Positions 1 through 64,000 of a DNA stretch of 64,000 nt are shown piece by piece. Source of the stretch: Candidatus Avelusimicrobium pullarium. Its GTDB lineage: Bacteria > Elusimicrobiota > Elusimicrobia > Elusimicrobiales > Elusimicrobiaceae. The stretch spans positions 1 to 64,000 of the forward strand of contig CALUTQ010000002.1 in assembly GCA_944323745.1 (NCBI GenBank), in the 5' to 3' direction. Every line of letters starts with the position of its first letter. The stretch's first letter is position 1. The position numbers and the translations under genes are program-made. The notes under the pieces are model-generated. The model saw only the letters and a list, made by a program, of their open reading frames with translations. It made no database searches and was not told where the DNA came from.

Positions 1-176
1 TGCGGCGCGCTCTGCTGCGGTTTAGGCTGGGCAGGGGCGGCTTGCGGTGCGCTCGGCTGCGGCTTGGGCTGAGCCGGTGCGGCCTGCGGCGCGCTCTGCT
101 GCGGCTTGGGCTGAGCAGGTGCGGCTTGCGGTGCGCTCGGCTGCGGCTTGGGCTGAGCCGGTGCGGCCTGCGGCGC
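1..176 (-). repeat. 42-bp in-frame tandem repeats in infB
   Basis: About four copies of a 42-bp unit encode a 14-residue Pro/Gln/Ala module (APQAAPAQPKPQ followed by PS or QS, alternating). The array continues beyond the window start. The P/Q alternation means the higher-order unit is 84 bp, which suggests a two-unit duplication was itself duplicated. Confidence 0.85.
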
Positions 177-416
177 TTCGGTGGCGGCAGTCGCTTGAGC
201 TTCCTGTTGTTTTAGCGCTTCTTCTTTTTTAACGGGTTTTTTGGCAACCGTTTTTTTAGCGGCCGTTTTTTTGGCGGCCGGTTTACGGGCGGCGGGCTTT
301 TTGGCGGCGCCTTCCGTTTTTTTGGCGGTTGTCTTTTTTGCCGTAGTTTTTTTGGCGGCCGGCTTTTTCTTGATGTCGGAGGTTTCCTCGTCCTTATTTG
401 TTTTCTTGGTCGTCAT
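1..416 (-). CDS. infB: Translation initiation factor IF-2, N-terminal part (cut by window start)
   Basis: An open frame starts at ATG 416-414 and runs off the left edge. AGGAGG lies 6 nt upstream, inside the 3' end of nusA, and the two genes overlap by 23 bp. The visible 138 residues are a disordered Lys/Ala-rich segment (repeated KKPAAKK and KKTAAKK) followed by Pro/Gln repeats. No G-domain is in view. The identification rests on position (rimP-nusA-infB is the usual order) and on the known low-complexity N-terminal extension of IF-2. The role would be GTP-dependent placement of initiator tRNA on the 30S subunit. Confidence 0.8.
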   Translation of the reverse strand, partial: MTTKKTNKDEETSDIKKKPAAKKTTAKKTTAKKTEGAAKKPAARKPAAKKTAAKKTVAKKPVKKEEALKQQEAQATAATEAPQAAPAQPKPQPSAPQAAPAQPKPQQSAPQAAPAQPKPQPSAPQAAPAQPKPQQSAP

Positions 417-1782
417 TGGCTTCCTCCTGCTCGGCCGGTTGCGCGGCCTGTTGGGCTAAATGCGCTTTGGCACTTTCAATAATTTTGGCGGCCGTTTTTT
501 CGCCGATGCCCTGCAAGGCGGCCAAATGTTCCGGTTCTACGGAAGCAATTTGTTCAACCGAGGTATAACCGGCTTTTTGCAAAATTTCGGCTGTTTTGGG
601 GCCAATGCCTTCTACGCCTTCCAAGGTGTTTTGGGTGGCGGCAGCGGCTTCTTCGGCTTCTTTATTTTTCTGGCTTTCGCTCTTTACTTCCAAGTCCCAG
701 CCGGTAAGGCGGGAAGCCAGCTTAATGTTCTGCCAATCTTTGCCGATGGCAATGGGCAGCTGGTCGTCGGGCACGATGATGAGGGCTTTCTTTTCGCTCA
801 GGCTGACAATTTTTACAAAGCTGGCTTTAGCCGGCGCGATAGAATTAGCCAGCACGGTGCTGATATCGTCGGAATAATTGATTAAATCAATGCGTTCGCC
901 CGAAAGCTCGTTCATTACCGCGCGAATGCGAATGCCGCGCATACCCACGCAGGTGCCAATGGGGTCAATTTTGTGGTCAATGCTGCTGACCAGCACTTTG
1001 GCGCGGAAGCCCGGGTCGCGCTGGACGGCTTTGATTTCCACAATGCCTTCGCTGATTTCGGGCACTTCCACTTTAAAAAGCTCTTCCAAAAATTTACCGT
1101 TGGCACGGGAAAGAATGACGTAGGGCCCGCGCTGGCCTTTATCCATTTTGTACGCAGCCGATTTATAGCGCGAAAGCACCGGATCGTCACCGATGTTGGC
1201 CAGGTCCGCTTGGCTGAGCACTTTGGCAATGATGGCTTTGACGCGCGAACCGTTGGTATAGCGTTCTTTTTTAATCTGCTCGCAATAGGGCAGAATAGCT
1301 TCCACTTTGCCCAAGTCCACAATTAAATCGCGGTCGGAAAAGCGGCGCACGGAACCGGTAACCACTTCGCCTTCGCGGGGTTTGAACTCTTTGTAAAAGT
1401 TGTCGCGTTCAATGCCGCGTACTTTTTGGATGAGCACCTGTTTGGCAATTTGCGCCGCAATGCGGGAGAAATCTTCCACGTCTTGGGTGAGCGTGACTAC
1501 GTCGCCCGGTTTGGGGTCTTTGAGGTAGGCTTTGGCGGCCTGCACGTCAATTTCCGTTTCCGAATTGGTGACGTCTTCCACCACGTTTAGGGTTTGAAAA
1601 GCCTGAATGGTGCCGGTTTGTACGTCAATTTTAGCGCTGATTTGGGCCGTTTTGCCCAGGTTTTTGCGCAAGGCGGACACCAAGGCGTCTTCAATGGTTT
1701 TTAAAATATCTTCTCTTTTGATATTCTTTTCTCTTTCCAGGCCTTCCAGGGCCATAATTAAATCTTTAGCGGTTCCTTCCAT
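394..1782 (-). CDS. nusA: Transcription termination/antitermination factor NusA
   Basis: This 462-residue protein binds RNA polymerase and nascent RNA and modulates pausing, termination and antitermination. The N-terminal polymerase-binding domain covers about residues 1-130. An S1 domain follows (GEVVTGSV at about 140), then KH1 with the signature DPIGTCVGMRG, KH2 with AIGKDWQN and LASRLTGW, and a C-terminal helix-hairpin-helix domain with two GIG-type hairpins (GVEGIGPKTA, LQGIGEKTA) at about 385-445. Start ATG 1782 has AAGGAG about 10 nt upstream. It sits 47 bp after rimP and overlaps infB, so the three genes form one operon. Confidence 0.97.
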   Translation of the reverse strand: MEGTAKDLIMALEGLEREKNIKREDILKTIEDALVSALRKNLGKTAQISAKIDVQTGTIQAFQTLNVVEDVTNSETEIDVQAAKAYLKDPKPGDVVTLTQDVEDFSRIAAQIAKQVLIQKVRGIERDNFYKEFKPREGEVVTGSVRRFSDRDLIVDLGKVEAILPYCEQIKKERYTNGSRVKAIIAKVLSQADLANIGDDPVLSRYKSAAYKMDKGQRGPYVILSRANGKFLEELFKVEVPEISEGIVEIKAVQRDPGFRAKVLVSSIDHKIDPIGTCVGMRGIRIRAVMNELSGERIDLINYSDDISTVLANSIAPAKASFVKIVSLSEKKALIIVPDDQLPIAIGKDWQNIKLASRLTGWDLEVKSESQKNKEAEEAAAATQNTLEGVEGIGPKTAEILQKAGYTSVEQIASVEPEHLAALQGIGEKTAAKIIESAKAHLAQQAAQPAEQEEANDDQENK

Positions 1783-1829
1783 TTTGATTATTCTCCTTAT
1801 ATAATATGCGCCAATGCATCGGGCGGCTG

Positions 1830-2288
1830 TTAAAACTGCAGGACAGGGTCCAAGTTTGCTTTTTTGATGTTGTCGTACTTGAAATGGTACTGGTTGGTGC
1901 CGTCGTCAAGCACAAATTCGTCGTCGTCGGCCGAGGCGATCCGTCCGGTAAAAAAGCCCAGCCCGTTAAGCGGGGTTTTGAGCACCACGCGCACGCGCTG
2001 ATTGATAAACTTTTTATAATGTTCCGGCTTTTTTAAGGCGCGTTTTACGCCCGGGGAAGATACCTCCAGAATATAAGCCCCGTCAATAAGGTTTTCCATT
2101 TCCAATACGGAGTCTATCTGATTGCTTATGGCAGAGCAGTCGTCAAGCGTGACGCCGCCTTCCTTATCAATAAAAAACTGCAAAAGTTTTTTGCGGCCCT
2201 GGTTTTGCACTACCAGCTCCACCAGTTCCACATTTTGCCCCTCTAAAGCGGCGGCAACGGTTTGTTCTATGGTCTTAGGATCTTTCAT
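1830..2288 (-). CDS. rimP: Ribosome maturation factor RimP
   Basis: This 152-residue protein has the usual RimP length and layout: an N-terminal alpha/beta domain with the conserved VSSPGVKRALK loop near residue 75, and a C-terminal SH3-like barrel. RimP assists 30S subunit maturation. It is first in the rimP-nusA-infB operon. A perfect 14-bp stem with a T run ends about 20 nt upstream of its ATG, so the operon may be controlled by leader termination. Confidence 0.95.
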   Translation of the reverse strand: MKDPKTIEQTVAAALEGQNVELVELVVQNQGRKKLLQFFIDKEGGVTLDDCSAISNQIDSVLEMENLIDGAYILEVSSPGVKRALKKPEHYKKFINQRVRVVLKTPLNGLGFFTGRIASADDDEFVLDDGTNQYHFKYDNIKKANLDPVLQF

Positions 2289-2308
2289 ATGGCACCTGCC
2301 TATTATGT

Positions 2309-2339
2309 AAAAAGCGACTTGTTGGACAAGTCGCTTTTT
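2309..2339 (-). terminator. Perfect 14-bp stem-loop before rimP; possible leader attenuator
   Basis: AAAAAGCGACTTGT and its exact complement are separated by a 3-nt loop (TGG). Read on the minus strand the stem ends in five T about 20 nt before the rimP ATG, so it resembles an intrinsic terminator in the operon leader. It could also terminate plus-strand transcripts. No gene lies immediately upstream in the minus direction whose end it would serve. Confidence 0.6.
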
Positions 2340-2481
2340 GCGGATACTTTATCTTACATTAATATAGGGGGGCCTGTCAAATACAGGGGGAAAATATAAC
2401 CCGTTTTTGGTGTTGACCGCCCGTAAGGTATATTTTACCATACCCCTGTAGTAAAGTTATCACACTACAGAGGGGGAGTAT

Positions 2482-3294
2482 ATGAATAAAAAGATGTTGG
2501 CGCTGGCTTTGGCGGCGGTTTTGGCAGCCCCGGCCTTTGCGCAGAATAACACGGCAGCAACACCTAAAATGCGTATGGTGCAGGAAGACACGACCACCGT
2601 TTATGATGTGACCACTACCAACAAAAAAGGCACCACTCAATACGGTATGGTGGAGCAAACACAAACTACACCGCAGGGCGGAACGCGTGTGATAAGCCAG
2701 ATGGAATATGGCGACTATACGCCCAGCAAAATGGCTTTGGCCAATGAAAAAAGGGCCGAAGTATCGGTAGGGGTAGGCGGTGCCTATTCCTTTGATAAAG
2801 ACACCGAAGGCGCCCGCCTGAGTGATATGGGGATGGCCTATACGGGGCAAGTGCTGTGGGATATGTCCGACCATTTGGCTTTGGGGGCCGATTATATGCT
2901 GCTGACGCCCGACGGGCGCAGCAATGAGCGCAAAGGTCATTACAAATATGACACTTTGCGCGTAAACAGCATTGCCTTGGCCGGCAAATACACCATTAAT
3001 GCGTGGGATACTTGGCGTTTGTATATTCCGATGGGTGTTGGTGCGGCACAGGTGCGTATGAAATCTTCCGGTACCCGCGATGGCAAATATACCTCTGAAA
3101 GTACCGATAAATGGGGGCTGGACCTCTTTGCCGGTTTGGGCTTGCAATACAACATCAGTAAAGACGTTTTTGTGGGGTTGGAATACCGCTATACGGTTGC
3201 CTTTGTAAAAGGCGATGATTTAAACCGCTATTACGGCAAAGATAATTATATGCAGTTTCACAGCGCTTTCCTGCGTTTGGGAACACGCTTTTAA
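2482..3294 (+). CDS. Outer-membrane beta-barrel protein
   Basis: This 270-residue protein has a signal peptide ending AAPAFAQ at about residue 21. After a short linker, alternating aromatic/polar strands suggest an 8-10-stranded barrel (VGVGGAYSF, LGADYMLL, GLGLQYNI, VGLEYRYTV), and the chain ends with a terminal Phe (LRLGTRF), typical of barrels recognised by BamA. It resembles OmpW/OmpA-barrel-like proteins, but no function can be assigned. The start is supported by GAGGGGGAG about 4 nt before ATG. It is monocistronic, with a terminator right after it. Confidence 0.75.
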   Translation: MNKKMLALALAAVLAAPAFAQNNTAATPKMRMVQEDTTTVYDVTTTNKKGTTQYGMVEQTQTTPQGGTRVISQMEYGDYTPSKMALANEKRAEVSVGVGGAYSFDKDTEGARLSDMGMAYTGQVLWDMSDHLALGADYMLLTPDGRSNERKGHYKYDTLRVNSIALAGKYTINAWDTWRLYIPMGVGAAQVRMKSSGTRDGKYTSESTDKWGLDLFAGLGLQYNISKDVFVGLEYRYTVAFVKGDDLNRYYGKDNYMQFHSAFLRLGTRF

Positions 3295-3320
3295 TAAGTC
3301 TATATAATAGGTGTAAATGA

Positions 3321-3351
3321 AACAGGGGGGAGAAATCTCCCCTGTTTTTTT
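3321..3351 (+). terminator. Intrinsic terminator of the barrel gene
   Basis: A GC-rich stem (AACAGGGG..CCCCTGTT with a two-G bulge) is followed by seven T, 27 nt after the stop codon. Confidence 0.8.
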
Positions 3352-3366
3352 AAGGGGGAAAAGTCC

Positions 3367-3516
3367 ATAAAACAGCTGAGGCAAGCCAAAGCCGGGCGGG
3401 ATATACTTGCGCAAAATTGTAAAGAGAAGGGGGGAAACAGCCAGCAACGTATAGAAAATGGCCAAATTGACGCCGTTAGGCAAAAAGGGGAAAAGCGACT
3501 TTCCTCTTTTTTATGA
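3367..3516 (+). pseudogene. Possible relic of an XRE-type HTH regulator (start codon lost)
   Basis: A frame beginning at ATA 3367 reads 49 codons to TGA. It resembles the N-terminal half of an XRE/HTH_3 domain: KQLRQAKAG, then DILAQN, then the hallmark SQQRIENGQ. AAGGGGG lies 8 nt before the ATA, as if ATG had mutated to ATA, and no in-frame ATG, GTG or TTG precedes it. The second helix looks about two residues short. The similarity is by eye only and the piece is short. Confidence 0.3.
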
Positions 3517-3553
3517 CAAATACGGGGCTGCGGTTATGACAGGGGTTATTTTT

Positions 3554-3573
3554 GACAAAAAAGCTTTTTTGTC
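3554..3573. other. 20-bp perfect palindrome
   Basis: GACAAAAAAG is followed directly by its exact reverse complement, with no loop. Three TTATGACA sites flank it (3511, near 3533, 3587). The form fits a dimeric regulator's operator better than a terminator. The binding protein is unknown; the adjacent XRE relic is one thought. Confidence 0.4.
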
Positions 3574-3887
3574 CGCCATTACGTTTTTATGACAGTTTTT
3601 TGTCCTTGGTGGTCTTGTAATTTGGAGCAGGAGAAAAGCGCTTTTTAAATGTTTGAAATACGGCCTTTCATAATGCTATCTTATATAAGGAATAGCTAAA
3701 CTAGCAATGCTAACCCCCAAAATCGCGGCAAAAAACCTCAAAGAGCCTTTTTATGCCGCTGATTTTCCACCCCCCCAAGCCGTTTGTTTTCACTCAGGAT
3801 AAAATAAGACGGACTTTAATTACCTCACCAAGCTGATATCTGTTTTGAGCTACCCCTCTAGAAAGTCTTGTCTTTATATACTCAGTT

Positions 3888-4083
3888 GCTGCTGCCAAAT
3901 ATTACACCCAAATATTACACCCCTTCCAGACCTTGTATTTGTCAAACCGCGCATCCGGCAAACCTTTACGCGGCGAATTGGCTTGTGTTGTTTTGTGCTG
4001 CTTTTGCCAAATATTACACCTGTCAGACCGTGTATCTGCCAAACCGAGTATCCGGCAAACCTTTACGCGGCGAATTTGCTTGT
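3888..4083. repeat. Degenerate tandem repeat of about 90-107 bp, two copies, non-coding
   Basis: Copy A (about 3888-3994) and copy B (about 3996-4083) share AAATATTACACC, a CAGACC..TGTAT block and a nearly identical 30-bp block with CCGGCAAACCTTTACGCGG. Copy A also carries an internal duplication of AAATATTACACCC. No frame with a plausible start and codon pattern crosses both copies. The stretch 3517-3887 before it holds no gene I can support. Confidence 0.6.
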
Positions 4084-4148
4084 AGTGTAAATATTCTAAA
4101 AGTTTTATATTTCCCACTTCCGATTCGCTTTCCCTCTGCTGTTTTCCC

Positions 4149-4178
4149 AATTTGGGGGTACCACGGATCCCCCAAATT
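4149..4178. other. 10-bp inverted repeat
   Basis: AATTTGGGGG and CCCCCAAATT flank a 10-nt loop. The following T content is modest, so this may be a weak terminator or a remnant in a gene-free stretch. Confidence 0.4.
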
Positions 4179-4269
4179 TATTGTTTTGGGCATACTCTTA
4201 AAAGAGGAAAGGTGTTATCTCTTAGTACAAGCGGTAGATTTCTTTCAGAAAGGCTGGGGGGGATAGCCT

Positions 4270-5090
4270 TTTGTGCACGACAAAAAAGGGGGTCTTATCT
4301 AAAAATTCAAAATAAGATGTAATTTTGCGCTTTTAGGTTTTTTCTAAAATGCCCCAAAACGAAATTGCCCATATCCCAGGTACCCTAAAAACGTTCTGAG
4401 GCATTTTAAAATGGCTGCAAAAAATAAATCATTTTTAAAATTTTAAAAAATACAATGGATCTTATTAAAGCAAAAAAACAGTTAAATTTGCATTTTTATA
4501 AAAAAATAGAAATCAAAAAAGTCTATGATTTATGTTTAAAATAAACAAGAAACGGGCCGTATTTGCTGTCTTGAAAATAAAAAAATGCGTTATTTTGAAA
4601 TAAGAAAGAATCTGTTTTTTTACTCTTTATAAAATTCTAAAGTACTTTATTAGTTATATTATAAAAATATTTAAAAAATAAGTATAAATAAGTTTTTATT
4701 AATAAATAATATAGGTATAAAAGCAGTCTGTAAGTCTGATAATAAGTTAACATAATAAAAATTATCGTTAGTTATTTAAATATGACAAATAGCCCCCTTT
4801 TCCACAAAACAAGGACATCGGGAACTGTTTGTTTTGTATTTTAAATAAAGCAAAGTTTTATTTTTAAAAACGATGTTGTTTTTGTTTTTTAAAAATATTG
4901 ATAATGTTTGTTAGAATTTGTAGAAGGGGTGTAAAATGAATAAAACTAAGGACGTTTAGATAGGAAGTTAATGCTTGTTTTTTTAACAAATTATGCAGGA
5001 TGCAAAATAACTACTAATTTTGCATTTCAGCAAAAATTGTGAATAAACACTATAAAAAGGCAGTATAAATAGTATAGAATAAGAGACATT
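4270..5090. other. Strongly AT-rich gene-free region with DnaA-box-like sites
   Basis: No credible CDS occurs here, and base composition is far more AT-rich than the surrounding genes, especially 4430-4930. Sites matching the DnaA-box consensus TTWTNCACA are seen at 4798-4806 (TTTTCCACA, plus) and 5038-5046 (TTATTCACA, minus). A near match lies at 5846-5854. No dnaA, dnaN or parAB is in the window. The region may be an origin-like unwinding region, a silenced island remnant, or neither. Confidence 0.4.
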
Positions 5091-5097
5091 CCCCCTT

Positions 5098-5820
5098 TTA
5101 TCTCCAATCTTCTATTACTTTACCGGCTAAAACAAAGGCACGCGCAAACCCTTCATCCGTTAAGCTGTAGCTGCGGGAACGCTTGCTTCCGTAAGATTTA
5201 ATGCTGCCGCGCTTTATTTCCCCCGACAGAACACGATCCAGCCTGTTCCCACCATAACCTGATTTAGCCAAAGATTTAGACAGATTTAACGCGCTAAAGC
5301 CGTTTTCGGCCTGTAGCAGCTCTTTTGCTCCGGCAATAAGTAGCAATGCGGCCGTTTCCGGTGCCAAAAGGCGGCTTTTTCGCCTTAAAATAACCATATC
5401 ATCTTCTGTTTTGCATAATTCTTCCCATAAGCGTTGATGGGGGCTGGCCGTGGCGGAATGTCCGCCATTTAACGCAGAGTCGGATAAATAGTCCGGCGCA
5501 GACGCGGAAAACGTTTGAGCGGTTGTTGTGGAAAGCGCTTGCTGGTGTCGGCGCAGGGTGGCGGGGGTTTGGGGCAAGGTTCCGGCAAATTGCGGGCCTT
5601 CTGTAATCTCCGTGGGGGTAAAAAGAGGGGGTTGCGGCACGGCGGTCAGCGGGCGCATTTGCTTGCTTTTGGTAAAGCCTTTTCCCCCTTCTTTTCCTAT
5701 TAATTCAAGGAAATCAGCCCGCTGTTTCTCTATAAAATCGGGGGTGCCTTCGGCTTCAAATTCCTCTCCGGAGCGTAATTTTATACGTATTTTTACCTTA
5801 TTTTCCGTTTCAAAAGACAT
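5098..5820 (-). CDS. Uncharacterised protein with winged-helix-like C-terminus
   Basis: This 240-residue protein is one I do not recognise. The start at ATG 5820 is preferred because GGGGAC lies about 7 nt upstream and the longer frame would run back into the repeat array. Residues about 8-40 form a charged beta-alpha unit (GEEFEAEGTPDFIEK). A Pro/Ser/Thr-rich linker spans about 55-125. The C-terminal 100 residues are helical and end in RSRSYSLTDEGFARA, which looks like the wing and last helix of a winged helix domain. It stands alone in an AT-rich gene desert, directly downstream of phased TGTCA repeats, so it may bind those repeats for autoregulation or replication/partition. Confidence 0.55.
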   Translation of the reverse strand: MSFETENKVKIRIKLRSGEEFEAEGTPDFIEKQRADFLELIGKEGGKGFTKSKQMRPLTAVPQPPLFTPTEITEGPQFAGTLPQTPATLRRHQQALSTTTAQTFSASAPDYLSDSALNGGHSATASPHQRLWEELCKTEDDMVILRRKSRLLAPETAALLLIAGAKELLQAENGFSALNLSKSLAKSGYGGNRLDRVLSGEIKRGSIKSYGSKRSRSYSLTDEGFARAFVLAGKVIEDWR

Positions 5821-5872
5821 ATTTTTTGTCCCCTTTAAAAAAGAGTTATCCACCAGTATTTTAACAGCCTTT

Positions 5873-5948
5873 TGACATATAATAATAAAAAATATGACAT
5901 ATGTCAATATATGTCAATTATATGTCAATTATATGTCAATATATGCCA
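5873..5948. repeat. Iteron-like array of TGTCA repeats phased at about 10.5 bp
   Basis: TGTCA within ATATGTCAAT occurs at 5902, 5912, 5923 and 5934, with a degenerate fifth copy (TGCCA) at 5944. Spacings are 10, 11, 11 and 10 bp, about one helical turn. Inverted copies (TGACAT) lie at 5873 and 5895; the latter makes the palindrome TGACATATGTCA. The array sits 50-130 bp upstream of the 5098-5820 gene start. It has the form of a multi-site operator or of plasmid-type iterons. Confidence 0.7.
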
Positions 5949-6342
5949 GGAATTGTTTACAAGTGACTTTTCCGACGAGAAAAGATGTCTTTTTAGACAA
6001 AAACAAAAGTTTTCGCGTGAGATTTTTTGCTGTTTTATTTGCCAAAACAGCCTATCCTAATATAAAAAATGAGGTTTTTCCCCTCTTTTATCTGTAAAAA
6101 GAAAACTCTTAATATTTTGCTGAACGCAAAAACAAACAGACTTTTGTCTGGCAAAAAATGAATTCTGAAAATGCAAAAACGAGGTTAAAAATAAAAGCAC
6201 TCTAATTTATGTAAATATTACTCTTGTTTTGCGTTAAAATAAAAAAATGAAGGATGAAGGTTGCCGGAATAAAATTGGGGATAAATTTGCAAAATTTAAA
6301 AAGGAAAATATTTCTGTTTAAAATTGTAAAATATTTCTGGTT
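5949..6342. other. AT-rich intergenic stretch, no feature recognised
   Basis: I see no gene or strong hairpin between the repeat array and mutY. TAAAAT at 6327 lies 10 nt before the mutY ATG and could be its -10 box. Confidence 0.4.
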
Positions 6343-7395
6343 ATGAAAGAGTTTTCTAAAATTTTGTTATCCTGGTATGCCACCCATAAAAGGCAGCTGC
6401 CGTGGCGGGACATTAAGGATCCTTATAAAATATGGATTTCGGAAATTATCCTGCAGCAAACGCGCGTGGCCCAAGGGTATGATTATTTCCTGCGGTTTAT
6501 TAAACGATTCCCTGACGTTAAAACGCTGGCGGCGGCCAGCCAAGATGAAGTGCTTAAGTATTGGGAAGGCCTTGGCTATTACAGCCGCGCCCGTAATTTG
6601 CATACGGCGGCGAAAACTATGAACGGAACTTTCCCCTCCACTTATGAAGGCGTACGGGCGCTGAAGGGCGTGGGTGAATATACCGCCGCGGCCATATGCT
6701 CGTTTGCCTATAAAATGCCTTATGCGGTAGTGGACGGAAATGTGCTGCGGGTGCTCAGCCGTATTTTTGCTGTTTCTTTGCCGATAGACAGTGCCGAGGG
6801 CAAAGCGCAAATAAAGCAACTGGCGCAAAAATTGTTGGATGAGCGCCACCCCGATGATTTTAATCAGGCGATTATGGACTTTGGCGCCTTGCAGTGTGTG
6901 CCGCAGCACCCCGATTGCGCGCAGTGCCCTTTTAAAAAGCAATGCAAGGCACTGCAAAACGACAAGGTGGATGCTTTGCCCGTGCGTGCGGGCAAGACAA
7001 AACTTAGCCGGCGTTATTTTTCCTATGTATACGTAGCGCAAGGGCCATACACCTATTTGCGCCGTCGGGAAGAAAAGGATATTTGGCAGGGGTTGTATGA
7101 AATTCCGCTCTTGCAGTCTGCCTCCCCGCTGGCGCCGGAAGATTTGTGTCGCCTGAAGGAGTTTAAAAAGCTTTTTGGTTCCCTTTCCCCCCGTTTGGTC
7201 TGCGCGCCGCTTAAACATATTCTTTCCCACCAAATTATTTTGGCCAGCTTTTATGCGCTTACTTTGCCTGCCAAAAAACGGCTGCCCAAAGAATTTATCC
7301 GTATTAAAAAAGCCGATTTAAAGAACTATGCTCTGCCCCGTTTAGTGCAAAAAGGGTTGGAAAAAGCCGGTCTGCTTGCGAAAAAAAATGCCTGA
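6343..7395 (+). CDS. mutY: A/G-specific adenine glycosylase MutY
   Basis: This 350-residue base-excision repair enzyme removes adenine mispaired with 8-oxoguanine. Catalytic Glu34 lies in WISEIILQQTR. The HhH-GPD hairpin is LKGVGEYTAAA and the catalytic Asp is in VVDGNVLRV. The [4Fe-4S] loop has the C-x6-C-x2-C-x5-C pattern (CVPQHPDCAQCPFKKQC) at about residue 185. A NUDIX-like C-terminal domain (about 225-345), which recognises 8-oxoG, is present, so the length is normal. No Shine-Dalgarno is visible. A terminator follows about 90 bp downstream. Confidence 0.97.
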   Translation: MKEFSKILLSWYATHKRQLPWRDIKDPYKIWISEIILQQTRVAQGYDYFLRFIKRFPDVKTLAAASQDEVLKYWEGLGYYSRARNLHTAAKTMNGTFPSTYEGVRALKGVGEYTAAAICSFAYKMPYAVVDGNVLRVLSRIFAVSLPIDSAEGKAQIKQLAQKLLDERHPDDFNQAIMDFGALQCVPQHPDCAQCPFKKQCKALQNDKVDALPVRAGKTKLSRRYFSYVYVAQGPYTYLRRREEKDIWQGLYEIPLLQSASPLAPEDLCRLKEFKKLFGSLSPRLVCAPLKHILSHQIILASFYALTLPAKKRLPKEFIRIKKADLKNYALPRLVQKGLEKAGLLAKKNA

Positions 7396-7481
7396 CAAAG
7401 CGGGCCTTTCGGCGGAGTTTGCTATAGGAATGTATGCCGTATATGCTGTGCTTGCATATGGCAAAGGCGGGGTATTCGTAA

Positions 7482-7525
7482 GACGGGAACGGCACTATTT
7501 TGCCAGGGCTTGTGCCCGTTTTTTA
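7482..7525 (+). terminator. Likely terminator after mutY
   Basis: GGGC-TTGT-GCCC, extendable to ACGGG..CCCGT with a bulge, is followed by six T. Confidence 0.55.
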
Positions 7526-7666
7526 TTAGGCAAAAGCCGCTTTTCGGGTACGGAAGCCGGCCTTTAGCTTCTTTATTGACGGAAAAATTTTACAGGACAA
7601 AGTGTACGGGCACTTTGCCTAGGGGGTGCCGCAGCCCCGGGGCAATAAAACGTCGCTTTTGCCTAA
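7526..7666. other. Possible structured RNA region closed by a 12-bp stem
   Basis: TTAGGCAAAAGC (7526-7537) is exactly complementary to GCTTTTGCCTAA (7655-7666). Inside are further hairpins: CAAAGTG..CACTTTG near 7598-7618 and GGGG..CCCC near 7622-7640. No coding frame or known riboswitch core was recognised. The strand is unclear, and it lies upstream of the nuclease operon promoter, so it is not that operon's leader. Confidence 0.3.
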
Positions 7667-7704
7667 CCCGCACGTGTGAGCCGTTGCCGGTAAGGCCGCG
7701 TACA

Positions 7705-7733
7705 TTGTGTATCATTTACAGTTATGTTATAAT
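7705..7733 (+). promoter_or_regulatory. Sigma70-type promoter of the nuclease pair
   Basis: TTGTGT, a 17-bp spacer and a perfect TATAAT place the transcript start near 7741. This excludes an ATG at 7707 as the start of the following gene and supports ATG 7758. Confidence 0.65.
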
Positions 7734-7757
7734 TTTTTCGTCGTTGCAGAGGAAAAT

Positions 7758-8462
7758 ATGCCCCCCGCTAACAAGTTATTTAAAGACAGCATTACCAAAA
7801 GCAATTATGAGGTGCTTATTGCCCAACTTTGCGCCGCTTTGGACTCTACGAAGCCGGAAGTGCTGAACCGGCTTTTGCTGGGCACTGCTCAGCCGGACTT
7901 GTATGCAAACCACGGTTCTTTTTATGCCGGACAGCACAAACATTGCCCGGGTTTTAAACGTTCCGCCTTTTGGGAAAAAGCCCTTTGCAAGTGCCTGTAT
8001 TATTTTAATTCTTCTTCCTGCACCAAATGCTGCGATGCGTGCCGTTTTGCCTATCGGTTTAGGCTGGAAGGCCCCTACCAAATTGCCGATTATGAAGTGC
8101 CCGCTTATTATTATGGCAAGGGCATAGGGGAAATAGATTTAATTATCCGCCGCGGCAACATTTCCTATGCCACGGAAGTAAAACCCTATACCAGCCGCGA
8201 AACCTTGCTGCGTATGGCGGCGGAAATTTTAACCTACACGGCAGGCTATCCGTCGGATACCTACCAAAAAGCGCTGGCTTTTTTTGAAAAAGACCGCCGC
8301 ACCGGCCGCCTTACCTGCCAACAGCAAGAATATAATGCGGCGCCGCCGACACTTTTGCGTTTGTTTCAAAAAGCAGGAATAACCGTATTCTGCCTGCAGG
8401 AAGCGGGGCCCGCGTCTTATCGTATATGCAAGTTATCGTCCACAGAGGCACCCGCCAAATAG
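7758..8462 (+). CDS. PD-(D/E)XK nuclease-like protein with Cys cluster
   Basis: This 234-residue protein is not assignable to a named family. The nuclease core is readable: Glu113, then Asp127 in GEIDLII, then E140-V-K142, giving the E-x13-D-x12-ExK spacing of PD-(D/E)XK enzymes. Before it is a Cys-rich segment (Cys63, 77, 79, 88, 91, 92, 95) that could bind an Fe-S cluster or zinc. AGAGG lies 5-6 nt before ATG 7758 and a good promoter precedes it. It overlaps the next gene by 37 bp, so the two are probably translated together and act together. DNA or RNA cleavage is inferred from the motif only. Confidence 0.6.
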   Translation: MPPANKLFKDSITKSNYEVLIAQLCAALDSTKPEVLNRLLLGTAQPDLYANHGSFYAGQHKHCPGFKRSAFWEKALCKCLYYFNSSSCTKCCDACRFAYRFRLEGPYQIADYEVPAYYYGKGIGEIDLIIRRGNISYATEVKPYTSRETLLRMAAEILTYTAGYPSDTYQKALAFFEKDRRTGRLTCQQQEYNAAPPTLLRLFQKAGITVFCLQEAGPASYRICKLSSTEAPAK

Positions 8463-9598
8463 GCGGTGTAGCCACGCAAATAAGCAGCGCCTCCGCCCGC
8501 ATTTTAATAGATATGGGTGAAGTTTTACCCTCGGAAGATTCTTCTGCGCAGGCCCAGCTGTCCGTCCCCGGCGTGACGGATAATACCGCCTCCTGCGACG
8601 GTGTTTTGTTTACCCACTACCACGCGGACCATATCGGCCTGCTCCCGCACATACGCGCGGATATCCCTATCTATATGGGGGCCTTGACCAAAGATATTTT
8701 GCTGCACACATTGCCGTATCAGGAGCCTGTTTTGCGCCGACGGGTGGAACAGGCGCGCACGTTTTCCCCCGGGCAAATGTTTACGATAGGCGACTTGAAG
8801 ATTACGCCTTTTTGCGTGGACCATTCCGCTTGCGACAGCTATATGTTTTTAATAGAAGCTGAAGGCAAGCGCCTGCTGCACACAGGCGATTTTCGCTGTC
8901 ACGGGTTTAGGGGTAAAGCAATGGCAAAACTAATTCGCCGCCTTGGGCAAGTGGACGCATTGATTACGGAGGGAACGGCGCTTTCGCGTCCGTTTACCCC
9001 CCCGCTTACGGAAAGTGCACTGCAGCGGCAAGTGCGCGAATATATCAAACAATACAAATATGTTTTTGTTTTGTGCGCATCCACCAATTTGGAGCGTATT
9101 TGCGCTTTGTCCAAAGCGGTTCCGCGCGGAAAATATTTTGTTTGTGACGCCTACCAACAGCGCTTGCTTGATTTATTGCAAAAACACTGGGGCGCTTATT
9201 CGCCTTTATACCGCCATATCAAAAAGACAATCTATTCGCCCCGCTTGTTTGACCGCCTGCGGGAAAAAGGATTTGTAATGGCCGTGCGCGACAATCAGTC
9301 CTTCAGAAATATCATCCGGCGTTTTGACCCGGCCAGGCAAATTATCCTCTATTCTATGTGGGAAGGCTACCTCCGCCAGCCGCAGAGCACGCTGCCTGCT
9401 TTTCTTGCGTTGGCTCCTCATTGGGAGCCCCTGCATACCAGCGGGCACGCGTCCGCGCAGGAAATAGCGCAACTGGTCACTGCCCTTTGCCCGAAGGCGG
9501 TGATTGTTATACATACCCAAAAACCGCAGGCCCTGCAAACCCTTTGCCCGCAGACCAAGGTGGTGTTGCTGCAAGACAAAGAACCGCTTTTCGTTTAA
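8426..9598 (+). CDS. Metallo-beta-lactamase/beta-CASP nuclease (RNase J-like, short)
   Basis: This 390-residue protein has an MBL core with HYHADH (residues 64-69), a later HTGDF metal ligand motif, and beta-CASP features: an acidic motif A in TEGTALSR, motif B in TSGHAS, and a final His in VIVIHT. The family comprises zinc-dependent ribo- and deoxyribonucleases. At 390 residues it lacks the extra C-terminal domain of RNase J (about 555 residues). It overlaps the upstream PD-(D/E)XK gene by 37 bp and has no strong Shine-Dalgarno, so translational coupling is likely. It could be RNA processing, DNA repair or a defence nuclease; the sequence does not decide. Confidence 0.75.
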   Translation: MQVIVHRGTRQIGGVATQISSASARILIDMGEVLPSEDSSAQAQLSVPGVTDNTASCDGVLFTHYHADHIGLLPHIRADIPIYMGALTKDILLHTLPYQEPVLRRRVEQARTFSPGQMFTIGDLKITPFCVDHSACDSYMFLIEAEGKRLLHTGDFRCHGFRGKAMAKLIRRLGQVDALITEGTALSRPFTPPLTESALQRQVREYIKQYKYVFVLCASTNLERICALSKAVPRGKYFVCDAYQQRLLDLLQKHWGAYSPLYRHIKKTIYSPRLFDRLREKGFVMAVRDNQSFRNIIRRFDPARQIILYSMWEGYLRQPQSTLPAFLALAPHWEPLHTSGHASAQEIAQLVTALCPKAVIVIHTQKPQALQTLCPQTKVVLLQDKEPLFV

Positions 9599-9641
9599 TC
9601 GGTTCGGAGGTATCAGTCTTAGAGGGTGTTTTGGCAGAAAT

Positions 9642-9674
9642 AAAAACGGCCGGACTTTATGTCAGGCCGTTTTT
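9642..9674. terminator. Bidirectional terminator between convergent genes
   Basis: AAAAACGGCC and GGCCGTTTTT flank a 13-nt loop. It serves the beta-CASP gene (plus) and the FadL-like gene (minus). Confidence 0.85.
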
Positions 9675-9687
9675 AAACTGTAGCGCG

Positions 9688-10926
9688 TTAGAATTTGTAA
9701 CCGAAGGTAAGGGCAAACATATCGCTCTTGCCGTCAGTGTATTGAATGGGGAAGTTTTGCAGCTGTTCCGAGTGACCGCTGAGGTCTTTGCTGAAGATGT
9801 GCGCATAGGCCAAGTCCAGCGTCCAGTTATCCTGTGCGTAGCCTACGCCCACGCTGGCAATGTGGCGGTCATCCACCGGCACCAGGGTATCCATTTCGTG
9901 TTTGTTAATCGGCGATTTATCAAACACATAACCGGCGCGCAGCGCCCAGTTTTTGTTGAGTTGATATTCCGTGCCGAAGTTTAAGCGATATACGTCTTTG
10001 TATTTTTTATTGTTAAACACAAAGGGGTTGGTGCTGTTGTCGGCGTATTGGATAAGAATTTGGTCGTACGCACTCCAGAAGGTGCCTACGATGCCGGCTT
10101 CCAATACCCATTTGTCCGTCGGGCGGAAAGACACACCGGCGGAAATGCTGTCGGGCAGGGTGATGGCGCCTTCGGCGTCGCCGCTGTGAATATTAATCGG
10201 GGTAATATTCAAATTGCCCGCGTCAATGCGGCCGTTTAAGTTTTGTTTTACTTTAGAGCGGTACATCGCACCAAAGGCCCATTTTTCGGCCCACAGCGGT
10301 TTGTAAATCAACGAGAAATTGCCCCCCCAGCTTACGCCGGAACCGCTGACTTCATAATTGCCTTTATCCGTTCCCGGTACAGGAAGATTAAAAAAGGAAT
10401 TTTGCGAAAAACCGATGACCATCGCTTCCAAGCCCATAGCAATAGAGAGTTCTTCGCTGGCTTTGACGGCCACTGTCGGCGTGAAAGAGAAGGTTTCCAA
10501 TTTTACTTTATAGGCTAAATTGCTGCCCAACCAGGTTTCTACGGGGTCTTTATATTCGCCGCCCAAACCATAGCGGGAAAAACCGCCCAACCCCACGGAC
10601 ACTTGGTCGCTCCATTTTTGGGTGATAAAGAAATTGGGCAAATACCACATATCGTGTTTAAGCGAGCGGGACTGACCGGCCACCGTGGTGGTCGCATCGG
10701 CCGAAACCATCGTCAAACCGATTTGGGCCTGTGTGCCTTCCAGCTCGGTAATCAAAGCCGGGTTAACGGCCAAAGAGGCAGGTTCTGCCTTGTTGGCCAT
10801 TGTGGCGCCGCCCATAGCGGTGGTTCTGGCGCTGAATTCATAGAGCGCAAATCCCGCGGCCTGTACGTCGGCGCAGAACAGTAAAGGCAACAAAAGTACG
10901 GCTAACGTCTTTATTGTTTTTTGCAT
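9688..10926 (-). CDS. FadL-family outer-membrane transport protein
   Basis: This 412-residue protein has a signal peptide (to VQAA at about 23) followed by the FadL/OMPP1/TodX N-terminal hatch signature (AGFALYEFSARTTAMGGAT, then ASLAVNPALI). A 14-stranded barrel is expected, and the C-terminus is the barrel-type LTFGYKF. FadL proteins carry hydrophobic compounds, classically long-chain fatty acids, across the outer membrane. No fatty-acid genes lie nearby, so the substrate is open. A Shine-Dalgarno-like AGGAAC precedes the start. Confidence 0.88.
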   Translation of the reverse strand: MQKTIKTLAVLLLPLLFCADVQAAGFALYEFSARTTAMGGATMANKAEPASLAVNPALITELEGTQAQIGLTMVSADATTTVAGQSRSLKHDMWYLPNFFITQKWSDQVSVGLGGFSRYGLGGEYKDPVETWLGSNLAYKVKLETFSFTPTVAVKASEELSIAMGLEAMVIGFSQNSFFNLPVPGTDKGNYEVSGSGVSWGGNFSLIYKPLWAEKWAFGAMYRSKVKQNLNGRIDAGNLNITPINIHSGDAEGAITLPDSISAGVSFRPTDKWVLEAGIVGTFWSAYDQILIQYADNSTNPFVFNNKKYKDVYRLNFGTEYQLNKNWALRAGYVFDKSPINKHEMDTLVPVDDRHIASVGVGYAQDNWTLDLAYAHIFSKDLSGHSEQLQNFPIQYTDGKSDMFALTFGYKF

Positions 10927-10957
10927 AGTAGTTCCTTTCGTAGTTTAGTTAAAACAA

Positions 10958-10995
10958 AAACTCCCTTTCCAAAGCAGTAAATGGAAAGGGAGTTT
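10958..10995 (-). terminator. Terminator of the TPR gene
   Basis: A 13-bp stem (AAACTCCCTTTCC and complement) with a 12-nt loop ends in TTTTTGTTTT on the minus strand, just after the TPR gene stop and before the FadL-like gene. Confidence 0.8.
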
Positions 10996-10997
10996 GT

Positions 10998-11636
10998 TTA
11001 TTTGCTAAGCAGATTGATTTTGTCTTTGGCAAACACACCATAGTAGGTTTTGGTGTAGTCTTCCAACAGTTTTTTGTAGGTTTGCAGGGCCGCGTCTTTA
11101 TTGCCGGAAAGTTCCTGGCTTAACGCCAAGGTAAAGTAGGCTTGCGGCAGGGCAAAACTGGTAGGGTTTTGTGCAATGAAATTTTGCATCGTCTCAATGG
11201 AAGAAGCATAATCTTTTACGGCTTGCTGGGCGCCCCCCAAAGAAACGGCTGCAATCATACGCACGTGCGGGTTTTTGGCCTGCATCAGTTCTTTATAGAT
11301 GTCGGCCGCTTGGGCATAATTTTCTTCGGTAAAAAGCAAATCGGCCTGCATCAGGCGTGCATAATAGGCGGCATTGGTATTGGGGTAGGCCGCTTCCAGT
11401 TGGTCAATGGCTTCTATAGCTTGCTGTTCCCCCTGGGTCAGCAAAGCCAGCTGTGCATTGTAAAAAAGCGCCCAAGAGTTTTGCAAGGTCTTTTCCTTGT
11501 GGGACGCATACAGCCCTAAGCCGCCTGCCAATACAACGATTACAATAACCGTCGTCAGCAAGGCTTTTTTGTGGGCTTTGCAAACGTCGATGAGTTTAGA
11601 AACGTATAGAGACAAAGATTCTTGATTGTTTTCCAT
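10998..11636 (-). CDS. Membrane-anchored TPR protein (YfgM/BamD-like organisation)
   Basis: This 212-residue protein has one N-terminal membrane helix (about residues 24-44, LLTTVIVIVVLAGGLGLY), then helical pairs with TPR character (AYYARLMQADLLF, AQAADIYKELM, AYFTLALSQELSGNKDAAL, YKKLLEDY). The form matches YfgM-type ancillary chaperone or scaffold proteins with a periplasmic TPR domain. Start ATG 11636 is chosen because TATAAT lies exactly 7 nt upstream and no Shine-Dalgarno is seen, which suggests a leaderless mRNA. ATG 11642 is an alternative. Confidence 0.7.
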   Translation of the reverse strand: MENNQESLSLYVSKLIDVCKAHKKALLTTVIVIVVLAGGLGLYASHKEKTLQNSWALFYNAQLALLTQGEQQAIEAIDQLEAAYPNTNAAYYARLMQADLLFTEENYAQAADIYKELMQAKNPHVRMIAAVSLGGAQQAVKDYASSIETMQNFIAQNPTSFALPQAYFTLALSQELSGNKDAALQTYKKLLEDYTKTYYGVFAKDKINLLSK

Positions 11637-11739
11637 ATACATTATTATATTAAAAAAGCCGGCATTTTGAAAATAAACGTTTTTTGCTCGTTGTCGGGCC
11701 GAAAGAAAATATTGTATTGTAATAATAAGGAATAATGAT

Positions 11740-12645
11740 ATGACCGAAATCGCGGTAATAGGAGAAGTATTGCTTGATTTGATGGCCACCGGCGTCCGCT
11801 TGGGCGGTGCTCCGGCGGCGGAAGCTTGGTATTGCACCGAGATGGGCGCCAAATGCTATTTGGTGTCCGCCTTTGGCCAAGACGAGCACGGCAACCGTAT
11901 GAAAAGAGAGCTTGCCGCCAGACATTTGCCGTTGGACTATATGACGCAAATGCCGCATTCTTTTACGGGGGAAGCACATATACATTTTGACGAAACGGGC
12001 CGCCTTACCTATCATTTTACCGAGGACGTTGCCTGGGATCATCTGCAAATGACGCCCGCGTTGGAAGACTTGGCCCGCCGCGTAAACGGTGTTATTTTTG
12101 GCACGTTGGCGCAGCGCGCGGAGGAGTCCCGCCGGACTATTTGGTCTTTTTTGGATAAAACCTCCCCCCAAGCGGTGCGCGTGTTAGATTTGCATTTAAA
12201 AAGTCCCTATTATAATACGGAAATTTTGCACGAGTCTTTTTCCCGTGCTACGGCGGCAAAAATAAATCAGCGGGAAATACCCGTTTTGGCGCGGTGGCTG
12301 GGCAAGGAAGAAATGGGTGTGGAAGACACCGTAAAACGCTTGTTTGCACAGTATCCGTTATTGCGCTGTGTGGCAATTACCCGCGGCGAAGACGGCAGCT
12401 TGCTTTTTGACCGCCAGCACGTGTACGAATGCGGCGGTTTTTATGCCGACCAGGGCCCCAATCCGGCCGGCTGCGCCGAGGTGTTTTGTGCGGTGCTATG
12501 TCTGGGGCTTATTAACGGGGCCGATTTGCAAACCATAAATGAAGAAGCTAACCGTGCGGCCTGCTGTGTTTGCAACGAGCCTGATTTAATGGCCTCGCTA
12601 AGTGATGAAGTGATGGACTCTTTGCAAAAAGCAAGTATTATTTAA
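11740..12645 (+). CDS. PfkB-family sugar kinase homologue with altered catalytic motif
   Basis: This 301-residue protein has the ribokinase/PfkB fold features: an N-terminal IGEVLLDL strand, the glycine pair LGGAPA that contacts the sugar (about 27-32), and QDEHGNRM. The family's anion-hole and catalytic motif, normally DTxGAGDAF, reads NPAGCAEVF, so the catalytic base Asp is Glu247 and the GAGD glycine is Ala. The protein may be a weak or dead kinase, or a sugar-binding regulator. AAGGAAT precedes the start. It is monocistronic, with a strong terminator. Confidence 0.75.
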   Translation: MTEIAVIGEVLLDLMATGVRLGGAPAAEAWYCTEMGAKCYLVSAFGQDEHGNRMKRELAARHLPLDYMTQMPHSFTGEAHIHFDETGRLTYHFTEDVAWDHLQMTPALEDLARRVNGVIFGTLAQRAEESRRTIWSFLDKTSPQAVRVLDLHLKSPYYNTEILHESFSRATAAKINQREIPVLARWLGKEEMGVEDTVKRLFAQYPLLRCVAITRGEDGSLLFDRQHVYECGGFYADQGPNPAGCAEVFCAVLCLGLINGADLQTINEEANRAACCVCNEPDLMASLSDEVMDSLQKASII

Positions 12646-12648
12646 CAG

Positions 12649-12680
12649 AAAAACCCCGCGCTTTTGGCGCGGGGTTTTTT
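12649..12680. terminator. Bidirectional terminator
   Basis: AAAACCCCGCGC and GCGCGGGGTTTT form a strong stem with a 5-nt loop and T runs on both strands, between the convergent PfkB-like and deaminase genes. Confidence 0.9.
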
Positions 12681-12689
12681 ATGGGTAAA

Positions 12690-13196
12690 TCAGGCCAGTT
12701 CGGCTTCACTCAGCTGGCGGCATTCTATGCCGTTTTTCTCTAAAAATACGATGCCGTCCTGACTGCGGTCGTATAAGTTTTTAAAGAACACGCGCGATAT
12801 TCCCGCCGTTACAATTACTTTGGCGCAATGTACGCACGGCGAATAGGTTACGTACAAGGTGCTGCCTGCGGTGGCAATGCCGTTTTTGGCCGCAAACAGA
12901 ATGGCGTTTTGCTCGGCGTGCAGTTCGTTTTCCACGGACCATTTGCCGTGCAAGTCGTAAAACGTGCGGCTGGAGCGGAAATCCGCATAGGTAGGGTATT
13001 GGTCTTTAAAAGCGGTTTTGTAGAGGTCAGCAAAGTGGTCTTCGCAGTGCTCCTGACCGGTGGGCGTGCCGTTAAAACCAATGCTGATGACGCGGCTGTC
13101 TTTAATCAGCACCGCGCCAACCTGCATACGGCAGCAGGTGGACTGCTGGGCCACCAGTTCGGCAATTTGCGTAAACAGCTTGTGTTTGTTTTTCAT
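12690..13196 (-). CDS. dCMP deaminase family protein
   Basis: This 168-residue zinc deaminase has both signature motifs: HAEQNA (His ligand and catalytic Glu) and PCVHC (two Cys ligands). The N-terminal VGAVLIKD and GFNGTPTG are typical of deoxycytidylate/ComEB deaminases, which make dUMP for thymidylate synthesis. It is downstream of a DUF486 gene with a 9-bp gap, so the two are probably co-transcribed. Confidence 0.9.
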   Translation of the reverse strand: MKNKHKLFTQIAELVAQQSTCCRMQVGAVLIKDSRVISIGFNGTPTGQEHCEDHFADLYKTAFKDQYPTYADFRSSRTFYDLHGKWSVENELHAEQNAILFAAKNGIATAGSTLYVTYSPCVHCAKVIVTAGISRVFFKNLYDRSQDGIVFLEKNGIECRQLSEAELA

Positions 13197-13205
13197 AGGC
13201 GTCCT

Positions 13206-13538
13206 CTACCATTCTTTAAAGGTTAAAAATACGGCTCCGACAAGCAAACAAAAAGCGGCAAAGTGATTCCAACGGAAATTTTCGTGAAAATAAAAAATAG
13301 AAAATACCGTGAACACCAACAACGTAATCACTTCTTGCATTACTTTTAACTGGGTAACGGTAAAATAACCGCTGCCGATACGGTTGGCCGGAACTTGCAG
13401 GCAATATTCAAAAAATGCAATGCCCCAGCTAACCAAAATGACGGCCCACAAAGCGGTACTTTTAAATTTAAGATGTCCGTACCAGGCCACCGTCATAAAC
13501 AGATTAGACAGTACTAGCAAAACAACCGGTTTCCACAT
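13206..13538 (-). CDS. DUF486 (DMT-superfamily) small membrane protein
   Basis: This 110-residue protein has four hydrophobic helices. It carries the conserved DUF486 segment GYFTVTQLKVMQE, and the C-terminus ends FLTFKEW. It is a half-size drug/metabolite-transporter relative; the substrate is unknown. Start ATG 13538 is chosen over a longer frame because TATAAT lies 6 nt upstream with no Shine-Dalgarno, so it is probably leaderless. Confidence 0.8.
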   Translation of the reverse strand: MWKPVVLLVLSNLFMTVAWYGHLKFKSTALWAVILVSWGIAFFEYCLQVPANRIGSGYFTVTQLKVMQEVITLLVFTVFSIFYFHENFRWNHFAAFCLLVGAVFLTFKEW

Positions 13539-13679
13539 ATTTTTATTATATATAATCAAAAAGCCTTGGGGAAACGCTTTTTTGTGGTGCAATAATTATC
13601 TTTTTTTGGTGTTATATTACTTGGGTGCGTCTGCAAAAAAGGGCGTGCCTGATTTGCGTTTATTTATATAATTATAATG

Positions 13680-15170
13680 ATGAAACAAATTCTTTTTATT
13701 TTATTTGCCGTCTTGATAGGGACGGCGCCTTGTGTGCGGGCGCAACTGCCGCAGCCGGCAGCGCCGGAAGGGAATGCAGCGCAAGCCGCTTCGGCACAAG
13801 CCCCGACGGACGCAACGGCGCCTGCGCAGCCGCTTTCTTCCGTCGTAGCCGCCCCTGCGGAAAATGCCTCCGTGCAAAATACAGAACTTTCCCCTCTGGC
13901 TGCGCAAGCGCAGGCAGAGGCTGCCGCCGCGTTGAACAGCCTGCCAGACCCCAATGAGCCGTTGCCTTCTTTGGATGAAAAACTGACCATAGACGATTGC
14001 GTGCGCATTGCCCTTGCCAACAGCCCCAGCGTGGTCAGTGCGCGTTTGGCGGTGGAATCGGCCGCGGTGTCTTTAAGCAATGCCAAAAACGTGTTTTGGC
14101 CTACGGTATCCGTTTCGGCCCAGCAGGAATATACCAACTCCAAAATTCCCCCCGCCCCCCGTGCAGACCACGGAACGGATGCGGAATCTGTCAATGCCGA
14201 TTTTTCCATTTCCGGCATTACCGATTTAATACGCAACATTAAAACCCAGCGCCTTGAACTGCAGCGCGCGCAAATGAGTTTGTGCGACGTGGAAAACACG
14301 GTCATTGCAGACGTAAAAAGCGCCTATTATGCTTTGCTTTCGGCCCAGCGCGCGGTGGCTATCCGCACGCAGTCGCGCGATTTGTATCAGGAACAATACG
14401 ACCGCACCAAAGCCTTTTTTGACGAAGGCTTGCGCCCCAAAGTGGACGTAACGACAGCGGAAGTAAACCTCAATAACGAAATTTTAAGTCTTATCCGCGC
14501 CAAAAACTTAGTCAAAACGCAAACTTCCAATTTGGCCAACGTAATGGGCGTCACGCGGGAAAAACCGCTTATTTTGGACGATACCATTGAAGCCGAGCCC
14601 TTTACGATGACCTTTGACGAAGCGCTGACGCAAGCCTATGCCAACCGGCCGGATGTGCATTCCTCCAAGGTGGGGCTGCAAATCAGCGAAATTAAATTAA
14701 ATCAGGCCAAAGCCGCCTATTGGCCGACGTTTACGTTGGGGGCGTCTTTTAGCAAAAGCGGCGACGAGTTCCGTCTGGACAATGACCAAACCCGCCTTTA
14801 TGCCGGGGTGGAAATACCCATTTTCAGCGCGTTTAACGTTTATAACGGCGTCAAGCAGGCGCGCATAGACCTTGCTTCTGCCCAAAACAGCGACCGCAGC
14901 CTTTCCAATAATGTATTTATGGAAGTGCAAAACGCGTTTATTTCGCTTAACGAAGCGGCGGAAAGCATCCCCGTGGCGGCCTCCACCGTGGAAAAAGCCA
15001 AAGAGAATTTGGACTTGGCCCGCGGCCGCTATAACGAGGGAATCGGCGACATTATTGCTTTAAAAGACGCCGAGGTAGCCTATACCGATTCCGAACTGAG
15101 TTTGCTCACCGCCCGCTATGATTACGCCGTAGCGCTGGCCGAACTTAAAAAAGCTATGGGGACGAGATAG
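13680..15170 (+). CDS. TolC-family outer-membrane efflux channel
   Basis: This roughly 496-residue protein has a signal peptide (to VRAQ at about 21), an unusual Ala/Pro/Gln-rich linker to about residue 95, then two repeated outer-membrane-efflux-protein halves (SLDEKLTIDDCVRIAL.. and FDEALTQAYANRPDV..) that form the coiled-coil tunnel. It begins a four-gene operon with a MacA-like adaptor and MacB-like ATPase and permease. TATAAT lies 7 nt before ATG 13680 (4 nt before ATG 13677) with no Shine-Dalgarno, so 13680 is preferred as a leaderless start. Confidence 0.9.
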   Translation: MKQILFILFAVLIGTAPCVRAQLPQPAAPEGNAAQAASAQAPTDATAPAQPLSSVVAAPAENASVQNTELSPLAAQAQAEAAAALNSLPDPNEPLPSLDEKLTIDDCVRIALANSPSVVSARLAVESAAVSLSNAKNVFWPTVSVSAQQEYTNSKIPPAPRADHGTDAESVNADFSISGITDLIRNIKTQRLELQRAQMSLCDVENTVIADVKSAYYALLSAQRAVAIRTQSRDLYQEQYDRTKAFFDEGLRPKVDVTTAEVNLNNEILSLIRAKNLVKTQTSNLANVMGVTREKPLILDDTIEAEPFTMTFDEALTQAYANRPDVHSSKVGLQISEIKLNQAKAAYWPTFTLGASFSKSGDEFRLDNDQTRLYAGVEIPIFSAFNVYNGVKQARIDLASAQNSDRSLSNNVFMEVQNAFISLNEAAESIPVAASTVEKAKENLDLARGRYNEGIGDIIALKDAEVAYTDSELSLLTARYDYAVALAELKKAMGTR

Positions 15171-15172
15171 AT

Positions 15173-16426
15173 ATGAAAAAAACGAAAAATATATTTTCCG
15201 GTTTATGGAACTGGATAAAAAACTTGTCTTTATTTAAAAAAATTATTTTGCTGGCACTTTTGTGCGTGCTGGGCTTTTTGGTCTGGAAAATGTTTTTTAA
15301 ACCTGCCGAAGCGCCGCTTTTCACCACGGTGCCCGTCAAAAAAGGCGACATTGTGGACTTGGTGGAAGCTTCCGGCCCGATAGCCCCCGTCAACACGACC
15401 GAAGTGGGTGCCTTGGTGTCGGGTGAAATTTTGGCTATTTATGTGGACTATAATACCCCCGTCAAAAAAGGCGATTTGATGGCCGTTATTGACCCCACGC
15501 AAATTCAGGCCAACTATGACCAGGCAGTAGCCAGCCTTTCTTCTGCCAAAGAGGAATTGGAATCGGCCAAAATGACGTATAATTTGGCGCAGGTAAACTT
15601 GAAACGCTACCAGTCTTTGTATGACAAAGAGTATGTGGCCAAAACCGATTTGGAACAGTATGAGCTGGAGTTTGTAAACGCCAAAAGTGCGTTAAATTCG
15701 GCCGAGTCCCGCGTTATTCAGGCGCAGGCCAGCTTGGACAGCGCCAAGAAGGACTTGGACAATACGCGCATTGTTTCCCCCGTGGACGGGATGGTGCTGA
15801 CCAAAAAAGTAAGCGAAGGCCAGTCCCTTACGGCCGGTTATTCCACGCCGGAAATGTTTACCGTGGCCGAAGATTTGACCCAAATGCAAATTGAGGCCAA
15901 AGTGTCCGAAGCCGATGTAGTCAAAATTAAAGAAGGCCAAACGGCCGAATTTACCCTGGACGGCTACCCCGACGAAAAATTCGCCGGTACGGTTCGTCAG
16001 GTGCGCACCAATTATACCTCGTCTTCTTCGTCCAGCAGCGCGTCATCTTCCAGCAGTTCTTCCACCACCTACACCGTGGTGATAGACGTGGACAATACCG
16101 AAGGCAAATTTATGCCCGGTATGACGGCCACCATTACCATCAAAACCACCGACAAACAGGGCGTTTTGCTGGTGCCCAACGAAGCGTTGCGTTTTGCTCC
16201 CTCTTTTAACACCACCAAGTATGACAAAACCGGCGTTTGGGTGCTGCCCGACGGGGCCGAGCAGCCCCACCGTGTGGACGTAACCATTGGCATCATTGCC
16301 GAAAAAGTGACGGAAATTACCCAAGGTGATTTGAAAGAAGGCGACAAAGTGGTCATTGCCGAAAGAGGGCAGATTTCTTCTGTAATTAACAATATGCGCC
16401 CCCGCGGCCCGGGCCGGAGAAGATAA
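15173..16426 (+). CDS. MacA-like periplasmic adaptor (membrane fusion protein)
   Basis: This 417-residue protein has an N-terminal membrane helix (about 23-43), a barrel-sandwich/lipoyl half, an alpha-hairpin (about 110-190), the second half with SPVDGMVL, then beta-barrel and membrane-proximal domains. It joins the inner-membrane MacB-like transporter to the TolC-like channel. In the beta-barrel, residues about 283-299 are almost all Ser, an unusual low-complexity insertion. It starts 2 bp after the TolC-like gene. The C-terminus is basic (RPRGPGRRR). Confidence 0.92.
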   Translation: MKKTKNIFSGLWNWIKNLSLFKKIILLALLCVLGFLVWKMFFKPAEAPLFTTVPVKKGDIVDLVEASGPIAPVNTTEVGALVSGEILAIYVDYNTPVKKGDLMAVIDPTQIQANYDQAVASLSSAKEELESAKMTYNLAQVNLKRYQSLYDKEYVAKTDLEQYELEFVNAKSALNSAESRVIQAQASLDSAKKDLDNTRIVSPVDGMVLTKKVSEGQSLTAGYSTPEMFTVAEDLTQMQIEAKVSEADVVKIKEGQTAEFTLDGYPDEKFAGTVRQVRTNYTSSSSSSSASSSSSSSTTYTVVIDVDNTEGKFMPGMTATITIKTTDKQGVLLVPNEALRFAPSFNTTKYDKTGVWVLPDGAEQPHRVDVTIGIIAEKVTEITQGDLKEGDKVVIAERGQISSVINNMRPRGPGRRR

Positions 16427-16428
16427 GT

Positions 16429-17115
16429 ATGAGCCTGATTGAAACCACCAACCTCTACAAAACCTATGTGGTGGGCGACGTGGAAGTGCACGCTTTGCAG
16501 GGGGTCAGCGTGTCCATAGAGCGCGGGGAATTTGTGGCCGTAATGGGCCCGTCCGGAAGCGGCAAGTCCACATTTATGAATATTTTGGGTTGTTTGGACA
16601 AACCCACCAAAGGCAAGTATATTTTGGACGGCATTGACGTTACGGCAACCGACCTTTCCAAACTGGCGGGCGTGCGCAACCGCAAAATCGGCTTTGTGTT
16701 CCAGGGGTTTAACCTCATCAGCCGCACGACGGCGGTGGAAAATGTAGAACTGCCTATGGTGTACAATCATACCCCGTCTCACCTGCGGCGCGAAAAAGCC
16801 TTGGCCGCTTTAAAAGCGGTAGGCCTTGAAAAACGTGCCTTTCATATGCCCAACCAGCTTTCCGGCGGGCAGCAGCAGCGTGTGGCTATTGCCCGCAGTT
16901 TGGTGTGCGACGCACCCATCATTTTTGCCGACGAGCCGACCGGCAATTTGGACACGAAAATGAGTATTGAAGTAATGGACCTTTTTACCAAGCTGAATAA
17001 AGAAATGGGCAAAACCATTATTTTGATTACCCACGAGCCAGACATTGCCGAATATGCCGGCCGCCTGATTACCTTTCGGGACGGCCAAAAAGTGAGTGAC
17101 GAGGTGAAAAAATGA
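16429..17115 (+). CDS. MacB-like ABC transporter ATPase
   Basis: This 228-residue nucleotide-binding protein has Walker A GPSGSGKST, a Q-loop in FVFQGFNL, the signature LSGGQQQR, Walker B IIFADEPTGNLD and the switch His in ITHEPD. The LolD/MacB subfamily is clear from the TGNLD sequence. It powers the mechanotransmission-type exporter with the permease that overlaps it by 4 bp. Confidence 0.95.
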   Translation: MSLIETTNLYKTYVVGDVEVHALQGVSVSIERGEFVAVMGPSGSGKSTFMNILGCLDKPTKGKYILDGIDVTATDLSKLAGVRNRKIGFVFQGFNLISRTTAVENVELPMVYNHTPSHLRREKALAALKAVGLEKRAFHMPNQLSGGQQQRVAIARSLVCDAPIIFADEPTGNLDTKMSIEVMDLFTKLNKEMGKTIILITHEPDIAEYAGRLITFRDGQKVSDEVKK

Positions 17116-18341
17116 TGGATACATTGTTTTCCGTTTTTCGCATTTCGGTCAAAGCCATTTTTGCCAACAAAATGCGCTCGGCACTGACCAGTTTGGGCAT
17201 TGTGATCGGCGTGGCGGCGGTGATTACGATGCTGGCTGTCGGCTCGGGCACCCAGCAGGAAATGACGGAGCGTTTTTCCCGCTTTGGCACCAATGTGCTT
17301 TTTTTGCGTCAGCCGTGGGATTTGGACGAAAGCATTTCTTCCCCCAAAGAGGTAACTATGGACGACGTGCGCGCCATACGCCGTCTTTCGGGCGTGGAAG
17401 CGGCCGCGCCGTATATCAGCTCCGGCTTTACGGTGCAATACGGGTATACTTCCACATCGGTGGACGTGCTGGCTACCGATACGGATATTTTTAAAACCTA
17501 CGACTGGGAATTGGACTCCGGACGGGAATTTACCGAAAAAGAAGTTTCCGACTATGCCCAAGTGGCCGTTTTGGGCGCCACAGCGGCGCAAACCATTTTT
17601 AACGATGTGGACGCCGTGGGCAAAACGGTCATTTTTGAAGATATTCCTTTTCAGGTTATCGGCGTAATGAAGAAAAACGGACAGGGAGGCTTTGGCTTTG
17701 ATATGGACGAAGGGGCTTTAATTCCCTATACTACCGGCAAAGTAAAAATGAATGCCGGTTGGTCTAAGTCCGACCGCCGCGCTTTGGACCGCGTGATTAT
17801 ACGCGTAAAAGATTTTAACCAAATAGAAGAAACCAAAGAAGCCATTGCCAATGCCGTGCGCAATACGCACAAAATTCATCCGCTTAAACCCGACGACTTC
17901 CAGATAGACGATTTTGCCTCCTTTGTGGAAGAAGCCAAAAGCGCCGGCAAAACGATGGGCATTTTGCTGGGGGTAATCGGTGCGGTATCTTTGCTGGTGG
18001 GCGGCATCGGGGTAATGAACATTATGCTGGTGTCGGTAACGGAGCGCACGCGCGAAATCGGCATTCGTATGGCCATCGGTGCCACCAGCGCCGATATCCG
18101 CCTGCAGTTTTTGGTGGAAGCAGTAACGCTTTCCTGCATCGGCGGGCTGATAGGGGTGGCCTTGGGTATAGCCGCCACGCTGATAGTGGCTGCCAACAGT
18201 ACCACCATTCCTGCCACGCTTAACATTACGGCTATTTTTGTATCGTTCGGCTTTTCCGCCGCGACGGGTATTTTCTTCGGATACTATCCGGCTTATAAAG
18301 CCTCTAAATTAACGCCTATTGACGCTTTGCGTTACGAGTAA
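17112..18341 (+). CDS. MacB-like ABC transporter permease
   Basis: This 409-residue protein has an N-terminal helix (about 20-45), a large periplasmic MacB_PCD domain (about 50-270), then three C-terminal helices in an FtsX domain with the conserved GIGVMNIMLVSVTERTREIG. The four-helix MacB topology with a separate ATPase subunit is usual outside enterobacteria. With the upstream genes it forms a tripartite exporter for a drug, peptide, lipid or toxin; the substrate is unknown. Confidence 0.95.
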   Translation: MMDTLFSVFRISVKAIFANKMRSALTSLGIVIGVAAVITMLAVGSGTQQEMTERFSRFGTNVLFLRQPWDLDESISSPKEVTMDDVRAIRRLSGVEAAAPYISSGFTVQYGYTSTSVDVLATDTDIFKTYDWELDSGREFTEKEVSDYAQVAVLGATAAQTIFNDVDAVGKTVIFEDIPFQVIGVMKKNGQGGFGFDMDEGALIPYTTGKVKMNAGWSKSDRRALDRVIIRVKDFNQIEETKEAIANAVRNTHKIHPLKPDDFQIDDFASFVEEAKSAGKTMGILLGVIGAVSLLVGGIGVMNIMLVSVTERTREIGIRMAIGATSADIRLQFLVEAVTLSCIGGLIGVALGIAATLIVAANSTTIPATLNITAIFVSFGFSAATGIFFGYYPAYKASKLTPIDALRYE

Positions 18342-18480
18342 ATTCGTTCGGGTGCGGCGGTTTGTCTGTGTAACGGCAAGCGCTGTGCCCGTATTTTGTC
18401 TGTGCGGCTGGCGGGCTGCGGCAAAATAAATTTTTGCAATAAAAACAGTCGTTTCAGGGTTACATAGGAGCGGGGACGGT

Positions 18481-19041
18481 ATGCAGGCATTGAGTGACGA
18501 TGAATTGATAGCCGGTTTCCAAAACGGGGACGAACAATGTTTTAACGAGTTGGTATACCGGTATAAAAACACGCTGTATCAGTATATTTTGGTAATGGTG
18601 CGCGACGAAGGAGCGGCGGGAGACATTTTTCAGGAAGTGTTTTTAAATTTTTACCGCCGTATTGCCCAATACCGCAGTGAAGGCAAATTAAAAAGTTATC
18701 TCTTTACCGCCGCGCGCAACCGTGTGTTTAATTATTTTAGGGATAAAGACGGCGTGTGTTCCTTAGATGATACCGACGAAGAAGGCAACCCCTATTTGCA
18801 CGATGAAGTGCAGGGAGACGACCCTTCCCCGTTGGAAAAACTGGAACAGGCGGAGTTGGGGCGGCGTATACAGCAGGCGTCTTTGCGTTTGCCCCCCTCT
18901 CAACGGGAAATTATTTATTTAAAGCAGTATATGACGTTCCGCGAGGCGGCGCAATTGCTTAACCGGCCGTTAGGCACGGTGCTGGCAGACCACCACCGCG
19001 GCATACAAAAAATGCAAAAAATGTTAAAAGACGAGGCGTAA
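18481..19041 (+). CDS. ECF-subfamily RNA polymerase sigma factor
   Basis: This 186-residue protein has a sigma2 region (DDELIAGFQNGDEQCFNELVY, then DIFQEVFLNFYR) and a sigma4 region (LPPSQREIIYLKQYM, then FREAAQLLNRPLGTVLADHHRG), with an acidic linker. It starts a three-gene operon with an anti-sigma factor (1-bp gap) and an exported protein. Such sigma factors are usually held by the adjacent membrane anti-sigma until an envelope signal releases them. Confidence 0.93.
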   Translation: MQALSDDELIAGFQNGDEQCFNELVYRYKNTLYQYILVMVRDEGAAGDIFQEVFLNFYRRIAQYRSEGKLKSYLFTAARNRVFNYFRDKDGVCSLDDTDEEGNPYLHDEVQGDDPSPLEKLEQAELGRRIQQASLRLPPSQREIIYLKQYMTFREAAQLLNRPLGTVLADHHRGIQKMQKMLKDEA

Positions 19042-19042
19042 T

Positions 19043-19447
19043 ATGAATAAAGAATGTGAAAATCTAGCGCTGTATTTTTACGGCGAAATGGAGCCGCAGC
19101 AGGCCGCCGCGTTTAAGCAACATTTGCTGCATTGCAAAGATTGTCAGCGGGAAATGGCCTTTCTGCAGCAAATGCAGGCGGCATTAGTTCCCCCCGCTGC
19201 CCCGCAGCAACTGGCCGAGCAAGTGCTGGCACAGGCCCGCCCTGCCCGACGTTGGACGTGGCTGTTTGCGCCTGCTTTGGCATTGGTGCTGCTGCTGGGT
19301 GTAGGCGGTTTGTTTTGGCGGATGGGGCCATCTGCGTCTGCTTTCAGTGACGACGGAGTGAGTTTTATGGCCTCTATTTCTGCCGAAGCCGATGAAGAAT
19401 ATAATAGCTTTGTTTCAGATTTTGAAGCATTTGAAGAGGAGTTCTAA
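19043..19447 (+). CDS. Zinc-finger anti-sigma factor, membrane-anchored
   Basis: This 134-residue protein has an N-terminal ZAS-type motif (FKQHLLHCKDC, i.e. H-x3-C-x2-C, with an upstream Cys5), one membrane helix at about 73-92, and a short acidic periplasmic tail ending EDFEAFEEEF-like. It should bind the ECF sigma factor in the cytoplasm. The tail has no recognised sensory domain. Confidence 0.85.
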   Translation: MNKECENLALYFYGEMEPQQAAAFKQHLLHCKDCQREMAFLQQMQAALVPPAAPQQLAEQVLAQARPARRWTWLFAPALALVLLLGVGGLFWRMGPSASAFSDDGVSFMASISAEADEEYNSFVSDFEAFEEEF

Positions 19448-19457
19448 AGGAGGATAT

Positions 19458-20114
19458 ATGAAAAGACTGTTCGTTCTGGCAACGTTGCTGGCGTTTTGCG
19501 CTCCGGTTTTTGCCGCGCCGAAATGCGAAGGCGACAATTGCCCCGCTAAACCCAAAGGCCCCCGCGCCGAAATGCGGGTAAAAAAGGCCCCCGCTTTGAA
19601 GCCGCAAGCCAAAGCCGAGTTCAGAGCTAAACGCGAAGAAGAAAAAGCCAAACGCAAAGCCCGCAAGGCCCAAGCCAGAGCCAATGAAGAAAAATTGGAA
19701 AAACTGGTAAAAGATTATAAAAAAGCCAAAGAGGGCAGCAAAAAACAGGCTTCTTTGCGCGAAGATATCGGCGAAGTGCTGGAACAGGTGCGTCAGGAAC
19801 AAATTTCTTTCCGCGCCGAAAAACTGCAGGAATTTGAACAGCGTCTGGCCCGTATGAAAGAAGGCTTGGCTAAAGAAGAAGAACCGGCCGCTAAAGAAGC
19901 GTGGGTCAATAAAATGACCGACAGGGTCATTGCCGAAGACGGCGATTTGGCAGAAGCTCTGCGCGGTGCCGGCCGTATGCCCAAAGGCCCTTTTCCGCCG
20001 GTAGGCCCGGTCGCTGGTCCTGACGGTGCTCCGCTGCCGCCTCCGCCGGCTCCGGAAATGGAAGGCCCCGACGGTGCTCCGCTGCCGCCCCCGCCGGCTC
20101 CGGAAGAAAAATAA
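19458..20114 (+). CDS. Exported Lys/Glu-rich coiled-coil protein of the ECF operon
   Basis: This 218-residue protein starts at ATG 19458 behind a perfect AAGGAGG. A signal peptide runs to about residue 20 (PVFAAP), followed by Cys24 and Cys29. A highly charged helical region (about 45-165, rich in K, R, E and A) resembles CpxP/Spy-like periplasmic sensors in form only. The C-terminus has two copies of GPDGAPLPPPPAPE. As the third gene of the sigma/anti-sigma operon it may be the stress sensor or effector. The family is not recognised. Confidence 0.65.
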   Translation: MKRLFVLATLLAFCAPVFAAPKCEGDNCPAKPKGPRAEMRVKKAPALKPQAKAEFRAKREEEKAKRKARKAQARANEEKLEKLVKDYKKAKEGSKKQASLREDIGEVLEQVRQEQISFRAEKLQEFEQRLARMKEGLAKEEEPAAKEAWVNKMTDRVIAEDGDLAEALRGAGRMPKGPFPPVGPVAGPDGAPLPPPPAPEMEGPDGAPLPPPPAPEEK

Positions 20115-20130
20115 ACAGTGTTTGCTTTTT

Positions 20131-20160
20131 ACCCCGCCAGCTTTTAGGCGGGGTTTTTAT
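20131..20160 (+). terminator. Terminator of the ECF operon
   Basis: ACCCCGCC and GGCGGGGT flank an 8-nt loop and are followed by TTTT. Confidence 0.85.
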
Positions 20161-20465
20161 TTTTGGGCTTTTTTTATATTATTTGCCCAAACGGCGGAAT
20201 TGGGAACTTTTGCGGGTCAACTTTTGTGTTTGCCTAATTAAAAACAGTGTTAATATGAGTTGACGCTTTCTGCGTTGCGTGCAGACGTTCCATCGGCCGC
20301 CGCTTGCCTTGAATCAATATCGCGGCCGCGGTTTTGGGTGGTAGAAAGATTTCCTGTCGCCGTTGTTTTGGCAGCTTGCACTAAACTATAGACCGGTAGA
20401 TGGTTTTGTTGTTTAAAACCGCCCTACGGGGCCGACGTCTTTTATTTTGCAGTGCTGAATTTGGA
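20161..20465. other. Gene-free stretch
   Basis: About 300 bp between convergent genes with no supported gene, tRNA or repeat. A weak hairpin (GGTTTT..AAAACC) lies near 20402-20420. Confidence 0.4.
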
Positions 20466-20496
20466 TAAAAAAACCCGCCAGTACAGGCGGGTTTTT
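20466..20496 (-). terminator. Terminator of the small lipoprotein gene
   Basis: AAACCCGCC and GGCGGGTTT flank a short loop, with T-rich ends on both strands. Confidence 0.8.
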
Positions 20497-20510
20497 GCAA
20501 AGCAGATGAA

Positions 20511-20834
20511 TTAATTGCCGAAGACATCCTGCCAGGCTTCTTTTTCAGCTTGAATTTTTTCTTTAGATTCGTCAATTTTGCTTTTTACCTGCTGTTTAAC
20601 CAATTCCGTGGAAAAGCTGGTATCGTTTTCCTGGCTGGCTTCAGAGGCGGCTTTTGCATTTTCATAGGCCTGTTTGGCGTCTAAAAGTTTTTGGCGCGTC
20701 TCGGCCGATTTTTGCAAGGCTTCATCCAGCGTCATAGGCGTATTGGCCGCAGACGGAGAGGTCGTGCCCGTGGTGGCGCAGCCGGCAAAAAAAGCCAGCG
20801 TGCAGAGTACGGAAAGAGACAACAGTTTTTTCAT
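20511..20834 (-). CDS. Small coiled-coil lipoprotein
   Basis: This 107-residue protein has a lipobox (FFAGC, Cys19) after a short signal peptide. The mature part is one long charged helix (about 35-100) with heptad-like Ala/Leu spacing, reminiscent in form of Lpp-type envelope lipoproteins. GGGG precedes the ATG. Anchoring in the outer membrane is plausible; no function is known. Confidence 0.75.
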   Translation of the reverse strand: MKKLLSLSVLCTLAFFAGCATTGTTSPSAANTPMTLDEALQKSAETRQKLLDAKQAYENAKAASEASQENDTSFSTELVKQQVKSKIDESKEKIQAEKEAWQDVFGN

Positions 20835-21116
20835 TTTTTTCCCCTTTATTTAAGATAAATATATTGTATAAAAACTTTTTGCTTTTAATGCAAGTAAAAT
20901 TGCAAAACCAGTGCCGTAAACTTTGTGCAAAGCAAACAGAGACTAAACGGCATAAGGCAGCATTTTTGCAGGCTGTTTGCGGTGCGGGCCCCGGATAACG
21001 TGCTAACACAACGCTGCCGATGCGCTTTAAAATGTTCGCTGTTTTTTGGCCTTACGGCAGGAGCGTTTGGAGGGCGTGTCTAAAATTGTTATCATTAGGA
21101 AAAAAGAGGAGTTGCT

Positions 21117-22466
21117 ATGACCGTTTTATACATTGTAGTCGCTGTTTTAGTTGGTCTTGTATGCGGGGCGGCGGGTTTTTATTTCTTTCAAAAACCCCGC
21201 CTGCAAGCCTTAGAAAATGAAAATGCACGCCTGCTTAAGCAAGAACAGGCCGCCTCCGCCCTGCGGGAAGAAAACACCGTGCTGGCCGCGGCCAATGCCC
21301 GCTTGGAAGAACAGGCCGTTTCCTTAGAAAAACAGCGGGCCTTGGTGGAAAAAAACTTTGGCGAAATTGCCGCCACCTATAAAGCGCAATTTGCCGATTT
21401 GGCCTCTAAAATTTTGGAGGAAAAAAGCAAGGGGTTGGAAAGCAAAAATACGGAAGTGCTCCGTCCGCTTGCTTTGCAGCTGGAAAGCTTTGTCAAAAAA
21501 GTGAACGATATGGAACGTCTTACATCTGAAAAGCAGGCCCGTTTGGAAAAAGGCCTCTCCGACGTTATCAAGTCCACCGAGAAGATAGACCAAAGCGCTT
21601 TAAATTTAGCCCACGCCATTAAAGGCGAGGCCATTGTGCGCGGCAGCTGGGGCGAAGAAGCCCTCAAACATATTTTAGACAGCGCCGGAATGAAAGAAGG
21701 GCTGGACTATTTTGAACAGGTGTCTGAAGAAGGCAAACGCGTGGACGTGCAAATTGCCCTGCCGGCCGACCGCTGGATAGTGGTGGACTCCAAAACCATT
21801 TTCAACCATTATGTAGATTATTACAACGAGCAGGACCCGAAGAAAAAAGAGGAACTGCTGGACGCACACGTAAAAGACGTTAAACGCACCATCCGCGATC
21901 TTTCTTCCAAAAAGTATTACAAAAAATTTCAGGAACAGGGTGAAAAAGTCCAGCCCGATTATACGCTGATGTTTGTCTATCCCGAAAGCGCCCTGCTGGC
22001 CGCTGTCAGCCACGCGCCCGATATTTTAAACGAGGCTTGGGCAAACAACATTGCGCTGGTGTCGGCTACGTCGCTGATGAGCACGCTTAAAATGGTGGCT
22101 AAATTGTGGGACATAGATAAACAGCACGAGTATATGGACGATTTGAAAGAAGACATTTTAAAACTGATGGAAAAGTTTAACGATTTTTTGGTGAACTTTG
22201 CCAAGGCGGAAAATGCCGTTGCCAACGCTTTTGACGCCGTTAAAACGGCCCGCGGGCACATTGACGGCAACAAAGGCGCCCTGCTGCCCACTGCCCAGCG
22301 CATCGTGGACGTTTACGAAGTCCCCGTCACCAAAGAAAATGCCCGTCTGTTAAAGCGTATGCATTATGACTACGACGGCGCCAAAAAACGCGGCAAAGCC
22401 TTACCCAAACCTGCCGAAGCGGCGCCGCTGACCGCGCCGGAAGATACGGGCGGCCTGTTTGCCTGA
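21117..22466 (+). CDS. rmuC: DNA recombination protein RmuC
   Basis: This 449-residue protein has an N-terminal membrane helix (about 3-22), a coiled coil (about 30-155), then the RmuC nuclease-like domain with GSWGEEAL, VDVQIALP, DSKTIFNHYVDY and YPESALLAA. RmuC limits DNA inversions and acts on DNA at the membrane; details are poorly known. GAGGAG precedes the ATG. Confidence 0.93.
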   Translation: MTVLYIVVAVLVGLVCGAAGFYFFQKPRLQALENENARLLKQEQAASALREENTVLAAANARLEEQAVSLEKQRALVEKNFGEIAATYKAQFADLASKILEEKSKGLESKNTEVLRPLALQLESFVKKVNDMERLTSEKQARLEKGLSDVIKSTEKIDQSALNLAHAIKGEAIVRGSWGEEALKHILDSAGMKEGLDYFEQVSEEGKRVDVQIALPADRWIVVDSKTIFNHYVDYYNEQDPKKKEELLDAHVKDVKRTIRDLSSKKYYKKFQEQGEKVQPDYTLMFVYPESALLAAVSHAPDILNEAWANNIALVSATSLMSTLKMVAKLWDIDKQHEYMDDLKEDILKLMEKFNDFLVNFAKAENAVANAFDAVKTARGHIDGNKGALLPTAQRIVDVYEVPVTKENARLLKRMHYDYDGAKKRGKALPKPAEAAPLTAPEDTGGLFA

Positions 22467-22485
22467 GTCTCTTTTGTTTTAAAAG

Positions 22486-22514
22486 AAAACCGGTCTTTAA
22501 AAGGCCGGTTTTTT
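22486..22514 (+). terminator. Terminator of rmuC
   Basis: AAAACCGG and CCGGTTTT in an imperfect stem, followed by T. Confidence 0.8.
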
Positions 22515-22565
22515 GTTTGTATTTTTTTTTGCAGCGTAAAAAGGAGCCGTTTTTTGTCTGCCTGA

Positions 22566-22632
22566 AAAAAGGGTTATTTTCCCCCCTTTCTTTCGTCGGA
22601 GGAAATACCGGTTAGCCCAAATAACCCTTTTT
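22566..22632 (+). other. 14-bp stem with a 39-nt C-rich loop upstream of aaxA
   Basis: AAAAAGGGTTATTT pairs exactly with AAATAACCCTTTTT. The loop contains CCCCCC and GGAGG. The 3' arm ends in T, so on the plus strand it could act as a terminator or attenuator 65 nt before aaxA. Two terminators in a row after rmuC would be redundant, so a leader role is worth considering. Confidence 0.45.
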
Positions 22633-22696
22633 CTGCCTTGCCGGTTTTACGGCGCAAATATTAGCTTGAATAAAAATCAAACCATTCGGGGGAATG

Positions 22697-23920
22697 ATGA
22701 AAAAAAGAATATTTTTTGTTCTTGGGGCCGTTTTTTTTGCCTGCGGAACCTTGTGGGCACAAAGCGGCGTATCCCACACGGCTGTTAAACACCAGCGTTT
22801 GCTGCAGCGCCAGCATATGCTGCGACAGGACCCGCTGACTGCATTCGGGGCGGACTATTTAAACTGGAAGGATGATTTGTCCAAACGTACGGGCTTGCAA
22901 ATCGGCGCGGACGTCAGTTATTTGCTGCAGCGCGGGGCGCCTAACGGAAAGCAAACGTCCATACAAGGTTATTACTATCCGTATGCCACGTGGGATCTGT
23001 TTACCGATACCCGTTTCGGCTCCGGCCAAATTGCCTTTAACTATACGTATATGCACTACTGGGGCATAGAAGGCACTACCCTGCAAAACCGCTTGGGGCT
23101 GCTTGCTGCGCAGAACGATTATACCGCCAATCAGGAAATTTTTTCCCAATTTTCCTACACGCACACCCTGCCGGGCAAAATAGACTGGCTCTCTTTAACA
23201 ATCGGCCAGTTCCCCCTCTATAACTTTGACGGCACCAACTATTTGGCTAACCAACAGACTGCATTGTTTAACTATTCGCTGTCGCAAAACGGCACATCAG
23301 TTTATCCCATTGCCAGCTTTGGCGGTTATGCCCAAGCGGCTAAAGGGGCCTGGACGCTGGCCGCCGGTTGGCAGGACGCCAGTAATATAGACGGGCAGAC
23401 CATTTCCTTAAATACGGCTTTTGGCGGGTATTACACGTGGTTTGGCTCGCTGTCCTATGCGCCCACCATAAAGGGCCTTGGCAGCGGTTCTTATTCGTTT
23501 TTGTATTACTATCAACCTTCAGTAACCGAGCAGCCCGGCATCGCCCGCGGCTGGTCTGTAAACATAAGCCAGAATTTGGGGCCGGACTGGGTATTTTCTG
23601 TGCGCGTAAACGGGGCAGACGGCAATGTCGGGCCGATTAAAAACTCCTACGCCGCGGCGTTGACTTTGCTAAACCCTTTAAAACGCAATGCCTTAGACGC
23701 CATTACTTTGGGTGTGGCGTATAACCGGGCGGATAAAGAGGCGCTTGGCTATCCTTCTTTTCTGCGCACGCAGGAAAGCGTGATAGAACTGCAATGGGTG
23801 TGGGGCATTGGCAAAATGCTGACCATTACGCCCGATGTACAGCTCTACCCCCGCGCCGCTTTTAACCAGGCGCGCGACTGGACGGTGGTAGCCGACCTGC
23901 GAACAACGATTATGCTGTGA
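22697..23920 (+). CDS. aaxA: OprB-family porin, AaxA-like
   Basis: This roughly 407-residue protein has a signal peptide (to LWAQ) and an OprB-type barrel: DPLTAFGADYLNW near the N-terminus, GIEGTTLQNRLGL, the inner-strand GQFPLYNFDGTNYLANQQ, and a C-terminal strand ending VVADLRTTIML. The next two genes are aaxB and aaxC, the exact order of the chlamydial arginine-agmatine operon, in which AaxA is the outer-membrane arginine porin. GGGGGA sits 4 nt before ATG 22697 but only 1 nt before ATG 22694, so the former is preferred. Confidence 0.85.
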   Translation: MKKRIFFVLGAVFFACGTLWAQSGVSHTAVKHQRLLQRQHMLRQDPLTAFGADYLNWKDDLSKRTGLQIGADVSYLLQRGAPNGKQTSIQGYYYPYATWDLFTDTRFGSGQIAFNYTYMHYWGIEGTTLQNRLGLLAAQNDYTANQEIFSQFSYTHTLPGKIDWLSLTIGQFPLYNFDGTNYLANQQTALFNYSLSQNGTSVYPIASFGGYAQAAKGAWTLAAGWQDASNIDGQTISLNTAFGGYYTWFGSLSYAPTIKGLGSGSYSFLYYYQPSVTEQPGIARGWSVNISQNLGPDWVFSVRVNGADGNVGPIKNSYAAALTLLNPLKRNALDAITLGVAYNRADKEALGYPSFLRTQESVIELQWVWGIGKMLTITPDVQLYPRAAFNQARDWTVVADLRTTIML

Positions 23921-23939
23921 TTAAAAAAGGAGGAAGTTT

Positions 23940-24551
23940 ATGGAACATATTGAATTAGGTACCAGATATCCCACATTGGCGTTTATTTCCGGCGGGGCGG
24001 GCCAGGCCGAAGACGGCATTCCGCCGCAGCCGTTTGAAACCTTCTGCTATGACTCAGCCTTGCTGCAAGCCAAGATTGAAAACTTTAACGTCATTCCTTA
24101 CACGTCTGTTTTGCCTAAAGAGCTGTATCAAAACATCGTGCCGGTGGACGCGGTGGCCGACCAGTTTAAACACGGGGCCGTGCTGGAAGTGATTATGGCC
24201 GGCAACGGCGCCAATATCAGCGACCATAAAGCCATTGCCACCGGCTTGGGCGTGTGCTGGGGCAAAGACAAAAAAGGCAATTTGGTCGGCGGCTGGGCGG
24301 CGGAATATGTGGAATATTTTGACACGCCGATTGACGACGAAATTGCCAAAGGCCATTGCGAAATGTGGCTTAACAAATCGTTAAAACACGAGCTGGAAAT
24401 ACGCGATGTGGAAAAACACAGCGAATTTCAGATGTGGCATAACTACATCAACATCACCAAACCTTTTGCCTATTGTCTGACGGTAATGGGTTTCTTGAAC
24501 TTTAAATATGCGCCTTTGGCCGTGGCCAAAGGGGTTAAACCGATGGACTAA
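23940..24551 (+). CDS. aaxB: Pyruvoyl-dependent arginine decarboxylase, AaxB type
   Basis: This 203-residue proenzyme should self-cleave at Thr55-Ser56 (in PYTSVLP) to make the pyruvoyl group, as AaxB of Chlamydia pneumoniae does at Thr-Ser. Family motifs are [27 protein letters not shown] and [11 protein letters not shown]. It converts arginine to agmatine plus CO2, consuming a proton. AAGGAGG precedes the ATG. It lies 19 bp after aaxA and 22 bp before aaxC. From memory the N-terminal third closely matches chlamydial AaxB, which suggests shared ancestry or transfer. Confidence 0.93.
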
Positions 24552-24573
24552 CCTTTTGCCCGGGGGAACGAAT

Positions 24574-26043
24574 ATGGCAGACAAACAAGGACAAGCTTCT
24601 TCGGCCGGCAAAAAACTGGGGGTTATCGGGCTGGCCGCCATTGTAATCAGTTCTATGGTGGGGGGCGGGATATTTTCCCTCCCCCAAAATATGGCCGCTT
24701 CCGCCAGTGCGGGGGCCGTATTGCTGGCTTGGGTGATTACCGGTATCGGCATTTATTTTATTGCCAATACGTTTAGCATCCTTTCGCGCGTAAAGCCGGA
24801 TCTGACGGCCGGCATTTATATGTACGCCCGCGAAGGGTTTGGCCCCTATGCAGGCTTTACCATCGGCTGGGGCTATTGGCTGTGCCAAATATTTGGAAAC
24901 GTGGGCTACGCGGTCATTACAATGGACGCGCTGAATTATTTTTTCCCCCCGTATTTCCAGGGCGGCAACAACCTGTGGTCCATTGTGGGCGGATCGGTGC
25001 TGATATGGGTGTTCAACTTTGTGGTGCTGCGCGGGGTGCGTCAGGCCGCGGTAATGAACATCATCGGCACCATTGGCAAACTGGTGCCGTTGTTTCTGTT
25101 TATTGTCATACTGCTTTTCAGTTTTAAAATGGATCAGTTTGACTTTAACTTCTGGGGCAAAATGGCCGAAGGAGGCAAAACGCTGGGCAGCTTGGGCGCG
25201 CAGTTAAAAAGTACGATGCTGGTAACGCTGTGGGCGTTTATCGGCATAGAAGGGGCGGTGGTAATGTCCAGCAAAGCCAAAAGCCAGTCTGCCGTCAGCC
25301 AAGCCACGTTTTTGGGCTTTGTGGGGTGCCTGGTTATTTACGCACTGCTTTCGCTGCTGCCGTTCGGGTTTTTGACGCAGCAGGAGCTGGCCAGCATTGC
25401 CAACCCTTCCACGGCCGGCGTGTTGGAAAAAGTAGTCGGCCCTTGGGGCGCGTGGGTAATGAATATCGGCTTGCTGATTGCCGTGCTTTCCAGCTGGCTG
25501 GCCTGGACGATGATTTGCGCCGAAATTCCGGCTGCGGCCGCGCAAAACGGCACTTTCCCCAAGCAGTTTGCCAAGGAAAATAAAAACGGCGCACCGTGTG
25601 TATCGCTGTGGGTGACCAGCATTTTAATGCAGCTGGCTATTTTGCTGGTGTATTTTTCCAACAATGCGTGGAACACAATGCTTTCTATCACAGGGGTTAT
25701 GGTGCTGCCGGCCTATATTTTCAGCACGGCCTTTTTGTGGAAGCTGGTGGAAGACGGCGACTACAGCCGCGTTTCGGCCAAAGGCCGCGCGGCGGCACTG
25801 TTTACGTCCATTGTGGGCACCGGCTACGGCATTTGGCTGGTGTACGCGGCCGGACTGAAGTATTTGTTTTTGGCTGTTATTTTTCTGGCGCTTGGCATAC
25901 CGGTGTTTGTCTGGGCGCGCAAACAGCAAAACGACGGCAAAGCCGTGTTTGAAAGCAAAGGCGAGTGTATTGTAATGTGTTTGCTTTTGCTGTGTGCGCT
26001 GATAGCCATATACGTGTTTGCCAGAGGGCTTGTAAGCATTTAA
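24574..26043 (+). CDS. aaxC: Arginine/agmatine antiporter, AaxC type
   Basis: This 489-residue APC-superfamily transporter has about 12 helices. Helix 1 carries the substrate-binding [15 protein letters not shown] (GGG motif), and helix 6 has [14 protein letters not shown]. It should exchange external arginine for agmatine. The start at ATG 24574 is supported by CGGGGGAA; a longer in-frame start at 24508 would overlap aaxB. It is the last gene of the operon and is followed by a terminator. Confidence 0.9.
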
Positions 26044-26062
26044 CTCTGCTATGTGGGCAGAT

Positions 26063-26091
26063 AAAACCCCGCTTTTAAAGCGGGGTTTTTT
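26063..26091 (+). terminator. Terminator of aaxABC
   Basis: AAACCCCGC and GCGGGGTTT with a 7-nt loop and six T. Confidence 0.9.
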
Positions 26092-26321
26092 GTTCCCAAA
26101 ATGTGTTTTTGCCGGATAAATCAATTCTCTCGGCGGGTTAAAGGCGGCGGCGCCGGCCGCCGTTACGGACGTCAGAGCGCTAAAAGGCCGCCCCAAAGGG
26201 GACCTTACTGTGGAAAGCAAACCTTTTGCCTTTGTCCGGCCGACTTTGGCCGTATGGCCCGTATGCCAGAGCACGCTAAAAGAGAGCAGATGACGGAACG
26301 GGTTTTATAGTTTTTAATTTT

Positions 26322-26350
26322 TTGCGGCAAATACCTCGTTTTTATATAAA
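26322..26350 (+). promoter_or_regulatory. Promoter of the PLP decarboxylase gene
   Basis: TTGCGG, a 17-bp spacer and TATAAA lie just 11 nt before the ATG, implying a leader of only a few bases. The rest of 26092-26321 shows no gene. Confidence 0.5.
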
Positions 26351-26361
26351 ATAATAAACAT

Positions 26362-28296
26362 ATGAAATTGGAAGAAGAAGAAAAATTACCCCCTTTTTAC
26401 AAGGCGCTTAAAAAATACGCCCGAAAGAAGGCCGCTCTTTGGAGCACGCCCGGGCACGCCAGCGGACGGGGGATGCAGGCCACGGCGGCCGGCAGAGATT
26501 TTTATGATTTTTACGGACGCAATTTGTTTCTTTCCGACCTTTCCAGCAGTGTGGCGGAAACAGGTTCCATTCTGGAACACGAAGGCCCCGCCGGCGAAGC
26601 GGAACGTCAGGCCGCGGAAGTGTTTGGCGCGCAGACGACGTTTTTTGTTTTAAACGGCACCTCTACGGCCAATAAAATTGTTTTCTTTTCCACCGTAGCC
26701 CCCAACGACGTGGTATTGGTGGACCGAAACTGCCATAAATCGGTAATGCACGCCATCATTATGAATGAGGCCATCCCCGTTTATCTGCGCCCTAAACCCA
26801 GTTCATACGGGCTGCTGGGGCCTATCGGTATGGAGGAAATGACCAAAGAAGCCGTCCGTGCCAAAATAACGGCCAGCAAATGGGTGCGCAATAAAAAAGC
26901 CGCCAAGGTGCAGCTGGCGGTTTTGACCAATTCCACTTACGACGGCGTAATTTATAATGCCGACAAGATAAAAGCTTTGCTGGCCGATCAAACGCATTTT
27001 TTATTGTTTGACGAAGCTTGGTTTGCCTATGCGGCGTTTCATCCGTTTTATGACGGCCGATACGCGATGAGCCCTTTTCAAAAAAAGCGCGGGGTGCATA
27101 TGCCGGCGGTTTTTGCCACGCAGTCTACGCATAAAATGCTTTTGGCTTTTTCCCAGGGGTCTATGCTGCATTTTAAACAAGGCACCGGCAAACAGGAATT
27201 GGATCCGCAGGGCTTGGTGGAAGCCAATTTGATGCACGCCAGCACCTCTCCTTTTTATCCGCTTTTTGCTTCGCTGGACGTGAGTGCGCGCATTATGAAA
27301 GACCGCGGCTATGAACTGATTAATAAAGCGCTGGATGAAGCCATACGCTTTCGCCACGTGGTGCGTCTGGCAGGAGAGCGGTATCGCAAAAACGGCACTT
27401 GGTGGTTTACCCCGTGGCAACCGCCGCGCAAACGTTTGGAAAAAGATCCCCTGCAATGGAAAATGCAGCCGGATGCCAAATGGACGGGCACTCCGGTAAA
27501 ACCGGAAGACGATTTGTTGCTTGACCCTTTAAAGGTAACTCTTCTGACCCCCGGGGTCAGAGAGGACGCCTCTATGGAAGAAGAAGGCATCCCCGCGGCG
27601 GTGGTGCGCAAATTTTTGGAAAGCAAAAATATCGTTCCGGAAAAAATTGGTTTTTATAATTTACTTTTCCTTTTTGCGCCCGGGGTAAGTATGGACCGCA
27701 GCCGCGAATTGTTGGAAGCATTGCATTCTTTTAAAACGGCCTATGACGAAAATATGCCTTTAAAAGAGGTGTTCCCCGCTTTGCAGAAGGCATATCCGGA
27801 ATTTTATCCCGAGCAGGAAGGCCTTAAAGACCTTTGCCGACGGCTGCATACTTTTCTGAAAGGCAAACAAATTATGAAAACGGTTTCTTCCCTTTACAGC
27901 ACATTGCCCGAACAGGCCCTTTTGCCGCACAAGGCCTATTACGGGTTGGTGGAAGGAAAAACGGAATATGTGCCTTTGGCGGAAGCGGCGGGGCGCGTAA
28001 GCGTGTTTATGATTTTGCCTTATCCGCCCGGGGTGCCGTTAATTATGCCAGGGGAACGCTTCCCGCAGCAAGGAGGCGAAATCCTTTCCTTTTTACAAGC
28101 CAGCCAAGAGCTGGACAATCTTTTCCCGGGGTTTGAGACGGAGTTTCACGGTATAAAAAAAGTGTATGCAAACGGACGTACGATTTATATGATTAATTGC
28201 CTTAAAAAGATAAAAGACATCAGTTTTCGTATGGACCGCCACCCTTCCGCCCCGCCGGAAGAACCGCCGGAAGGAGAAGGCAAAACGGCAAATTAA
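26362..28296 (+). CDS. PLP-dependent Orn/Lys/Arg decarboxylase, lacking the N-terminal wing
   Basis: This 644-residue fold-type I enzyme has STPGHASGRG in the substrate entry loop, LNGTSTANK for PLP phosphate binding, LLFDEAWFA with the PLP-binding Asp, and the Schiff-base Lys in QSTHKMLLAFSQG. The C-terminal decarboxylase domain is present (VREDASMEEEGIPA onward). It begins directly at the PLP domain and lacks the roughly 130-residue CheY-like wing of AdiA/CadA (about 715-755 residues). Arginine is the favoured substrate because aaxABC is adjacent, but lysine or ornithine cannot be excluded. Confidence 0.85.
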   Translation: MKLEEEEKLPPFYKALKKYARKKAALWSTPGHASGRGMQATAAGRDFYDFYGRNLFLSDLSSSVAETGSILEHEGPAGEAERQAAEVFGAQTTFFVLNGTSTANKIVFFSTVAPNDVVLVDRNCHKSVMHAIIMNEAIPVYLRPKPSSYGLLGPIGMEEMTKEAVRAKITASKWVRNKKAAKVQLAVLTNSTYDGVIYNADKIKALLADQTHFLLFDEAWFAYAAFHPFYDGRYAMSPFQKKRGVHMPAVFATQSTHKMLLAFSQGSMLHFKQGTGKQELDPQGLVEANLMHASTSPFYPLFASLDVSARIMKDRGYELINKALDEAIRFRHVVRLAGERYRKNGTWWFTPWQPPRKRLEKDPLQWKMQPDAKWTGTPVKPEDDLLLDPLKVTLLTPGVREDASMEEEGIPAAVVRKFLESKNIVPEKIGFYNLLFLFAPGVSMDRSRELLEALHSFKTAYDENMPLKEVFPALQKAYPEFYPEQEGLKDLCRRLHTFLKGKQIMKTVSSLYSTLPEQALLPHKAYYGLVEGKTEYVPLAEAAGRVSVFMILPYPPGVPLIMPGERFPQQGGEILSFLQASQELDNLFPGFETEFHGIKKVYANGRTIYMINCLKKIKDISFRMDRHPSAPPEEPPEGEGKTAN

Positions 28297-28303
28297 ACCC
28301 GAT

Positions 28304-28342
28304 AAAACCGCCCGTGCGTTCTTATACCTCGGGCGGTTTTTT
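28304..28342. terminator. Bidirectional terminator overlapping the channel gene end
   Basis: AAAACCGCCCG and CGGGCGGTTTT flank a 13-nt loop. The stop codon of the minus-strand potassium channel gene lies within the loop and 3' arm region. Confidence 0.8.
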
Positions 28343-29077
28343 GGTGCTTTTTTCAAAGCGTTGTATTTCCTGCACGATTCCAGCCGTCAGCACCGCCGTA
28401 GTGATGGCAAAAAGCATAAGCCCCAACGCCACCGTGCAAACGGCAATGGCTTTGCCGAAATAGGTAACGGGCACAATGTCGCCATAGCCTAGGGTGGTAA
28501 ACGTCTCCGCCGACCACCACAGCGCGTCAAGCATATTTTTAAACACTTCCGGCTGGGCTACGTGTTCCACGCGGTAAATGGTAAAGGCGCTCCACACCCA
28601 CAGCATTAAAATAAAAGCGCCGCAAATCATCAGTTCCGATTTCTTTTTGGAAATTACCGTGTCCATCAGCTCAATGGCGTTGGTGTAGCGCATCAGCATC
28701 AAAATGCGGAAAACGCGCAGCATACGCAGGTACCCCGCGCCCAAAATAAAAAAAGGCGATATGGCCAAAAGGTCAATAATCATCAGCGGGGTGAGCATAT
28801 ATTTAATGCGTCCGGCAATGGGACGGCTGTAGCGCGGGTCGGCCGTGCAGGTTATAAGGCGCAGGGCATATTCCAGCGCAAAGACGAAACTGATAAACAA
28901 ATCGGTATGCAGTATCCAGCGTTTCAGCGCGGGGGAAGCGTCGTTGAGACTTTCAATAACGTCTATGGGGACGCTGAGCAAAATAAGCAAAATGATAAAA
29001 CTGTTGATAACGTAAGTGAGCTTACTGCGGTGATTAAATTGAAGCGTATTGTAAACGGCGTGTTTGGCACGGGTCAT
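28322..29077 (-). CDS. Voltage-gated-type potassium channel
   Basis: This 251-residue protein has six membrane helices. S4-like YLRMLRVFRILMLMR carries Arg at three-residue intervals. The pore loop has the selectivity filter TLGYGD at about residue 197, followed by S6. It is the KvAP/VIC type with no C-terminal RCK domain. It should conduct K+ across the inner membrane. GGGGG precedes the start. It faces the acid-resistance genes convergently; a link through membrane potential is speculative. Confidence 0.88.
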   Translation of the reverse strand: MTRAKHAVYNTLQFNHRSKLTYVINSFIILLILLSVPIDVIESLNDASPALKRWILHTDLFISFVFALEYALRLITCTADPRYSRPIAGRIKYMLTPLMIIDLLAISPFFILGAGYLRMLRVFRILMLMRYTNAIELMDTVISKKKSELMICGAFILMLWVWSAFTIYRVEHVAQPEVFKNMLDALWWSAETFTTLGYGDIVPVTYFGKAIAVCTVALGLMLFAITTAVLTAGIVQEIQRFEKSTKKPPEV

Positions 29078-29142
29078 AGTTTCCCCCTTTCTTTAGCAAA
29101 GGGTAATAAATTAGACGGCCGCCGGGCAAGGTTTTTTTGAGG

Positions 29143-29967
29143 CTAGTCCTGTGCGGGGTCTTTGGCGGAAAACTGCACCTCCGCCGATAAACGGCCGCGG
29201 TTGCAGTAGGCCAAAATTTCTTTGCGCAGGGCCCGCCAAAAGGCGGAGCCGTCGTGCTTATAAATGTCCTCGTACGCTTTAAGCAACTGCGGGTGGCGGC
29301 GGTTAATGTAAAGCAATACCCGCGGCAGGGAAGCGGCGCGCAGCTTGAGGTTTTCAAAAGAAAAACGGTCCGTAAAGGGGCCTGCGGCTTCCAGTACGGC
29401 CTTCCAGTCCGACAAATACGGGAAAATGGGCGAAACGTGCACCCAGGTGCGTATGCCGTTTTCGTGCAGGGTTTTTAAAGCGTTCAGCCGTTCTGGTACG
29501 CAAGCGGCAAACGGTTCGGTGTCTTGGCGGAAAGCGTCGTCTGTGGTGTTTATGGAAAAGCCTACCGTTACGTCGGGCAGTTGTTTAAGCACGTCCATAT
29601 CGCGCAGTACCAGCGCCGATTTGGTAAGTATGGTTACCGCCGCGCCGCTGTAGCGCAGCTGCTGCAGCAGTTTGCGCGTGAGGGCGTATTTTTCTTCCAG
29701 CGGGTTATAACAGTCGGTAACGGAACTGAGAAATACGTTTTTGCCGCGCAAATCTACCGGACGGGATGAAGTGCTGCGTATTTTGACGTCGGTAAAAGTG
29801 CCCCAGGGCTCGTCGTGGTTGGAAAAACGCTTCATAAACTCGGCATAGCAATACATACAGCGGTGCGGGCAGCCCACATAGGGATTAATCACGTAATCTG
29901 TGCCCGGCAGTTTGGAAGGGTTAATGTAGCCTTTGGCTATGATTTCTTTTATTTTGATATTCTCCAT
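29143..29967 (-). CDS. SPL-family radical SAM protein
   Basis: This 274-residue protein has the radical SAM Cys motif C-x3-C-x2-C (CPHRCMYCY at about residue 33) in the SplB/Rv2578c-like context YVINPYVGCPHRC, followed by SSVTDCYNPLE and ILTKS. Members are related to spore photoproduct lyase, but in non-sporulating bacteria the substrate is unknown. It is divergent from the sirtuin gene, and GGGGCTGAA precedes ATG. Confidence 0.88.
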   Translation of the reverse strand: MENIKIKEIIAKGYINPSKLPGTDYVINPYVGCPHRCMYCYAEFMKRFSNHDEPWGTFTDVKIRSTSSRPVDLRGKNVFLSSVTDCYNPLEEKYALTRKLLQQLRYSGAAVTILTKSALVLRDMDVLKQLPDVTVGFSINTTDDAFRQDTEPFAACVPERLNALKTLHENGIRTWVHVSPIFPYLSDWKAVLEAAGPFTDRFSFENLKLRAASLPRVLLYINRRHPQLLKAYEDIYKHDGSAFWRALRKEILAYCNRGRLSAEVQFSAKDPAQD

Positions 29968-29998
29968 TTCAGCCCCGATATTTTATATTATAGCAGGT

Positions 29999-30718
29999 AT
30001 GAACGAAGCGATAAATTTAATTAAAAACGCCCGCCGCGGCGTGGCCTTTACGGGGGCCGGCATATCGGTGGAAAGCGGCATCCCGCCCTTTACGGGCCAA
30101 GGCGGTTTGTGGAATCAGTATGATCCCAAATTTATTGAGCTGGACTTTTTTTATGCTCACCCCAAACGCAGTTGGGAAGAAATGAAAAAGATTTTTTTCA
30201 GCTGTATGCAGGAAGCGCAGCCCAACAAAGCCCATCAGGTGATTGCCGCGCTGGAAGCCCGCGGCGGTTTTGCCGGCGTGATTACGCAAAATATTGACGG
30301 CCTGCATCAAAAAGCCGGCAGTAAAAACGTGCAGGAGTTCCACGGCACTATCCGTCATATGCACTGCATAGAATGCGGGCGAACGTATCAAACGCCGGAC
30401 GTCAATTTGGACACATTGCCCCCCACCTGTTTTTGCGGCGGCGTGCTGAAACCCGATTTTGTTTTTTACGGGGAAGGCATCCCCCCCGCGGCGTATCAAA
30501 ACTCGGTGGAGCTGGCCTCTAATGCCGACGTGATGCTGGTGGTGGGCACGGCCGGGCAGGTAATGCCGGCTTGCAGTTTGCCGCTTTTGGCTAAAGAGCA
30601 CGGAGCCAAAATTATAGAAGTAAACACCTTGCCTTCCGCTTACACCAACGGCGTGAGCGACTATTTCTTTCAGCAAAAGGCTACGGAGTTTTTTGCCGCG
30701 CTGGAAAAGCATTTATAG
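29999..30718 (+). CDS. cobB: SIR2-family NAD-dependent protein deacylase
   Basis: This 239-residue protein has the NAD-binding GAGISVESGIPPF, then TQNIDGLHQKAG with the catalytic His in EFHGT, and four zinc Cys (CIEC and CFC). The usual GIPxFR reads GIPPFTG, so the FR Arg is missing, as in some divergent sirtuins. TATTAT lies exactly 7 nt before ATG 29999 and no good Shine-Dalgarno is seen, which points to a leaderless mRNA and rules out the longer upstream start. Confidence 0.9.
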   Translation: MNEAINLIKNARRGVAFTGAGISVESGIPPFTGQGGLWNQYDPKFIELDFFYAHPKRSWEEMKKIFFSCMQEAQPNKAHQVIAALEARGGFAGVITQNIDGLHQKAGSKNVQEFHGTIRHMHCIECGRTYQTPDVNLDTLPPTCFCGGVLKPDFVFYGEGIPPAAYQNSVELASNADVMLVVGTAGQVMPACSLPLLAKEHGAKIIEVNTLPSAYTNGVSDYFFQQKATEFFAALEKHL

Positions 30719-30730
30719 TTTGGTGTATTT

Positions 30731-30759
30731 AAAAAAACCCGCCTTAAGGCGGCTTTTTT
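30731..30759. terminator. Terminator after the sirtuin gene
   Basis: CCGCC-TTAA-GGCGG flanked by A and T runs. The following 30760-30895 shows no gene. Confidence 0.75.
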
Positions 30760-30895
30760 GCATCAGACCTGTAAGGGCGGTTTTGCTTTGCGCAGGGAAT
30801 GCTTGGGGCGGAAATAAAAAACGACAACCTGTTTTCGGCCGCCACAGCCCCCCGACAAGTCCGCCGGAAAGCGGCCTGTAAAAGAGAAAACCTGT

Positions 30896-31483
30896 TTACA
30901 GCGCGGCGTTTTGGGCGGCCACTTGGTCTTCGGTTTCTTTCATAGCCTGCAGGGTCATATCCAGCAGTTTGTCCAACTCCCAACCCAGCATTTGCGCCCC
31001 TTGTTTGATTACGTCGCGCGAACAGCCGGCGGCAAATTTCTTGTCTTTAAATTTCTTTTTCAAACTGGCCAGTTCCATATCCTTGGTGCTTTTGGACGGA
31101 CGCATCCGCGCCGCCGCGCCGATAAGGCCAGTCAGCTCGTCGCAGGCAAAGAGCACTTTTTCCATTTCGTGCTGCGGCGCCACATCGCTTACCAACCCGT
31201 AGCCGTGGCTGCATATGCTGTGAATCAGTTCGTCCTCGGCGGCGATTTCTTTTAAAAGTTCGGGGGCTTTTTTGCAGTGCTGGTCGGGGTATTGTTCAAA
31301 GTCAATATCGTGCAGCAAGCCGCACAGGGCCCAGTAATCGGCCTCTGCGGCGTAGCCCAATTGGTTGGCATACCAACGCATAACGGCTTCCACCGTCAGA
31401 GCGTGCAGCAGGTGAAAAGGCTGCTGATTGTATTTTTTCAGCAGGGACAAAGCCTGCTCTCTGTTAATGTGTGTAGTCGGCAT
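30896..31483 (-). CDS. HD-domain hydrolase
   Basis: This 195-residue protein has HD-superfamily metal ligands: His in PFHLLHALTVEAV, the HD pair in LLHDIDFEQYP, His in CSHGYG, and a later Asp in ACDELTG. HDIG-type proteins of this length are often nucleotide phosphohydrolases or predicted hydrolases. It sits 14 bp downstream of the GDPD-like gene in one operon, with AGGAG before the ATG. Confidence 0.85.
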   Translation of the reverse strand: MPTTHINREQALSLLKKYNQQPFHLLHALTVEAVMRWYANQLGYAAEADYWALCGLLHDIDFEQYPDQHCKKAPELLKEIAAEDELIHSICSHGYGLVSDVAPQHEMEKVLFACDELTGLIGAAARMRPSKSTKDMELASLKKKFKDKKFAAGCSRDVIKQGAQMLGWELDKLLDMTLQAMKETEDQVAAQNAAL

Positions 31484-31497
31484 AATTCTCCTGCAAG

Positions 31498-32280
31498 TTA
31501 AAAAGGAAAGTGCGTATATTCATCCTGCATAAAGATGAGTACGGAAGGGTCTTTAAACATTGCCTCTTTTAAAAATTTTTTCTTTAAACTGGGGCGCACC
31601 GTCGTGGCGCTGTAAATGGCCTTGTTATAGTGCGGAAAATAGGCTTTTAAATAAGGATATTTGCCCAAACTGCCGGCAATGGCAAAGGGCTGATATTGGC
31701 GCAGCAGTTCTTGCATTTCGGCGTTGAGGCGGGCGCGTTTTTCGGCATTGCCGCCGTCTTCGTTGAAACCGTCTATGACGGAAAGCAAAACAGGAAAACC
31801 GTTTTGCTTTAGCAAGAGGGGTGTTTCGCCGGCGGTTGTTTCAAAAAGCATACGGCGGGGATTGATACTGAAGTGTTGGACCGCTTTTTTCAGGCGGTCT
31901 ATATCTGCTTGGGTTAAATGCGTCTTTAGGTCAATCCACCAGGTTTTTTGGGACGGGTCTTTAACGGCGGAAAAAATGTCGCATAAACTAACCGCATTTT
32001 TAAATTCGCTTTCGTCGTGCGCTACCCGCAGTTGGCCGTTGACGCGGTTTAAGTCCACCTCAAAGCCGTTGTAGCGGGCGTCTTTGGCACGGGCTCTTGC
32101 AACGCTGTTGACGGCGTGCACCATATGCACTTGCGGCCGGCTGGACAAAGAAGCCACCGCAGACGGAGCCGTCAGTGGTGTTATCGGTCTCATTTGCAGC
32201 CATACATAACCGTACATTGCACTGCTGTAAAGCAAAGCGGCACAAATAAGAACGAGAAAAACGCGTAATAAGGTTTTCAT
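31498..32280 (-). CDS. GDPD-like (FAM151-type) membrane-anchored protein
   Basis: This 260-residue protein has an N-terminal membrane helix (about 5-30). The mature domain starts HAVNSVARA, followed by GFEVDLNRVNGQLRVAHDE, the pattern of glycerophosphodiester phosphodiesterase-like TIM barrels (H..N.., E-x-D, HD). FAM151/menorin-like members share HAVNS. The catalytic pair of His is present, but no activity is assured. TACAAT lies 6 nt before ATG 32280 and there is no Shine-Dalgarno, so it is a leaderless candidate. It is co-transcribed with the HD gene. Confidence 0.6.
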   Translation of the reverse strand: MKTLLRVFLVLICAALLYSSAMYGYVWLQMRPITPLTAPSAVASLSSRPQVHMVHAVNSVARARAKDARYNGFEVDLNRVNGQLRVAHDESEFKNAVSLCDIFSAVKDPSQKTWWIDLKTHLTQADIDRLKKAVQHFSINPRRMLFETTAGETPLLLKQNGFPVLLSVIDGFNEDGGNAEKRARLNAEMQELLRQYQPFAIAGSLGKYPYLKAYFPHYNKAIYSATTVRPSLKKKFLKEAMFKDPSVLIFMQDEYTHFPF

Positions 32281-32325
32281 AAAAATATTGTAGCAATTTA
32301 GCATTTGCTTACGCGCCGCAAGCGC

Positions 32326-32356
32326 AAAAACGCCCGCCGGTAGTCAGCGGGCGTTT
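32326..32356 (-). terminator. Terminator after the second DUF805 gene
   Basis: AAACGCCCGC and GCGGGCGTTT flank a 9-nt loop and end in T on the minus strand. Confidence 0.85.
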
Positions 32357-32370
32357 GGCAAGACAAAAGC

Positions 32371-32721
32371 TTATTTGTCAAAGCGGTTAGGGGCCGGCTG
32401 AGTAGGCATAACAAGCAGAATAAGCAGAATCAGCGTCCCGATAAACGGCAGAAAGTTAAGCAGCTGCCACCAGCCGCTGCGATTGGTGTCGTGTAAACGG
32501 CGGGCGCTGATAGACAAAAACGGCAGCAGAATCGCCAAATTATACAGCGGGTCTAAAAGACCGAAAAATCTGCTGCTGATAAAAGCCAAGGACTTCAGTA
32601 TCAGTATTATAATTGCATTGAACAGGAAGAACATCCAGAATTGTTTACGGGTGGCACGGCCTTCAAAGTTAAAATAGTTGCTTTTTAAAACGTCCCAATA
32701 GTAGGTCTTAAAAGCGTTCAT
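32371..32721 (-). CDS. DUF805 membrane protein (copy 2)
   Basis: This 116-residue protein has three or four membrane helices. DUF805 signatures are FEGRATRKQFW at the N-terminus and RRLHDTNRSGWW in the centre. Function is unknown. It is paralogous to the next gene (identical RRLHDTNRSGWW and same length). AAGGAG precedes the ATG. Confidence 0.88.
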   Translation of the reverse strand: MNAFKTYYWDVLKSNYFNFEGRATRKQFWMFFLFNAIIILILKSLAFISSRFFGLLDPLYNLAILLPFLSISARRLHDTNRSGWWQLLNFLPFIGTLILLILLVMPTQPAPNRFDK

Positions 32722-32783
32722 TTTTTTCTCCTTGAGTTAAAAATAATAACACACATACTATAGCATTTTATGGAAAATGTTTA

Positions 32784-33134
32784 TCAAAAAGGTTTTTGGC
32801 CAAACCGATTGGGCCCCAAAGTGCCGCCCAAAATAAGCAGAATAAAAAGCCAAATTTGGCCGATAAGCGGCACAAAGTTAATCAAAATCCACCAGCCGCT
32901 GCGGTTTGTGTCGTGCAGGCGGCGCACGGTGATGGCCCACGAAGGAAAGAAAAACACCGCCCCCGTCAGCCACGCCAAAAAAGACACACTCCCGTCGGCC
33001 CCTTTGCCGCCGGTTAAAGCCGTTACCAGGCCCGTAATAACCCAGGCCCATAACATAAAAAACCAGAACTGGGCGCGGTTGGCCCGTCCTTGAAAAACAA
33101 AGTACTTGGCAAAAGCATTTGTTAAATATTTCAT
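32784..33134 (-). CDS. DUF805 membrane protein (copy 1)
   Basis: This 116-residue protein is a tandem paralogue of the preceding one: FQGRANRAQFW and RRLHDTNRSGWW. It has a Gly/Ala loop (GGKGADG) between helices 1 and 2. GAGGAGG precedes the ATG. The 62-bp gap and separate Shine-Dalgarno suggest co-transcription of the two. Confidence 0.88.
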   Translation of the reverse strand: MKYLTNAFAKYFVFQGRANRAQFWFFMLWAWVITGLVTALTGGKGADGSVSFLAWLTGAVFFFPSWAITVRRLHDTNRSGWWILINFVPLIGQIWLFILLILGGTLGPNRFGQKPF

Positions 33135-33208
33135 TTATTTCCTCCTCTTTGTATAAACTATAGCACTTTAAAAATAACTTTAACGGAACAAAAGAAGGTT
33201 AGTTTTCT

Positions 33209-33673
33209 TTATGCCGTTTTGCTTACGTCTATCCAAGGGGCGGCCGTAAGCTGCTGCAGTTCCTGCGGGGTAAGGCGTACGGCGTTATCGGGCGCGCCGG
33301 CAGCGGGGTAGACTACGTCCAGCGGGCGGACGCTTTCGTCCAAATAGACTTTGACGCCTTCGTTAAGCGCAAACGGGCACACGCCGCCTGCCGGATGACC
33401 GGTCAGCTGCTCCACTTCTGTCCCGTGCGGAAAGGACGGTTTTTCGTGAAAGAGAGCCTTAAATTTGCGGTTATCTATGCGGGCAGAGCCTGCCAGACAA
33501 ATTACCACCGGCCCTTGGCGGGTTTTAAACGCCAGCGTTTTGACAATGTGGCGCGGCGCACAGCCTACGGCCTGTGCCGCCAGCTCCACCGTGGCGGAGG
33601 ACTGGGCAAAATGCAGGTAGCGCTCCTGCAAATGGTGCTGGGCCAGAAAGGCTTTTACTTGTTCGGTGCGCAT
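33209..33673 (-). CDS. YbaK/EbsC-type aminoacyl-tRNA deacylase
   Basis: This 154-residue protein has the YbaK/ProX fold: HIVKTLAFKT with the key Lys, then VVICLAGSARID, HPAGGVCPFAL (the GxxP-type loop) and VYLDES. It hydrolyses mischarged tRNA, for example Cys-tRNA(Pro). It starts 7 bp after the sulfatase gene, so it is in the same operon. Confidence 0.88.
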   Translation of the reverse strand: MRTEQVKAFLAQHHLQERYLHFAQSSATVELAAQAVGCAPRHIVKTLAFKTRQGPVVICLAGSARIDNRKFKALFHEKPSFPHGTEVEQLTGHPAGGVCPFALNEGVKVYLDESVRPLDVVYPAAGAPDNAVRLTPQELQQLTAAPWIDVSKTA

Positions 33674-33680
33674 AGAGAAA

Positions 33681-35477
33681 CTATTTATAAAAATGGCTGA
33701 ACTCTTTTAAACTTTCCCCCAGCGCTTTGGGACTGACGGACGTGTCTGAAGGGACAAAATCTTCGTCATAGTTTGTCATTGCGCCATAGTTGTTTAATAC
33801 GGAAATTTTGTTCCCTTCCCGTATGGCTTTGTTGGTATAGCTTAAAATCAGCGTCCAGGGGCGGGGCGTCGGGTCAAACAAATCATAGCCGGAACTGTAG
33901 TCCGCCGCGGGGTTGCTGCAGGCCAGCGCGTGCATTAAAAGCGCAGGCACAATGTCATAGTGGGAAGTGCGATAGTCCTTCTGCCCCCCCTGCATCCCCG
34001 GCCACCACACCAAAAGCGGCACGTGTGTTTGGTATTTGGCAAAGTTGCTGTTGTGCCCCCAAAAATTGTTGCGGGTATCGTTGACTTCCTGCCCGTGGTC
34101 GCCGGTGATAATGATAATGGTGTCTTTGTCCAAACCGCGCTGTTGCAACTCTTTAAAAAGCTGCCCGAGCAAAGAGTCTATAAAATGTACCGAGTTTTTA
34201 TATCGGTTCATATACGGCGTAGGGTCCGTGTTTTTGGTAAGAAGCAGGTAGTTCATAATGTCCCCGTAGGGCGTAAAAGGGGCTTTGTAGTCGGGCGGGA
34301 ATTCCTGCCCGTGGGCCGAATCGTAAAACAGGAAACCGAAAAACGGTTCCTTGGAATTGCGCGTATTTAAAAAGGCCAAAAAGTCCTGCTGGGCGTCCTC
34401 ATCGCGTTCCCATTTGGCTTCCCCGTCGGACGAAATGCGCAGGTTGTCTATGCCGGAAAACACATTGCGGTTAAAAGCGGGGCTGTTTAGGCGGGAGCTG
34501 GCATAAATGCCAAACTGATAGCCCAGCTCGGCCAGTTTTTGCATAAGCACGGGACGCACTTTGGCGCCGGTTACGCTGTCCCAATAAGAATAGGGCATAG
34601 AATAAAAAAGCGAAAACACCCCCGCCTCCGTGGCGTTGCCGCCGGCCAAATGATCGGTAAAATAAAAAGCGTCGGGGGCGTTTTTGTAGGCGGCGTACAG
34701 GTTGGGCATAATTTCCGGCGTAAAGCTGTCGGCACGCCAGGAGTCAATTAAAATAAGCAGTATATTGGGTTTGTCCTTAGTTTGGCAGGAAAGCGGCGCC
34801 AGCGGGTAGGTCAGCGCGCCGGCTCGCGGCGTTTCGTAGGGTTGGCTGGCGGGCTCAAAACCCATTTTGCGCAGGCGGCGGTTCATACTTAAAGGCTGGG
34901 CCCAGGGCAGATAGTCGGCTTGCGTCAACACGGACGGAACTGCCATAAATTTGCCCCACGCATACATACCGTTATAAGCGGCAAAAAGCAAAAAAAGCAC
35001 GCCGGCCGCGCAGACGGCCGCTTTGCCCCCCCAGCCGATTTTGCGCGCCAAATACGTCAGCCCCCACGTAAAAGCGATAATGGCCAGCACCGCAACGGCC
35101 AAAATGGCATAAGTGGCGGGCGGAAACACAAAAATTTCTTTTCCGGCAGGGCCGAAAAACAGCTGCAGCATAGCCATACTGATGTGGAAACGATACTGCG
35201 TGTAGACAAAAATATCCAAAAGCAGTGCGATATTAAACAAGCTGCCCAGCACAATACTGCCGGCCAAAGCCGTCTTGGGCCCGAGCAGACGCAGCAAGAC
35301 CAAAAGCACAAAAAGCCCCGCGGCAAACATAAAGGTATTGCCCGGTATAAAAAGCGCCGTGAACAAAACCCCCGTCGCCGTAGGGTAAAAGCCGCTGATA
35401 AAATAATAAATCAGACAGAGCAGACACCAAAGAAGAAATTCAATAAAACAAAACCAAAAGATATTTTTATAATTCAT
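33681..35477 (-). CDS. YejM/PbgA-like inner-membrane sulfatase-fold protein
   Basis: This 598-residue protein has five N-terminal membrane helices (to about residue 175), then an alkaline-phosphatase-fold domain: NILLILIDSWRAD, the nucleophile-position Thr in GGNATEAGVF, and metal ligands in ITGDHGQE and FWGHNS. In enterobacteria YejM/PbgA controls LPS synthesis and binds lipid. Here a phosphoglycerol or phosphoethanolamine transferase role is also possible. TATAAT lies 6 nt before the ATG with no Shine-Dalgarno, so it is a leaderless candidate. Confidence 0.82.
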   Translation of the reverse strand: MNYKNIFWFCFIEFLLWCLLCLIYYFISGFYPTATGVLFTALFIPGNTFMFAAGLFVLLVLLRLLGPKTALAGSIVLGSLFNIALLLDIFVYTQYRFHISMAMLQLFFGPAGKEIFVFPPATYAILAVAVLAIIAFTWGLTYLARKIGWGGKAAVCAAGVLFLLFAAYNGMYAWGKFMAVPSVLTQADYLPWAQPLSMNRRLRKMGFEPASQPYETPRAGALTYPLAPLSCQTKDKPNILLILIDSWRADSFTPEIMPNLYAAYKNAPDAFYFTDHLAGGNATEAGVFSLFYSMPYSYWDSVTGAKVRPVLMQKLAELGYQFGIYASSRLNSPAFNRNVFSGIDNLRISSDGEAKWERDEDAQQDFLAFLNTRNSKEPFFGFLFYDSAHGQEFPPDYKAPFTPYGDIMNYLLLTKNTDPTPYMNRYKNSVHFIDSLLGQLFKELQQRGLDKDTIIIITGDHGQEVNDTRNNFWGHNSNFAKYQTHVPLLVWWPGMQGGQKDYRTSHYDIVPALLMHALACSNPAADYSSGYDLFDPTPRPWTLILSYTNKAIREGNKISVLNNYGAMTNYDEDFVPSDTSVSPKALGESLKEFSHFYK

Positions 35478-35525
35478 ATATAAATTATAACTAAATTTAA
35501 AAAAGGAATTTTGCGTAGGAATTTT

Positions 35526-36428
35526 CTACAATGCGTCGGCAATTTCCCGTATAGTTAAAAAGCAAATGCGCGCACCTGCCGGGGTTAAGACCGTTTGGGA
35601 AGTAACTTCTTTGCCGGGGTGTATAAAATTGCGCTGTGCGCGCGCCACGCGGGTTAAGCGCAGCAAATGCGCGTTAAGCAGCCCGTGACGGGTGCAGAGC
35701 TCAATTAAATCGTTGAGGTTTAATTCGTAAATATTTTGGGGTTTGCGGCCCGCGGCGGAAAGTTTTTTCTTGTGCAGCTTTTGTTCAAGATGGCGTGCCA
35801 GCAGCAGTTCCAGCAAGGCCCCCGCCAGCACGGCCACCGCCCTGTAGTTTTGCAATAAATAAGAGGCCGTCAGCTCATCAAAAATTTCACATAACGTGTT
35901 TTTGTACGTGCGCGAAAAACGGGCCAGTTTTTGGCGGGTGGCAAAATAACCGATGGCCTCCAAATTTTTTGCGTCAAACAATGTTTGCGCCTGCCTCCAA
36001 AGCGGCGGCACCGGCTGCTGTTTTGTTTTGCGCGGCGTTTTGACCGCATAAGCGCTTACGGCGGCTACGGCGGTAAACGCGGGCAGGGTGCTTTCCTGCC
36101 TGATTTTTAAACCGTTGATTAATTTGCTGGTTTCTTTATCGGCCGGGTTTTGATTCAGCAGCCGCCGTGCCAGACACTTGGCTTGGCGCAGCTGGCCTTC
36201 TGCCAAAAAAGCCTGCAGCAGATACGGGTGCAGCAGTTGTTCTTTTTGCTGTTTGTCGGCATATAAAAGCGCAAAACGATAGCAGGATATAATTTGTGCG
36301 TGCCGGCCGTTTTGTGCCAAATGCCGGTACAGGCGGTACAATGCCGGCGCAAAGGACTGCTTGGAAATAAGCAGCCTTTTAATTTCTTCCAGCTGTTTGT
36401 GTATGTGCTGTTTTAAAATACCTTCCAT
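35526..36428 (-). CDS. Helical protein with DUF4145/HEPN-like C-terminal domain
   Basis: This 300-residue protein has an N-terminal half of TPR-like helices (residues about 10-110), then a linker with PRKTKQQPVPP. The C-terminal helical domain has AVLAGALLELLLARHL and ends in RVARAQRNFIHPGKE, the R-x(4-6)-H arrangement of HEPN/DUF4145 domains, which occur in RNA-processing and defence proteins. Start ATG 36428 is inferred: the longer frame is antisense to the MFS gene. A weak TACCAT lies 6 nt upstream. RNase activity is not shown. Confidence 0.55.
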   Translation of the reverse strand: MEGILKQHIHKQLEEIKRLLISKQSFAPALYRLYRHLAQNGRHAQIISCYRFALLYADKQQKEQLLHPYLLQAFLAEGQLRQAKCLARRLLNQNPADKETSKLINGLKIRQESTLPAFTAVAAVSAYAVKTPRKTKQQPVPPLWRQAQTLFDAKNLEAIGYFATRQKLARFSRTYKNTLCEIFDELTASYLLQNYRAVAVLAGALLELLLARHLEQKLHKKKLSAAGRKPQNIYELNLNDLIELCTRHGLLNAHLLRLTRVARAQRNFIHPGKEVTSQTVLTPAGARICFLTIREIADAL

Positions 36429-36509
36429 AACCGTATGGTAACAATTAAATGCGGGAGGAAACAAAAAAATCTTTCGGGAAGAAGCCATAAAAAAATATAA
36501 TAAACAAAT

Positions 36510-37889
36510 ATGAACGAAAATGAACAAACGCAACAGAAAGCCAAAACGTCTTTGTGGCAAGAGCTGAAAATTATCTTTTCTTCCTCCCGCGCGTTTTGGC
36601 TGGTGAATATGGTCAACTTCGGCGAAGGAATTGCCTATTTCGGCATTTTGACGCTGATAACCCTCTTTCTGGGCAGAAATGTGGGGATGAGCGACGCGAT
36701 GACGGGGGTAAGCGTTTCCACCTTTACGGGGTTGGTAACGCTGTGTATGTTCGGCGGCGGGTTCGTGTCCGACAAATACGGCGTGCGTAAGGCGCTTACC
36801 ATTGCGCTGGTATTGCTTTTTGCCGGCCGCGTGCTGCTGGGATTTGCCGAGGTACCTGCCGATTTGGGCCTGCGCCCGCTGGGCTATGTAATGTCTTGGG
36901 TGTCTATTGTGCTGATGGCGGTGGGATCGGGCATTTTGCAGCCGGCTTTGTATGCCGGCGCCAAGGAGTACACCAACCCGAAAGTTTCGGCCATTGCCTT
37001 CAGTTTTATTTATGCCATTATGAATTTGGGCATTGTGTGCGAAAATTTTATTTCCCCCTTCATCCGCACCGATGAGCCGTTTATAGGCGGCATTCACGGT
37101 TTGGGATGGGGTATTATGGGCGTGTTTTTAACCTGCACGGCGCTGACGGGCGTTTTGCTTTTGGCCCATATCACCCTGTTTACCAAAAAGGTGGAAAAAG
37201 AATGCCGCACCGTCGCCGCGGCGGAAGAAGAAAACCAAAACAAAACCTGGAAACAGCGCCTGAGCGAAATGCCGTTTCGGGATATGCGTTTTATGTGGTT
37301 TATTTTTATTTTGCTGCCGGTGCAGACGCTTTTTGCCCATCAGTTTTTAACTATTCCGGAATATATTTTCCGCGTGTTTCCGGCCGAAGTGGCCGCCAAA
37401 TTTGAATGGATCAACGGCATCAACCCGTTTATTATCGTCATTTTTGTGCCGCTGATTGCTATGCTTACGCGCAAGGTAAGCGTGTTTAAAATGCTGCTTG
37501 TGGGCACTTCTATTTCCGCCGCTACCACCTTCTTGCTTATAGGGCAGCAGCCCAGCCTGACGCTGCTGATTATTTATGTGGTCGTATTTTCGTTCGGGGA
37601 AGCGTCCTGGTCTTCGCGTTTTTACGAATATGTGGCCGATTTGGCCCCCGCCGGCCAAGTGGGCGCGTATATGGGGCTGGCGGGGCTGCCGTGGTTTATG
37701 GCCAAGTTTACCACGGGGCTTTATTCCGGCTCTATGCTGGCGCATTTTATCCCCAAAGAAGGAGTGCAAAACCCCGGAGAAATGTGGCTGATTTATGCTG
37801 TTATTGCCTGTATTTCCCCCATCGGCCTGTTGCTGACGCGCAAATGGATAGAAGGCGGCAAACAAACCCCTTCCGTGCCCAAAAACTGA
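36510..37889 (+). CDS. Major facilitator superfamily transporter
   Basis: This 459-residue protein has 12 membrane helices. Helix 1 carries NFGEGIAYFGILTLITLFL, the loop 2-3 motif is GGGFVSDKYGVRKAL, and helix 4 has a long loop, resembling peptide/nitrate-type (POT-like) MFS carriers. The substrate is unknown. TATAAT lies 8 nt before the ATG and there is no Shine-Dalgarno, so it is a leaderless candidate. Confidence 0.85.
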   Translation: MNENEQTQQKAKTSLWQELKIIFSSSRAFWLVNMVNFGEGIAYFGILTLITLFLGRNVGMSDAMTGVSVSTFTGLVTLCMFGGGFVSDKYGVRKALTIALVLLFAGRVLLGFAEVPADLGLRPLGYVMSWVSIVLMAVGSGILQPALYAGAKEYTNPKVSAIAFSFIYAIMNLGIVCENFISPFIRTDEPFIGGIHGLGWGIMGVFLTCTALTGVLLLAHITLFTKKVEKECRTVAAAEEENQNKTWKQRLSEMPFRDMRFMWFIFILLPVQTLFAHQFLTIPEYIFRVFPAEVAAKFEWINGINPFIIVIFVPLIAMLTRKVSVFKMLLVGTSISAATTFLLIGQQPSLTLLIIYVVVFSFGEASWSSRFYEYVADLAPAGQVGAYMGLAGLPWFMAKFTTGLYSGSMLAHFIPKEGVQNPGEMWLIYAVIACISPIGLLLTRKWIEGGKQTPSVPKN

Positions 37890-37894
37890 CGCAT

Positions 37895-37921
37895 TAGCCC
37901 CCGTTTTGGCGGGGGCTTTTG
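37895..37921 (+). terminator. Terminator of the MFS gene
   Basis: AGCCCCCG and CGGGGGCT with a 5-6-nt loop and four T. Confidence 0.9.
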
Positions 37922-37964
37922 TATAATCGGCTCAATTTTTTGTAAAATAAAAAAAGAATATTTT

Positions 37965-38036
37965 GCCCCCATAGCTCAACGGATAGAGCACCTGCCTTCT
38001 AAGCAGGGGATTACAGTTCGATTCTGTATGGGGGTA
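37965..38036 (+). tRNA. tRNA-Arg (anticodon TCT)
   Basis: A 72-nt cloverleaf: acceptor GCCCCCA/TGGGGGT (with one G-T pair), D arm GCTC..GAGC, anticodon arm CCTGC-CTTCTAA-GCAGG (anticodon TCT, reads AGA), T arm TACAG-TTCGATT-CTGTA, discriminator A. CCA is not encoded. A T run follows. Confidence 0.95.
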
Positions 38037-38558
38037 TTTTTATGTGCAGGCCGCCCCTGTGCACATCCCCCCTTAGCCTCATTCTAATGTATTACCGCGG
38101 CATACGAAACAAAAGCGAAAATATACAAACAGCTTGACGGCAAAAGCAAAAAGGTTTTAACTGCGTGTCTTTTCGTTTTATATTGGCTATACGGACATTG
38201 TTTTGTTAGCATAGAAAGCACCGACCGACGGACTTTTAACCTTCATCAAAAGCAGCTTTTAACCGTGCCTGCCAGTGGCGTGTTTTTATTCCCGCTTTTG
38301 TTGATAGGCCGCCAAAACGGGGGCTGAGCCACCACGGCGCGAACCGTGTTAAAATCACGCAACAAACAGCCGGACAAAGCGCTTATTTTTGCCTATCTTA
38401 TTTTGTACGGCGGTTGTATAGTGCATAAAAACTCCATTTTTTGAAGCATTTGCCGGAAGGCTACTTGCACAAGCGGCACTTGTCCCAAGACAAAGACGCT
38501 TGAAACGTGTTTTTGTGTCTCTTGTTTTTGTAACATAAGAAATAGCAGGAAGCTGCCT
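38037..38558. other. Gene-free stretch after tRNA-Arg
   Basis: About 520 bp with no supported gene. A short hairpin (TGTGCA..TGCACA) lies at 38042-38064. No direct repeat of the tRNA 3' end was seen, so I find no evidence for an integrated element. Confidence 0.4.
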
Positions 38559-39611
38559 ATGCCCGTGCGAAAAATTATTCATATAGATATGGACGCGTTT
38601 TACGCTTCGGTGGAACAGCGCGATAACCCCGCATTAAAAGGCCGTCCCGTGGCTGTCGGGCACGACGGCCCGCGCGGCGTAGTGGCCACTGCCAGTTATG
38701 AAGCGCGGCGCTACGGGGTGCACTCGGCAATGTCGGCCGCGCGTGCCAAGCGGCTGTGCCGCAATTTGGTGTTTGTGCCGGTGCGTATGGAGGTATATAA
38801 AAATATTTCCCGCCGCATCCACGCTATTTTCCGCCAATACACCGATAAAGTGGAGCCTCTTTCTATTGATGAAGCCTTTTTGGACGTTTCCCACCTGCCT
38901 TGCGCTACGCGCGCGGCGCAGGAAATCAAAGCCCGTATTTGGCAGGAAACGGGGCTGACCGCTTCGGCGGGCGTGTCTGTAAATAAAATGCTGGCCAAAA
39001 TCGCATCCGACTGCCGCAAGCCTAACGGCCTTTTTGTGATATCGCCCAAAAATGTGCAAGCGTTTGTCTTGCGTCTGCCGGTAGAAAAATTTTTTGGCGT
39101 GGGCAAAGTAACGGCTCAAAAAATGCACGAATTGGGCATTTTTACCGGTGCAGATTTGCGCCGTGCGCCTTTGTCTTTATTGTTGCGGCATTTTGGCAAA
39201 AGCGGGAAAAGTTATTACGATTACGCCCGCGGCAAAGACGAGCGGGAAGTAATTTCACAGCGGGTGCGCAAGTCGTTGGGGGCGGAAGAAACCTTTGCGG
39301 CAGACAGCGCCGATATGCGTTTTTTAAGCGAACAATTGCAGGCGGTTTGCCTTAAAGTTTGGCAGCGCAAAGAAAAAGCCTCTTTTGAAGGCAAAACCGT
39401 CACGCTGAAACTTAAATTTGCCGATTTTAAACAAATTACCCGCGCCCGCACATTGGGCGGGGCTATATCTTCGCAAAAGGAGCTGTTTGCCGCGGCGTTG
39501 GATATACTTAAACGGGTCCCTTTAAAAAAACGCCGCGTACGTTTGTTGGGCGTTACTATTTCCAATGCACCGCATACGCAAGACGGCGGACAACTGCATT
39601 TTGATTTTTAA
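38559..39611 (+). CDS. dinB: DNA polymerase IV (Y-family)
   Basis: This 350-residue translesion polymerase has the first acidic site IHIDMDAFYASVE, the steric-gate region YEARRYGV, catalytic SIDEAFLDVS, and the HhH FFGVGKVTAQKM. A little-finger domain (about 235-345) is present. It lacks a visible beta-clamp motif beyond the short C-terminus QLHFDF. GCAGGAAG precedes the start. It is monocistronic. Confidence 0.96.
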   Translation: MPVRKIIHIDMDAFYASVEQRDNPALKGRPVAVGHDGPRGVVATASYEARRYGVHSAMSAARAKRLCRNLVFVPVRMEVYKNISRRIHAIFRQYTDKVEPLSIDEAFLDVSHLPCATRAAQEIKARIWQETGLTASAGVSVNKMLAKIASDCRKPNGLFVISPKNVQAFVLRLPVEKFFGVGKVTAQKMHELGIFTGADLRRAPLSLLLRHFGKSGKSYYDYARGKDEREVISQRVRKSLGAEETFAADSADMRFLSEQLQAVCLKVWQRKEKASFEGKTVTLKLKFADFKQITRARTLGGAISSQKELFAAALDILKRVPLKKRRVRLLGVTISNAPHTQDGGQLHFDF

Positions 39612-39629
39612 TTTGTGCCTGCGCACACC

Positions 39630-39652
39630 AAAAAGATTTGGTGTTTCCGGCC
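39630..39652 (+). terminator. Weak terminator after dinB
   Basis: ACACCAAA-AAGA-TTTGGTGT stem; the T tail is short. Confidence 0.45.
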
Positions 39653-39697
39653 TTTATTTGCTTAAATTAAAACATATAATTTCAGGGAGATTTTAAA

Positions 39698-40504
39698 ATG
39701 ACATCTGTTTTGCCGCAAGTTTGGTTAGTATGTGCAATGAACAAGCCGGATATGTATGCATCTTTTTTTACCGACAACCCGAATTGTAAAGAAGGCTATC
39801 ATTTTGTTTGTTACGATAACCGTACCGACAATCAAGCCATACCGGTGCGCTATAACGATTTTTTAGAAAATAAATTGCCGGCAGACGGCTGGGTGGCGTT
39901 TTGCCATCAGGACTTCCGCCTCGATGAAGACATCCGCCCCAAATTGCTCCATTTGCCCAAAGGCAGCATTTATGGGGTAGTGGGCACCAAAACACTGTCT
40001 AAAAAAGCTTTTACCTGCAAGATACGAGGCTGCAAGTTATTAAAATCTTCTTTTGGCGTAGATTTATACACGGAGTACGTAGGCCGTATTAAATGGCTTA
40101 GAAAAGACGGCAGCATTAAAGAACTGCACCGTCCCGCCGTGTGCCCTGCTGAAACGGTGGACACGCTGGAACCGTGTTTTGTACTGCTGCATACCGATTT
40201 GATACGTAAACATCAGCTGCGGTTTGACCCGTTTTATGATTTTCACCTTTATGCGGAAGAACTCTCTGTCCGTGCCCGTTTGCATTATGGGGTGCAAACC
40301 CAAGTAATTAATTTGCAGGGACTGCATTATTCCAAAGGGTTTAAAGACGAGAACTTTTATAATAAATACATTGCTTTGGTGCGCAAATATCCCGATGAGC
40401 TGTTTTCCACTTCTTCTGCCGGCATAGAAGATTTGCTGATTATGCGCCGCGCACTTGGCTTGAATACTCCCAAAAAATACCGCAGTATGCTGCTTGTTCC
40501 TTAA
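39698..40504 (+). CDS. Glycosyltransferase-like protein (PF13712-type)
   Basis: This 268-residue protein has an N-terminal Rossmann-like half, then GWVAFCHQDFRLDEDI (the DxD-like HQD position) and GSIYGVVGTK, as in the glycosyltransferase-like family PF13712. The C-terminal half has DPFYDFHLYAEELSVRA. No membrane helix is seen. It may transfer sugars onto a surface structure; the neighbouring gene is a prepilin. GGGAGA precedes the ATG. Confidence 0.6.
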   Translation: MTSVLPQVWLVCAMNKPDMYASFFTDNPNCKEGYHFVCYDNRTDNQAIPVRYNDFLENKLPADGWVAFCHQDFRLDEDIRPKLLHLPKGSIYGVVGTKTLSKKAFTCKIRGCKLLKSSFGVDLYTEYVGRIKWLRKDGSIKELHRPAVCPAETVDTLEPCFVLLHTDLIRKHQLRFDPFYDFHLYAEELSVRARLHYGVQTQVINLQGLHYSKGFKDENFYNKYIALVRKYPDELFSTSSAGIEDLLIMRRALGLNTPKKYRSMLLVP

Positions 40505-40709
40505 ATAATATTCGATTGTTATATGCCGAAAATAGATATTTGGTGATAATAAATATCGGCTATTGTATAATATATCGCAAAAAAATCTTGTTCGTCTTGA
40601 TTTTTGGTCTTTTTGTTATAATACTTTGGATTAGAGATACGTTTATCTCTGGTTAAAGTAACATCTTTGAATTACTTAAATAAATACACTTAATTCGTGG
40701 GAGGAATAT

Positions 40710-42032
40710 ATGCTTTTTTCAAAAAAGAAAGCATTTACGTTAACCGAATTGTTAGTGGTCGTTATTGTATTGGGTACCTTAGCGGCCATTGCCGTGCCTA
40801 AGTTTTCCCGCGTGCTGGAAACGCGTAAAACAACGGAAGCGGAAAATATCTTTTCGGCCGTACGTGATGAGCAGGAACATCGCTGTTCTTTTGGCAAGCG
40901 ATATCAAACGGACAAATCGCAAGTGCAAATGCTGGCCAGCTTGTCCAGTTCTAATTACGCTTACGGGTTGACGGAGCAGGGGATAACGGCGTCTTCGGGC
41001 AAAGGATACACGTTAAAGATGCTTTCGTATAAAGACGGGCAAGTGTGTTGCGAAGGCGATTATTGCGACAGTCTTAATAAAGATTACCCCAAATGTGACA
41101 CGATTACGGTAGCAAAAGACGAGTGTGCCGGCGAAGCAGTTGTGGTAGAACCGCAGCCTCAGCCGGACCCGGAACCTACCCCAATGGAATGTTCCGCCTC
41201 AACCAAACCATCCACCAGCCAAGCGTGTGGCAACTGCGGCACGCAAGTGCGTACAGTTACCTGCAATTCGGAAACAGGGGAATGGGTGGCCGGCGCTTGG
41301 GGCAGCTGTTCCGGCCAAGGGGTTTGTTCTCCCGGGGAAACGGAAAGCCAATCTTGCGGCGGAAATTATGTAGGCCGCCAGCAACGTACGTGCAGCTCCA
41401 GCTGCACTTGGAGTGCTTGGGACAGCAGCAACTGCGCAGAAGATGTCTGCACTGCTTATCCGAATATGATTATGACGGATACGAACACGTGGAGCTATTG
41501 CTGCAAAAACAGCAGTGTCACAAACCCGGTGTGTTATAAGTCTTGTTCCAAAACTACTTCCAGCTTGGGCAGTTTGGGCAGCACGCAATACGGGTGGATC
41601 TCTACCGGCAAAACTTGTTCCAACGGCGGTGGCGGGCAAGCTGCTACGCATATTAGTTGTACCGGTATGACCTGTGGCGCCAATACAGTGGGGATGACCT
41701 GCTGCTCCGGTTCTACGGAAAGACAGTGCGGTATAGGCACTTCCGGTTCTACCATCAATAAAGTAACGACGGAATGGTATTGCGCCACCAGTGTGCAATG
41801 TTCCGAAAATTGCTTGGGGTATACCAAAGCCTCCTCCGGCAGTAACGACAATGATAATGACAGCGGCGGTTTCAACCCTGGGGCCGGCAGCAGCGGTGGC
41901 GGCGGCGTGCGCCCTCCCGGCGGTAATACCGGCGGAGGCAACACGGGCGGCTCTACCCCGGGTATTAACCGCCCCGGCAGAGGTGGCTCCAGCGGGGGTG
42001 GCGGCGGAATATCTATCTTCCCCGGACGCTAA
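40710..42032 (+). CDS. Type IV prepilin-like protein with Cys-rich and Gly-rich C-terminus
   Basis: This 440-residue protein has a class III prepilin leader, cut before Phe9 (KKKA then FTLTELLVVVIVLGTLAAIA) with the +5 Glu present. The pilin-like domain covers about 25-145. A Pro-rich linker (PQPQPDPEPTP) leads to a region with over 25 Cys in TSP1-like units (CGNCGTQVRTVTC, GAWGSCSGQGVCSPG, SSSCTWSAWDSSNC). The tail from about 375 is Gly/Pro-rich. Typical pilins are about 150 residues, so this is a large adhesin-like minor pilin or pseudopilin. GGGAGG precedes the ATG. Confidence 0.85.
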   Translation: MLFSKKKAFTLTELLVVVIVLGTLAAIAVPKFSRVLETRKTTEAENIFSAVRDEQEHRCSFGKRYQTDKSQVQMLASLSSSNYAYGLTEQGITASSGKGYTLKMLSYKDGQVCCEGDYCDSLNKDYPKCDTITVAKDECAGEAVVVEPQPQPDPEPTPMECSASTKPSTSQACGNCGTQVRTVTCNSETGEWVAGAWGSCSGQGVCSPGETESQSCGGNYVGRQQRTCSSSCTWSAWDSSNCAEDVCTAYPNMIMTDTNTWSYCCKNSSVTNPVCYKSCSKTTSSLGSLGSTQYGWISTGKTCSNGGGGQAATHISCTGMTCGANTVGMTCCSGSTERQCGIGTSGSTINKVTTEWYCATSVQCSENCLGYTKASSGSNDNDNDSGGFNPGAGSSGGGGVRPPGGNTGGGNTGGSTPGINRPGRGGSSGGGGGISIFPGR

Positions 42033-42047
42033 GCCTGAAAATAATTT

Positions 42048-42082
42048 AAACGGCTCTGTTTTTGCAACAGGGCCGTTTTTAT
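42048..42082 (+). terminator. Terminator of the prepilin gene
   Basis: AAACGGCTCTGTT and AACAGGGCCGTTT flank a short loop, followed by TT. Confidence 0.85.
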
Positions 42083-42163
42083 TTGCGCGCGTGCGTTCGG
42101 GTTTTTTCTTTTTTTCTTACCTCAAAATGCTACAATAAAGCTAACTGTGCAAAGGGGTCAAAC

Positions 42164-43396
42164 GTGAAGAAACTTTCCTTTTCTTATTCTAAGATGGGTA
42201 TGTATAAAGAATGCCCGCAAAAATATAAGTTCCGCTATGTGCATATGCTGCCCGAACAGCCTAAATATTATTTTGCTTTCGGCTCTGCCCTGCACGAGGT
42301 AATGGAATATATTTACAACCCGACAAATCCTTCTTTCCCGACATTGGAGCAGGCTTTGTCTTTTTTTAAAACCCATTGGGACAGCACCTCTTTTGACCAG
42401 AAAGGCTATGCCTCTATGGAAAAAGAAGCCCAAGGATTTGCCGAAGGCCAGCGCATTATTGCCGCCTATTACGGCAAACACGCCAACAGTTTTGTACATC
42501 CGCTTTCGGTGGAAATGAAAAGCACTTTGGATATGGACGGCCTGAGCCTGATCAGTATTTTGGATCGCATTGATTATTTGGGCGATGGCCGCGTGCGCAT
42601 TTTGGACTATAAAACGGGCAAAACCGTCCAGCGGGAGCCGGACCAGCTGATGATGTACCAAAAAGTAGCCGAAAACAGCCCCGCCGTACTGCATTTGGTA
42701 CAGCAGACGGACCCGTCCGTAAAAGAAATCAAGGTAGAAAAACTCAGTTTTTACCATTTGCCCACCTTGCAGGAACTTTCTTTTGACCGCGGCAGCGATA
42801 AAGAAATGTACGCGTTTTGGCAAAAAGTACTGGGCGTGGCCGACGAAATACGCGCCGGCAAGTTTGACCCGCAGCCCGAAGAAAACAAATGCCGCTGGTG
42901 CGACTACCGCAATATTTGCCCCGTTTTTACGGGCAAGGAATATTCCGGCCCGAGCGGCTGGAGCGCCAAAACGGCGCCGTCTGCCGCCTCCGGCGCGTTG
43001 CTTGCGGCTGCTTCTGCGTCTGCCGTTCCCCCCGCTAAGACGGAAGATGAACTTCTTTCGGACAAAATAGACCGACTGGGGGCGTTGCTGCGGGAAGAAA
43101 AACAACTCCGGCAGGAAATTGCCCATACAATGGACAAAAAAGGCTATAAACGCCATTTCGGGGCCCGTTTTAAAGCAGAAATAAAAGAAGAAAAAAAACG
43201 TACGTTTGCCGATAAGCAAAAAACGCTGGACACCTTGCGTGCACTGGGGCTGCTTAGCAAGACGTTAGTCCCCACGCAAAGCACTATTAGCGCTTTGTTG
43301 GACGATTCGTCCGTTTCCCCCCAAGCCAAAGAACAACTGCGTGCCCTGGCCGAGGAAACCGCCCAAACCGATTTGCAAATTACCGAGGCAGAATAA
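42164..43396 (+). CDS. RecB-like PD-(D/E)XK nuclease with Cas4/AddB-type Fe-S cluster
   Basis: This 410-residue protein begins at GTG 42164 (AGGGG 8 nt before it); an upstream ATG lies inside the pilin terminator. It matches PDDEXK_1: SYSKMGMYKECPQKY (first Cys), FGSALHEVME (conserved His), ILDRIDYL (Asp), ILDYKTGK (DxK), QLMMYQ (motif with Gln/Tyr), and CRWCDYRNIC (three more Cys). The C-terminal 120 residues are a coiled coil unlike AddB. It is a DNA exonuclease or nickase by family. It is followed by a gene overlapping by 1 bp (TAATG). Confidence 0.82.
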   Translation: MKKLSFSYSKMGMYKECPQKYKFRYVHMLPEQPKYYFAFGSALHEVMEYIYNPTNPSFPTLEQALSFFKTHWDSTSFDQKGYASMEKEAQGFAEGQRIIAAYYGKHANSFVHPLSVEMKSTLDMDGLSLISILDRIDYLGDGRVRILDYKTGKTVQREPDQLMMYQKVAENSPAVLHLVQQTDPSVKEIKVEKLSFYHLPTLQELSFDRGSDKEMYAFWQKVLGVADEIRAGKFDPQPEENKCRWCDYRNICPVFTGKEYSGPSGWSAKTAPSAASGALLAAASASAVPPAKTEDELLSDKIDRLGALLREEKQLRQEIAHTMDKKGYKRHFGARFKAEIKEEKKRTFADKQKTLDTLRALGLLSKTLVPTQSTISALLDDSSVSPQAKEQLRALAEETAQTDLQITEAE

Positions 43397-45321
43397 TGTG
43401 GATAAAAAAACCCAAAAGAAGCGACTTTCGCGTTAAACTTTCCGTCGGCATTGTGCTGTTTGCCCTGCTGATGTTTTCGGCTTTCCGTTTGGCGTTGTTT
43501 TGGCTGTATCACCCCACCTTTGATGCGTTGACGGCGGGGCAGATTTTCAGCGCTTTTTTAAACGGCCTTCGCTTTGATTTGGCGGTAATTGCCCTTTTTA
43601 TAGGGCCGGTTATTCTGCTTTTTAACCTGCCGGTCAATTCCGTACGCTACGTAAAATATTGCGTGTTTTTTATGGCTTTTGAGCTAATGGTAATGGCCGG
43701 TTTTTTGGTGGCCGATTTAATTTATTTCCCTTATGTAAAACGCCATATAGCCGAAGAAATTTTGCAAGTGTCGGCCGACTGGGGATACATACTGACCTAT
43801 ATGTTTACCAAGGCGCTTTTGCCGCTTTTGCTGCTATTGTTTTTATTGGGTGTGGTGGGCGTATTTATACACAAAATTTTTAAATACCGGTATGTGTTTG
43901 ATCCCTACTATTTAAAGGGCGAAAGCCTTAAATTGCTGCTTTGCGTATTGTTTATTGTACTGGGCATCCGCGGCCATTTGGGGTTTGGCAAACCTATCGG
44001 CATTGCCGACGTGTATCAATATGCTTCTTCCCCTGCGGCGGCGGCACTTACGCTTAACGGCGTGTTTACGGCCTATCAGGTGGGGCGCAAAGGCTCGGTG
44101 GACATTAAAAACGACTATCCTGCCGACAAAGCCATTGCCCATACGCAAAAGCTGTTAATTGCGCCCGAAGAAACAGTGCCGGACGAAAACTATCCGCTTA
44201 TGCGCCAGCCCAAAACCCCGCGGGATAAAAAAGACATCAATTTCTTTATCGTTTTGCTGGAAGGCTGGCACCCGTATTATGTGGACGCGCTTTCGGGCAA
44301 TCATTTTGGCGTAACGCCCGTTTTTGACCAAATAGTGCGCGACGGGGTAAACTTTACCAATGCCTATGCCGTGGGCTTGCGCAGTATGTTTGGTTTTGCC
44401 GGCGTATTGGCCGGGGTGCCGCTGGTGCCGGGCCTGCCGATGTTTGGTTACGGGCTGGAGCTGACCAGCTTTTTCCGTCTGCCCGGGGCATTGGCAGATA
44501 ACGGCTGGAGCACGTTTTTTGCCCAAACCTCCAACAGAGACTCTTACCGCCTCTGCTCGCTGGCTTCTTATTTGGGCGCGCAAGGCAGCTTTGGCAACGA
44601 GGATATGAAAAAACTGCTGCCTTATATTGACAGCGCTCCCTTCGGTTACGACTATGACGGGCTGATGTTCGGGGCAGAGCAGGTGGAAGCGCGCAAAAAC
44701 CGCAATTTTATGGGGATGGTCTTTACCGGCATTACGCACGCCCCCTTTGCCCGCACGCTGGAGCGCTTTGACAAATATAAAGGCGATACGTGGGACGACG
44801 GCTTTAAAAACACATTGTATTTTGCCGACTGGTCTATTGGCGAATTGTTAAAACGCGCCAAAGAAGAAGGGTGGTTTGACAATACAGTTTTTATCTTTGT
44901 GGCGGACCACACCTCCGGCGGGCCGGATATAGACTCGTTGTACAATAAATTCCGCATTCCGCTGGTGTTTTATGCGCCTAAATTGTTAAAGCCGCGCACG
45001 GTAGATTATGTGGTATCCCAATTAGATTTGGTGCCTACCCTCTACAATATGGCCGGTTTAAACGTGCCATATACGGCGTTGGGGCGCGATATGTTTGACG
45101 CGCGCGAGAGCGAAAAACGCGTGGCGCTGGTGTCGGAAGGGGTCAATATCGGGCTTATCACCAAAGACGGGGCCATTCGGCACACCCGCAAAGAAATTTT
45201 GTCGGAAGAAAAACTTTCGGACGATTTTGACGCCGCCGCGGCGGAAGACACCCTGCTGTCTTTAGACAAAGCCGCCTATGTGCTGTTAAAAAACAATACC
45301 TGGTATAAAGATGAACAATAA
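43396..45321 (+). CDS. LtaS-like sulfatase-fold membrane enzyme
   Basis: This 641-residue protein has five N-terminal membrane helices (about 15-190), then an LTA-synthase-type domain: FFIVLLEGWHPYY (Glu metal ligand), nucleophile position in GLRSMFGFAGVLAG where Ser replaces the usual Thr, and FVADHTSG (Asp-His ligands). The family transfers phosphoglycerol from lipids. The co-transcribed glycerol-kinase-like gene overlaps it by 11 bp, which fits glycerol-phosphate chemistry on an envelope glycan. Confidence 0.8.
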   Translation: MWIKKPKRSDFRVKLSVGIVLFALLMFSAFRLALFWLYHPTFDALTAGQIFSAFLNGLRFDLAVIALFIGPVILLFNLPVNSVRYVKYCVFFMAFELMVMAGFLVADLIYFPYVKRHIAEEILQVSADWGYILTYMFTKALLPLLLLLFLLGVVGVFIHKIFKYRYVFDPYYLKGESLKLLLCVLFIVLGIRGHLGFGKPIGIADVYQYASSPAAAALTLNGVFTAYQVGRKGSVDIKNDYPADKAIAHTQKLLIAPEETVPDENYPLMRQPKTPRDKKDINFFIVLLEGWHPYYVDALSGNHFGVTPVFDQIVRDGVNFTNAYAVGLRSMFGFAGVLAGVPLVPGLPMFGYGLELTSFFRLPGALADNGWSTFFAQTSNRDSYRLCSLASYLGAQGSFGNEDMKKLLPYIDSAPFGYDYDGLMFGAEQVEARKNRNFMGMVFTGITHAPFARTLERFDKYKGDTWDDGFKNTLYFADWSIGELLKRAKEEGWFDNTVFIFVADHTSGGPDIDSLYNKFRIPLVFYAPKLLKPRTVDYVVSQLDLVPTLYNMAGLNVPYTALGRDMFDARESEKRVALVSEGVNIGLITKDGAIRHTRKEILSEEKLSDDFDAAAAEDTLLSLDKAAYVLLKNNTWYKDEQ

Positions 45322-46768
45322 ATATATTATTGCGCTGGACCAAGGCAGTTCTTCTTCCCGCGCGGTGGCCATTGACCAAAAAGGCCGCATTGCCGCGCGC
45401 GTCAGCCACGCGGTGCAGACGCACCGTCCGGCGGAAGGGCTGGCCGAGTTTGACGCTTGGGAACTGCTTACGGGGCAGTTGGACGCGCTGTATGGGCTGC
45501 TTTCGCAAATCGGCCCTGCCAATGCGGCGGCTTTGGCGGTAGCCAGCCAGCGTTCCACCGTGGTTTTTTGGGACCGGATGACCGGCCGGCCGGTAGCCCC
45601 TGCTTTAAGCTGGCAGGACGGCCGCGCCTTGCGCCAAGCCCAAGAGGCCGATTTACCGCAGGAAACCGTTCATCAGTTGACCGGCCTGTATAAAACCCCC
45701 TTTTACTCCGCCGCCAAAATAGCCTGGACGCTGCAAAACGTGCCGCAGGCGGCCCAAGCCGCCCAGGACGGGCGTTTGTGCATAGGGCCGGTGGCTTCTT
45801 ACATTATTTGGCATTTAACGGGCGGCAAAGTGTTTGCCTGCGATCCGACGCAAGCCCAGCGTACCCTGCTTTTTAATATCGCCACATTAAATTGGGAAAA
45901 CCAACTGCTAGACGCCTTTGGCGTACAGCGCGCCTGGCTGCCGCAAATCAAACGCACCGCCGATGATTACGGTACGTTTGCCTATGAAGGCGTTTCTATT
46001 CCCGTCAAGGTGTGCGTAGGGGACCAGCAGGCCGCCTTGCATTCGCTGCGGGTGGTGAGCGGCAGTTCTTGCATCAATTACGGCACCGGCGCGTTTTTTA
46101 TGCGCAATACCGGCACGCAACGGCACATTTTGCCCGGGCTTTTAACGTCTGTGGGCGTTTCGGCCCCTTCTTCCGCCGGTTGTGAATATTTATTGGAAGG
46201 CCCCGTAAACGCCTGCGGAACAGCCTTTGCGTGGTTGAGCGAAATTGGTTTTGCTTTTTCTATGGATGAAGTGGACGCCTTGTGTGAAGCTTCCCGCACG
46301 CCGGCCTGGGTGCTGCCCGCTTTGGGCGGCTTGGGCGCACCGTATTGGGACTTTACGGCCACGCCCGTATTGGCTGGCTTGTCCCCCTCCACCAAAAAGG
46401 CGGATATTGTGTGCGGGGCGGTAAACGCATTGGCTTTTTTGCTGGCCGACATTGTGTTTTATGCGGAACGGTTCGGCATCAAAAGCGGAGAAATAAAAGT
46501 GACGGGCGGTCTTTCCAAATGCCGTAGCCTGCTGCGCAAACAGGCCGACATTTTGCAAACCCGTCTGCTGCCTTGCGGCGAGACGGAAAGCACGGCCGTA
46601 GGCGCGGGGCTTTTGGCCGCGCAGGCGGCGGGTGTGCAAACAGCCGGCTGGGAGACGCTGCATTTGCTGCCCCCCATAGAACCGCAGCTGGATGCCGAAG
46701 CGGCAGAAAATTTATATGAGCAATGGCACCGCTTTTTAAACTGGTGCAAAGTAAAGGACGGCAGGTAA
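45311..46768 (+). CDS. FGGY-family kinase, glycerol-kinase-like
   Basis: This 485-residue protein has the N-terminal ATPase-fold ALDQGSSSSRAVA, then SWQDGRA, the catalytic-site GDQQAAL, INYGTGAF, and the C-terminal VTGGLSKC with GAGL. The N-terminus is close to GlpK (LDQGTTSSR), but SWQDGRA differs from the WQDRRT of GlpK, so substrate specificity is uncertain. It overlaps the LtaS-like gene by 11 bp and ends the operon. Confidence 0.82.
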   Translation: MNNKYIIALDQGSSSSRAVAIDQKGRIAARVSHAVQTHRPAEGLAEFDAWELLTGQLDALYGLLSQIGPANAAALAVASQRSTVVFWDRMTGRPVAPALSWQDGRALRQAQEADLPQETVHQLTGLYKTPFYSAAKIAWTLQNVPQAAQAAQDGRLCIGPVASYIIWHLTGGKVFACDPTQAQRTLLFNIATLNWENQLLDAFGVQRAWLPQIKRTADDYGTFAYEGVSIPVKVCVGDQQAALHSLRVVSGSSCINYGTGAFFMRNTGTQRHILPGLLTSVGVSAPSSAGCEYLLEGPVNACGTAFAWLSEIGFAFSMDEVDALCEASRTPAWVLPALGGLGAPYWDFTATPVLAGLSPSTKKADIVCGAVNALAFLLADIVFYAERFGIKSGEIKVTGGLSKCRSLLRKQADILQTRLLPCGETESTAVGAGLLAAQAAGVQTAGWETLHLLPPIEPQLDAEAAENLYEQWHRFLNWCKVKDGR

Positions 46769-46784
46769 AGTGCTTTAAGCTAAG

Positions 46785-46816
46785 AAAAAACGGGTCAGAC
46801 TTGGCCCGTTTTTTTA
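46785..46816 (+). terminator. Terminator of the nuclease/LtaS-like/FGGY operon
   Basis: ACGGGTCA and TTGGCCCGT form a stem followed by seven T. Confidence 0.8.
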
Positions 46817-47200
46817 TGCGTTTCATATAAAAACGAATGAATCTTTATTTTCGGCTGGTTAATTGCCTTCAGCGCGGAGAACACAAATGCAACTCGCTTT
46901 TAGCGGTGCAAATACTCTGCCCGTGATTTCACGGGAATAACGCTTTGCTCGGCGGTGATGATTAGTGACTTTTGGCGACGGTTTTGCCGCAGGATGAAGT
47001 GGGCGTTATAAAAAACAAAATGTCTGTCATATTTTCCATTATGCGCGGTAGATAAACAAAACCGAAATTACGGCGTAGTCGGAAACGATTTGACTGAACG
47101 AACCGGTGTTGTATTAACGTTTATGGGAATAATTGCACCTGTTTCGCCCAAACCGCCTGTGTGGAAATTTTTTTGTCCGTTCTAAAAGCAAGGATATAAA
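46817..47200. other. Gene-free stretch
   Basis: About 380 bp with no supported gene. A small CCCGTGA-TTTCACGGG hairpin lies near 46920-46936. Confidence 0.4.
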
Positions 47201-47201
47201 T

Positions 47202-47232
47202 AAAAAAAGGCCCGCTGAAAAGCGGGCCTTTT
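47202..47232 (-). terminator. Terminator of the ankyrin gene
   Basis: AAAAGGCCCGCT and AGCGGGCCTTTT with a 5-nt loop and a T run on the minus strand. Confidence 0.88.
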
Positions 47233-47243
47233 AAACGGATAGT

Positions 47244-49100
47244 TTATTCTTTTAATACGGAGGGTTGCAATGCCTTGTTTGCCTGTTCCAAACGGGCGTT
47301 TACCTGGGCTTGAATTTCCGCTTCGCGTTTGGCTTTGGCTTCATCCAATTGTTTTTGCAGTTTAGCCAATTCTTCGTCTTTTTGCATCATTTCCTGCTCT
47401 ACCTGTGCGCGAACTTCATCGCGCTTTTTGGCTAGTTCTTCATCCTGCAGTTGTTTGACCATTTCTTCCTGTTCTTTAAGCTGTTGTTCCAAAGCCTGCA
47501 CTTCGGCCAGCTTTTCTTCGGCCACGGCGGCAGCTTGGGCGCGGAGCTTTTGCTGTTCTTCATTAGCCAAGGCCTGTGCGGCGGCGCGGGCTTTTAACTG
47601 GTCTTGCAGCACGGTGTGTTTTTTAACCTGCAGCACCGTCATTACGGGGGACTGCGGCATTAAATCGGCCGCTAAGGCAAAAGCGTCTTTGCCTTCTTTA
47701 TTGACGGCGGTTAAATCTACGTCGTTTTTAACCAGCACCAAGGCCGCTTTTTCATTCAGGTTTTTAATGGCGTGCATTAAAGCGGTGTTACCGTTATTGT
47801 CCTGCAGGTTTAAATCGGCTCCGTTGTCAATAAGCCATTGCAGGGCTTCGGTGCCTTTTGCCGTGGTGTACATCAGCGCCGTTTTGCCGTTGGCGTCGGT
47901 TGAATTGATGGAAAAACCTTCCCGTACCAATTGTTCCATTGCCGGAATGCTTTGCCCTTCCGCGGCGGCAATAAACACATTTTTGCCGTATACGTCCGTT
48001 TCGTTGGCATCGGCGCCCATTCTGACCAATTGGCGAATCAAAGCCGTTTGCCCGTTGGCGGCGGCATAGAACAAAGCCGTGCGGCCTTCTTTGTCTTTCA
48101 GGTTAATATTGGCCCCTTCACTTACCAGCATTTGGGCTGCTTTTTCCTGTCCGGCGGCGGCTGCCGCGCTTAAGGCAGAGAGGCCGTTGGCAGGGTTTTG
48201 ATAATCAGGGTCTACCTTGTACTTTAAAAGCACGCGGATATTATCTGTGCTGCCGTTTTGGGCGGCGTAAATCAGCGGTGTGTTGCCCATATTGTCGGGC
48301 AAGTTAATGGCGCGGGTATTAAGACTGAGCAAATTTTCCGTCAGGCGGCGGTCATTGGCGGCCATAGCGTGCAGCAGGGCGGTTTTGCCCAAGTCGTCTT
48401 TTGCCGTTACGTCCGCACCGTTTTTAATTAAATATTCCACGGCTTCCCGCTGGCCGGCGGCTGCGGCCGCAATCAGCGGCGTAACGCCGTAGCTGGAGGT
48501 TAAATTGACGGAGGCGGAGCCTTCCTCCACCAGCAATTTGATGATGGCCATATTGCCTTTTTCCGCCGCAACCGTAAGGGGTGTAATACCGGCATAGTTG
48601 CGTTCGTTAACGTCCACATTGGCATAAATTAACGTACGTACGCGGTCGGCATCGCCGGTTTTGATGGCGCGGACCAAAGAGGTGTCGTAAACGAATTTGG
48701 TTTTGGCAGGCTCTTTGCTTTGCAACACGGTGCCGGAATAAGGTGAATTTTTGGTGGCGGACGTTTGCTGTTTGCCGTACATCGCCCCCTGAATTTTGGC
48801 GTCTTCTTTAGACGTGGTGGGCTGCCCCAGCACATTGCCGCGGTAAATGGTGCCGCTGTCGGTGGGGGCTTGCGTGGTGCCGCCTAATACCGTACCGCGG
48901 TAAATGTCCCCCGGCACGCTGGAGCGGGCCGCTTCTTCCTTAATCATTTGGTCCCTTGTCTTTTGGGACTGGGCAGACACCGGTTCCAACCCTTTAATAT
49001 AAACCGGTTTTCCGTCAACGTAAATAATATCGGGCTGCTGCGCCAGTGCGGCGGGAGCCAGACAGAAAGAGAGCAACATCGTCAGGTAAAATTTATTCAT
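47244..49100 (-). CDS. Exported ankyrin-repeat protein with coiled-coil tail
   Basis: This 618-residue protein has a signal peptide (to ALAQ at about 21) and a linker with three YRGTVLGG/YRGNVLGQ/YSGTVLQS motifs at about 65-125. About ten ankyrin repeats follow (residues about 150-475; G-TPL-hAA motifs, e.g. GITPLTVAAEKGN, GRTALFYAAANGQ). The tail is a Gln/Glu/Ala coiled coil (about 490-610). A periplasmic scaffold role is plausible. GGAGG precedes the ATG and TATAAT lies at 49125-49120. Ankyrin proteins can be host-directed, but no secretion signal beyond Sec is seen. Confidence 0.88.
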   Translation of the reverse strand: MNKFYLTMLLSFCLAPAALAQQPDIIYVDGKPVYIKGLEPVSAQSQKTRDQMIKEEAARSSVPGDIYRGTVLGGTTQAPTDSGTIYRGNVLGQPTTSKEDAKIQGAMYGKQQTSATKNSPYSGTVLQSKEPAKTKFVYDTSLVRAIKTGDADRVRTLIYANVDVNERNYAGITPLTVAAEKGNMAIIKLLVEEGSASVNLTSSYGVTPLIAAAAAGQREAVEYLIKNGADVTAKDDLGKTALLHAMAANDRRLTENLLSLNTRAINLPDNMGNTPLIYAAQNGSTDNIRVLLKYKVDPDYQNPANGLSALSAAAAAGQEKAAQMLVSEGANINLKDKEGRTALFYAAANGQTALIRQLVRMGADANETDVYGKNVFIAAAEGQSIPAMEQLVREGFSINSTDANGKTALMYTTAKGTEALQWLIDNGADLNLQDNNGNTALMHAIKNLNEKAALVLVKNDVDLTAVNKEGKDAFALAADLMPQSPVMTVLQVKKHTVLQDQLKARAAAQALANEEQQKLRAQAAAVAEEKLAEVQALEQQLKEQEEMVKQLQDEELAKKRDEVRAQVEQEMMQKDEELAKLQKQLDEAKAKREAEIQAQVNARLEQANKALQPSVLKE

Positions 49101-49244
49101 ATTTTTCCTCCGTGTTTATATTATAGCAATAGGAAAAGGATTTTTGACACGAATTTTTCTTCCTGCGTGCAAAAACGCCTCAAACTAGTTTAAAAAGGTA
49201 AGGAAACTGTAAATAAAAAAAATCGCAGGCTTGAAAGAAAAAAC

Positions 49245-49273
49245 TTGCATTTTTATTTTCATCGTTGTATTAT
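49245..49273 (+). promoter_or_regulatory. Sigma70-type promoter in a gene-free gap
   Basis: TTGCAT, a 17-bp spacer and TATTAT predict a start near 49280. No CDS follows; instead a structured segment ends in a terminator 80 nt later. Confidence 0.65.
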
Positions 49274-49279
49274 AAATAT

Positions 49280-49362
49280 ATAGATTTTCTCCCCCCAGAA
49301 CCTTTCGATTTACCCCCCGAATGGTTCTGAAAAGAGCAGGGCACATCCCCCTGCTCTTTCTT
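49280..49362 (+). ncRNA. Candidate small RNA with C-rich loops
   Basis: From the predicted start the transcript would hold CTCCCCCC, then a hairpin (AGAACC-T-TTCG..CGAA-T-GGTTCT, loop ATTTACCCC), then a strong terminator hairpin (AAAGAGCAGGG..CCCTGCTCTTT) with T tail. The exposed C-runs are complementary to the G-rich Shine-Dalgarno sites seen across this window. The segment has its own promoter and terminator and no reading frame. Size about 80 nt. No known family was recognised. Confidence 0.5.
49330..49362 (+). terminator. Terminator of the candidate small RNA
   Basis: AAAGAGCAGGG-CACATCC-CCCTGCTCTTT (11-bp stem) then CTTT. It could also end transcripts from the ferredoxin side. Confidence 0.8.
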
Positions 49363-49416
49363 TATGTCTTTTTGCCTGGGAAGCACAGAACAAGAAGGCA
49401 GTTTTATCAGACCGCG

Positions 49417-49734
49417 GCGCAGGCTTGCAACCTGCCCAACAAAAACCCCCGCCGAAGCGAGGGTTTTTTTCAAAGCGAGTTGAAACTTACAGAGCAATTG
49501 CGCTGACGGGGCAGGTGCCGGCGCAGGCTTGCAATCTGCCCGACAAAAAACCCCCGCCGAAGCGAGGGTTTCTTTTTCAAAGCGAGTTGAAACTTACAGA
49601 GCAATTGCGCTGACGGGGCAGGTGCCGGCGCAGGCTTGCAATCTGCCCGACAAAAAACCCCCGCCGAAGCGAGGGTTTCTTTTTCAAAGCGAGTTGAAAC
49701 TTACAGAGCAATTGCGCTGACGGGGCAGGTGCCG
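49417..49734. repeat. Triplicated 104-107-bp unit: ferredoxin 3' end plus terminator
   Basis: Copies lie at 49417-49520 (104 bp), 49521-49627 and 49628-49734 (107 bp each, nearly identical). Each holds the last 13 codons of the ferredoxin gene, its stop, and its UUCG-loop terminator. Only the copy nearest the gene is connected to the coding region. Units begin at GCGCAGGC, the same octamer found in the ferredoxin coding sequence at 49735, so microhomology probably drove the duplication. Confidence 0.93.
49652..49675 (-). terminator. Ferredoxin terminator (one of three copies)
   Basis: On the minus strand CCCTCGC-TTCG-GCGGGGG then TTTTTT: a C(UUCG)G tetraloop terminator. Further copies lie near 49545-49568 and 49441-49464. 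Confidence 0.9.
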
Positions 49735-49871
49735 GCGCAGGCGCCGCACTCAATGCATTTGGCCGCGTCAATAGAGCGTTTGCCGTTCTGTTCGGAAATA
49801 GCGCCGACCGGGCAGGCCGATTCGCAGGCGCCGCAGTTAATGCACACTTCGGGGTTCACTTTATAAGCCAT
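49701..49871 (-). CDS. 2[4Fe-4S] ferredoxin, 56 residues
   Basis: A small electron carrier of clostridial type with two complete clusters: C-x2-C-x2-C-x3-C-P in CINCGACESACPVGA, and again in CIECGACAGTCPVSA. It starts MAYKVNPE and has GGAG about 11 nt upstream. In anaerobes such ferredoxins serve pyruvate:ferredoxin oxidoreductase and [FeFe]-hydrogenase; hydE lies 5 kb away. Its 3' end and terminator are tandemly triplicated downstream. Confidence 0.95.
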   Translation of the reverse strand: MAYKVNPEVCINCGACESACPVGAISEQNGKRSIDAAKCIECGACAGTCPVSAIAL

Positions 49872-49984
49872 AAATTGTTCTCTCCTGTAATTTGGGATAC
49901 ATTTATTATATCAAAATTGCCGTTGTAAAGCGTCAAGGCTGAATAAGGTTATTTTTTACGACGGGAACGCAAAAACCGCCTCCA

Positions 49985-50014
49985 TTGCACTGTCTATAGA
50001 TATTGTGGTACAAT
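49985..50014 (+). promoter_or_regulatory. Promoter of feoAB
   Basis: TTGCAC, an 18-bp spacer and TACAAT place the start near 50021, which excludes an upstream ATG at 50005. Confidence 0.6.
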
Positions 50015-50040
50015 ATAAAAGTAAGGAAAACCTAACTTTT

Positions 50041-52017
50041 ATGGAAAACAAAAACTATCGCACACTTTTTGATATTAAACCCGGCACCGAAGCAGAAGTG
50101 CAGGATATTCAGTTGGAAGGCGCCCAAGCCGACAAACTGGCGGCTATGGGCTTGGCCAAAGGCCAGCGTATTGTGCGCCACGCGGGCACAAACCCGCTGG
50201 TGGTATCCGTCTGCGGCAGCGAGGTAGCTATCGGCCCCAAAACGGCCCGCAAAATTATTGTCCGCCCTTGTGCTGCCGTACCGGGGACGGACGACTCCTT
50301 CCGCCCCGTTACTTTTTTGATGGCGGGCAACCCCAATGTGGGCAAGAGTTTGCTGTTTTCTCGTCTGACGGGTATCGGCATTTTGTCTTCCAACTTTCCG
50401 GGTACGACGGTGGGCCTCAACCGCGGCACGACCGTGTTTAACGGGGAAACCTATAACATTATTGATATCCCGGGTCTGTACCGCTTGGAAGAAAAATGGC
50501 TGATTGAAGGCAAAAAGCGCGATTTGTTTAAAGAGTTAGATTACGACTTTATCGTGGCCGTGGCGGACGCCTCGCATCTGGAACGTAATTTGTATTTTAC
50601 GTTGGAACTGATGAGCTTGGGCAAACCGGTCATTTTACTGCTCAACAAATTTGACGAAGCCGTGCGCAAAGGTATTGCCATTGATGTGCGCGGACTTTCC
50701 AAACGCCTGGGCATTCCGGTTATTGCCGTGGTGGCCACTACGGGCGAGGGACTGAAACGGCTGGAAGTGACGGTAGACAAAATGGTTCGCCAGAAAAAGG
50801 CCCCCCAGCCGATGCTGTCTATTCCGCAGGCGCCGGAAGAAAAGTGGCGTTTAATCGGCGAGGTTGTTCGCCACGTACAACGCATTCATCATAAACACGC
50901 CAGCTTTACAGAAAAACTGCAGGCCTGGGCCACAAACCCCATCAGCGGGTTGCTTATTGCCTTGGGCGTGCTCTTGCTTTCGTTGGTGGCTATTGTCAAC
51001 ATCGGCGAGCTGATTATCAGCCTGTTGGAGCCTTTGTACGACAACTATTACTTTCCGCTTTTGCAAAAAGCATTTGCCTTTTTGCAGGGCAACCCGCTGT
51101 ATTGGTTCCTGCTGGGCGACGGCGGGCAGCAGTATTTCGGGGTTCTTTCTGACGGTGTAAAAATTGCCCTGATAGATGTTATGCCCTATGTGCTGGTGTT
51201 CTATTCCCTGCTTGGTTTTTTGGGCGATTTGGGGTACCTGCCGCGTTTGGCGGTACTGTTGGACCGCCTGCTGCACCGCATCGGTCTGCACGGGTATGGG
51301 GCTATTCCCATTATGCTGGGTTTTGGCTGCAAAGTGCCTGCTGTAATGGGGGTGCGCGTATTGGAAACCCGCCGCGAACGCATCATTGCCCTGGCGCTTA
51401 TTTTGGTGCTGGCGCCGTGCATTTCCCAAACGGCGATGATTTTGTCTATGCTTTCGCCTTACGGAATAAAATATTTGCTTATCGTGTTTGGTGTATTGTT
51501 TATCAACGGCATTATTGTCGGCACCATTTTAAACAAATTGCTTAAAGGCGAAACGCCGGAAATGTTTATGGAAATTCCGTCTTGGAGCGTGCCGCAGCTG
51601 CGCCCGCTGGCGCGCAAAATTTGGCTGCGTATGAAAGAATATTTAGGCGATGCCCTGCCGCTTATTTTGGCCGGTGTGCTGTTTGTAGACGTAATGCAAT
51701 ACTCCGGCCTGACGGACTGGCTGGCCAAAATATTCCGCTATCCGGTGCATTATTTGCTGAATTTGCCGATGGAAGCCACGCCGGTGCTGTTTTTGGGCTT
51801 TTTGCGTAAGGATGTGTCCATTGCGCTTTTGCAGCCTTTCCATTTGCCGCCGGAACAATTGGCCGTCGCTTGTGTGTTTATGGCTATGTATTTGCCGTGT
51901 GTGGCTACCTTCTTTGTAATGCTGCGCGAAAACGGCCTGAAAGATACGCTTAAAATCGTGGCGCTGACTTTTGCTTTGGCGTTGGTCAGTGCAACGGTGC
52001 TGCGCTTTTTGGTGTGA
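50041..52017 (+). CDS. feoB: FeoA-FeoB fusion ferrous iron transporter
   Basis: This 658-residue protein has an N-terminal FeoA-like SH3 domain (about 5-80, with LAAMGLAKGQRI) fused to FeoB: G1 GNPNVGKS, G3 DIPGLY, G4 NKFD, then gate helices with PYVLVFYSLLGFLGDLGYLPR and GFGCKVPAVMG. It imports Fe2+ across the inner membrane. Start ATG 50041 is set by the promoter and AAGGAAA upstream. The fusion occurs in several anaerobe lineages. No Fur-like palindrome was identified with confidence. Confidence 0.95.
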   Translation: MENKNYRTLFDIKPGTEAEVQDIQLEGAQADKLAAMGLAKGQRIVRHAGTNPLVVSVCGSEVAIGPKTARKIIVRPCAAVPGTDDSFRPVTFLMAGNPNVGKSLLFSRLTGIGILSSNFPGTTVGLNRGTTVFNGETYNIIDIPGLYRLEEKWLIEGKKRDLFKELDYDFIVAVADASHLERNLYFTLELMSLGKPVILLLNKFDEAVRKGIAIDVRGLSKRLGIPVIAVVATTGEGLKRLEVTVDKMVRQKKAPQPMLSIPQAPEEKWRLIGEVVRHVQRIHHKHASFTEKLQAWATNPISGLLIALGVLLLSLVAIVNIGELIISLLEPLYDNYYFPLLQKAFAFLQGNPLYWFLLGDGGQQYFGVLSDGVKIALIDVMPYVLVFYSLLGFLGDLGYLPRLAVLLDRLLHRIGLHGYGAIPIMLGFGCKVPAVMGVRVLETRRERIIALALILVLAPCISQTAMILSMLSPYGIKYLLIVFGVLFINGIIVGTILNKLLKGETPEMFMEIPSWSVPQLRPLARKIWLRMKEYLGDALPLILAGVLFVDVMQYSGLTDWLAKIFRYPVHYLLNLPMEATPVLFLGFLRKDVSIALLQPFHLPPEQLAVACVFMAMYLPCVATFFVMLRENGLKDTLKIVALTFALALVSATVLRFLV

Positions 52018-52030
52018 AAAACAATTAGAT

Positions 52031-52060
52031 AAAAAACCCGCCCTAACAGGCGGGTTTTTT
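52031..52060. terminator. Bidirectional terminator
   Basis: AAACCCGCC and GGCGGGTTT between feoB and the convergent HxlR gene, whose stop codon touches the T run. Confidence 0.88.
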
Positions 52061-52394
52061 ATTTGCGTGGTTTATGTTTTTCCCCCCACAAACACAATAA
52101 GTCCAAAATTTTCATCAGCGATTTTCCCTTTTCGGAAAGGCTATATTCCACTTTAGGCGGCATTTGCAGCCATTGTTTGCGGTGAATTAACCCGTCTTGT
52201 TGCATTTCTTTTAAAGACAGTGACAGCGTTTTATGGGATATGCAGCCCAAATATCGTTTAAGGGCGTTATAACGTACGGAGCCAAATTCCATTAAACAGT
52301 ATAAAATGGTCATTTTATATTTGCCGTTTATTAAAGAGAGCGTGTAAGAAAACCCCGTGTCTTTAAAACAAGCCGTTTGTATGTTCTTTGGCAT
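52059..52394 (-). CDS. HxlR-family transcriptional regulator
   Basis: This 111-residue winged-helix regulator has the HxlR pattern: INGKYKMTILYCLM, then RYNALKRYLGCISHKTLSLSLKEMQQDGLI and YSLSEKGKSLM. A Cys (position about 52) and another near the N-terminus could be redox-sensing as in other HxlR proteins. It is divergent from a flavodoxin-like reductase that it probably controls. Confidence 0.9.
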   Translation of the reverse strand: MPKNIQTACFKDTGFSYTLSLINGKYKMTILYCLMEFGSVRYNALKRYLGCISHKTLSLSLKEMQQDGLIHRKQWLQMPPKVEYSLSEKGKSLMKILDLLCLWGEKHKPRK

Positions 52395-52411
52395 TTTATG
52401 CTTTCCTTTTT

Positions 52412-52424
52412 GTTAGTATCTAAC
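52412..52424. promoter_or_regulatory. Candidate HxlR operator
   Basis: GTTAG-TAT-CTAAC, a perfect 5-bp inverted repeat, lies 18 bp before the HxlR start in the shared promoter gap. Confidence 0.45.
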
Positions 52425-52495
52425 TTATATGCGCGTATTTACTTATTTTCCCCTTATTGCTAAGATTATATCAAATCTGTTTTAGGAGGAATTGT

Positions 52496-53053
52496 ATGGG
52501 TAAAAAGATTATGATTTTAAACGGCAGCCCCAAACCGCAGGGCAATACCAAAGCATTGATTGCCCATTTTACAAAGGGCGCCGAACAGGAAGGACATCTG
52601 GTGGTGTGTTTTGATTTGCAGCAAATGAATATTCACGGTTGTTTGGGTTGCTGCCAAGGCGGCAAAGATCCTTCCAGCCCGTGTGTGCAAAAAGATGATA
52701 TGGAAAAAATTTATCCCTTTTATAAAGAAGCCGATGTGGTGGTATTGGCCTCGCCAATGTATTATTGGTCTGTCTCGGGGCAGTTAAAAACGGCTTTTGA
52801 CCGGCTTTTTGCCGTAGCGGAATGCAATAAGGACTATGTCAACCCGCATAAAGAGTGCGCCCTGCTGATGGCGGCGGAAGGCGAAACGCAAGAAAATTTC
52901 GCTCCCGTAAAATGCTTTTATGAGGCTTTAGTTTCCAATTTGGGCTGGCAAAACAGAGGCATTGTTTATGCCGGCGGCAATTTTGCCCCGGGCGCCATTT
53001 TGCAAAAAACGGACCAGTTGCAGCAGGCGGAAGAACTGGGCAAACATATTTAA
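52496..53053 (+). CDS. NADPH-dependent FMN reductase-like flavoprotein
   Basis: This 185-residue flavodoxin-fold protein has the FMN phosphate loop ILNGSPKPQGNT, a Cys motif HGCLGCCQGG as in iron-sulfur flavoprotein-like reductases, and ASPMYYWSVSGQLKTAFDR for FMN binding. AGGAGG lies 6 nt before ATG 52496. It is likely an NAD(P)H quinone or electrophile reductase regulated by the divergent HxlR protein. Confidence 0.9.
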   Translation: MGKKIMILNGSPKPQGNTKALIAHFTKGAEQEGHLVVCFDLQQMNIHGCLGCCQGGKDPSSPCVQKDDMEKIYPFYKEADVVVLASPMYYWSVSGQLKTAFDRLFAVAECNKDYVNPHKECALLMAAEGETQENFAPVKCFYEALVSNLGWQNRGIVYAGGNFAPGAILQKTDQLQQAEELGKHI

Positions 53054-53054
53054 T

Positions 53055-53083
53055 AAAAACCCCGGCTAAACCGGGGTTTTTTA
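53055..53083. terminator. Bidirectional terminator
   Basis: AACCCCGG-CTAAA-CCGGGGTT with A and T runs, between convergent genes. Confidence 0.88.
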
Positions 53084-53091
53084 AGAATCAA

Positions 53092-53553
53092 TTAATTGGA
53101 ACTGCCGTAACGGCCGATATCCACGGGGACGGGTACTTCTCCCAACGGCGTGTCAAAATAGGCGGTGCCCGTCAGGTGATAGTCCACCGTTGCACTGCCC
53201 ATACTGACCAGCCCCAGCAATTTGCTGCTGAAAGTTTCCATAGGCACGTTTAAATACACTTTTTGATTTTTGACGGAGCCCGGCTCAATGCGCACATTGT
53301 CAAAGCTGACGTCGGCCACTTTAACGTCGTTCATAAACATTTCCCCTTCAAACTTTTTGATGGCGGCCGCTTCTTTGCGGTTTAAGTTGGTAATGCCCAC
53401 ATAGACGTTGAAAGAGAGCGAATTGACGTTATAGTCCGATATTTCCACCCCGCGCAGGGCATAAGTGCAGTTGGCAAAGTTTTGCGCTTCCTGCACGCTG
53501 GCGCAGGCAGCCAGCAACAAAGGCGCAAAAGCAAACAATAAAAATTTTTTCAC
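53092..53553 (-). CDS. Lipoprotein with LEA14/WHy-like domain
   Basis: This 153-residue protein starts at GTG 53553, with GAGGAGG 6 nt upstream. The longer TTG frame would place the start inside the Shine-Dalgarno. The lipobox is LLAAC. The mature domain is an Ig-like beta sandwich of the LEA type 2/WHy kind (NSLSFNVYVGITNLNRKEA, VRIEPGSVKNQKVYLNV). The function is unknown; such lipoproteins are common envelope components. Confidence 0.75.
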   Translation of the reverse strand: MKKFLLFAFAPLLLAACASVQEAQNFANCTYALRGVEISDYNVNSLSFNVYVGITNLNRKEAAAIKKFEGEMFMNDVKVADVSFDNVRIEPGSVKNQKVYLNVPMETFSSKLLGLVSMGSATVDYHLTGTAYFDTPLGEVPVPVDIGRYGSSN

Positions 53554-53621
53554 AGGGTACCTCCTCAAAGTAATCTTATGAATAATTGTATAATAATTAT
53601 AAGACTTACGGGAGAATAATT

Positions 53622-54860
53622 ATGAACGAACTGCAAAAAAAGATTTATGACCGCTTTGCCCGTTACGTGGCCGTGGAAACCACCAGCGACAGTAACAGCC
53701 AAACGGTACCTACGACAAAAACGCAGCTTTCTTTTGGCAAAATGCTGGCCGAAGAAATGAAAGAGCTCGGTCTTTCCGACGTGCATATAGACAAAAACGG
53801 TTTTGTGTTTGGCCAAATTCCGTCCAATCTGGACAAAAAGGCGCCGGCCGTCGGTTTTTTGGCCCATATGGATACGGTGCAAGATTATTGCGGCAAAAAT
53901 ATTCATCCGGTTGTGCATACAGGCTATGACGGCGGTAAATTGGTCATTAACGAAGAAAAAAAGATGTATCTGACGCCCGAAAATGCCCCCCGCCTGCTGA
54001 AATGCGTCGGGCACGATATTGTAACTTCCGACGGCAACACCCTGCTGGGCGGGGACGACAAAATCGGCATAGCGCTGATTATGACGCTGGCCGAACACCT
54101 GCTGGCCCATCCGGAAATAAAACACGGACCGGTAAAAATTTCTTTTACCATTGACGAAGAAACCGGCACCGGCATCGGCTATTTTGACATTGCGCATTTC
54201 GGGGCCGATTTTGCCTATACCGTAGACGGAAGCGAATTGGGCAATATAGACTGCGGCAACTTTAATGCCGATAAATTTGTTATTTCCATCATCGGCAAAA
54301 ACTGCCACCCCGGCGCAGCCAAAAATTTTATGGCTAACCCCGTACGCATCGCAGCCGACATAGTTTCTTCCTGGCCGGAGGACAAACTGCCCGAAACGAC
54401 CGAAGGCGAAGAAGGCTTTATTCTGTTTAATGAAGTGGAAGGCCATTTGGACGGCGCCACGTTGCAGGGCATTATCCGCCACCACGAATTGGAACAGTTT
54501 GAGCAGTTCAAAAAAGATTTGGCACAAATTGTAGAAGAAAAACGGGCCAAATATCCCAATGCCAAAATCAGTTTGGAAATTAAAAAGCAATACCGCAATA
54601 TGCGTGAAGTGCTGAAAGAAAAACCCTTGGCGATGGACGTGCTGGAGCAATCGCTGAAAGATGAAAAAATTGACTATCAGCTCACGCAGGCCCGCGGCGG
54701 CACGGACGGAGCGCAGCTTTCGCTGCGCGGGCTGCCTACGCCCAATATTTTTGCTTCGTACGAAAACCCGCACGGTCCGTACGAATGGCTGAGCCTGCAA
54801 TGGAGCGAAAAGATATTCAATCTGTTGGTGCGCATCGTAGAAAACACGGCCCAAAAATAA
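53622..54860 (+). CDS. pepT: Peptidase T (tripeptide aminopeptidase)
   Basis: This 412-residue M20 metallopeptidase has zinc ligands in FLAHMDTV (His, catalytic Asp), the bridging Asp in LLGGDDKIG, catalytic Glu in IDEETGTG, Asp in YTVDGSE, and the C-terminal His in ENPHGPYE. It cleaves the N-terminal residue from tripeptides in the cytoplasm. GGGAGA precedes ATG 53622. It is monocistronic. Confidence 0.95.
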   Translation: MNELQKKIYDRFARYVAVETTSDSNSQTVPTTKTQLSFGKMLAEEMKELGLSDVHIDKNGFVFGQIPSNLDKKAPAVGFLAHMDTVQDYCGKNIHPVVHTGYDGGKLVINEEKKMYLTPENAPRLLKCVGHDIVTSDGNTLLGGDDKIGIALIMTLAEHLLAHPEIKHGPVKISFTIDEETGTGIGYFDIAHFGADFAYTVDGSELGNIDCGNFNADKFVISIIGKNCHPGAAKNFMANPVRIAADIVSSWPEDKLPETTEGEEGFILFNEVEGHLDGATLQGIIRHHELEQFEQFKKDLAQIVEEKRAKYPNAKISLEIKKQYRNMREVLKEKPLAMDVLEQSLKDEKIDYQLTQARGGTDGAQLSLRGLPTPNIFASYENPHGPYEWLSLQWSEKIFNLLVRIVENTAQK

Positions 54861-54873
54861 AGGCTTTTGCCAC

Positions 54874-54904
54874 AAAAAACCCGCCTTAGAAGGCGGGTTT
54901 TTAT
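54874..54904 (+). terminator. Terminator of pepT
   Basis: AAACCCGCC-TTAGAA-GGCGGGTTT followed by T. The next 115 bp hold no gene. Confidence 0.88.
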
Positions 54905-55020
54905 TTGTCTGAATTAAAACTGTTGCGTGCGTGTATAGACGTCGTTTGCCTTGTCGGAATATTACGGCCAGAGGTCTTTGCAAAAAGTTTGTGCAGTACA
55001 AGCCGCATACGGCAGCGGGT

Positions 55021-56070
55021 TTAACAGCAAGGAACACCCTTGCGCCCTTTGTGTCCGCCGTAGCCCGTGCCGATGTGGCGGCCGATGGCGTGCAGTTTTT
55101 GTTCCAGCTCCTGCCGCAGATTTTGCGGAGCTTGCGCCGCCGCGGCTTTGCCGGGGTAGAGCGCATAATTTTGGCGTTCTTCCCCCTCCGTGACATTGGG
55201 CATAATCACATTGGCGCCGCTTTGCAGCGCTTGCAGGCGGCCGTTGGGCTGCAGGGCTTCCATCGCGGTGGTGGCGGGAATATTAATATCGGGCAGCAAA
55301 AGGCGCGTAAGCGCCATCACTTTTAAAGCGGGTGTCAGTTGCGGGGCAGGTGCGTCGGATAGCGGGGTATTAGGGCACGGAATAAACGGCCCGAGGCCTA
55401 CCATATCCGGCTGAAAGCGTTTAAAAAATAAGAGGTCTTGCGCCAGCGACTGAGCCGTCTGCCCCGGCAGGCCGACCAAGATGCCGGTGCCGACTTCGTA
55501 ATTCAGGCGTTTTAAATCTTCCAAACAGCGCAGACGGTTTTCAAAAGACATTGCAGGGTTGTACTTTTCATACAAGGCTTTGTCGGTGGTTTCTATGCGC
55601 AGCAGATAGCGGTCCGCCCCGGCTTGCTTAAAAGCCTGATACTCTTCAAAGGGCCTTTCCCCTATGCTTAGCGTAATGGCCAGCCCCAATGCTTTAATGC
55701 GCCGCAGCAGCGGCACCAGACGCTGCACCGTAAAAAACCCGTCTTCTCCCCCTTGCAGTACCACCGTTTTATAGCCCCATTTTGCGGCTTTATGTGCCAG
55801 CGCGTATATTTTGTCTTCCGTCATACGGTAACGCGTTACAGCGGTGTTTTGGGCCTGTAAACCGCAATAAGCGCAGTTGTTGCGGCAGATGTTGGTAAAT
55901 TCTATTAAGGCGCGTAAATGGACGGCATTGCCCACGTATTTTTGGCGCACGCGGTCTGCCGCCTGAAAAAGGGCTTTGTCTATATGCGGATCTTGCAGCA
56001 GCTGCAGCAGCTGTTCCTGTGATAAAACATTCTGTGTTTGCGCCTGCAGGATAAGTGAAAGACTGTCCAT
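55021..56070 (-). CDS. hydE: [FeFe]-hydrogenase maturase HydE (radical SAM)
   Basis: This 349-residue radical SAM enzyme has the motif C-x3-C-x2-C in EFTNICRNNCAYCGL, with upstream LRALIEFTN and downstream VLQGGEDGF and GTGILVGLPGQT. HydE works with HydF and HydG to build the H-cluster. The HydE-type context (NICRNNCAYCG) separates it from BioB and PylB, though those are relatives. It is alone here, with hydF, hydG and hydA outside the window. TAGACT lies 7 nt before the ATG with no Shine-Dalgarno, so it is a leaderless candidate. Confidence 0.88.
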   Translation of the reverse strand: MDSLSLILQAQTQNVLSQEQLLQLLQDPHIDKALFQAADRVRQKYVGNAVHLRALIEFTNICRNNCAYCGLQAQNTAVTRYRMTEDKIYALAHKAAKWGYKTVVLQGGEDGFFTVQRLVPLLRRIKALGLAITLSIGERPFEEYQAFKQAGADRYLLRIETTDKALYEKYNPAMSFENRLRCLEDLKRLNYEVGTGILVGLPGQTAQSLAQDLLFFKRFQPDMVGLGPFIPCPNTPLSDAPAPQLTPALKVMALTRLLLPDINIPATTAMEALQPNGRLQALQSGANVIMPNVTEGEERQNYALYPGKAAAAQAPQNLRQELEQKLHAIGRHIGTGYGGHKGRKGVPCC

Positions 56071-56085
56071 ATAAAATAGTCTATA

Positions 56086-56115
56086 AAAAAACCCCTGTTT
56101 AATAACAGGGGTTTT
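56086..56115 (-). terminator. Terminator of the GYF-domain gene
   Basis: AAAACCCCTGTT-TAAT-AACAGGGGTTTT. On the minus strand it ends in T and follows the stop by 6 nt. Confidence 0.85.
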
Positions 56116-56120
56116 AAATA

Positions 56121-58829
56121 TTATCTGACCGGCTGGGGAGTCTTTAACGAATCTAACAGATTTTTGGAATCGGATATTGTCGGTTCCAATGCTTTGGTTA
56201 CCGTATTGTAGTTGAAACGGTAAGGAATTTTAAAGCTCTGCGGATTCTCGGGCGGAACTTTGACCAGAATGGAATAATTGTCCGGCTCTACGGCAGTGGT
56301 AATCGTCCATTCAATCAGGTTCTGTGCCGCCGGATGGCGGGAATTAATTAACTGTTCCAGCGTTTGTCCGTTGCTCATACGCAAGTTTTTCACTTCGGTC
56401 AGTATGGCGTTAAGCATTGCGTTGGGGTTTTGTCCCGGCATCATCTGCCCCGTTTGCCCCGGCATCATTTGCCCTTGGGGCATTTGGCCCGGCTGCCCCG
56501 GCATCACTTGCCCTTGTTGGGCCGGCAAAGCGCCCGCGGGCATTTGGCCCTGCATATTGGGGGCATAGCCTTGCTGAGGCATATTGGCCGGCTGCTGCGG
56601 CAGCTGGCCTTGCGCCGGCAGAGCGGCATCGGGCTGCTGGGTGCCCAGCATTTCGTTCAAATCTTCCTGCTGCACTTGCGTTTGCGCAGGGGCCGATTTG
56701 ATGAAATTTAAACCCGCCGGAATTAATTCCAAATACGCCAGCATTACGTAAATCAGCACCAAAATGACCACGGACACCAGTCCGCCCAATACCATTTTGG
56801 TCAGGTTTTTATTGCCTTGTTTAATGTCGGCAGCTTTCAAATCGTGCTGGGTGTTGATGTCAGCCAAGCCGGAGTCGGACAGGTCCAACCGGTCCGAAGA
56901 CGCCGGTTCTTGCACCATAGGCACGGTCTTAATGTCCATTGTGGCGCCGCGTTTGGTTTTAATCGTGTTTTCCAGCACGACTTTGGACATTGTCAAATCG
57001 GCCTGATCGGCTTTTTGGGACGGCACGATTTCTTCCACCGCTTCGTTTAAAGACTGTACCTGCACAGTGGAAGTCTCTTTATTGTCGGCCGAGGCTTGCG
57101 CCGCTTCGGCAGAACCCGGCACAGCGCCATAAGCCTGCGGAATGGCATTATTGTTGCTGTTGGGGGTAGCCTGAGCCGGCGGAATGAAATCGGAAATCAG
57201 GTAAGTAGAGCCTTCTTTTAATTCTACTTCCGTCATATCATTGGGGTTATAAAACCCTTTTCCTTCCGGCAAAGAAGCCGTCTGTTCGGCCGGAGAAGGA
57301 ATTTCTTCTTCCTTGGCCGGTGCAGGCTCCTGTTCTTGCGGAATAGGGAATTCCGGTGCGGGCGTATGCTCGGTAAAAGCTTCGTCCAAATCGGCCTGAG
57401 AAATTAAGCCGTCTTCTTCTTTTTGCGGTTCAATTTTCTTGCCGGGAACCAATTCTTTAATCGTTTCCGTCACTTCTTTTTGGACATTTTCCTGCGCGGC
57501 ACTGGGGTCCATCGGGGTCAGCTCGTCGGATACGTGCGGCAGGTCCTGCATCGGTTGTTCCTGCGGTTGCTGCGGCTGGGCAGGCTGCTCGGCCGGTTCT
57601 TCATTTACAATGCTCAGCTGCGGCTGGTCCGTTAAGTCTAAAGATTCTTTTTCTTTATGTTCTTCCGGTGCGGGTTGGGTAGGTTCGGCATCCAGGGAAG
57701 GCAAGTCCGCCGGTTGCGGTTGTTCGGCCGTTTCGTGAGTTACGGCCGGCTCCTGCTGGGCCGGGGCTTCTTCGGCCAGTTTAAGGCCGCCTTCTTCTTC
57801 TTTCTGCGCATCGGAAATAGCCTGCAAAATCAAATTGTCCTGCTGGGCAGGCGCAGTAATTTCGTTGATGATTTCTTCGCGTTTTTCTTCACTGATGGCA
57901 GGCGTTACCGGTTGCTGTTCCTGCTTGTCTTCTGCATGGACGGCTTGCGGCGTTGCGGCTTGCGGCTCGGCCGGCTGTTGCGCCTGCTGTGTGGCGGACG
58001 GTTCCTGTTTCGTTTCGGGGGCAGCTTCTTGCTGTGTTTGTTCTTCAGCCGGTTTTTGTTCTTCGGCGGAGATGTTTTGCTCCGTAATTACTTTGGCACT
58101 GGAAAGCAAATCTTGAAAGGTGGCTTCTTTTTCTTCTTCCGTTTGTTCAACCGCTTTGGTGTTGTATAAAGAGTCCAAGGCGGAGCGGAGAACGACTTCT
58201 TCCCCTCCTTTTTCAGCCAGGTTTTCCGTTTTGGAGGCGCCGATTTGAATTTCGTCCAAGAAATCTACGGGTTTTTCGGTTTTGGAACTGGCCTGCGCCA
58301 CCAGTTGTTCGGCGTGGTTGACCAGGCTTTCCGTATTGGTGATGACGGCTTCTTCCGTGACGGGTTCCTGTTGTTGCGGCAACGGAGAGACGGGCGCGGC
58401 GGCGGCTTGAGGTGCCGGCTGCGGCTGGGCTTGCTGCGGGGCAGATACCCCGGCGGAAAGAGCCGCATCCAACTTGGTTTTTAAACTTTCAATTTCCCGG
58501 GTTAAAAAATCAATTTTTTCAATAAGAATCTGCGTGGCAGACGTGTCTATGCCGGCAGGCACCTGCGTAATGGGGGACGTGGCCGTTACGTCGGCCGTGT
58601 TGCCGCGGACCGTGTCCAATTCTTCCTGCGTAAGCGGAGCGCGGGTCATTGTTTTTGTCGCTTCGTCAAACTCAAAAACAGAAGATGCTTTCACCCATTC
58701 CTGGTTGCCGCCTTCTTCTATTTCTTCGGAACAAATCAACGTGTCCGGAGTAAAACCGTCTAAGACGGCCAATTTGTCCTCGTCGTAAGGACCGTCCACC
58801 TTGTCGTTAATATAAACCCAGTATCTCAT
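56121..58829 (-). CDS. GYF-domain membrane protein with long disordered region
   Basis: This 902-residue protein has an N-terminal GYF_2-like domain (YWVYINDKVDGPYDEDKL, residues 3-60), followed by about 600 residues of Gln/Pro/Glu-rich disordered sequence with a short coiled coil near 90-115. One membrane helix (about 676-702) is followed by a Met/Gln/Pro/Gly repeat (QMMPGQTGQMMPGQ) and a 90-residue C-terminal domain. GYF domains bind proline-rich peptides. The cytoplasmic N-terminus and extracytoplasmic tail are inferred. It lies 101 bp after the helical-protein gene, with AGGGTGA before ATG. Confidence 0.65.
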   Translation of the reverse strand: MRYWVYINDKVDGPYDEDKLAVLDGFTPDTLICSEEIEEGGNQEWVKASSVFEFDEATKTMTRAPLTQEELDTVRGNTADVTATSPITQVPAGIDTSATQILIEKIDFLTREIESLKTKLDAALSAGVSAPQQAQPQPAPQAAAAPVSPLPQQQEPVTEEAVITNTESLVNHAEQLVAQASSKTEKPVDFLDEIQIGASKTENLAEKGGEEVVLRSALDSLYNTKAVEQTEEEKEATFQDLLSSAKVITEQNISAEEQKPAEEQTQQEAAPETKQEPSATQQAQQPAEPQAATPQAVHAEDKQEQQPVTPAISEEKREEIINEITAPAQQDNLILQAISDAQKEEEGGLKLAEEAPAQQEPAVTHETAEQPQPADLPSLDAEPTQPAPEEHKEKESLDLTDQPQLSIVNEEPAEQPAQPQQPQEQPMQDLPHVSDELTPMDPSAAQENVQKEVTETIKELVPGKKIEPQKEEDGLISQADLDEAFTEHTPAPEFPIPQEQEPAPAKEEEIPSPAEQTASLPEGKGFYNPNDMTEVELKEGSTYLISDFIPPAQATPNSNNNAIPQAYGAVPGSAEAAQASADNKETSTVQVQSLNEAVEEIVPSQKADQADLTMSKVVLENTIKTKRGATMDIKTVPMVQEPASSDRLDLSDSGLADINTQHDLKAADIKQGNKNLTKMVLGGLVSVVILVLIYVMLAYLELIPAGLNFIKSAPAQTQVQQEDLNEMLGTQQPDAALPAQGQLPQQPANMPQQGYAPNMQGQMPAGALPAQQGQVMPGQPGQMPQGQMMPGQTGQMMPGQNPNAMLNAILTEVKNLRMSNGQTLEQLINSRHPAAQNLIEWTITTAVEPDNYSILVKVPPENPQSFKIPYRFNYNTVTKALEPTISDSKNLLDSLKTPQPVR

Positions 58830-58930
58830 TTGAAGTTCACCCTAGAATTTAAAAATAAACCGTCACGATACAAGCATACAAAATTATCTTGCTTTTGAAT
58901 AGTCTTTTTTTACAATTTTGTATAGATGTT

Positions 58931-60496
58931 TTAGGCTTCTTTGCTGGCGGCGCGTGCCGTTTTGTATTTTTCCAGCAGTTTATCCAGTTCTTCTGCAGAG
59001 GTTTTATGCGCCTGAATATTGGCCATCATATCGCCTACCAACTCCAGAGAAGATCCGTTTTCCAACATATCCAGCACAAAGGTGGATATGCGTTTGTCCG
59101 ACGTGCCGTTTAACTCCCCCACCAAAGCTTGCAGGGCAAATTCGTGCTTGGCACGGTCAGATTTCCAAAACGTATAAGGAGCCAGTGATTTTTCAAAGAA
59201 AGCAATAATTTCTTCGGCCGGTTTGGTGCCCAGATAATTTTTAAGCACCTGCGGGGCCAGCCCCTTGGTCAGCGTTTTGGCTTTTAAGTCGCGCAAATAA
59301 GCGGCTTGTTTATTGGCTTCTTCGCGGCTTAAGGTGCCCAAAAGCACTTTGCAGGCCAGTTCTTTATTTTCCGCCTCGTCCTGACAATGCGGCAACTGGC
59401 TGAGCAATTCGTTCATTTCGTGCTCTATTTGCACAAACGTTTTTTGGCCGGCAAAGCGTTCGGCAATGTCATATTCGTAACCGCTGTAAACATCTTTTTT
59501 GGCAAGAGCCTTGCGCAGCAAAATGCGTTCCCTGCGCAGGGCGGCTTTTTGCTGGGCTTTTTCAAACATCGGCTCGGTGCCGTCTAAAAGCACCTGCACG
59601 GCCAGACCCAAATTTTCTTCTTTTTGGCTGACGTGCGGCAAGCGGTTAAGCACGGCTTCAAAAGTGTCTTCAATATCCTGCGGGGTTTTAACCTTAAGAT
59701 AGCGGCAGGCGATAATCATTAAATCTTCTTCCAAAATTTGCCCTTTAAGCAATTTAGAAGTTAAGGCGATATCCTGTGCGTCTTTTTGCGTAATTTGACA
59801 CAGCAGGGTTTTTGCCGCCAGCGAAGCGCAAAGTTTTTCATCTTCGTTTATTTTGCCCAGCAGTTTCATCAGTTTGTTGAAATAGGTCTGGAAGTCCAGC
59901 GTACCGGACACGGTGTACACGGCCAGCAAAGCGGCGGTCAGTTTAACGGAGAGGTGGTATTTGTCGGCCGTTTCGTAGATGTTTTTTTTGTTGGCGGCGA
60001 TAATTTTTTCGTTGGCGGGCAGGTCATCCTGTGCCTGTTTGATTAATTTATCCAAGGCCAGACGGGCTTTTTCGGCGTCGGGCAGGTTTTTGTCGTCTTT
60101 TACTTCTTTTAACGCGGTGGCAAACTCCACATCGAAAAAATGTTGGGAGCCGAAAGAAGCATAATAATTAAGCAGCAGATCCGTCGTTTCGGGAGGGATG
60201 TCCAGCGCGCCGGTCAGCTCCGCCACAGAAACGGCATTGTTGTACACGCGCAGCTGGCGTATGGCGGCGGGCAGGGTAATTTCGTCAAGCAGCATTTTGG
60301 CTACTATGGTGTCTGACATTGCACTGGCCTCGCCCAGCTGGGCGGCCAAGTCGGCAATATCCTGTTGCAGGCTGGCTACTGATTTTTTATTTTCCAGCGT
60401 ATAGACTAATTTGGCGGCGTAATCGTCGTCAATATTAGGCAGCATTTTGTAAATAGTGCCCAGCATTCCGCTGCGTTTGGTTGCTTTTTCGGTCAT
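58931..60496 (-). CDS. All-helical protein of unknown family
   Basis: This 521-residue protein is Leu/Ala/Lys-rich with no signal peptide or membrane helix. A roughly 65-residue period of helical pairs is visible (LAAKTLLCQIT, LAVQVLLDGTE, LACKVLLGTLS, FALQALVGELN), each a short LAxxxLLxG-like motif, suggesting an alpha-solenoid. I do not recognise it. It starts 9 bp after fchA with AAGGAAG, so it belongs to the transporter-phosphatase-fchA operon. Confidence 0.6.
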   Translation of the reverse strand: MTEKATKRSGMLGTIYKMLPNIDDDYAAKLVYTLENKKSVASLQQDIADLAAQLGEASAMSDTIVAKMLLDEITLPAAIRQLRVYNNAVSVAELTGALDIPPETTDLLLNYYASFGSQHFFDVEFATALKEVKDDKNLPDAEKARLALDKLIKQAQDDLPANEKIIAANKKNIYETADKYHLSVKLTAALLAVYTVSGTLDFQTYFNKLMKLLGKINEDEKLCASLAAKTLLCQITQKDAQDIALTSKLLKGQILEEDLMIIACRYLKVKTPQDIEDTFEAVLNRLPHVSQKEENLGLAVQVLLDGTEPMFEKAQQKAALRRERILLRKALAKKDVYSGYEYDIAERFAGQKTFVQIEHEMNELLSQLPHCQDEAENKELACKVLLGTLSREEANKQAAYLRDLKAKTLTKGLAPQVLKNYLGTKPAEEIIAFFEKSLAPYTFWKSDRAKHEFALQALVGELNGTSDKRISTFVLDMLENGSSLELVGDMMANIQAHKTSAEELDKLLEKYKTARAASKEA

Positions 60497-60505
60497 AGGC
60501 TTCCT

Positions 60506-61075
60506 TTAACAAGATTTTAAAAATACCTCAATATGCTGGCTGAATTTTTTGCTCCAGTCTTCGTCCTTAATAAACGCCACATTGGCTTTGATGTTTTCTA
60601 TGCAGCAGCGTACGGCGCATTTAAGCAAATGCTGTGCACAATAAATGTCGGACAGAATAATGGGGGCAATGTCGTATTTAATTAAGTCAATTTCCCGCAG
60701 GCAGGTAATAGCCGTGGTGGCCGTATCCGTCGGCACGCGGGCAGCATACACGAGTGCATCCTGTATAGCTTTTTGGCGGTCGGAATCTTCTTTGGGCAAT
60801 TTTTTGGCTACCAAAAAACCGCTGTAGGCGGCGCCGTCTTCCTGAATAAAATTATTCAATTGGGTTTTTAAGGCGCCCAGTTTGCGGATATGCAGCGTCA
60901 GCTTATCTTTAATTTCGGGCGGGGTGGACTTTTTGTTGGCGGTGGTTTGCGCCGCCATTAAGGCCAAAGCGCAGCCCATAGCCGCCGTCATAGCCGCTGC
61001 GGCCCCGCCGCCCGGGGTCGGGTCGGACGAGGCTAATGCCTGAGTAAATTTTTCCGCCGCTTTAAACCATTCCAT
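60506..61075 (-). CDS. fchA: Formiminotransferase-cyclodeaminase-like / methenyl-THF cyclohydrolase
   Basis: This 189-residue protein matches the FTCD_C family: SSDPTPGGGAAAAMTAAMG near the N-terminus, EDGAAYSGFLVAKKLP in the middle, and an all-helical fold. Stand-alone members (FchA) interconvert methenyl- and formyl-THF in one-carbon metabolism of anaerobes. AAGGAG precedes the start. Confidence 0.88.
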   Translation of the reverse strand: MEWFKAAEKFTQALASSDPTPGGGAAAAMTAAMGCALALMAAQTTANKKSTPPEIKDKLTLHIRKLGALKTQLNNFIQEDGAAYSGFLVAKKLPKEDSDRQKAIQDALVYAARVPTDTATTAITCLREIDLIKYDIAPIILSDIYCAQHLLKCAVRCCIENIKANVAFIKDEDWSKKFSQHIEVFLKSC

Positions 61076-61102
61076 AAAAACTCCTTTTTCTAATTAAGGC
61101 CG

Positions 61103-61951
61103 TTACATAATTGTGCCGGACGGTAAATCCGAATATTTTTTAATGCGCAGCATTTTCAGGCGGTCTTCGTCTATGCCGGTGCGGCTGAAGAACACGTGTT
61201 CAATGGCGCTGGCCGGCGAAATGTAAATGCCGCGTTTGACGCCTTTAGGGTCTGCATTGAGGCCCAGCCAGACGTAAAAAGTTTTGATATCGTTGAAATT
61301 TTTAACTTCCAACTCCGCCGCGGCCCGCTGTAAAAGCGCCGCATCGCCAAAACCGCTGGTAATGGCCGCGCTGTGATAGCCGCAGTTTTTGGCGGCACAA
61401 ATATCGCGGTGGGTGTCCCCCACCACATAAACCATATCCGGCGTAAATTTTGTTTTAAATTTTTTCTCCGCGCGTTTGACGGCTGCTTTAAGCATATCCT
61501 CGCGGGTGTGGCCGTCTTCGCCGTAGCCGCCAAACGTAAAATATTTCAGCAGGCCCGAAGGTTCCAGCTTGATTTGGGCGCCTTTTTCAATATTGCCCGT
61601 ACCCAGCCCCAGGGCCACATCTTTTTCTTTGGAAAGTTTTTCCAGCAGTTTTTTTACGCCCGTGACCAGTTTATACGCTTTTTTCTTGCAAGCGGCTTTT
61701 ACTTCCGCCGGCAAGAGTTCCAAGTATTTATCGTAAATCTTTTTTACCTCGGCTTTGGTGGCTTTTTTGCCCTTGACAAGCTGATAGACGATGGCAAAAT
61801 TGTCCGTATCCGTCCGGCCGGAAATAAGACTGTGTTCAAATTTGGGTTCCTTTCCGTAAAGTTCTTTGACGGCTTTGATCAGCGCGGTGCGGCCGGCGCC
61901 CCCTGCATTTACTAAAGTGCCGTCCAAATCAAACAATACTAACTTTTTCAT
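61103..61951 (-). CDS. HAD-superfamily phosphatase (PGP-like) with C-terminal extension
   Basis: This 282-residue protein has motif I FDLDGTLV (nucleophile Asp8), motif II GLGTGN, and motif IV VVGDTHRDI. A helical cap covers about 15-90. The core ends near residue 220; the last 60 residues (GVKRGIYISPASAIEHVF and onward) are an extension not usual in phosphoglycolate phosphatases. The start overlaps the EamA stop (ATGA), so it is translationally coupled. The substrate is unknown. Confidence 0.85.
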   Translation of the reverse strand: MKKLVLFDLDGTLVNAGGAGRTALIKAVKELYGKEPKFEHSLISGRTDTDNFAIVYQLVKGKKATKAEVKKIYDKYLELLPAEVKAACKKKAYKLVTGVKKLLEKLSKEKDVALGLGTGNIEKGAQIKLEPSGLLKYFTFGGYGEDGHTREDMLKAAVKRAEKKFKTKFTPDMVYVVGDTHRDICAAKNCGYHSAAITSGFGDAALLQRAAAELEVKNFNDIKTFYVWLGLNADPKGVKRGIYISPASAIEHVFFSRTGIDEDRLKMLRIKKYSDLPSGTIM

Positions 61952-62841
61952 TTCGTAGCCTCTCCTTGTTTGCTGACAATGCCCGTTACAATATAGGCGC
62001 CGCCCATAGCAAGCACCAAACCGAGCACTTTAAAAACGGTAATTTTGTCCAGCCCCAAAAGGACCGACAAGATAAACGTCATAACGGGGTAAGACAGAAT
62101 AATGGCCGTTGCCTTGCCCAAGTCCATATGCCGTATGGCAAAATACCAAAACGTGTTACCCGCGAAATAATTGATGACCGCGGTAAAAGCCAGCGTCCAC
62201 CACAGGGCAGGCGCAGGCTTAAATATGATTCCCTGCGTATATGCTACGTATATTATAAGCAAAAACAGGGCCGGCAACGCAAACAAAGCGCGCGCGGCGG
62301 CTATTTGGGCAGGATCCATATTGGCGGGCAGTTTTTTGGCAAAAATATGGCTTACCTGAAACATCCACAAACAGCCTACAATCATCAAGTCCCCCTTTAA
62401 CTGCACGCTAAAGCCCGTCTGCCATAAAAGCAGCGTAACGCCGGCAACGACCAGTAAAGAGCCGCCTATCTGTTTAAACGTGGGGCGTTCCTTTAAAATC
62501 AGCCAGGAAAGCAAGATGGAATAAACGATTTCAAACTGATTTAAAATAGCGCCGTTTGTGGGCGTGGTGTAATTGAGGGCAATCATAAACACCGTCATAG
62601 GCAGTGCCGTGCCCAAAGTGCCTAAGCCCATAAACTGCCAGAATAATTTTTTGTCAAACAAAATTTTCCAACCGCCAGTTTTGCTCAGGTAAGGCCAAAA
62701 CAAAAGTACGGCCCCGCCGCAGCTTAAAAACAAAAATAAAGCCGTTGTAACGTAGGGTACAGCGTATTTGGCCACCACCAAATTGGCCGCGGTAATAAAC
62801 CAAGACAGCCAGATGGCTGCCACGGGGGATAATTTTTTCAT
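61948..62841 (-). CDS. EamA-family transporter (copy 2)
   Basis: This 297-residue protein has ten membrane helices in two EamA halves (about 8-140 and 155-290), with PTNGAILNQFEIVYSILLSW closing the first. It is a drug/metabolite exporter-like carrier for unknown substrates. It overlaps the upstream EamA gene by 4 bp and the HAD gene by 4 bp. Confidence 0.9.
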   Translation of the reverse strand: MKKLSPVAAIWLSWFITAANLVVAKYAVPYVTTALFLFLSCGGAVLLFWPYLSKTGGWKILFDKKLFWQFMGLGTLGTALPMTVFMIALNYTTPTNGAILNQFEIVYSILLSWLILKERPTFKQIGGSLLVVAGVTLLLWQTGFSVQLKGDLMIVGCLWMFQVSHIFAKKLPANMDPAQIAAARALFALPALFLLIIYVAYTQGIIFKPAPALWWTLAFTAVINYFAGNTFWYFAIRHMDLGKATAIILSYPVMTFILSVLLGLDKITVFKVLGLVLAMGGAYIVTGIVSKQGEATK

Positions 62842-63719
62842 TTATGCTCCTGTTGTTTTTTGACGATCAGACTAATCCAATAGGCACCCGCCAGCGTCAG
62901 TGCCAAACCGGCTAACTGGTAAAAGTGCAGGGTTTCAAATCCAAGCATCAAAGATAAAATATACGCCAAAACGGGATAAGACAAATAAATGGCCGTTACT
63001 TTGCCCAAATCTAACGCGCGGATGGCCTGATACCACAAAATCATCGCCCAGCCGTATTTAAAAATGCCCGTATAAATAAGTACGCCTGCAGCTTGCAGGC
63101 CGGGTTTAAAGGTCAGCCCGCCTTGTACGCCCAGCATAAGCAAAATTATGGCCAAAGCCGGCAGGGCATACAAGTTGCGCGCGGCGGCAATTACGCGGTG
63201 GTCCAACTGTTTGGGCAGTTTTTTGGCCACGCAGGAAGCGGCCTGCAGCATCCACGTGCAGCCCACCACCATCAGGTCCCCCGTCCAACGCGGGGTGTAT
63301 TGTTCTTTGGATAAAATCAAAATAACGCCCGTCAGAATGAGCAGGCTGCCCCATATTTGCTGTTTGGTGGGAATCTCTTTTAAAAACAACGCGGCAATCA
63401 GCAGGGAATAAAAAAGTTCGGACTGTTGCAAAATGGCGGCGTTGCCCGGGGTGGTGTAATGCAAAGCCCACAATAAAATGGAAAACGGAAGCGCGGTGCC
63501 AAAGGTGCCGATGAACAAAAATTTCCAGCGGGTTTCTTTGGCAAAAATTTCCCCCCATTTTTTGTTTTTGCTCAGCCACGGGGCAAAACAGGCCACCGCT
63601 ACAATTGTGCCGGCAAAAACCAGTAAAGACGGGCTGATAACGCCCACGGCATAACGCCCCGCAATGGGTGAAAAACCGATAATGGCCCAGCACAGCCAAA
63701 CAGCTAAAAGAGGGTTCAT
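62838..63719 (-). CDS. EamA-family transporter (copy 1)
   Basis: This 293-residue protein has ten membrane helices and is paralogous to the next gene (shared TTPGNAAILQQSELFYSLL-like segment, YLSYPVLAYILS). Start ATG 63719 has GGAGC 5 nt upstream; a longer frame lacks a Shine-Dalgarno. It is first in the EamA-EamA-HAD-fchA-helical protein operon. The tandem pair might act as a heterodimer, though single ten-helix EamA proteins work alone. Confidence 0.9.
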   Translation of the reverse strand: MNPLLAVWLCWAIIGFSPIAGRYAVGVISPSLLVFAGTIVAVACFAPWLSKNKKWGEIFAKETRWKFLFIGTFGTALPFSILLWALHYTTPGNAAILQQSELFYSLLIAALFLKEIPTKQQIWGSLLILTGVILILSKEQYTPRWTGDLMVVGCTWMLQAASCVAKKLPKQLDHRVIAAARNLYALPALAIILLMLGVQGGLTFKPGLQAAGVLIYTGIFKYGWAMILWYQAIRALDLGKVTAIYLSYPVLAYILSLMLGFETLHFYQLAGLALTLAGAYWISLIVKKQQEHK

Positions 63720-64000
63720 TTTTGCTCCACGGTAAACAGATAAATAAATTATATCAAATAGCGAAGTATCTGTTCGACGAAAAAACAAGTTTTTTGCAGT
63801 CGCTGTTTATCGGAGAATTGTGCGGAAAATACGGCTCTGTTGGCGTAATGTCAGGTAAATTTACGGGCGGCCTGTGTGCTTTTGGCACAAATTTAGAACG
63901 CCGCCGAATGACCTATGCTGGAAATGTGTAGGTATGCGCGGAGGATGTGCCCCACAGTATAAAAACGGAAAGTTTTGCTATGCGTCGGAAATTTTGCTAA
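63720..64000. other. Gene-free end of window
   Basis: 280 bp upstream of the EamA operon with no supported gene or clear repeat. The operon promoter should lie here; TATAAT-like ATATAA stands near 63750 on the minus strand, but no convincing -35 was found. Confidence 0.35.

What the first reader, a model, noticed from the sequence alone, without database searches (positions are those of the whole stretch)
49245..49362. Orphan promoter-hairpin-terminator unit: candidate C-rich small RNA
A TTGCAT-17-TATTAT promoter, a two-part hairpin with a CCCC loop, a CTCCCCCC single strand and a strong terminator fit in 118 bp with no reading frame. C-rich loops in small RNAs often pair with Shine-Dalgarno sites, and many genes here have GGGGG-type sites (aaxA, aaxC, the potassium channel).
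Basis: partly seen in the sequence, partly recalled or inferred. Interest (0 to 1): 0.65.

Follow-up and report, generated by a model that had tools for sequence, protein, structure and literature searches.

The report
Conserved C-rich regulatory RNA, Elusimicrobiaceae
The 118-base stretch is a real, conserved small-RNA gene found across a family of gut bacteria, and its repeated C-rich patches match the ribosome-binding sites of the arginine-uptake (aax) genes so consistently that it very probably switches their translation down.

Summary
The window is from Candidatus Avelusimicrobium (Elusimicrobiaceae). Window 49245-49362 carries a promoter, a hairpin with a C-rich loop and a terminator hairpin. 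Across genera the hairpin stem is replaced with compensating changes while the loop core (A/U)UACCCCC is kept; leader and promoter hexamers are also conserved. No Rfam family matches, and Hfq is absent. This is a genuine small RNA with no curated family.

The guess about targets was right for the aax operon (porin AaxA, arginine decarboxylase AaxB, antiporter AaxC). aaxC has a GGGGG Shine-Dalgarno in 38 of 45 readable genomes: all 35 with an intact sRNA, plus 3 whose sRNA locus is not assembled. It is missing in all 7 others, which belong to a clade where the sRNA is degenerate or lost. aaxA orthologues often carry GGGGGUAAA, the loop's complement, almost unique among the gene starts examined. 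Best explanation: a Hfq-independent antisense repressor of translation, working like mycobacterial 6C/B11 and Listeria LhrC. Expression and repression are untested.

The parts
49245..49250 (+). -35 hexamer TTGCAT
   Evidence: TTGC(A/T)(A/T) conserved in nearly all of about 50 distinct promoters with a variable spacer
49268..49273 (+). -10 hexamer TATTAT (TATNAT in relatives)
49281..49362 (+). predicted small RNA of about 80 nt; start inferred from the -10 position
   Evidence: fold z = -6.6; covariance model hit 94.8 bits at 49283-49360
49284..49295 (+). single-stranded leader with C-rich motif UUUUCUCCCCCC (UUUAUCCCCC in other species)
   Evidence: conserved in alignments; degenerate in G017, G027 and G073
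49296..49329 (+). hairpin 1; loop AUUUACCCCC, whose core (A/U)UACCCCC is kept in nearly all relatives
   Evidence: compensatory stem changes across genera
49331..49359 (+). terminator hairpin; loop carries ACAUCCCCC in most of the genus
   Evidence: all 11 pairs show double-sided changes; terminator scan
22680..22692 (+). predicted target site in aaxA: AACCATTCGGGGG, 13-nt perfect complement of sRNA CCCCCGAAUGGUU
   Evidence: joint longest complement among 1358 gene starts; orthologues carry GGGGGTAAA
22697..23920 (+). aaxA-like porin gene (OprB, PF04966), predicted target
   Evidence: NCBIfam AaxA model matched below its cut-off
23940..24551 (+). aaxB-like pyruvoyl-dependent arginine decarboxylase; GGGGGTAA Shine-Dalgarno in two relatives only
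24562..24566 (+). predicted target site in aaxC: GGGGG Shine-Dalgarno
   Evidence: GGGGG in 38 of 45 readable genomes, missing in the sRNA-degenerate clade
24574..26043 (+). aaxC-like basic amino acid/polyamine antiporter, predicted target
   Evidence: PF13520, TIGR00905 above cut-off
49701..49871 (-). ferredoxin gene, conserved neighbour (convergent), not part of the sRNA
   Evidence: synteny
50041..52017 (+). FeoA-FeoB iron transporter, conserved neighbour

Best explanation
The locus encodes a trans-acting small RNA of about 80 nt, transcribed from its own sigma-70-type promoter and ended by its own terminator (inferred from sequence and conservation, not measured). It exposes up to three copies of a UUUA(C/U)CCCC-like motif: in the single-stranded leader, in the loop of hairpin 1 and, in most of the genus, in the terminator loop. 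These pair with G-rich Shine-Dalgarno sites of the aaxABC operon, mainly aaxC (UU(C/U)GGGGG pairing with CCCCCGAA) and aaxA (GGGGGUAAA pairing with UUUACCCCC). The predicted effect is to block ribosome binding and lower arginine uptake, decarboxylation and agmatine export. It must do this without Hfq, which the lineage lacks. Shown here: conservation, covariation, complementarity, correlated decay. Inferred: transcription, pairing in the cell, direction of the effect. Other targets must exist, because some species keep the sRNA without aax genes.
For: Conservation: blastn finds it in about 30 of 36 genus genomes; the covariance model in 53 of 66 genus genomes plus three more genera of the family. 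Covariation: 16 of 22 pairs with double-sided changes, score 0.389 against 0.121 in shuffles, 0 of 500 as high. Promoter hexamers conserved, spacer not. Synteny with ankyrin gene, ferredoxin and FeoAB. No Hfq in 41 relatives, controls positive. aaxC: GGGGG in 36 genomes by pattern plus G033 and G013 read directly; the GAGG control pattern hits only G063, G072, G017, G026; G066, G073, G027 also lack GGGGG; the sRNA is absent or degenerate in six of these seven, which lie in one clade. aaxC GGGGG is preceded by C/U in 26 of 27 readings against 26 of 64 other GGGGG genes, and by UU(C/U) in 15 of 27 against 5 of 64. aaxA: GGGGGTAA in 9 of 30 orthologues, aaxB in 2 of 27, and none of the other 59 gene groups among 452 gene starts.
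Against: The sRNA-degenerate genomes form one clade, so the joint loss with aaxC GGGGG is one phylogenetic event or few, and Fisher tests overstate it. About half of the aaxA orthologues have an ordinary Shine-Dalgarno although most of those species have the sRNA. Twelve or so sRNA-bearing genomes had no aaxC match at the strict cut-off. Pairing conservation with half of E. minutum is not above scrambled motifs. GGGGG can itself serve as a Shine-Dalgarno (with one G-U pair), so part of its conservation may be for translation. No RNA-seq, binding or reporter data.
Confidence: 0.74

Rival explanations
1. A real sRNA whose main job is elsewhere, for example iron sparing (neighbours FeoAB and ferredoxin), with aax only one of many G-rich Shine-Dalgarno targets.
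For: Synteny with ferredoxin and FeoAB in several genera; species without aax genes keep the sRNA; E. minutum has 4 genes with GGGGGTAA at the Shine-Dalgarno among the 699 called from half its genome; some G-rich-SD genes of both genomes look redox or Fe-S related.
Against: Neighbourhood alone says little about sRNA targets; korB, a ferredoxin-dependent enzyme, does not keep GGGGG; no Fur-type site was looked for formally and none was obvious in the promoters.
Confidence: 0.2
2. The C-rich loops bind a protein rather than mRNA, so that the RNA acts as a sponge.
For: Loop kept while the stem changes, repeated motif copies.
Against: Would not explain GGGGGUAAA and UU(C/U)GGGGG at aax start sites nor their absence where the sRNA has decayed.
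Confidence: 0.08
3. A cis-acting leader or attenuator, or a 3' UTR element, of a neighbouring gene.
For: A promoter-hairpin-terminator unit looks like an attenuator.
Against: The next gene downstream, ferredoxin, is convergent in the window and most of the genus; right-hand neighbours differ between genera while the RNA stays; it has its own terminator.
Confidence: 0.03
4. GGGGG at aaxC is just a lineage-specific Shine-Dalgarno of an operon gene, unrelated to the sRNA.
For: GGGGG can pair with the anti-Shine-Dalgarno CCUCC with one G-U; its absence is confined to a single clade.
Against: 38 genomes outside the decay clade keep GGGGG while korB drifts freely; the flanking UU(C/U) matches the sRNA and lacks the A usual before other GGGGG sites; aaxA carries the loop complement as well.
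Confidence: 0.18

Closest known systems
6C RNA (RF01066) / mycobacterial B11
   Same: Two hairpins with C-run loops, about 80-100 nt, in a lineage without known Hfq, pairs with G-runs at ribosome-binding sites (PMC10470900; PMC4046766).
   Different: Matches the 6C model with only 23.1 bits against a gathering score of 47; extra single-stranded motif copy upstream; loop A/U-rich before the C-run; a phylum outside Actinobacteria.
LhrC1-5 of Listeria
   Same: Three redundant C-rich motifs in a loop, a single strand and the terminator loop, pairing with a Shine-Dalgarno, Hfq dispensable (PMC4132741).
   Different: Different sequence and order of elements, multicopy in Listeria, motif UCCC/CU-rich instead of UACCCCC; no Rfam similarity found.
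RsaE, FsrA and other C-rich sRNAs of Firmicutes
   Same: C-rich motif blocks translation initiation at Shine-Dalgarno sites (stated in PMC4132741).
   Different: No sequence or structural relationship detected.
aaxABC arginine-agmatine exchange system of Chlamydiaceae
   Same: Predicted target operon has porin, pyruvoyl arginine decarboxylase and antiporter genes side by side (PMC2720952 describes the chlamydial cluster).
   Different: Proteins match the curated AaxA and arginine decarboxylase models below cut-off; only TIGR00905 (basic amino acid/polyamine antiporter) is above it.

Membership tests
6C RNA (RF01066) | Covariance-model score at or above gathering (47 bits) | tested here: not met
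   23.1 bits, E 0.13-0.34
6C RNA (RF01066) | Two adjacent hairpins with C-run loops | tested here: met
   Fold and alignment for the window and most of the genus; the terminator loop lacks the C-run in several relatives
6C RNA (RF01066) | Pairing of C loops with G-runs at ribosome-binding sites | tested here: inconclusive
   Comparative support for aaxA and aaxC; no experiment
LhrC family | Redundant C-rich motifs in loop, single strand and terminator loop | tested here: met
LhrC family | Sequence or structure homology to LhrC | tested here: inconclusive
   No LhrC hit among Rfam matches, gathering or relaxed; that Rfam holds an LhrC model was not checked
Hfq-dependent trans-acting sRNA | Hfq present in the host | tested here: not met
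   PF17209 absent in 41 of 41 genomes, found in 5 control genomes
Trans-acting antisense sRNA (general) | Own promoter, conserved structure, own terminator, no conserved reading frame | tested here: met
Trans-acting antisense sRNA (general) | Expressed transcript of expected size | not testable with these tools
   No RNA data held
Iron-sparing sRNA (RyhB/FsrA type) | Fur-controlled promoter | not tested
   Fur-like and DtxR-like proteins are present; promoters were read but no Fur-site model was applied

The most novel reading that the evidence does not exclude
An Elusimicrobiaceae-wide, Hfq-independent sRNA whose conserved loop sets a target code: genes under its control carry UU(C/U)GGGGG or GGGGGUAAA in place of the usual AGGAGG Shine-Dalgarno, and the aax operon is a long-standing target in Avelusimicrobium, with target site and regulator decaying together in one clade.
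Probability: 0.5. Interest if true: 0.7.

Novelty: new member of a known kind. Interest (0 to 1): 0.6.

Why it matters
The held library yielded no paper on a small RNA in Elusimicrobiota, and Rfam has no family for this one. It is conserved across a bacterial family, has a predicted target operon supported by comparison and a natural decay clade, and works in bacteria without Hfq. It adds another lineage where C-rich anti-Shine-Dalgarno RNAs appear to have arisen, and links such an RNA to arginine-agmatine exchange in gut bacteria. E. minutum is, from general knowledge, a cultured relative, so expression can be tested directly.

Tried and rejected
Rfam gathering search: only a tRNA in the window. 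RNAalifold on the first alignment misplaced hairpin 1, so the structure was given by hand. GGGGGTAAA genome-wide: 35 sites against 12 expected, but mostly inside genes on the opposite strand and none at a Shine-Dalgarno. Two type IV pilin genes topped the naive pairing list, but their GGGGGG lies upstream of a promoter-like element. korB/korC as targets: Shine-Dalgarno drifts between GGGGG and GGAGG. Orthologue-wide pairing with half of E. minutum: no better than scrambled motifs. A first aaxC pattern was too loose. Hits of the 18-base core in Parahaliea, Fulvivirga and Spirulina were taken as chance: by my estimate about 7 are expected in 257 billion bases. The gene at C1:785154 has a 13-nt complement of the leader, but its orthologues' upstream DNA could not be fetched.

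Full report
Observation. The promoter, leader, hairpin and terminator described are at the stated coordinates. The predicted RNA folds at -31.9 kcal/mol, z = -6.6 against dinucleotide shuffles. The promoter alone would not stand out; its reality rests on conservation. Rfam has no match at gathering score.

Where it is. An 18-base core from the loop found 46 stretches in genome contigs. Three are from unrelated organisms and are taken as chance; the rest are titled Elusimicrobia or relatives, including Candidatus Avelusimicrobium excrementipullorum, or are unnamed isolates that share the locus. Blastn finds the unit in about 30 of 36 genus genomes and none convincingly in the other family of the order. 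A covariance model with the hand-given structure finds 53 of 66 genus genomes, three genomes of genus g12 (one a single contig of 1,643,562 bases, taken to be Elusimicrobium minutum Pei191 from its size), about nine of g15, and one of g16 whose weak score is backed by synteny.

Structure. In 58 distinct sequences, 97.9% of cells pair, 16 of 22 pairs show double-sided changes, and the covariation score of 0.389 exceeds all 500 shuffles (mean 0.121) and all slid versions. That alignment was fitted to the structure and so leans toward it, but the hand structure on the unfitted MAFFT alignment of the genus also beats its controls. Between genera the stem of hairpin 1 is largely replaced (GAACC/GGUUC, GACCC/GGGAUC, GACAUC/GAUAUC, GAACUC/GAGUUC), while the loop core (A/U)UACCCCC stays, with one exception reading CCCCA. 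The leader keeps a UUUA(C/U)CCCC-like motif. Some species add a small 5' hairpin between promoter and leader (read, not tested statistically).

Promoter and neighbourhood. TTGC(A/T)(A/T)-17-TATNAT is conserved while the spacer drifts. The RNA sits between a divergent ankyrin-repeat gene and ferredoxin-FeoAB in most of the genus, in E. minutum and in g16, with a different right-hand neighbour in g15. Hfq is absent from all 41 genomes searched, with positive controls.

Targets. The 16S 3' end carries CCUCC and ordinary Shine-Dalgarno sites are AGGAG-like. In the window's own genome the longest perfect complements between the sRNA and any gene start are two 13-mers: one at aaxA (window 22680-22692) and one at a membrane-protein gene. 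Shuffled sRNAs reached 13 or more in 4 of 200 trials on 300 genes each, so this alone is weak. Orthologues of aaxA gave the key: 9 of 30 carry GGGGGTAA at the Shine-Dalgarno with varying spacing to the start, and two species carry it at aaxB; among 452 gene starts in 61 groups from the held loci it occurs nowhere else. E. minutum, scanned separately, has four such genes of 699, and this genome none of 1358. In G084 and G074 the aaxA leader has two G-motifs. aaxC has GGGGG in every readable genome outside one clade: 38 genomes, of which 35 have an intact sRNA and three (G010, G025, G032) an sRNA locus that is missing or cut in the assembly. In seven genomes GGGGG is missing: three have no sRNA (G063, G066, G026; in G026 the ankyrin neighbour was not found next to it), three keep a divergent one with a degraded leader (G017, G027, G073), and one is too incomplete to tell (G072). 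On a FeoB tree the six that could be placed lie in one supported clade of ten (96/92), so this is correlated decay in one lineage, not many independent events. Outside it, aaxC GGGGG is preceded by C or U in 26 of 27 readings, against 26 of 64 other GGGGG genes of this genome, which fits pairing with CCCCCGAA.

Controls that failed or limit the claim. korB drifts between GGGGG and GGAGG. The pairing comparison with half of E. minutum was negative. Species without aax keep the sRNA, so aax is not the only target.

Comparison with known families. It works like 6C/B11 and LhrC: C-rich loops against Shine-Dalgarno sites without need of Hfq. It does not meet the 6C model (23.1 bits against 47 required), and no LhrC match appeared. 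It is best described as a new family of a known kind.

Noticed in passing
G000 genome-wide, e.g. C2:483609 (-), C1:103511 (-): About 40 of 57 type IV pilin-like genes share a near-identical element: TTGACT-like box, T12 tract, then a palindrome TTTTTGATAAATTTTG...ATGAG...CAAAATTTATCAAAAA spanning the start codon, whose right arm encodes the common N-terminus MSKIYQK; no Shine-Dalgarno.
   Followed up: no
49415-49742: Three tandem 107-base copies (97% alike) of the 3' end of the ferredoxin gene with its terminator.
   Followed up: no
G000 C1:785154-786059 (+): Membrane protein whose Shine-Dalgarno GGGGGGAGAAAAT is a 13-nt complement of the sRNA leader; the next gene also has a GGGGG site. Second candidate target.
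   Followed up: partly
L277, L278, L283 (G063, G066, G003): Genomes without the sRNA that keep the ankyrin gene and ferredoxin; in G066 the gap holds an unrelated sequence with repeated ends.
   Followed up: partly
E. minutum G091:C1, first 800 kb: Four genes have GGGGGTAA at the Shine-Dalgarno: candidate targets in a species without an aaxA match.
   Followed up: no
L297 (G033), aaxC: An in-frame TGA near the start of aaxC in this assembly.
   Followed up: no
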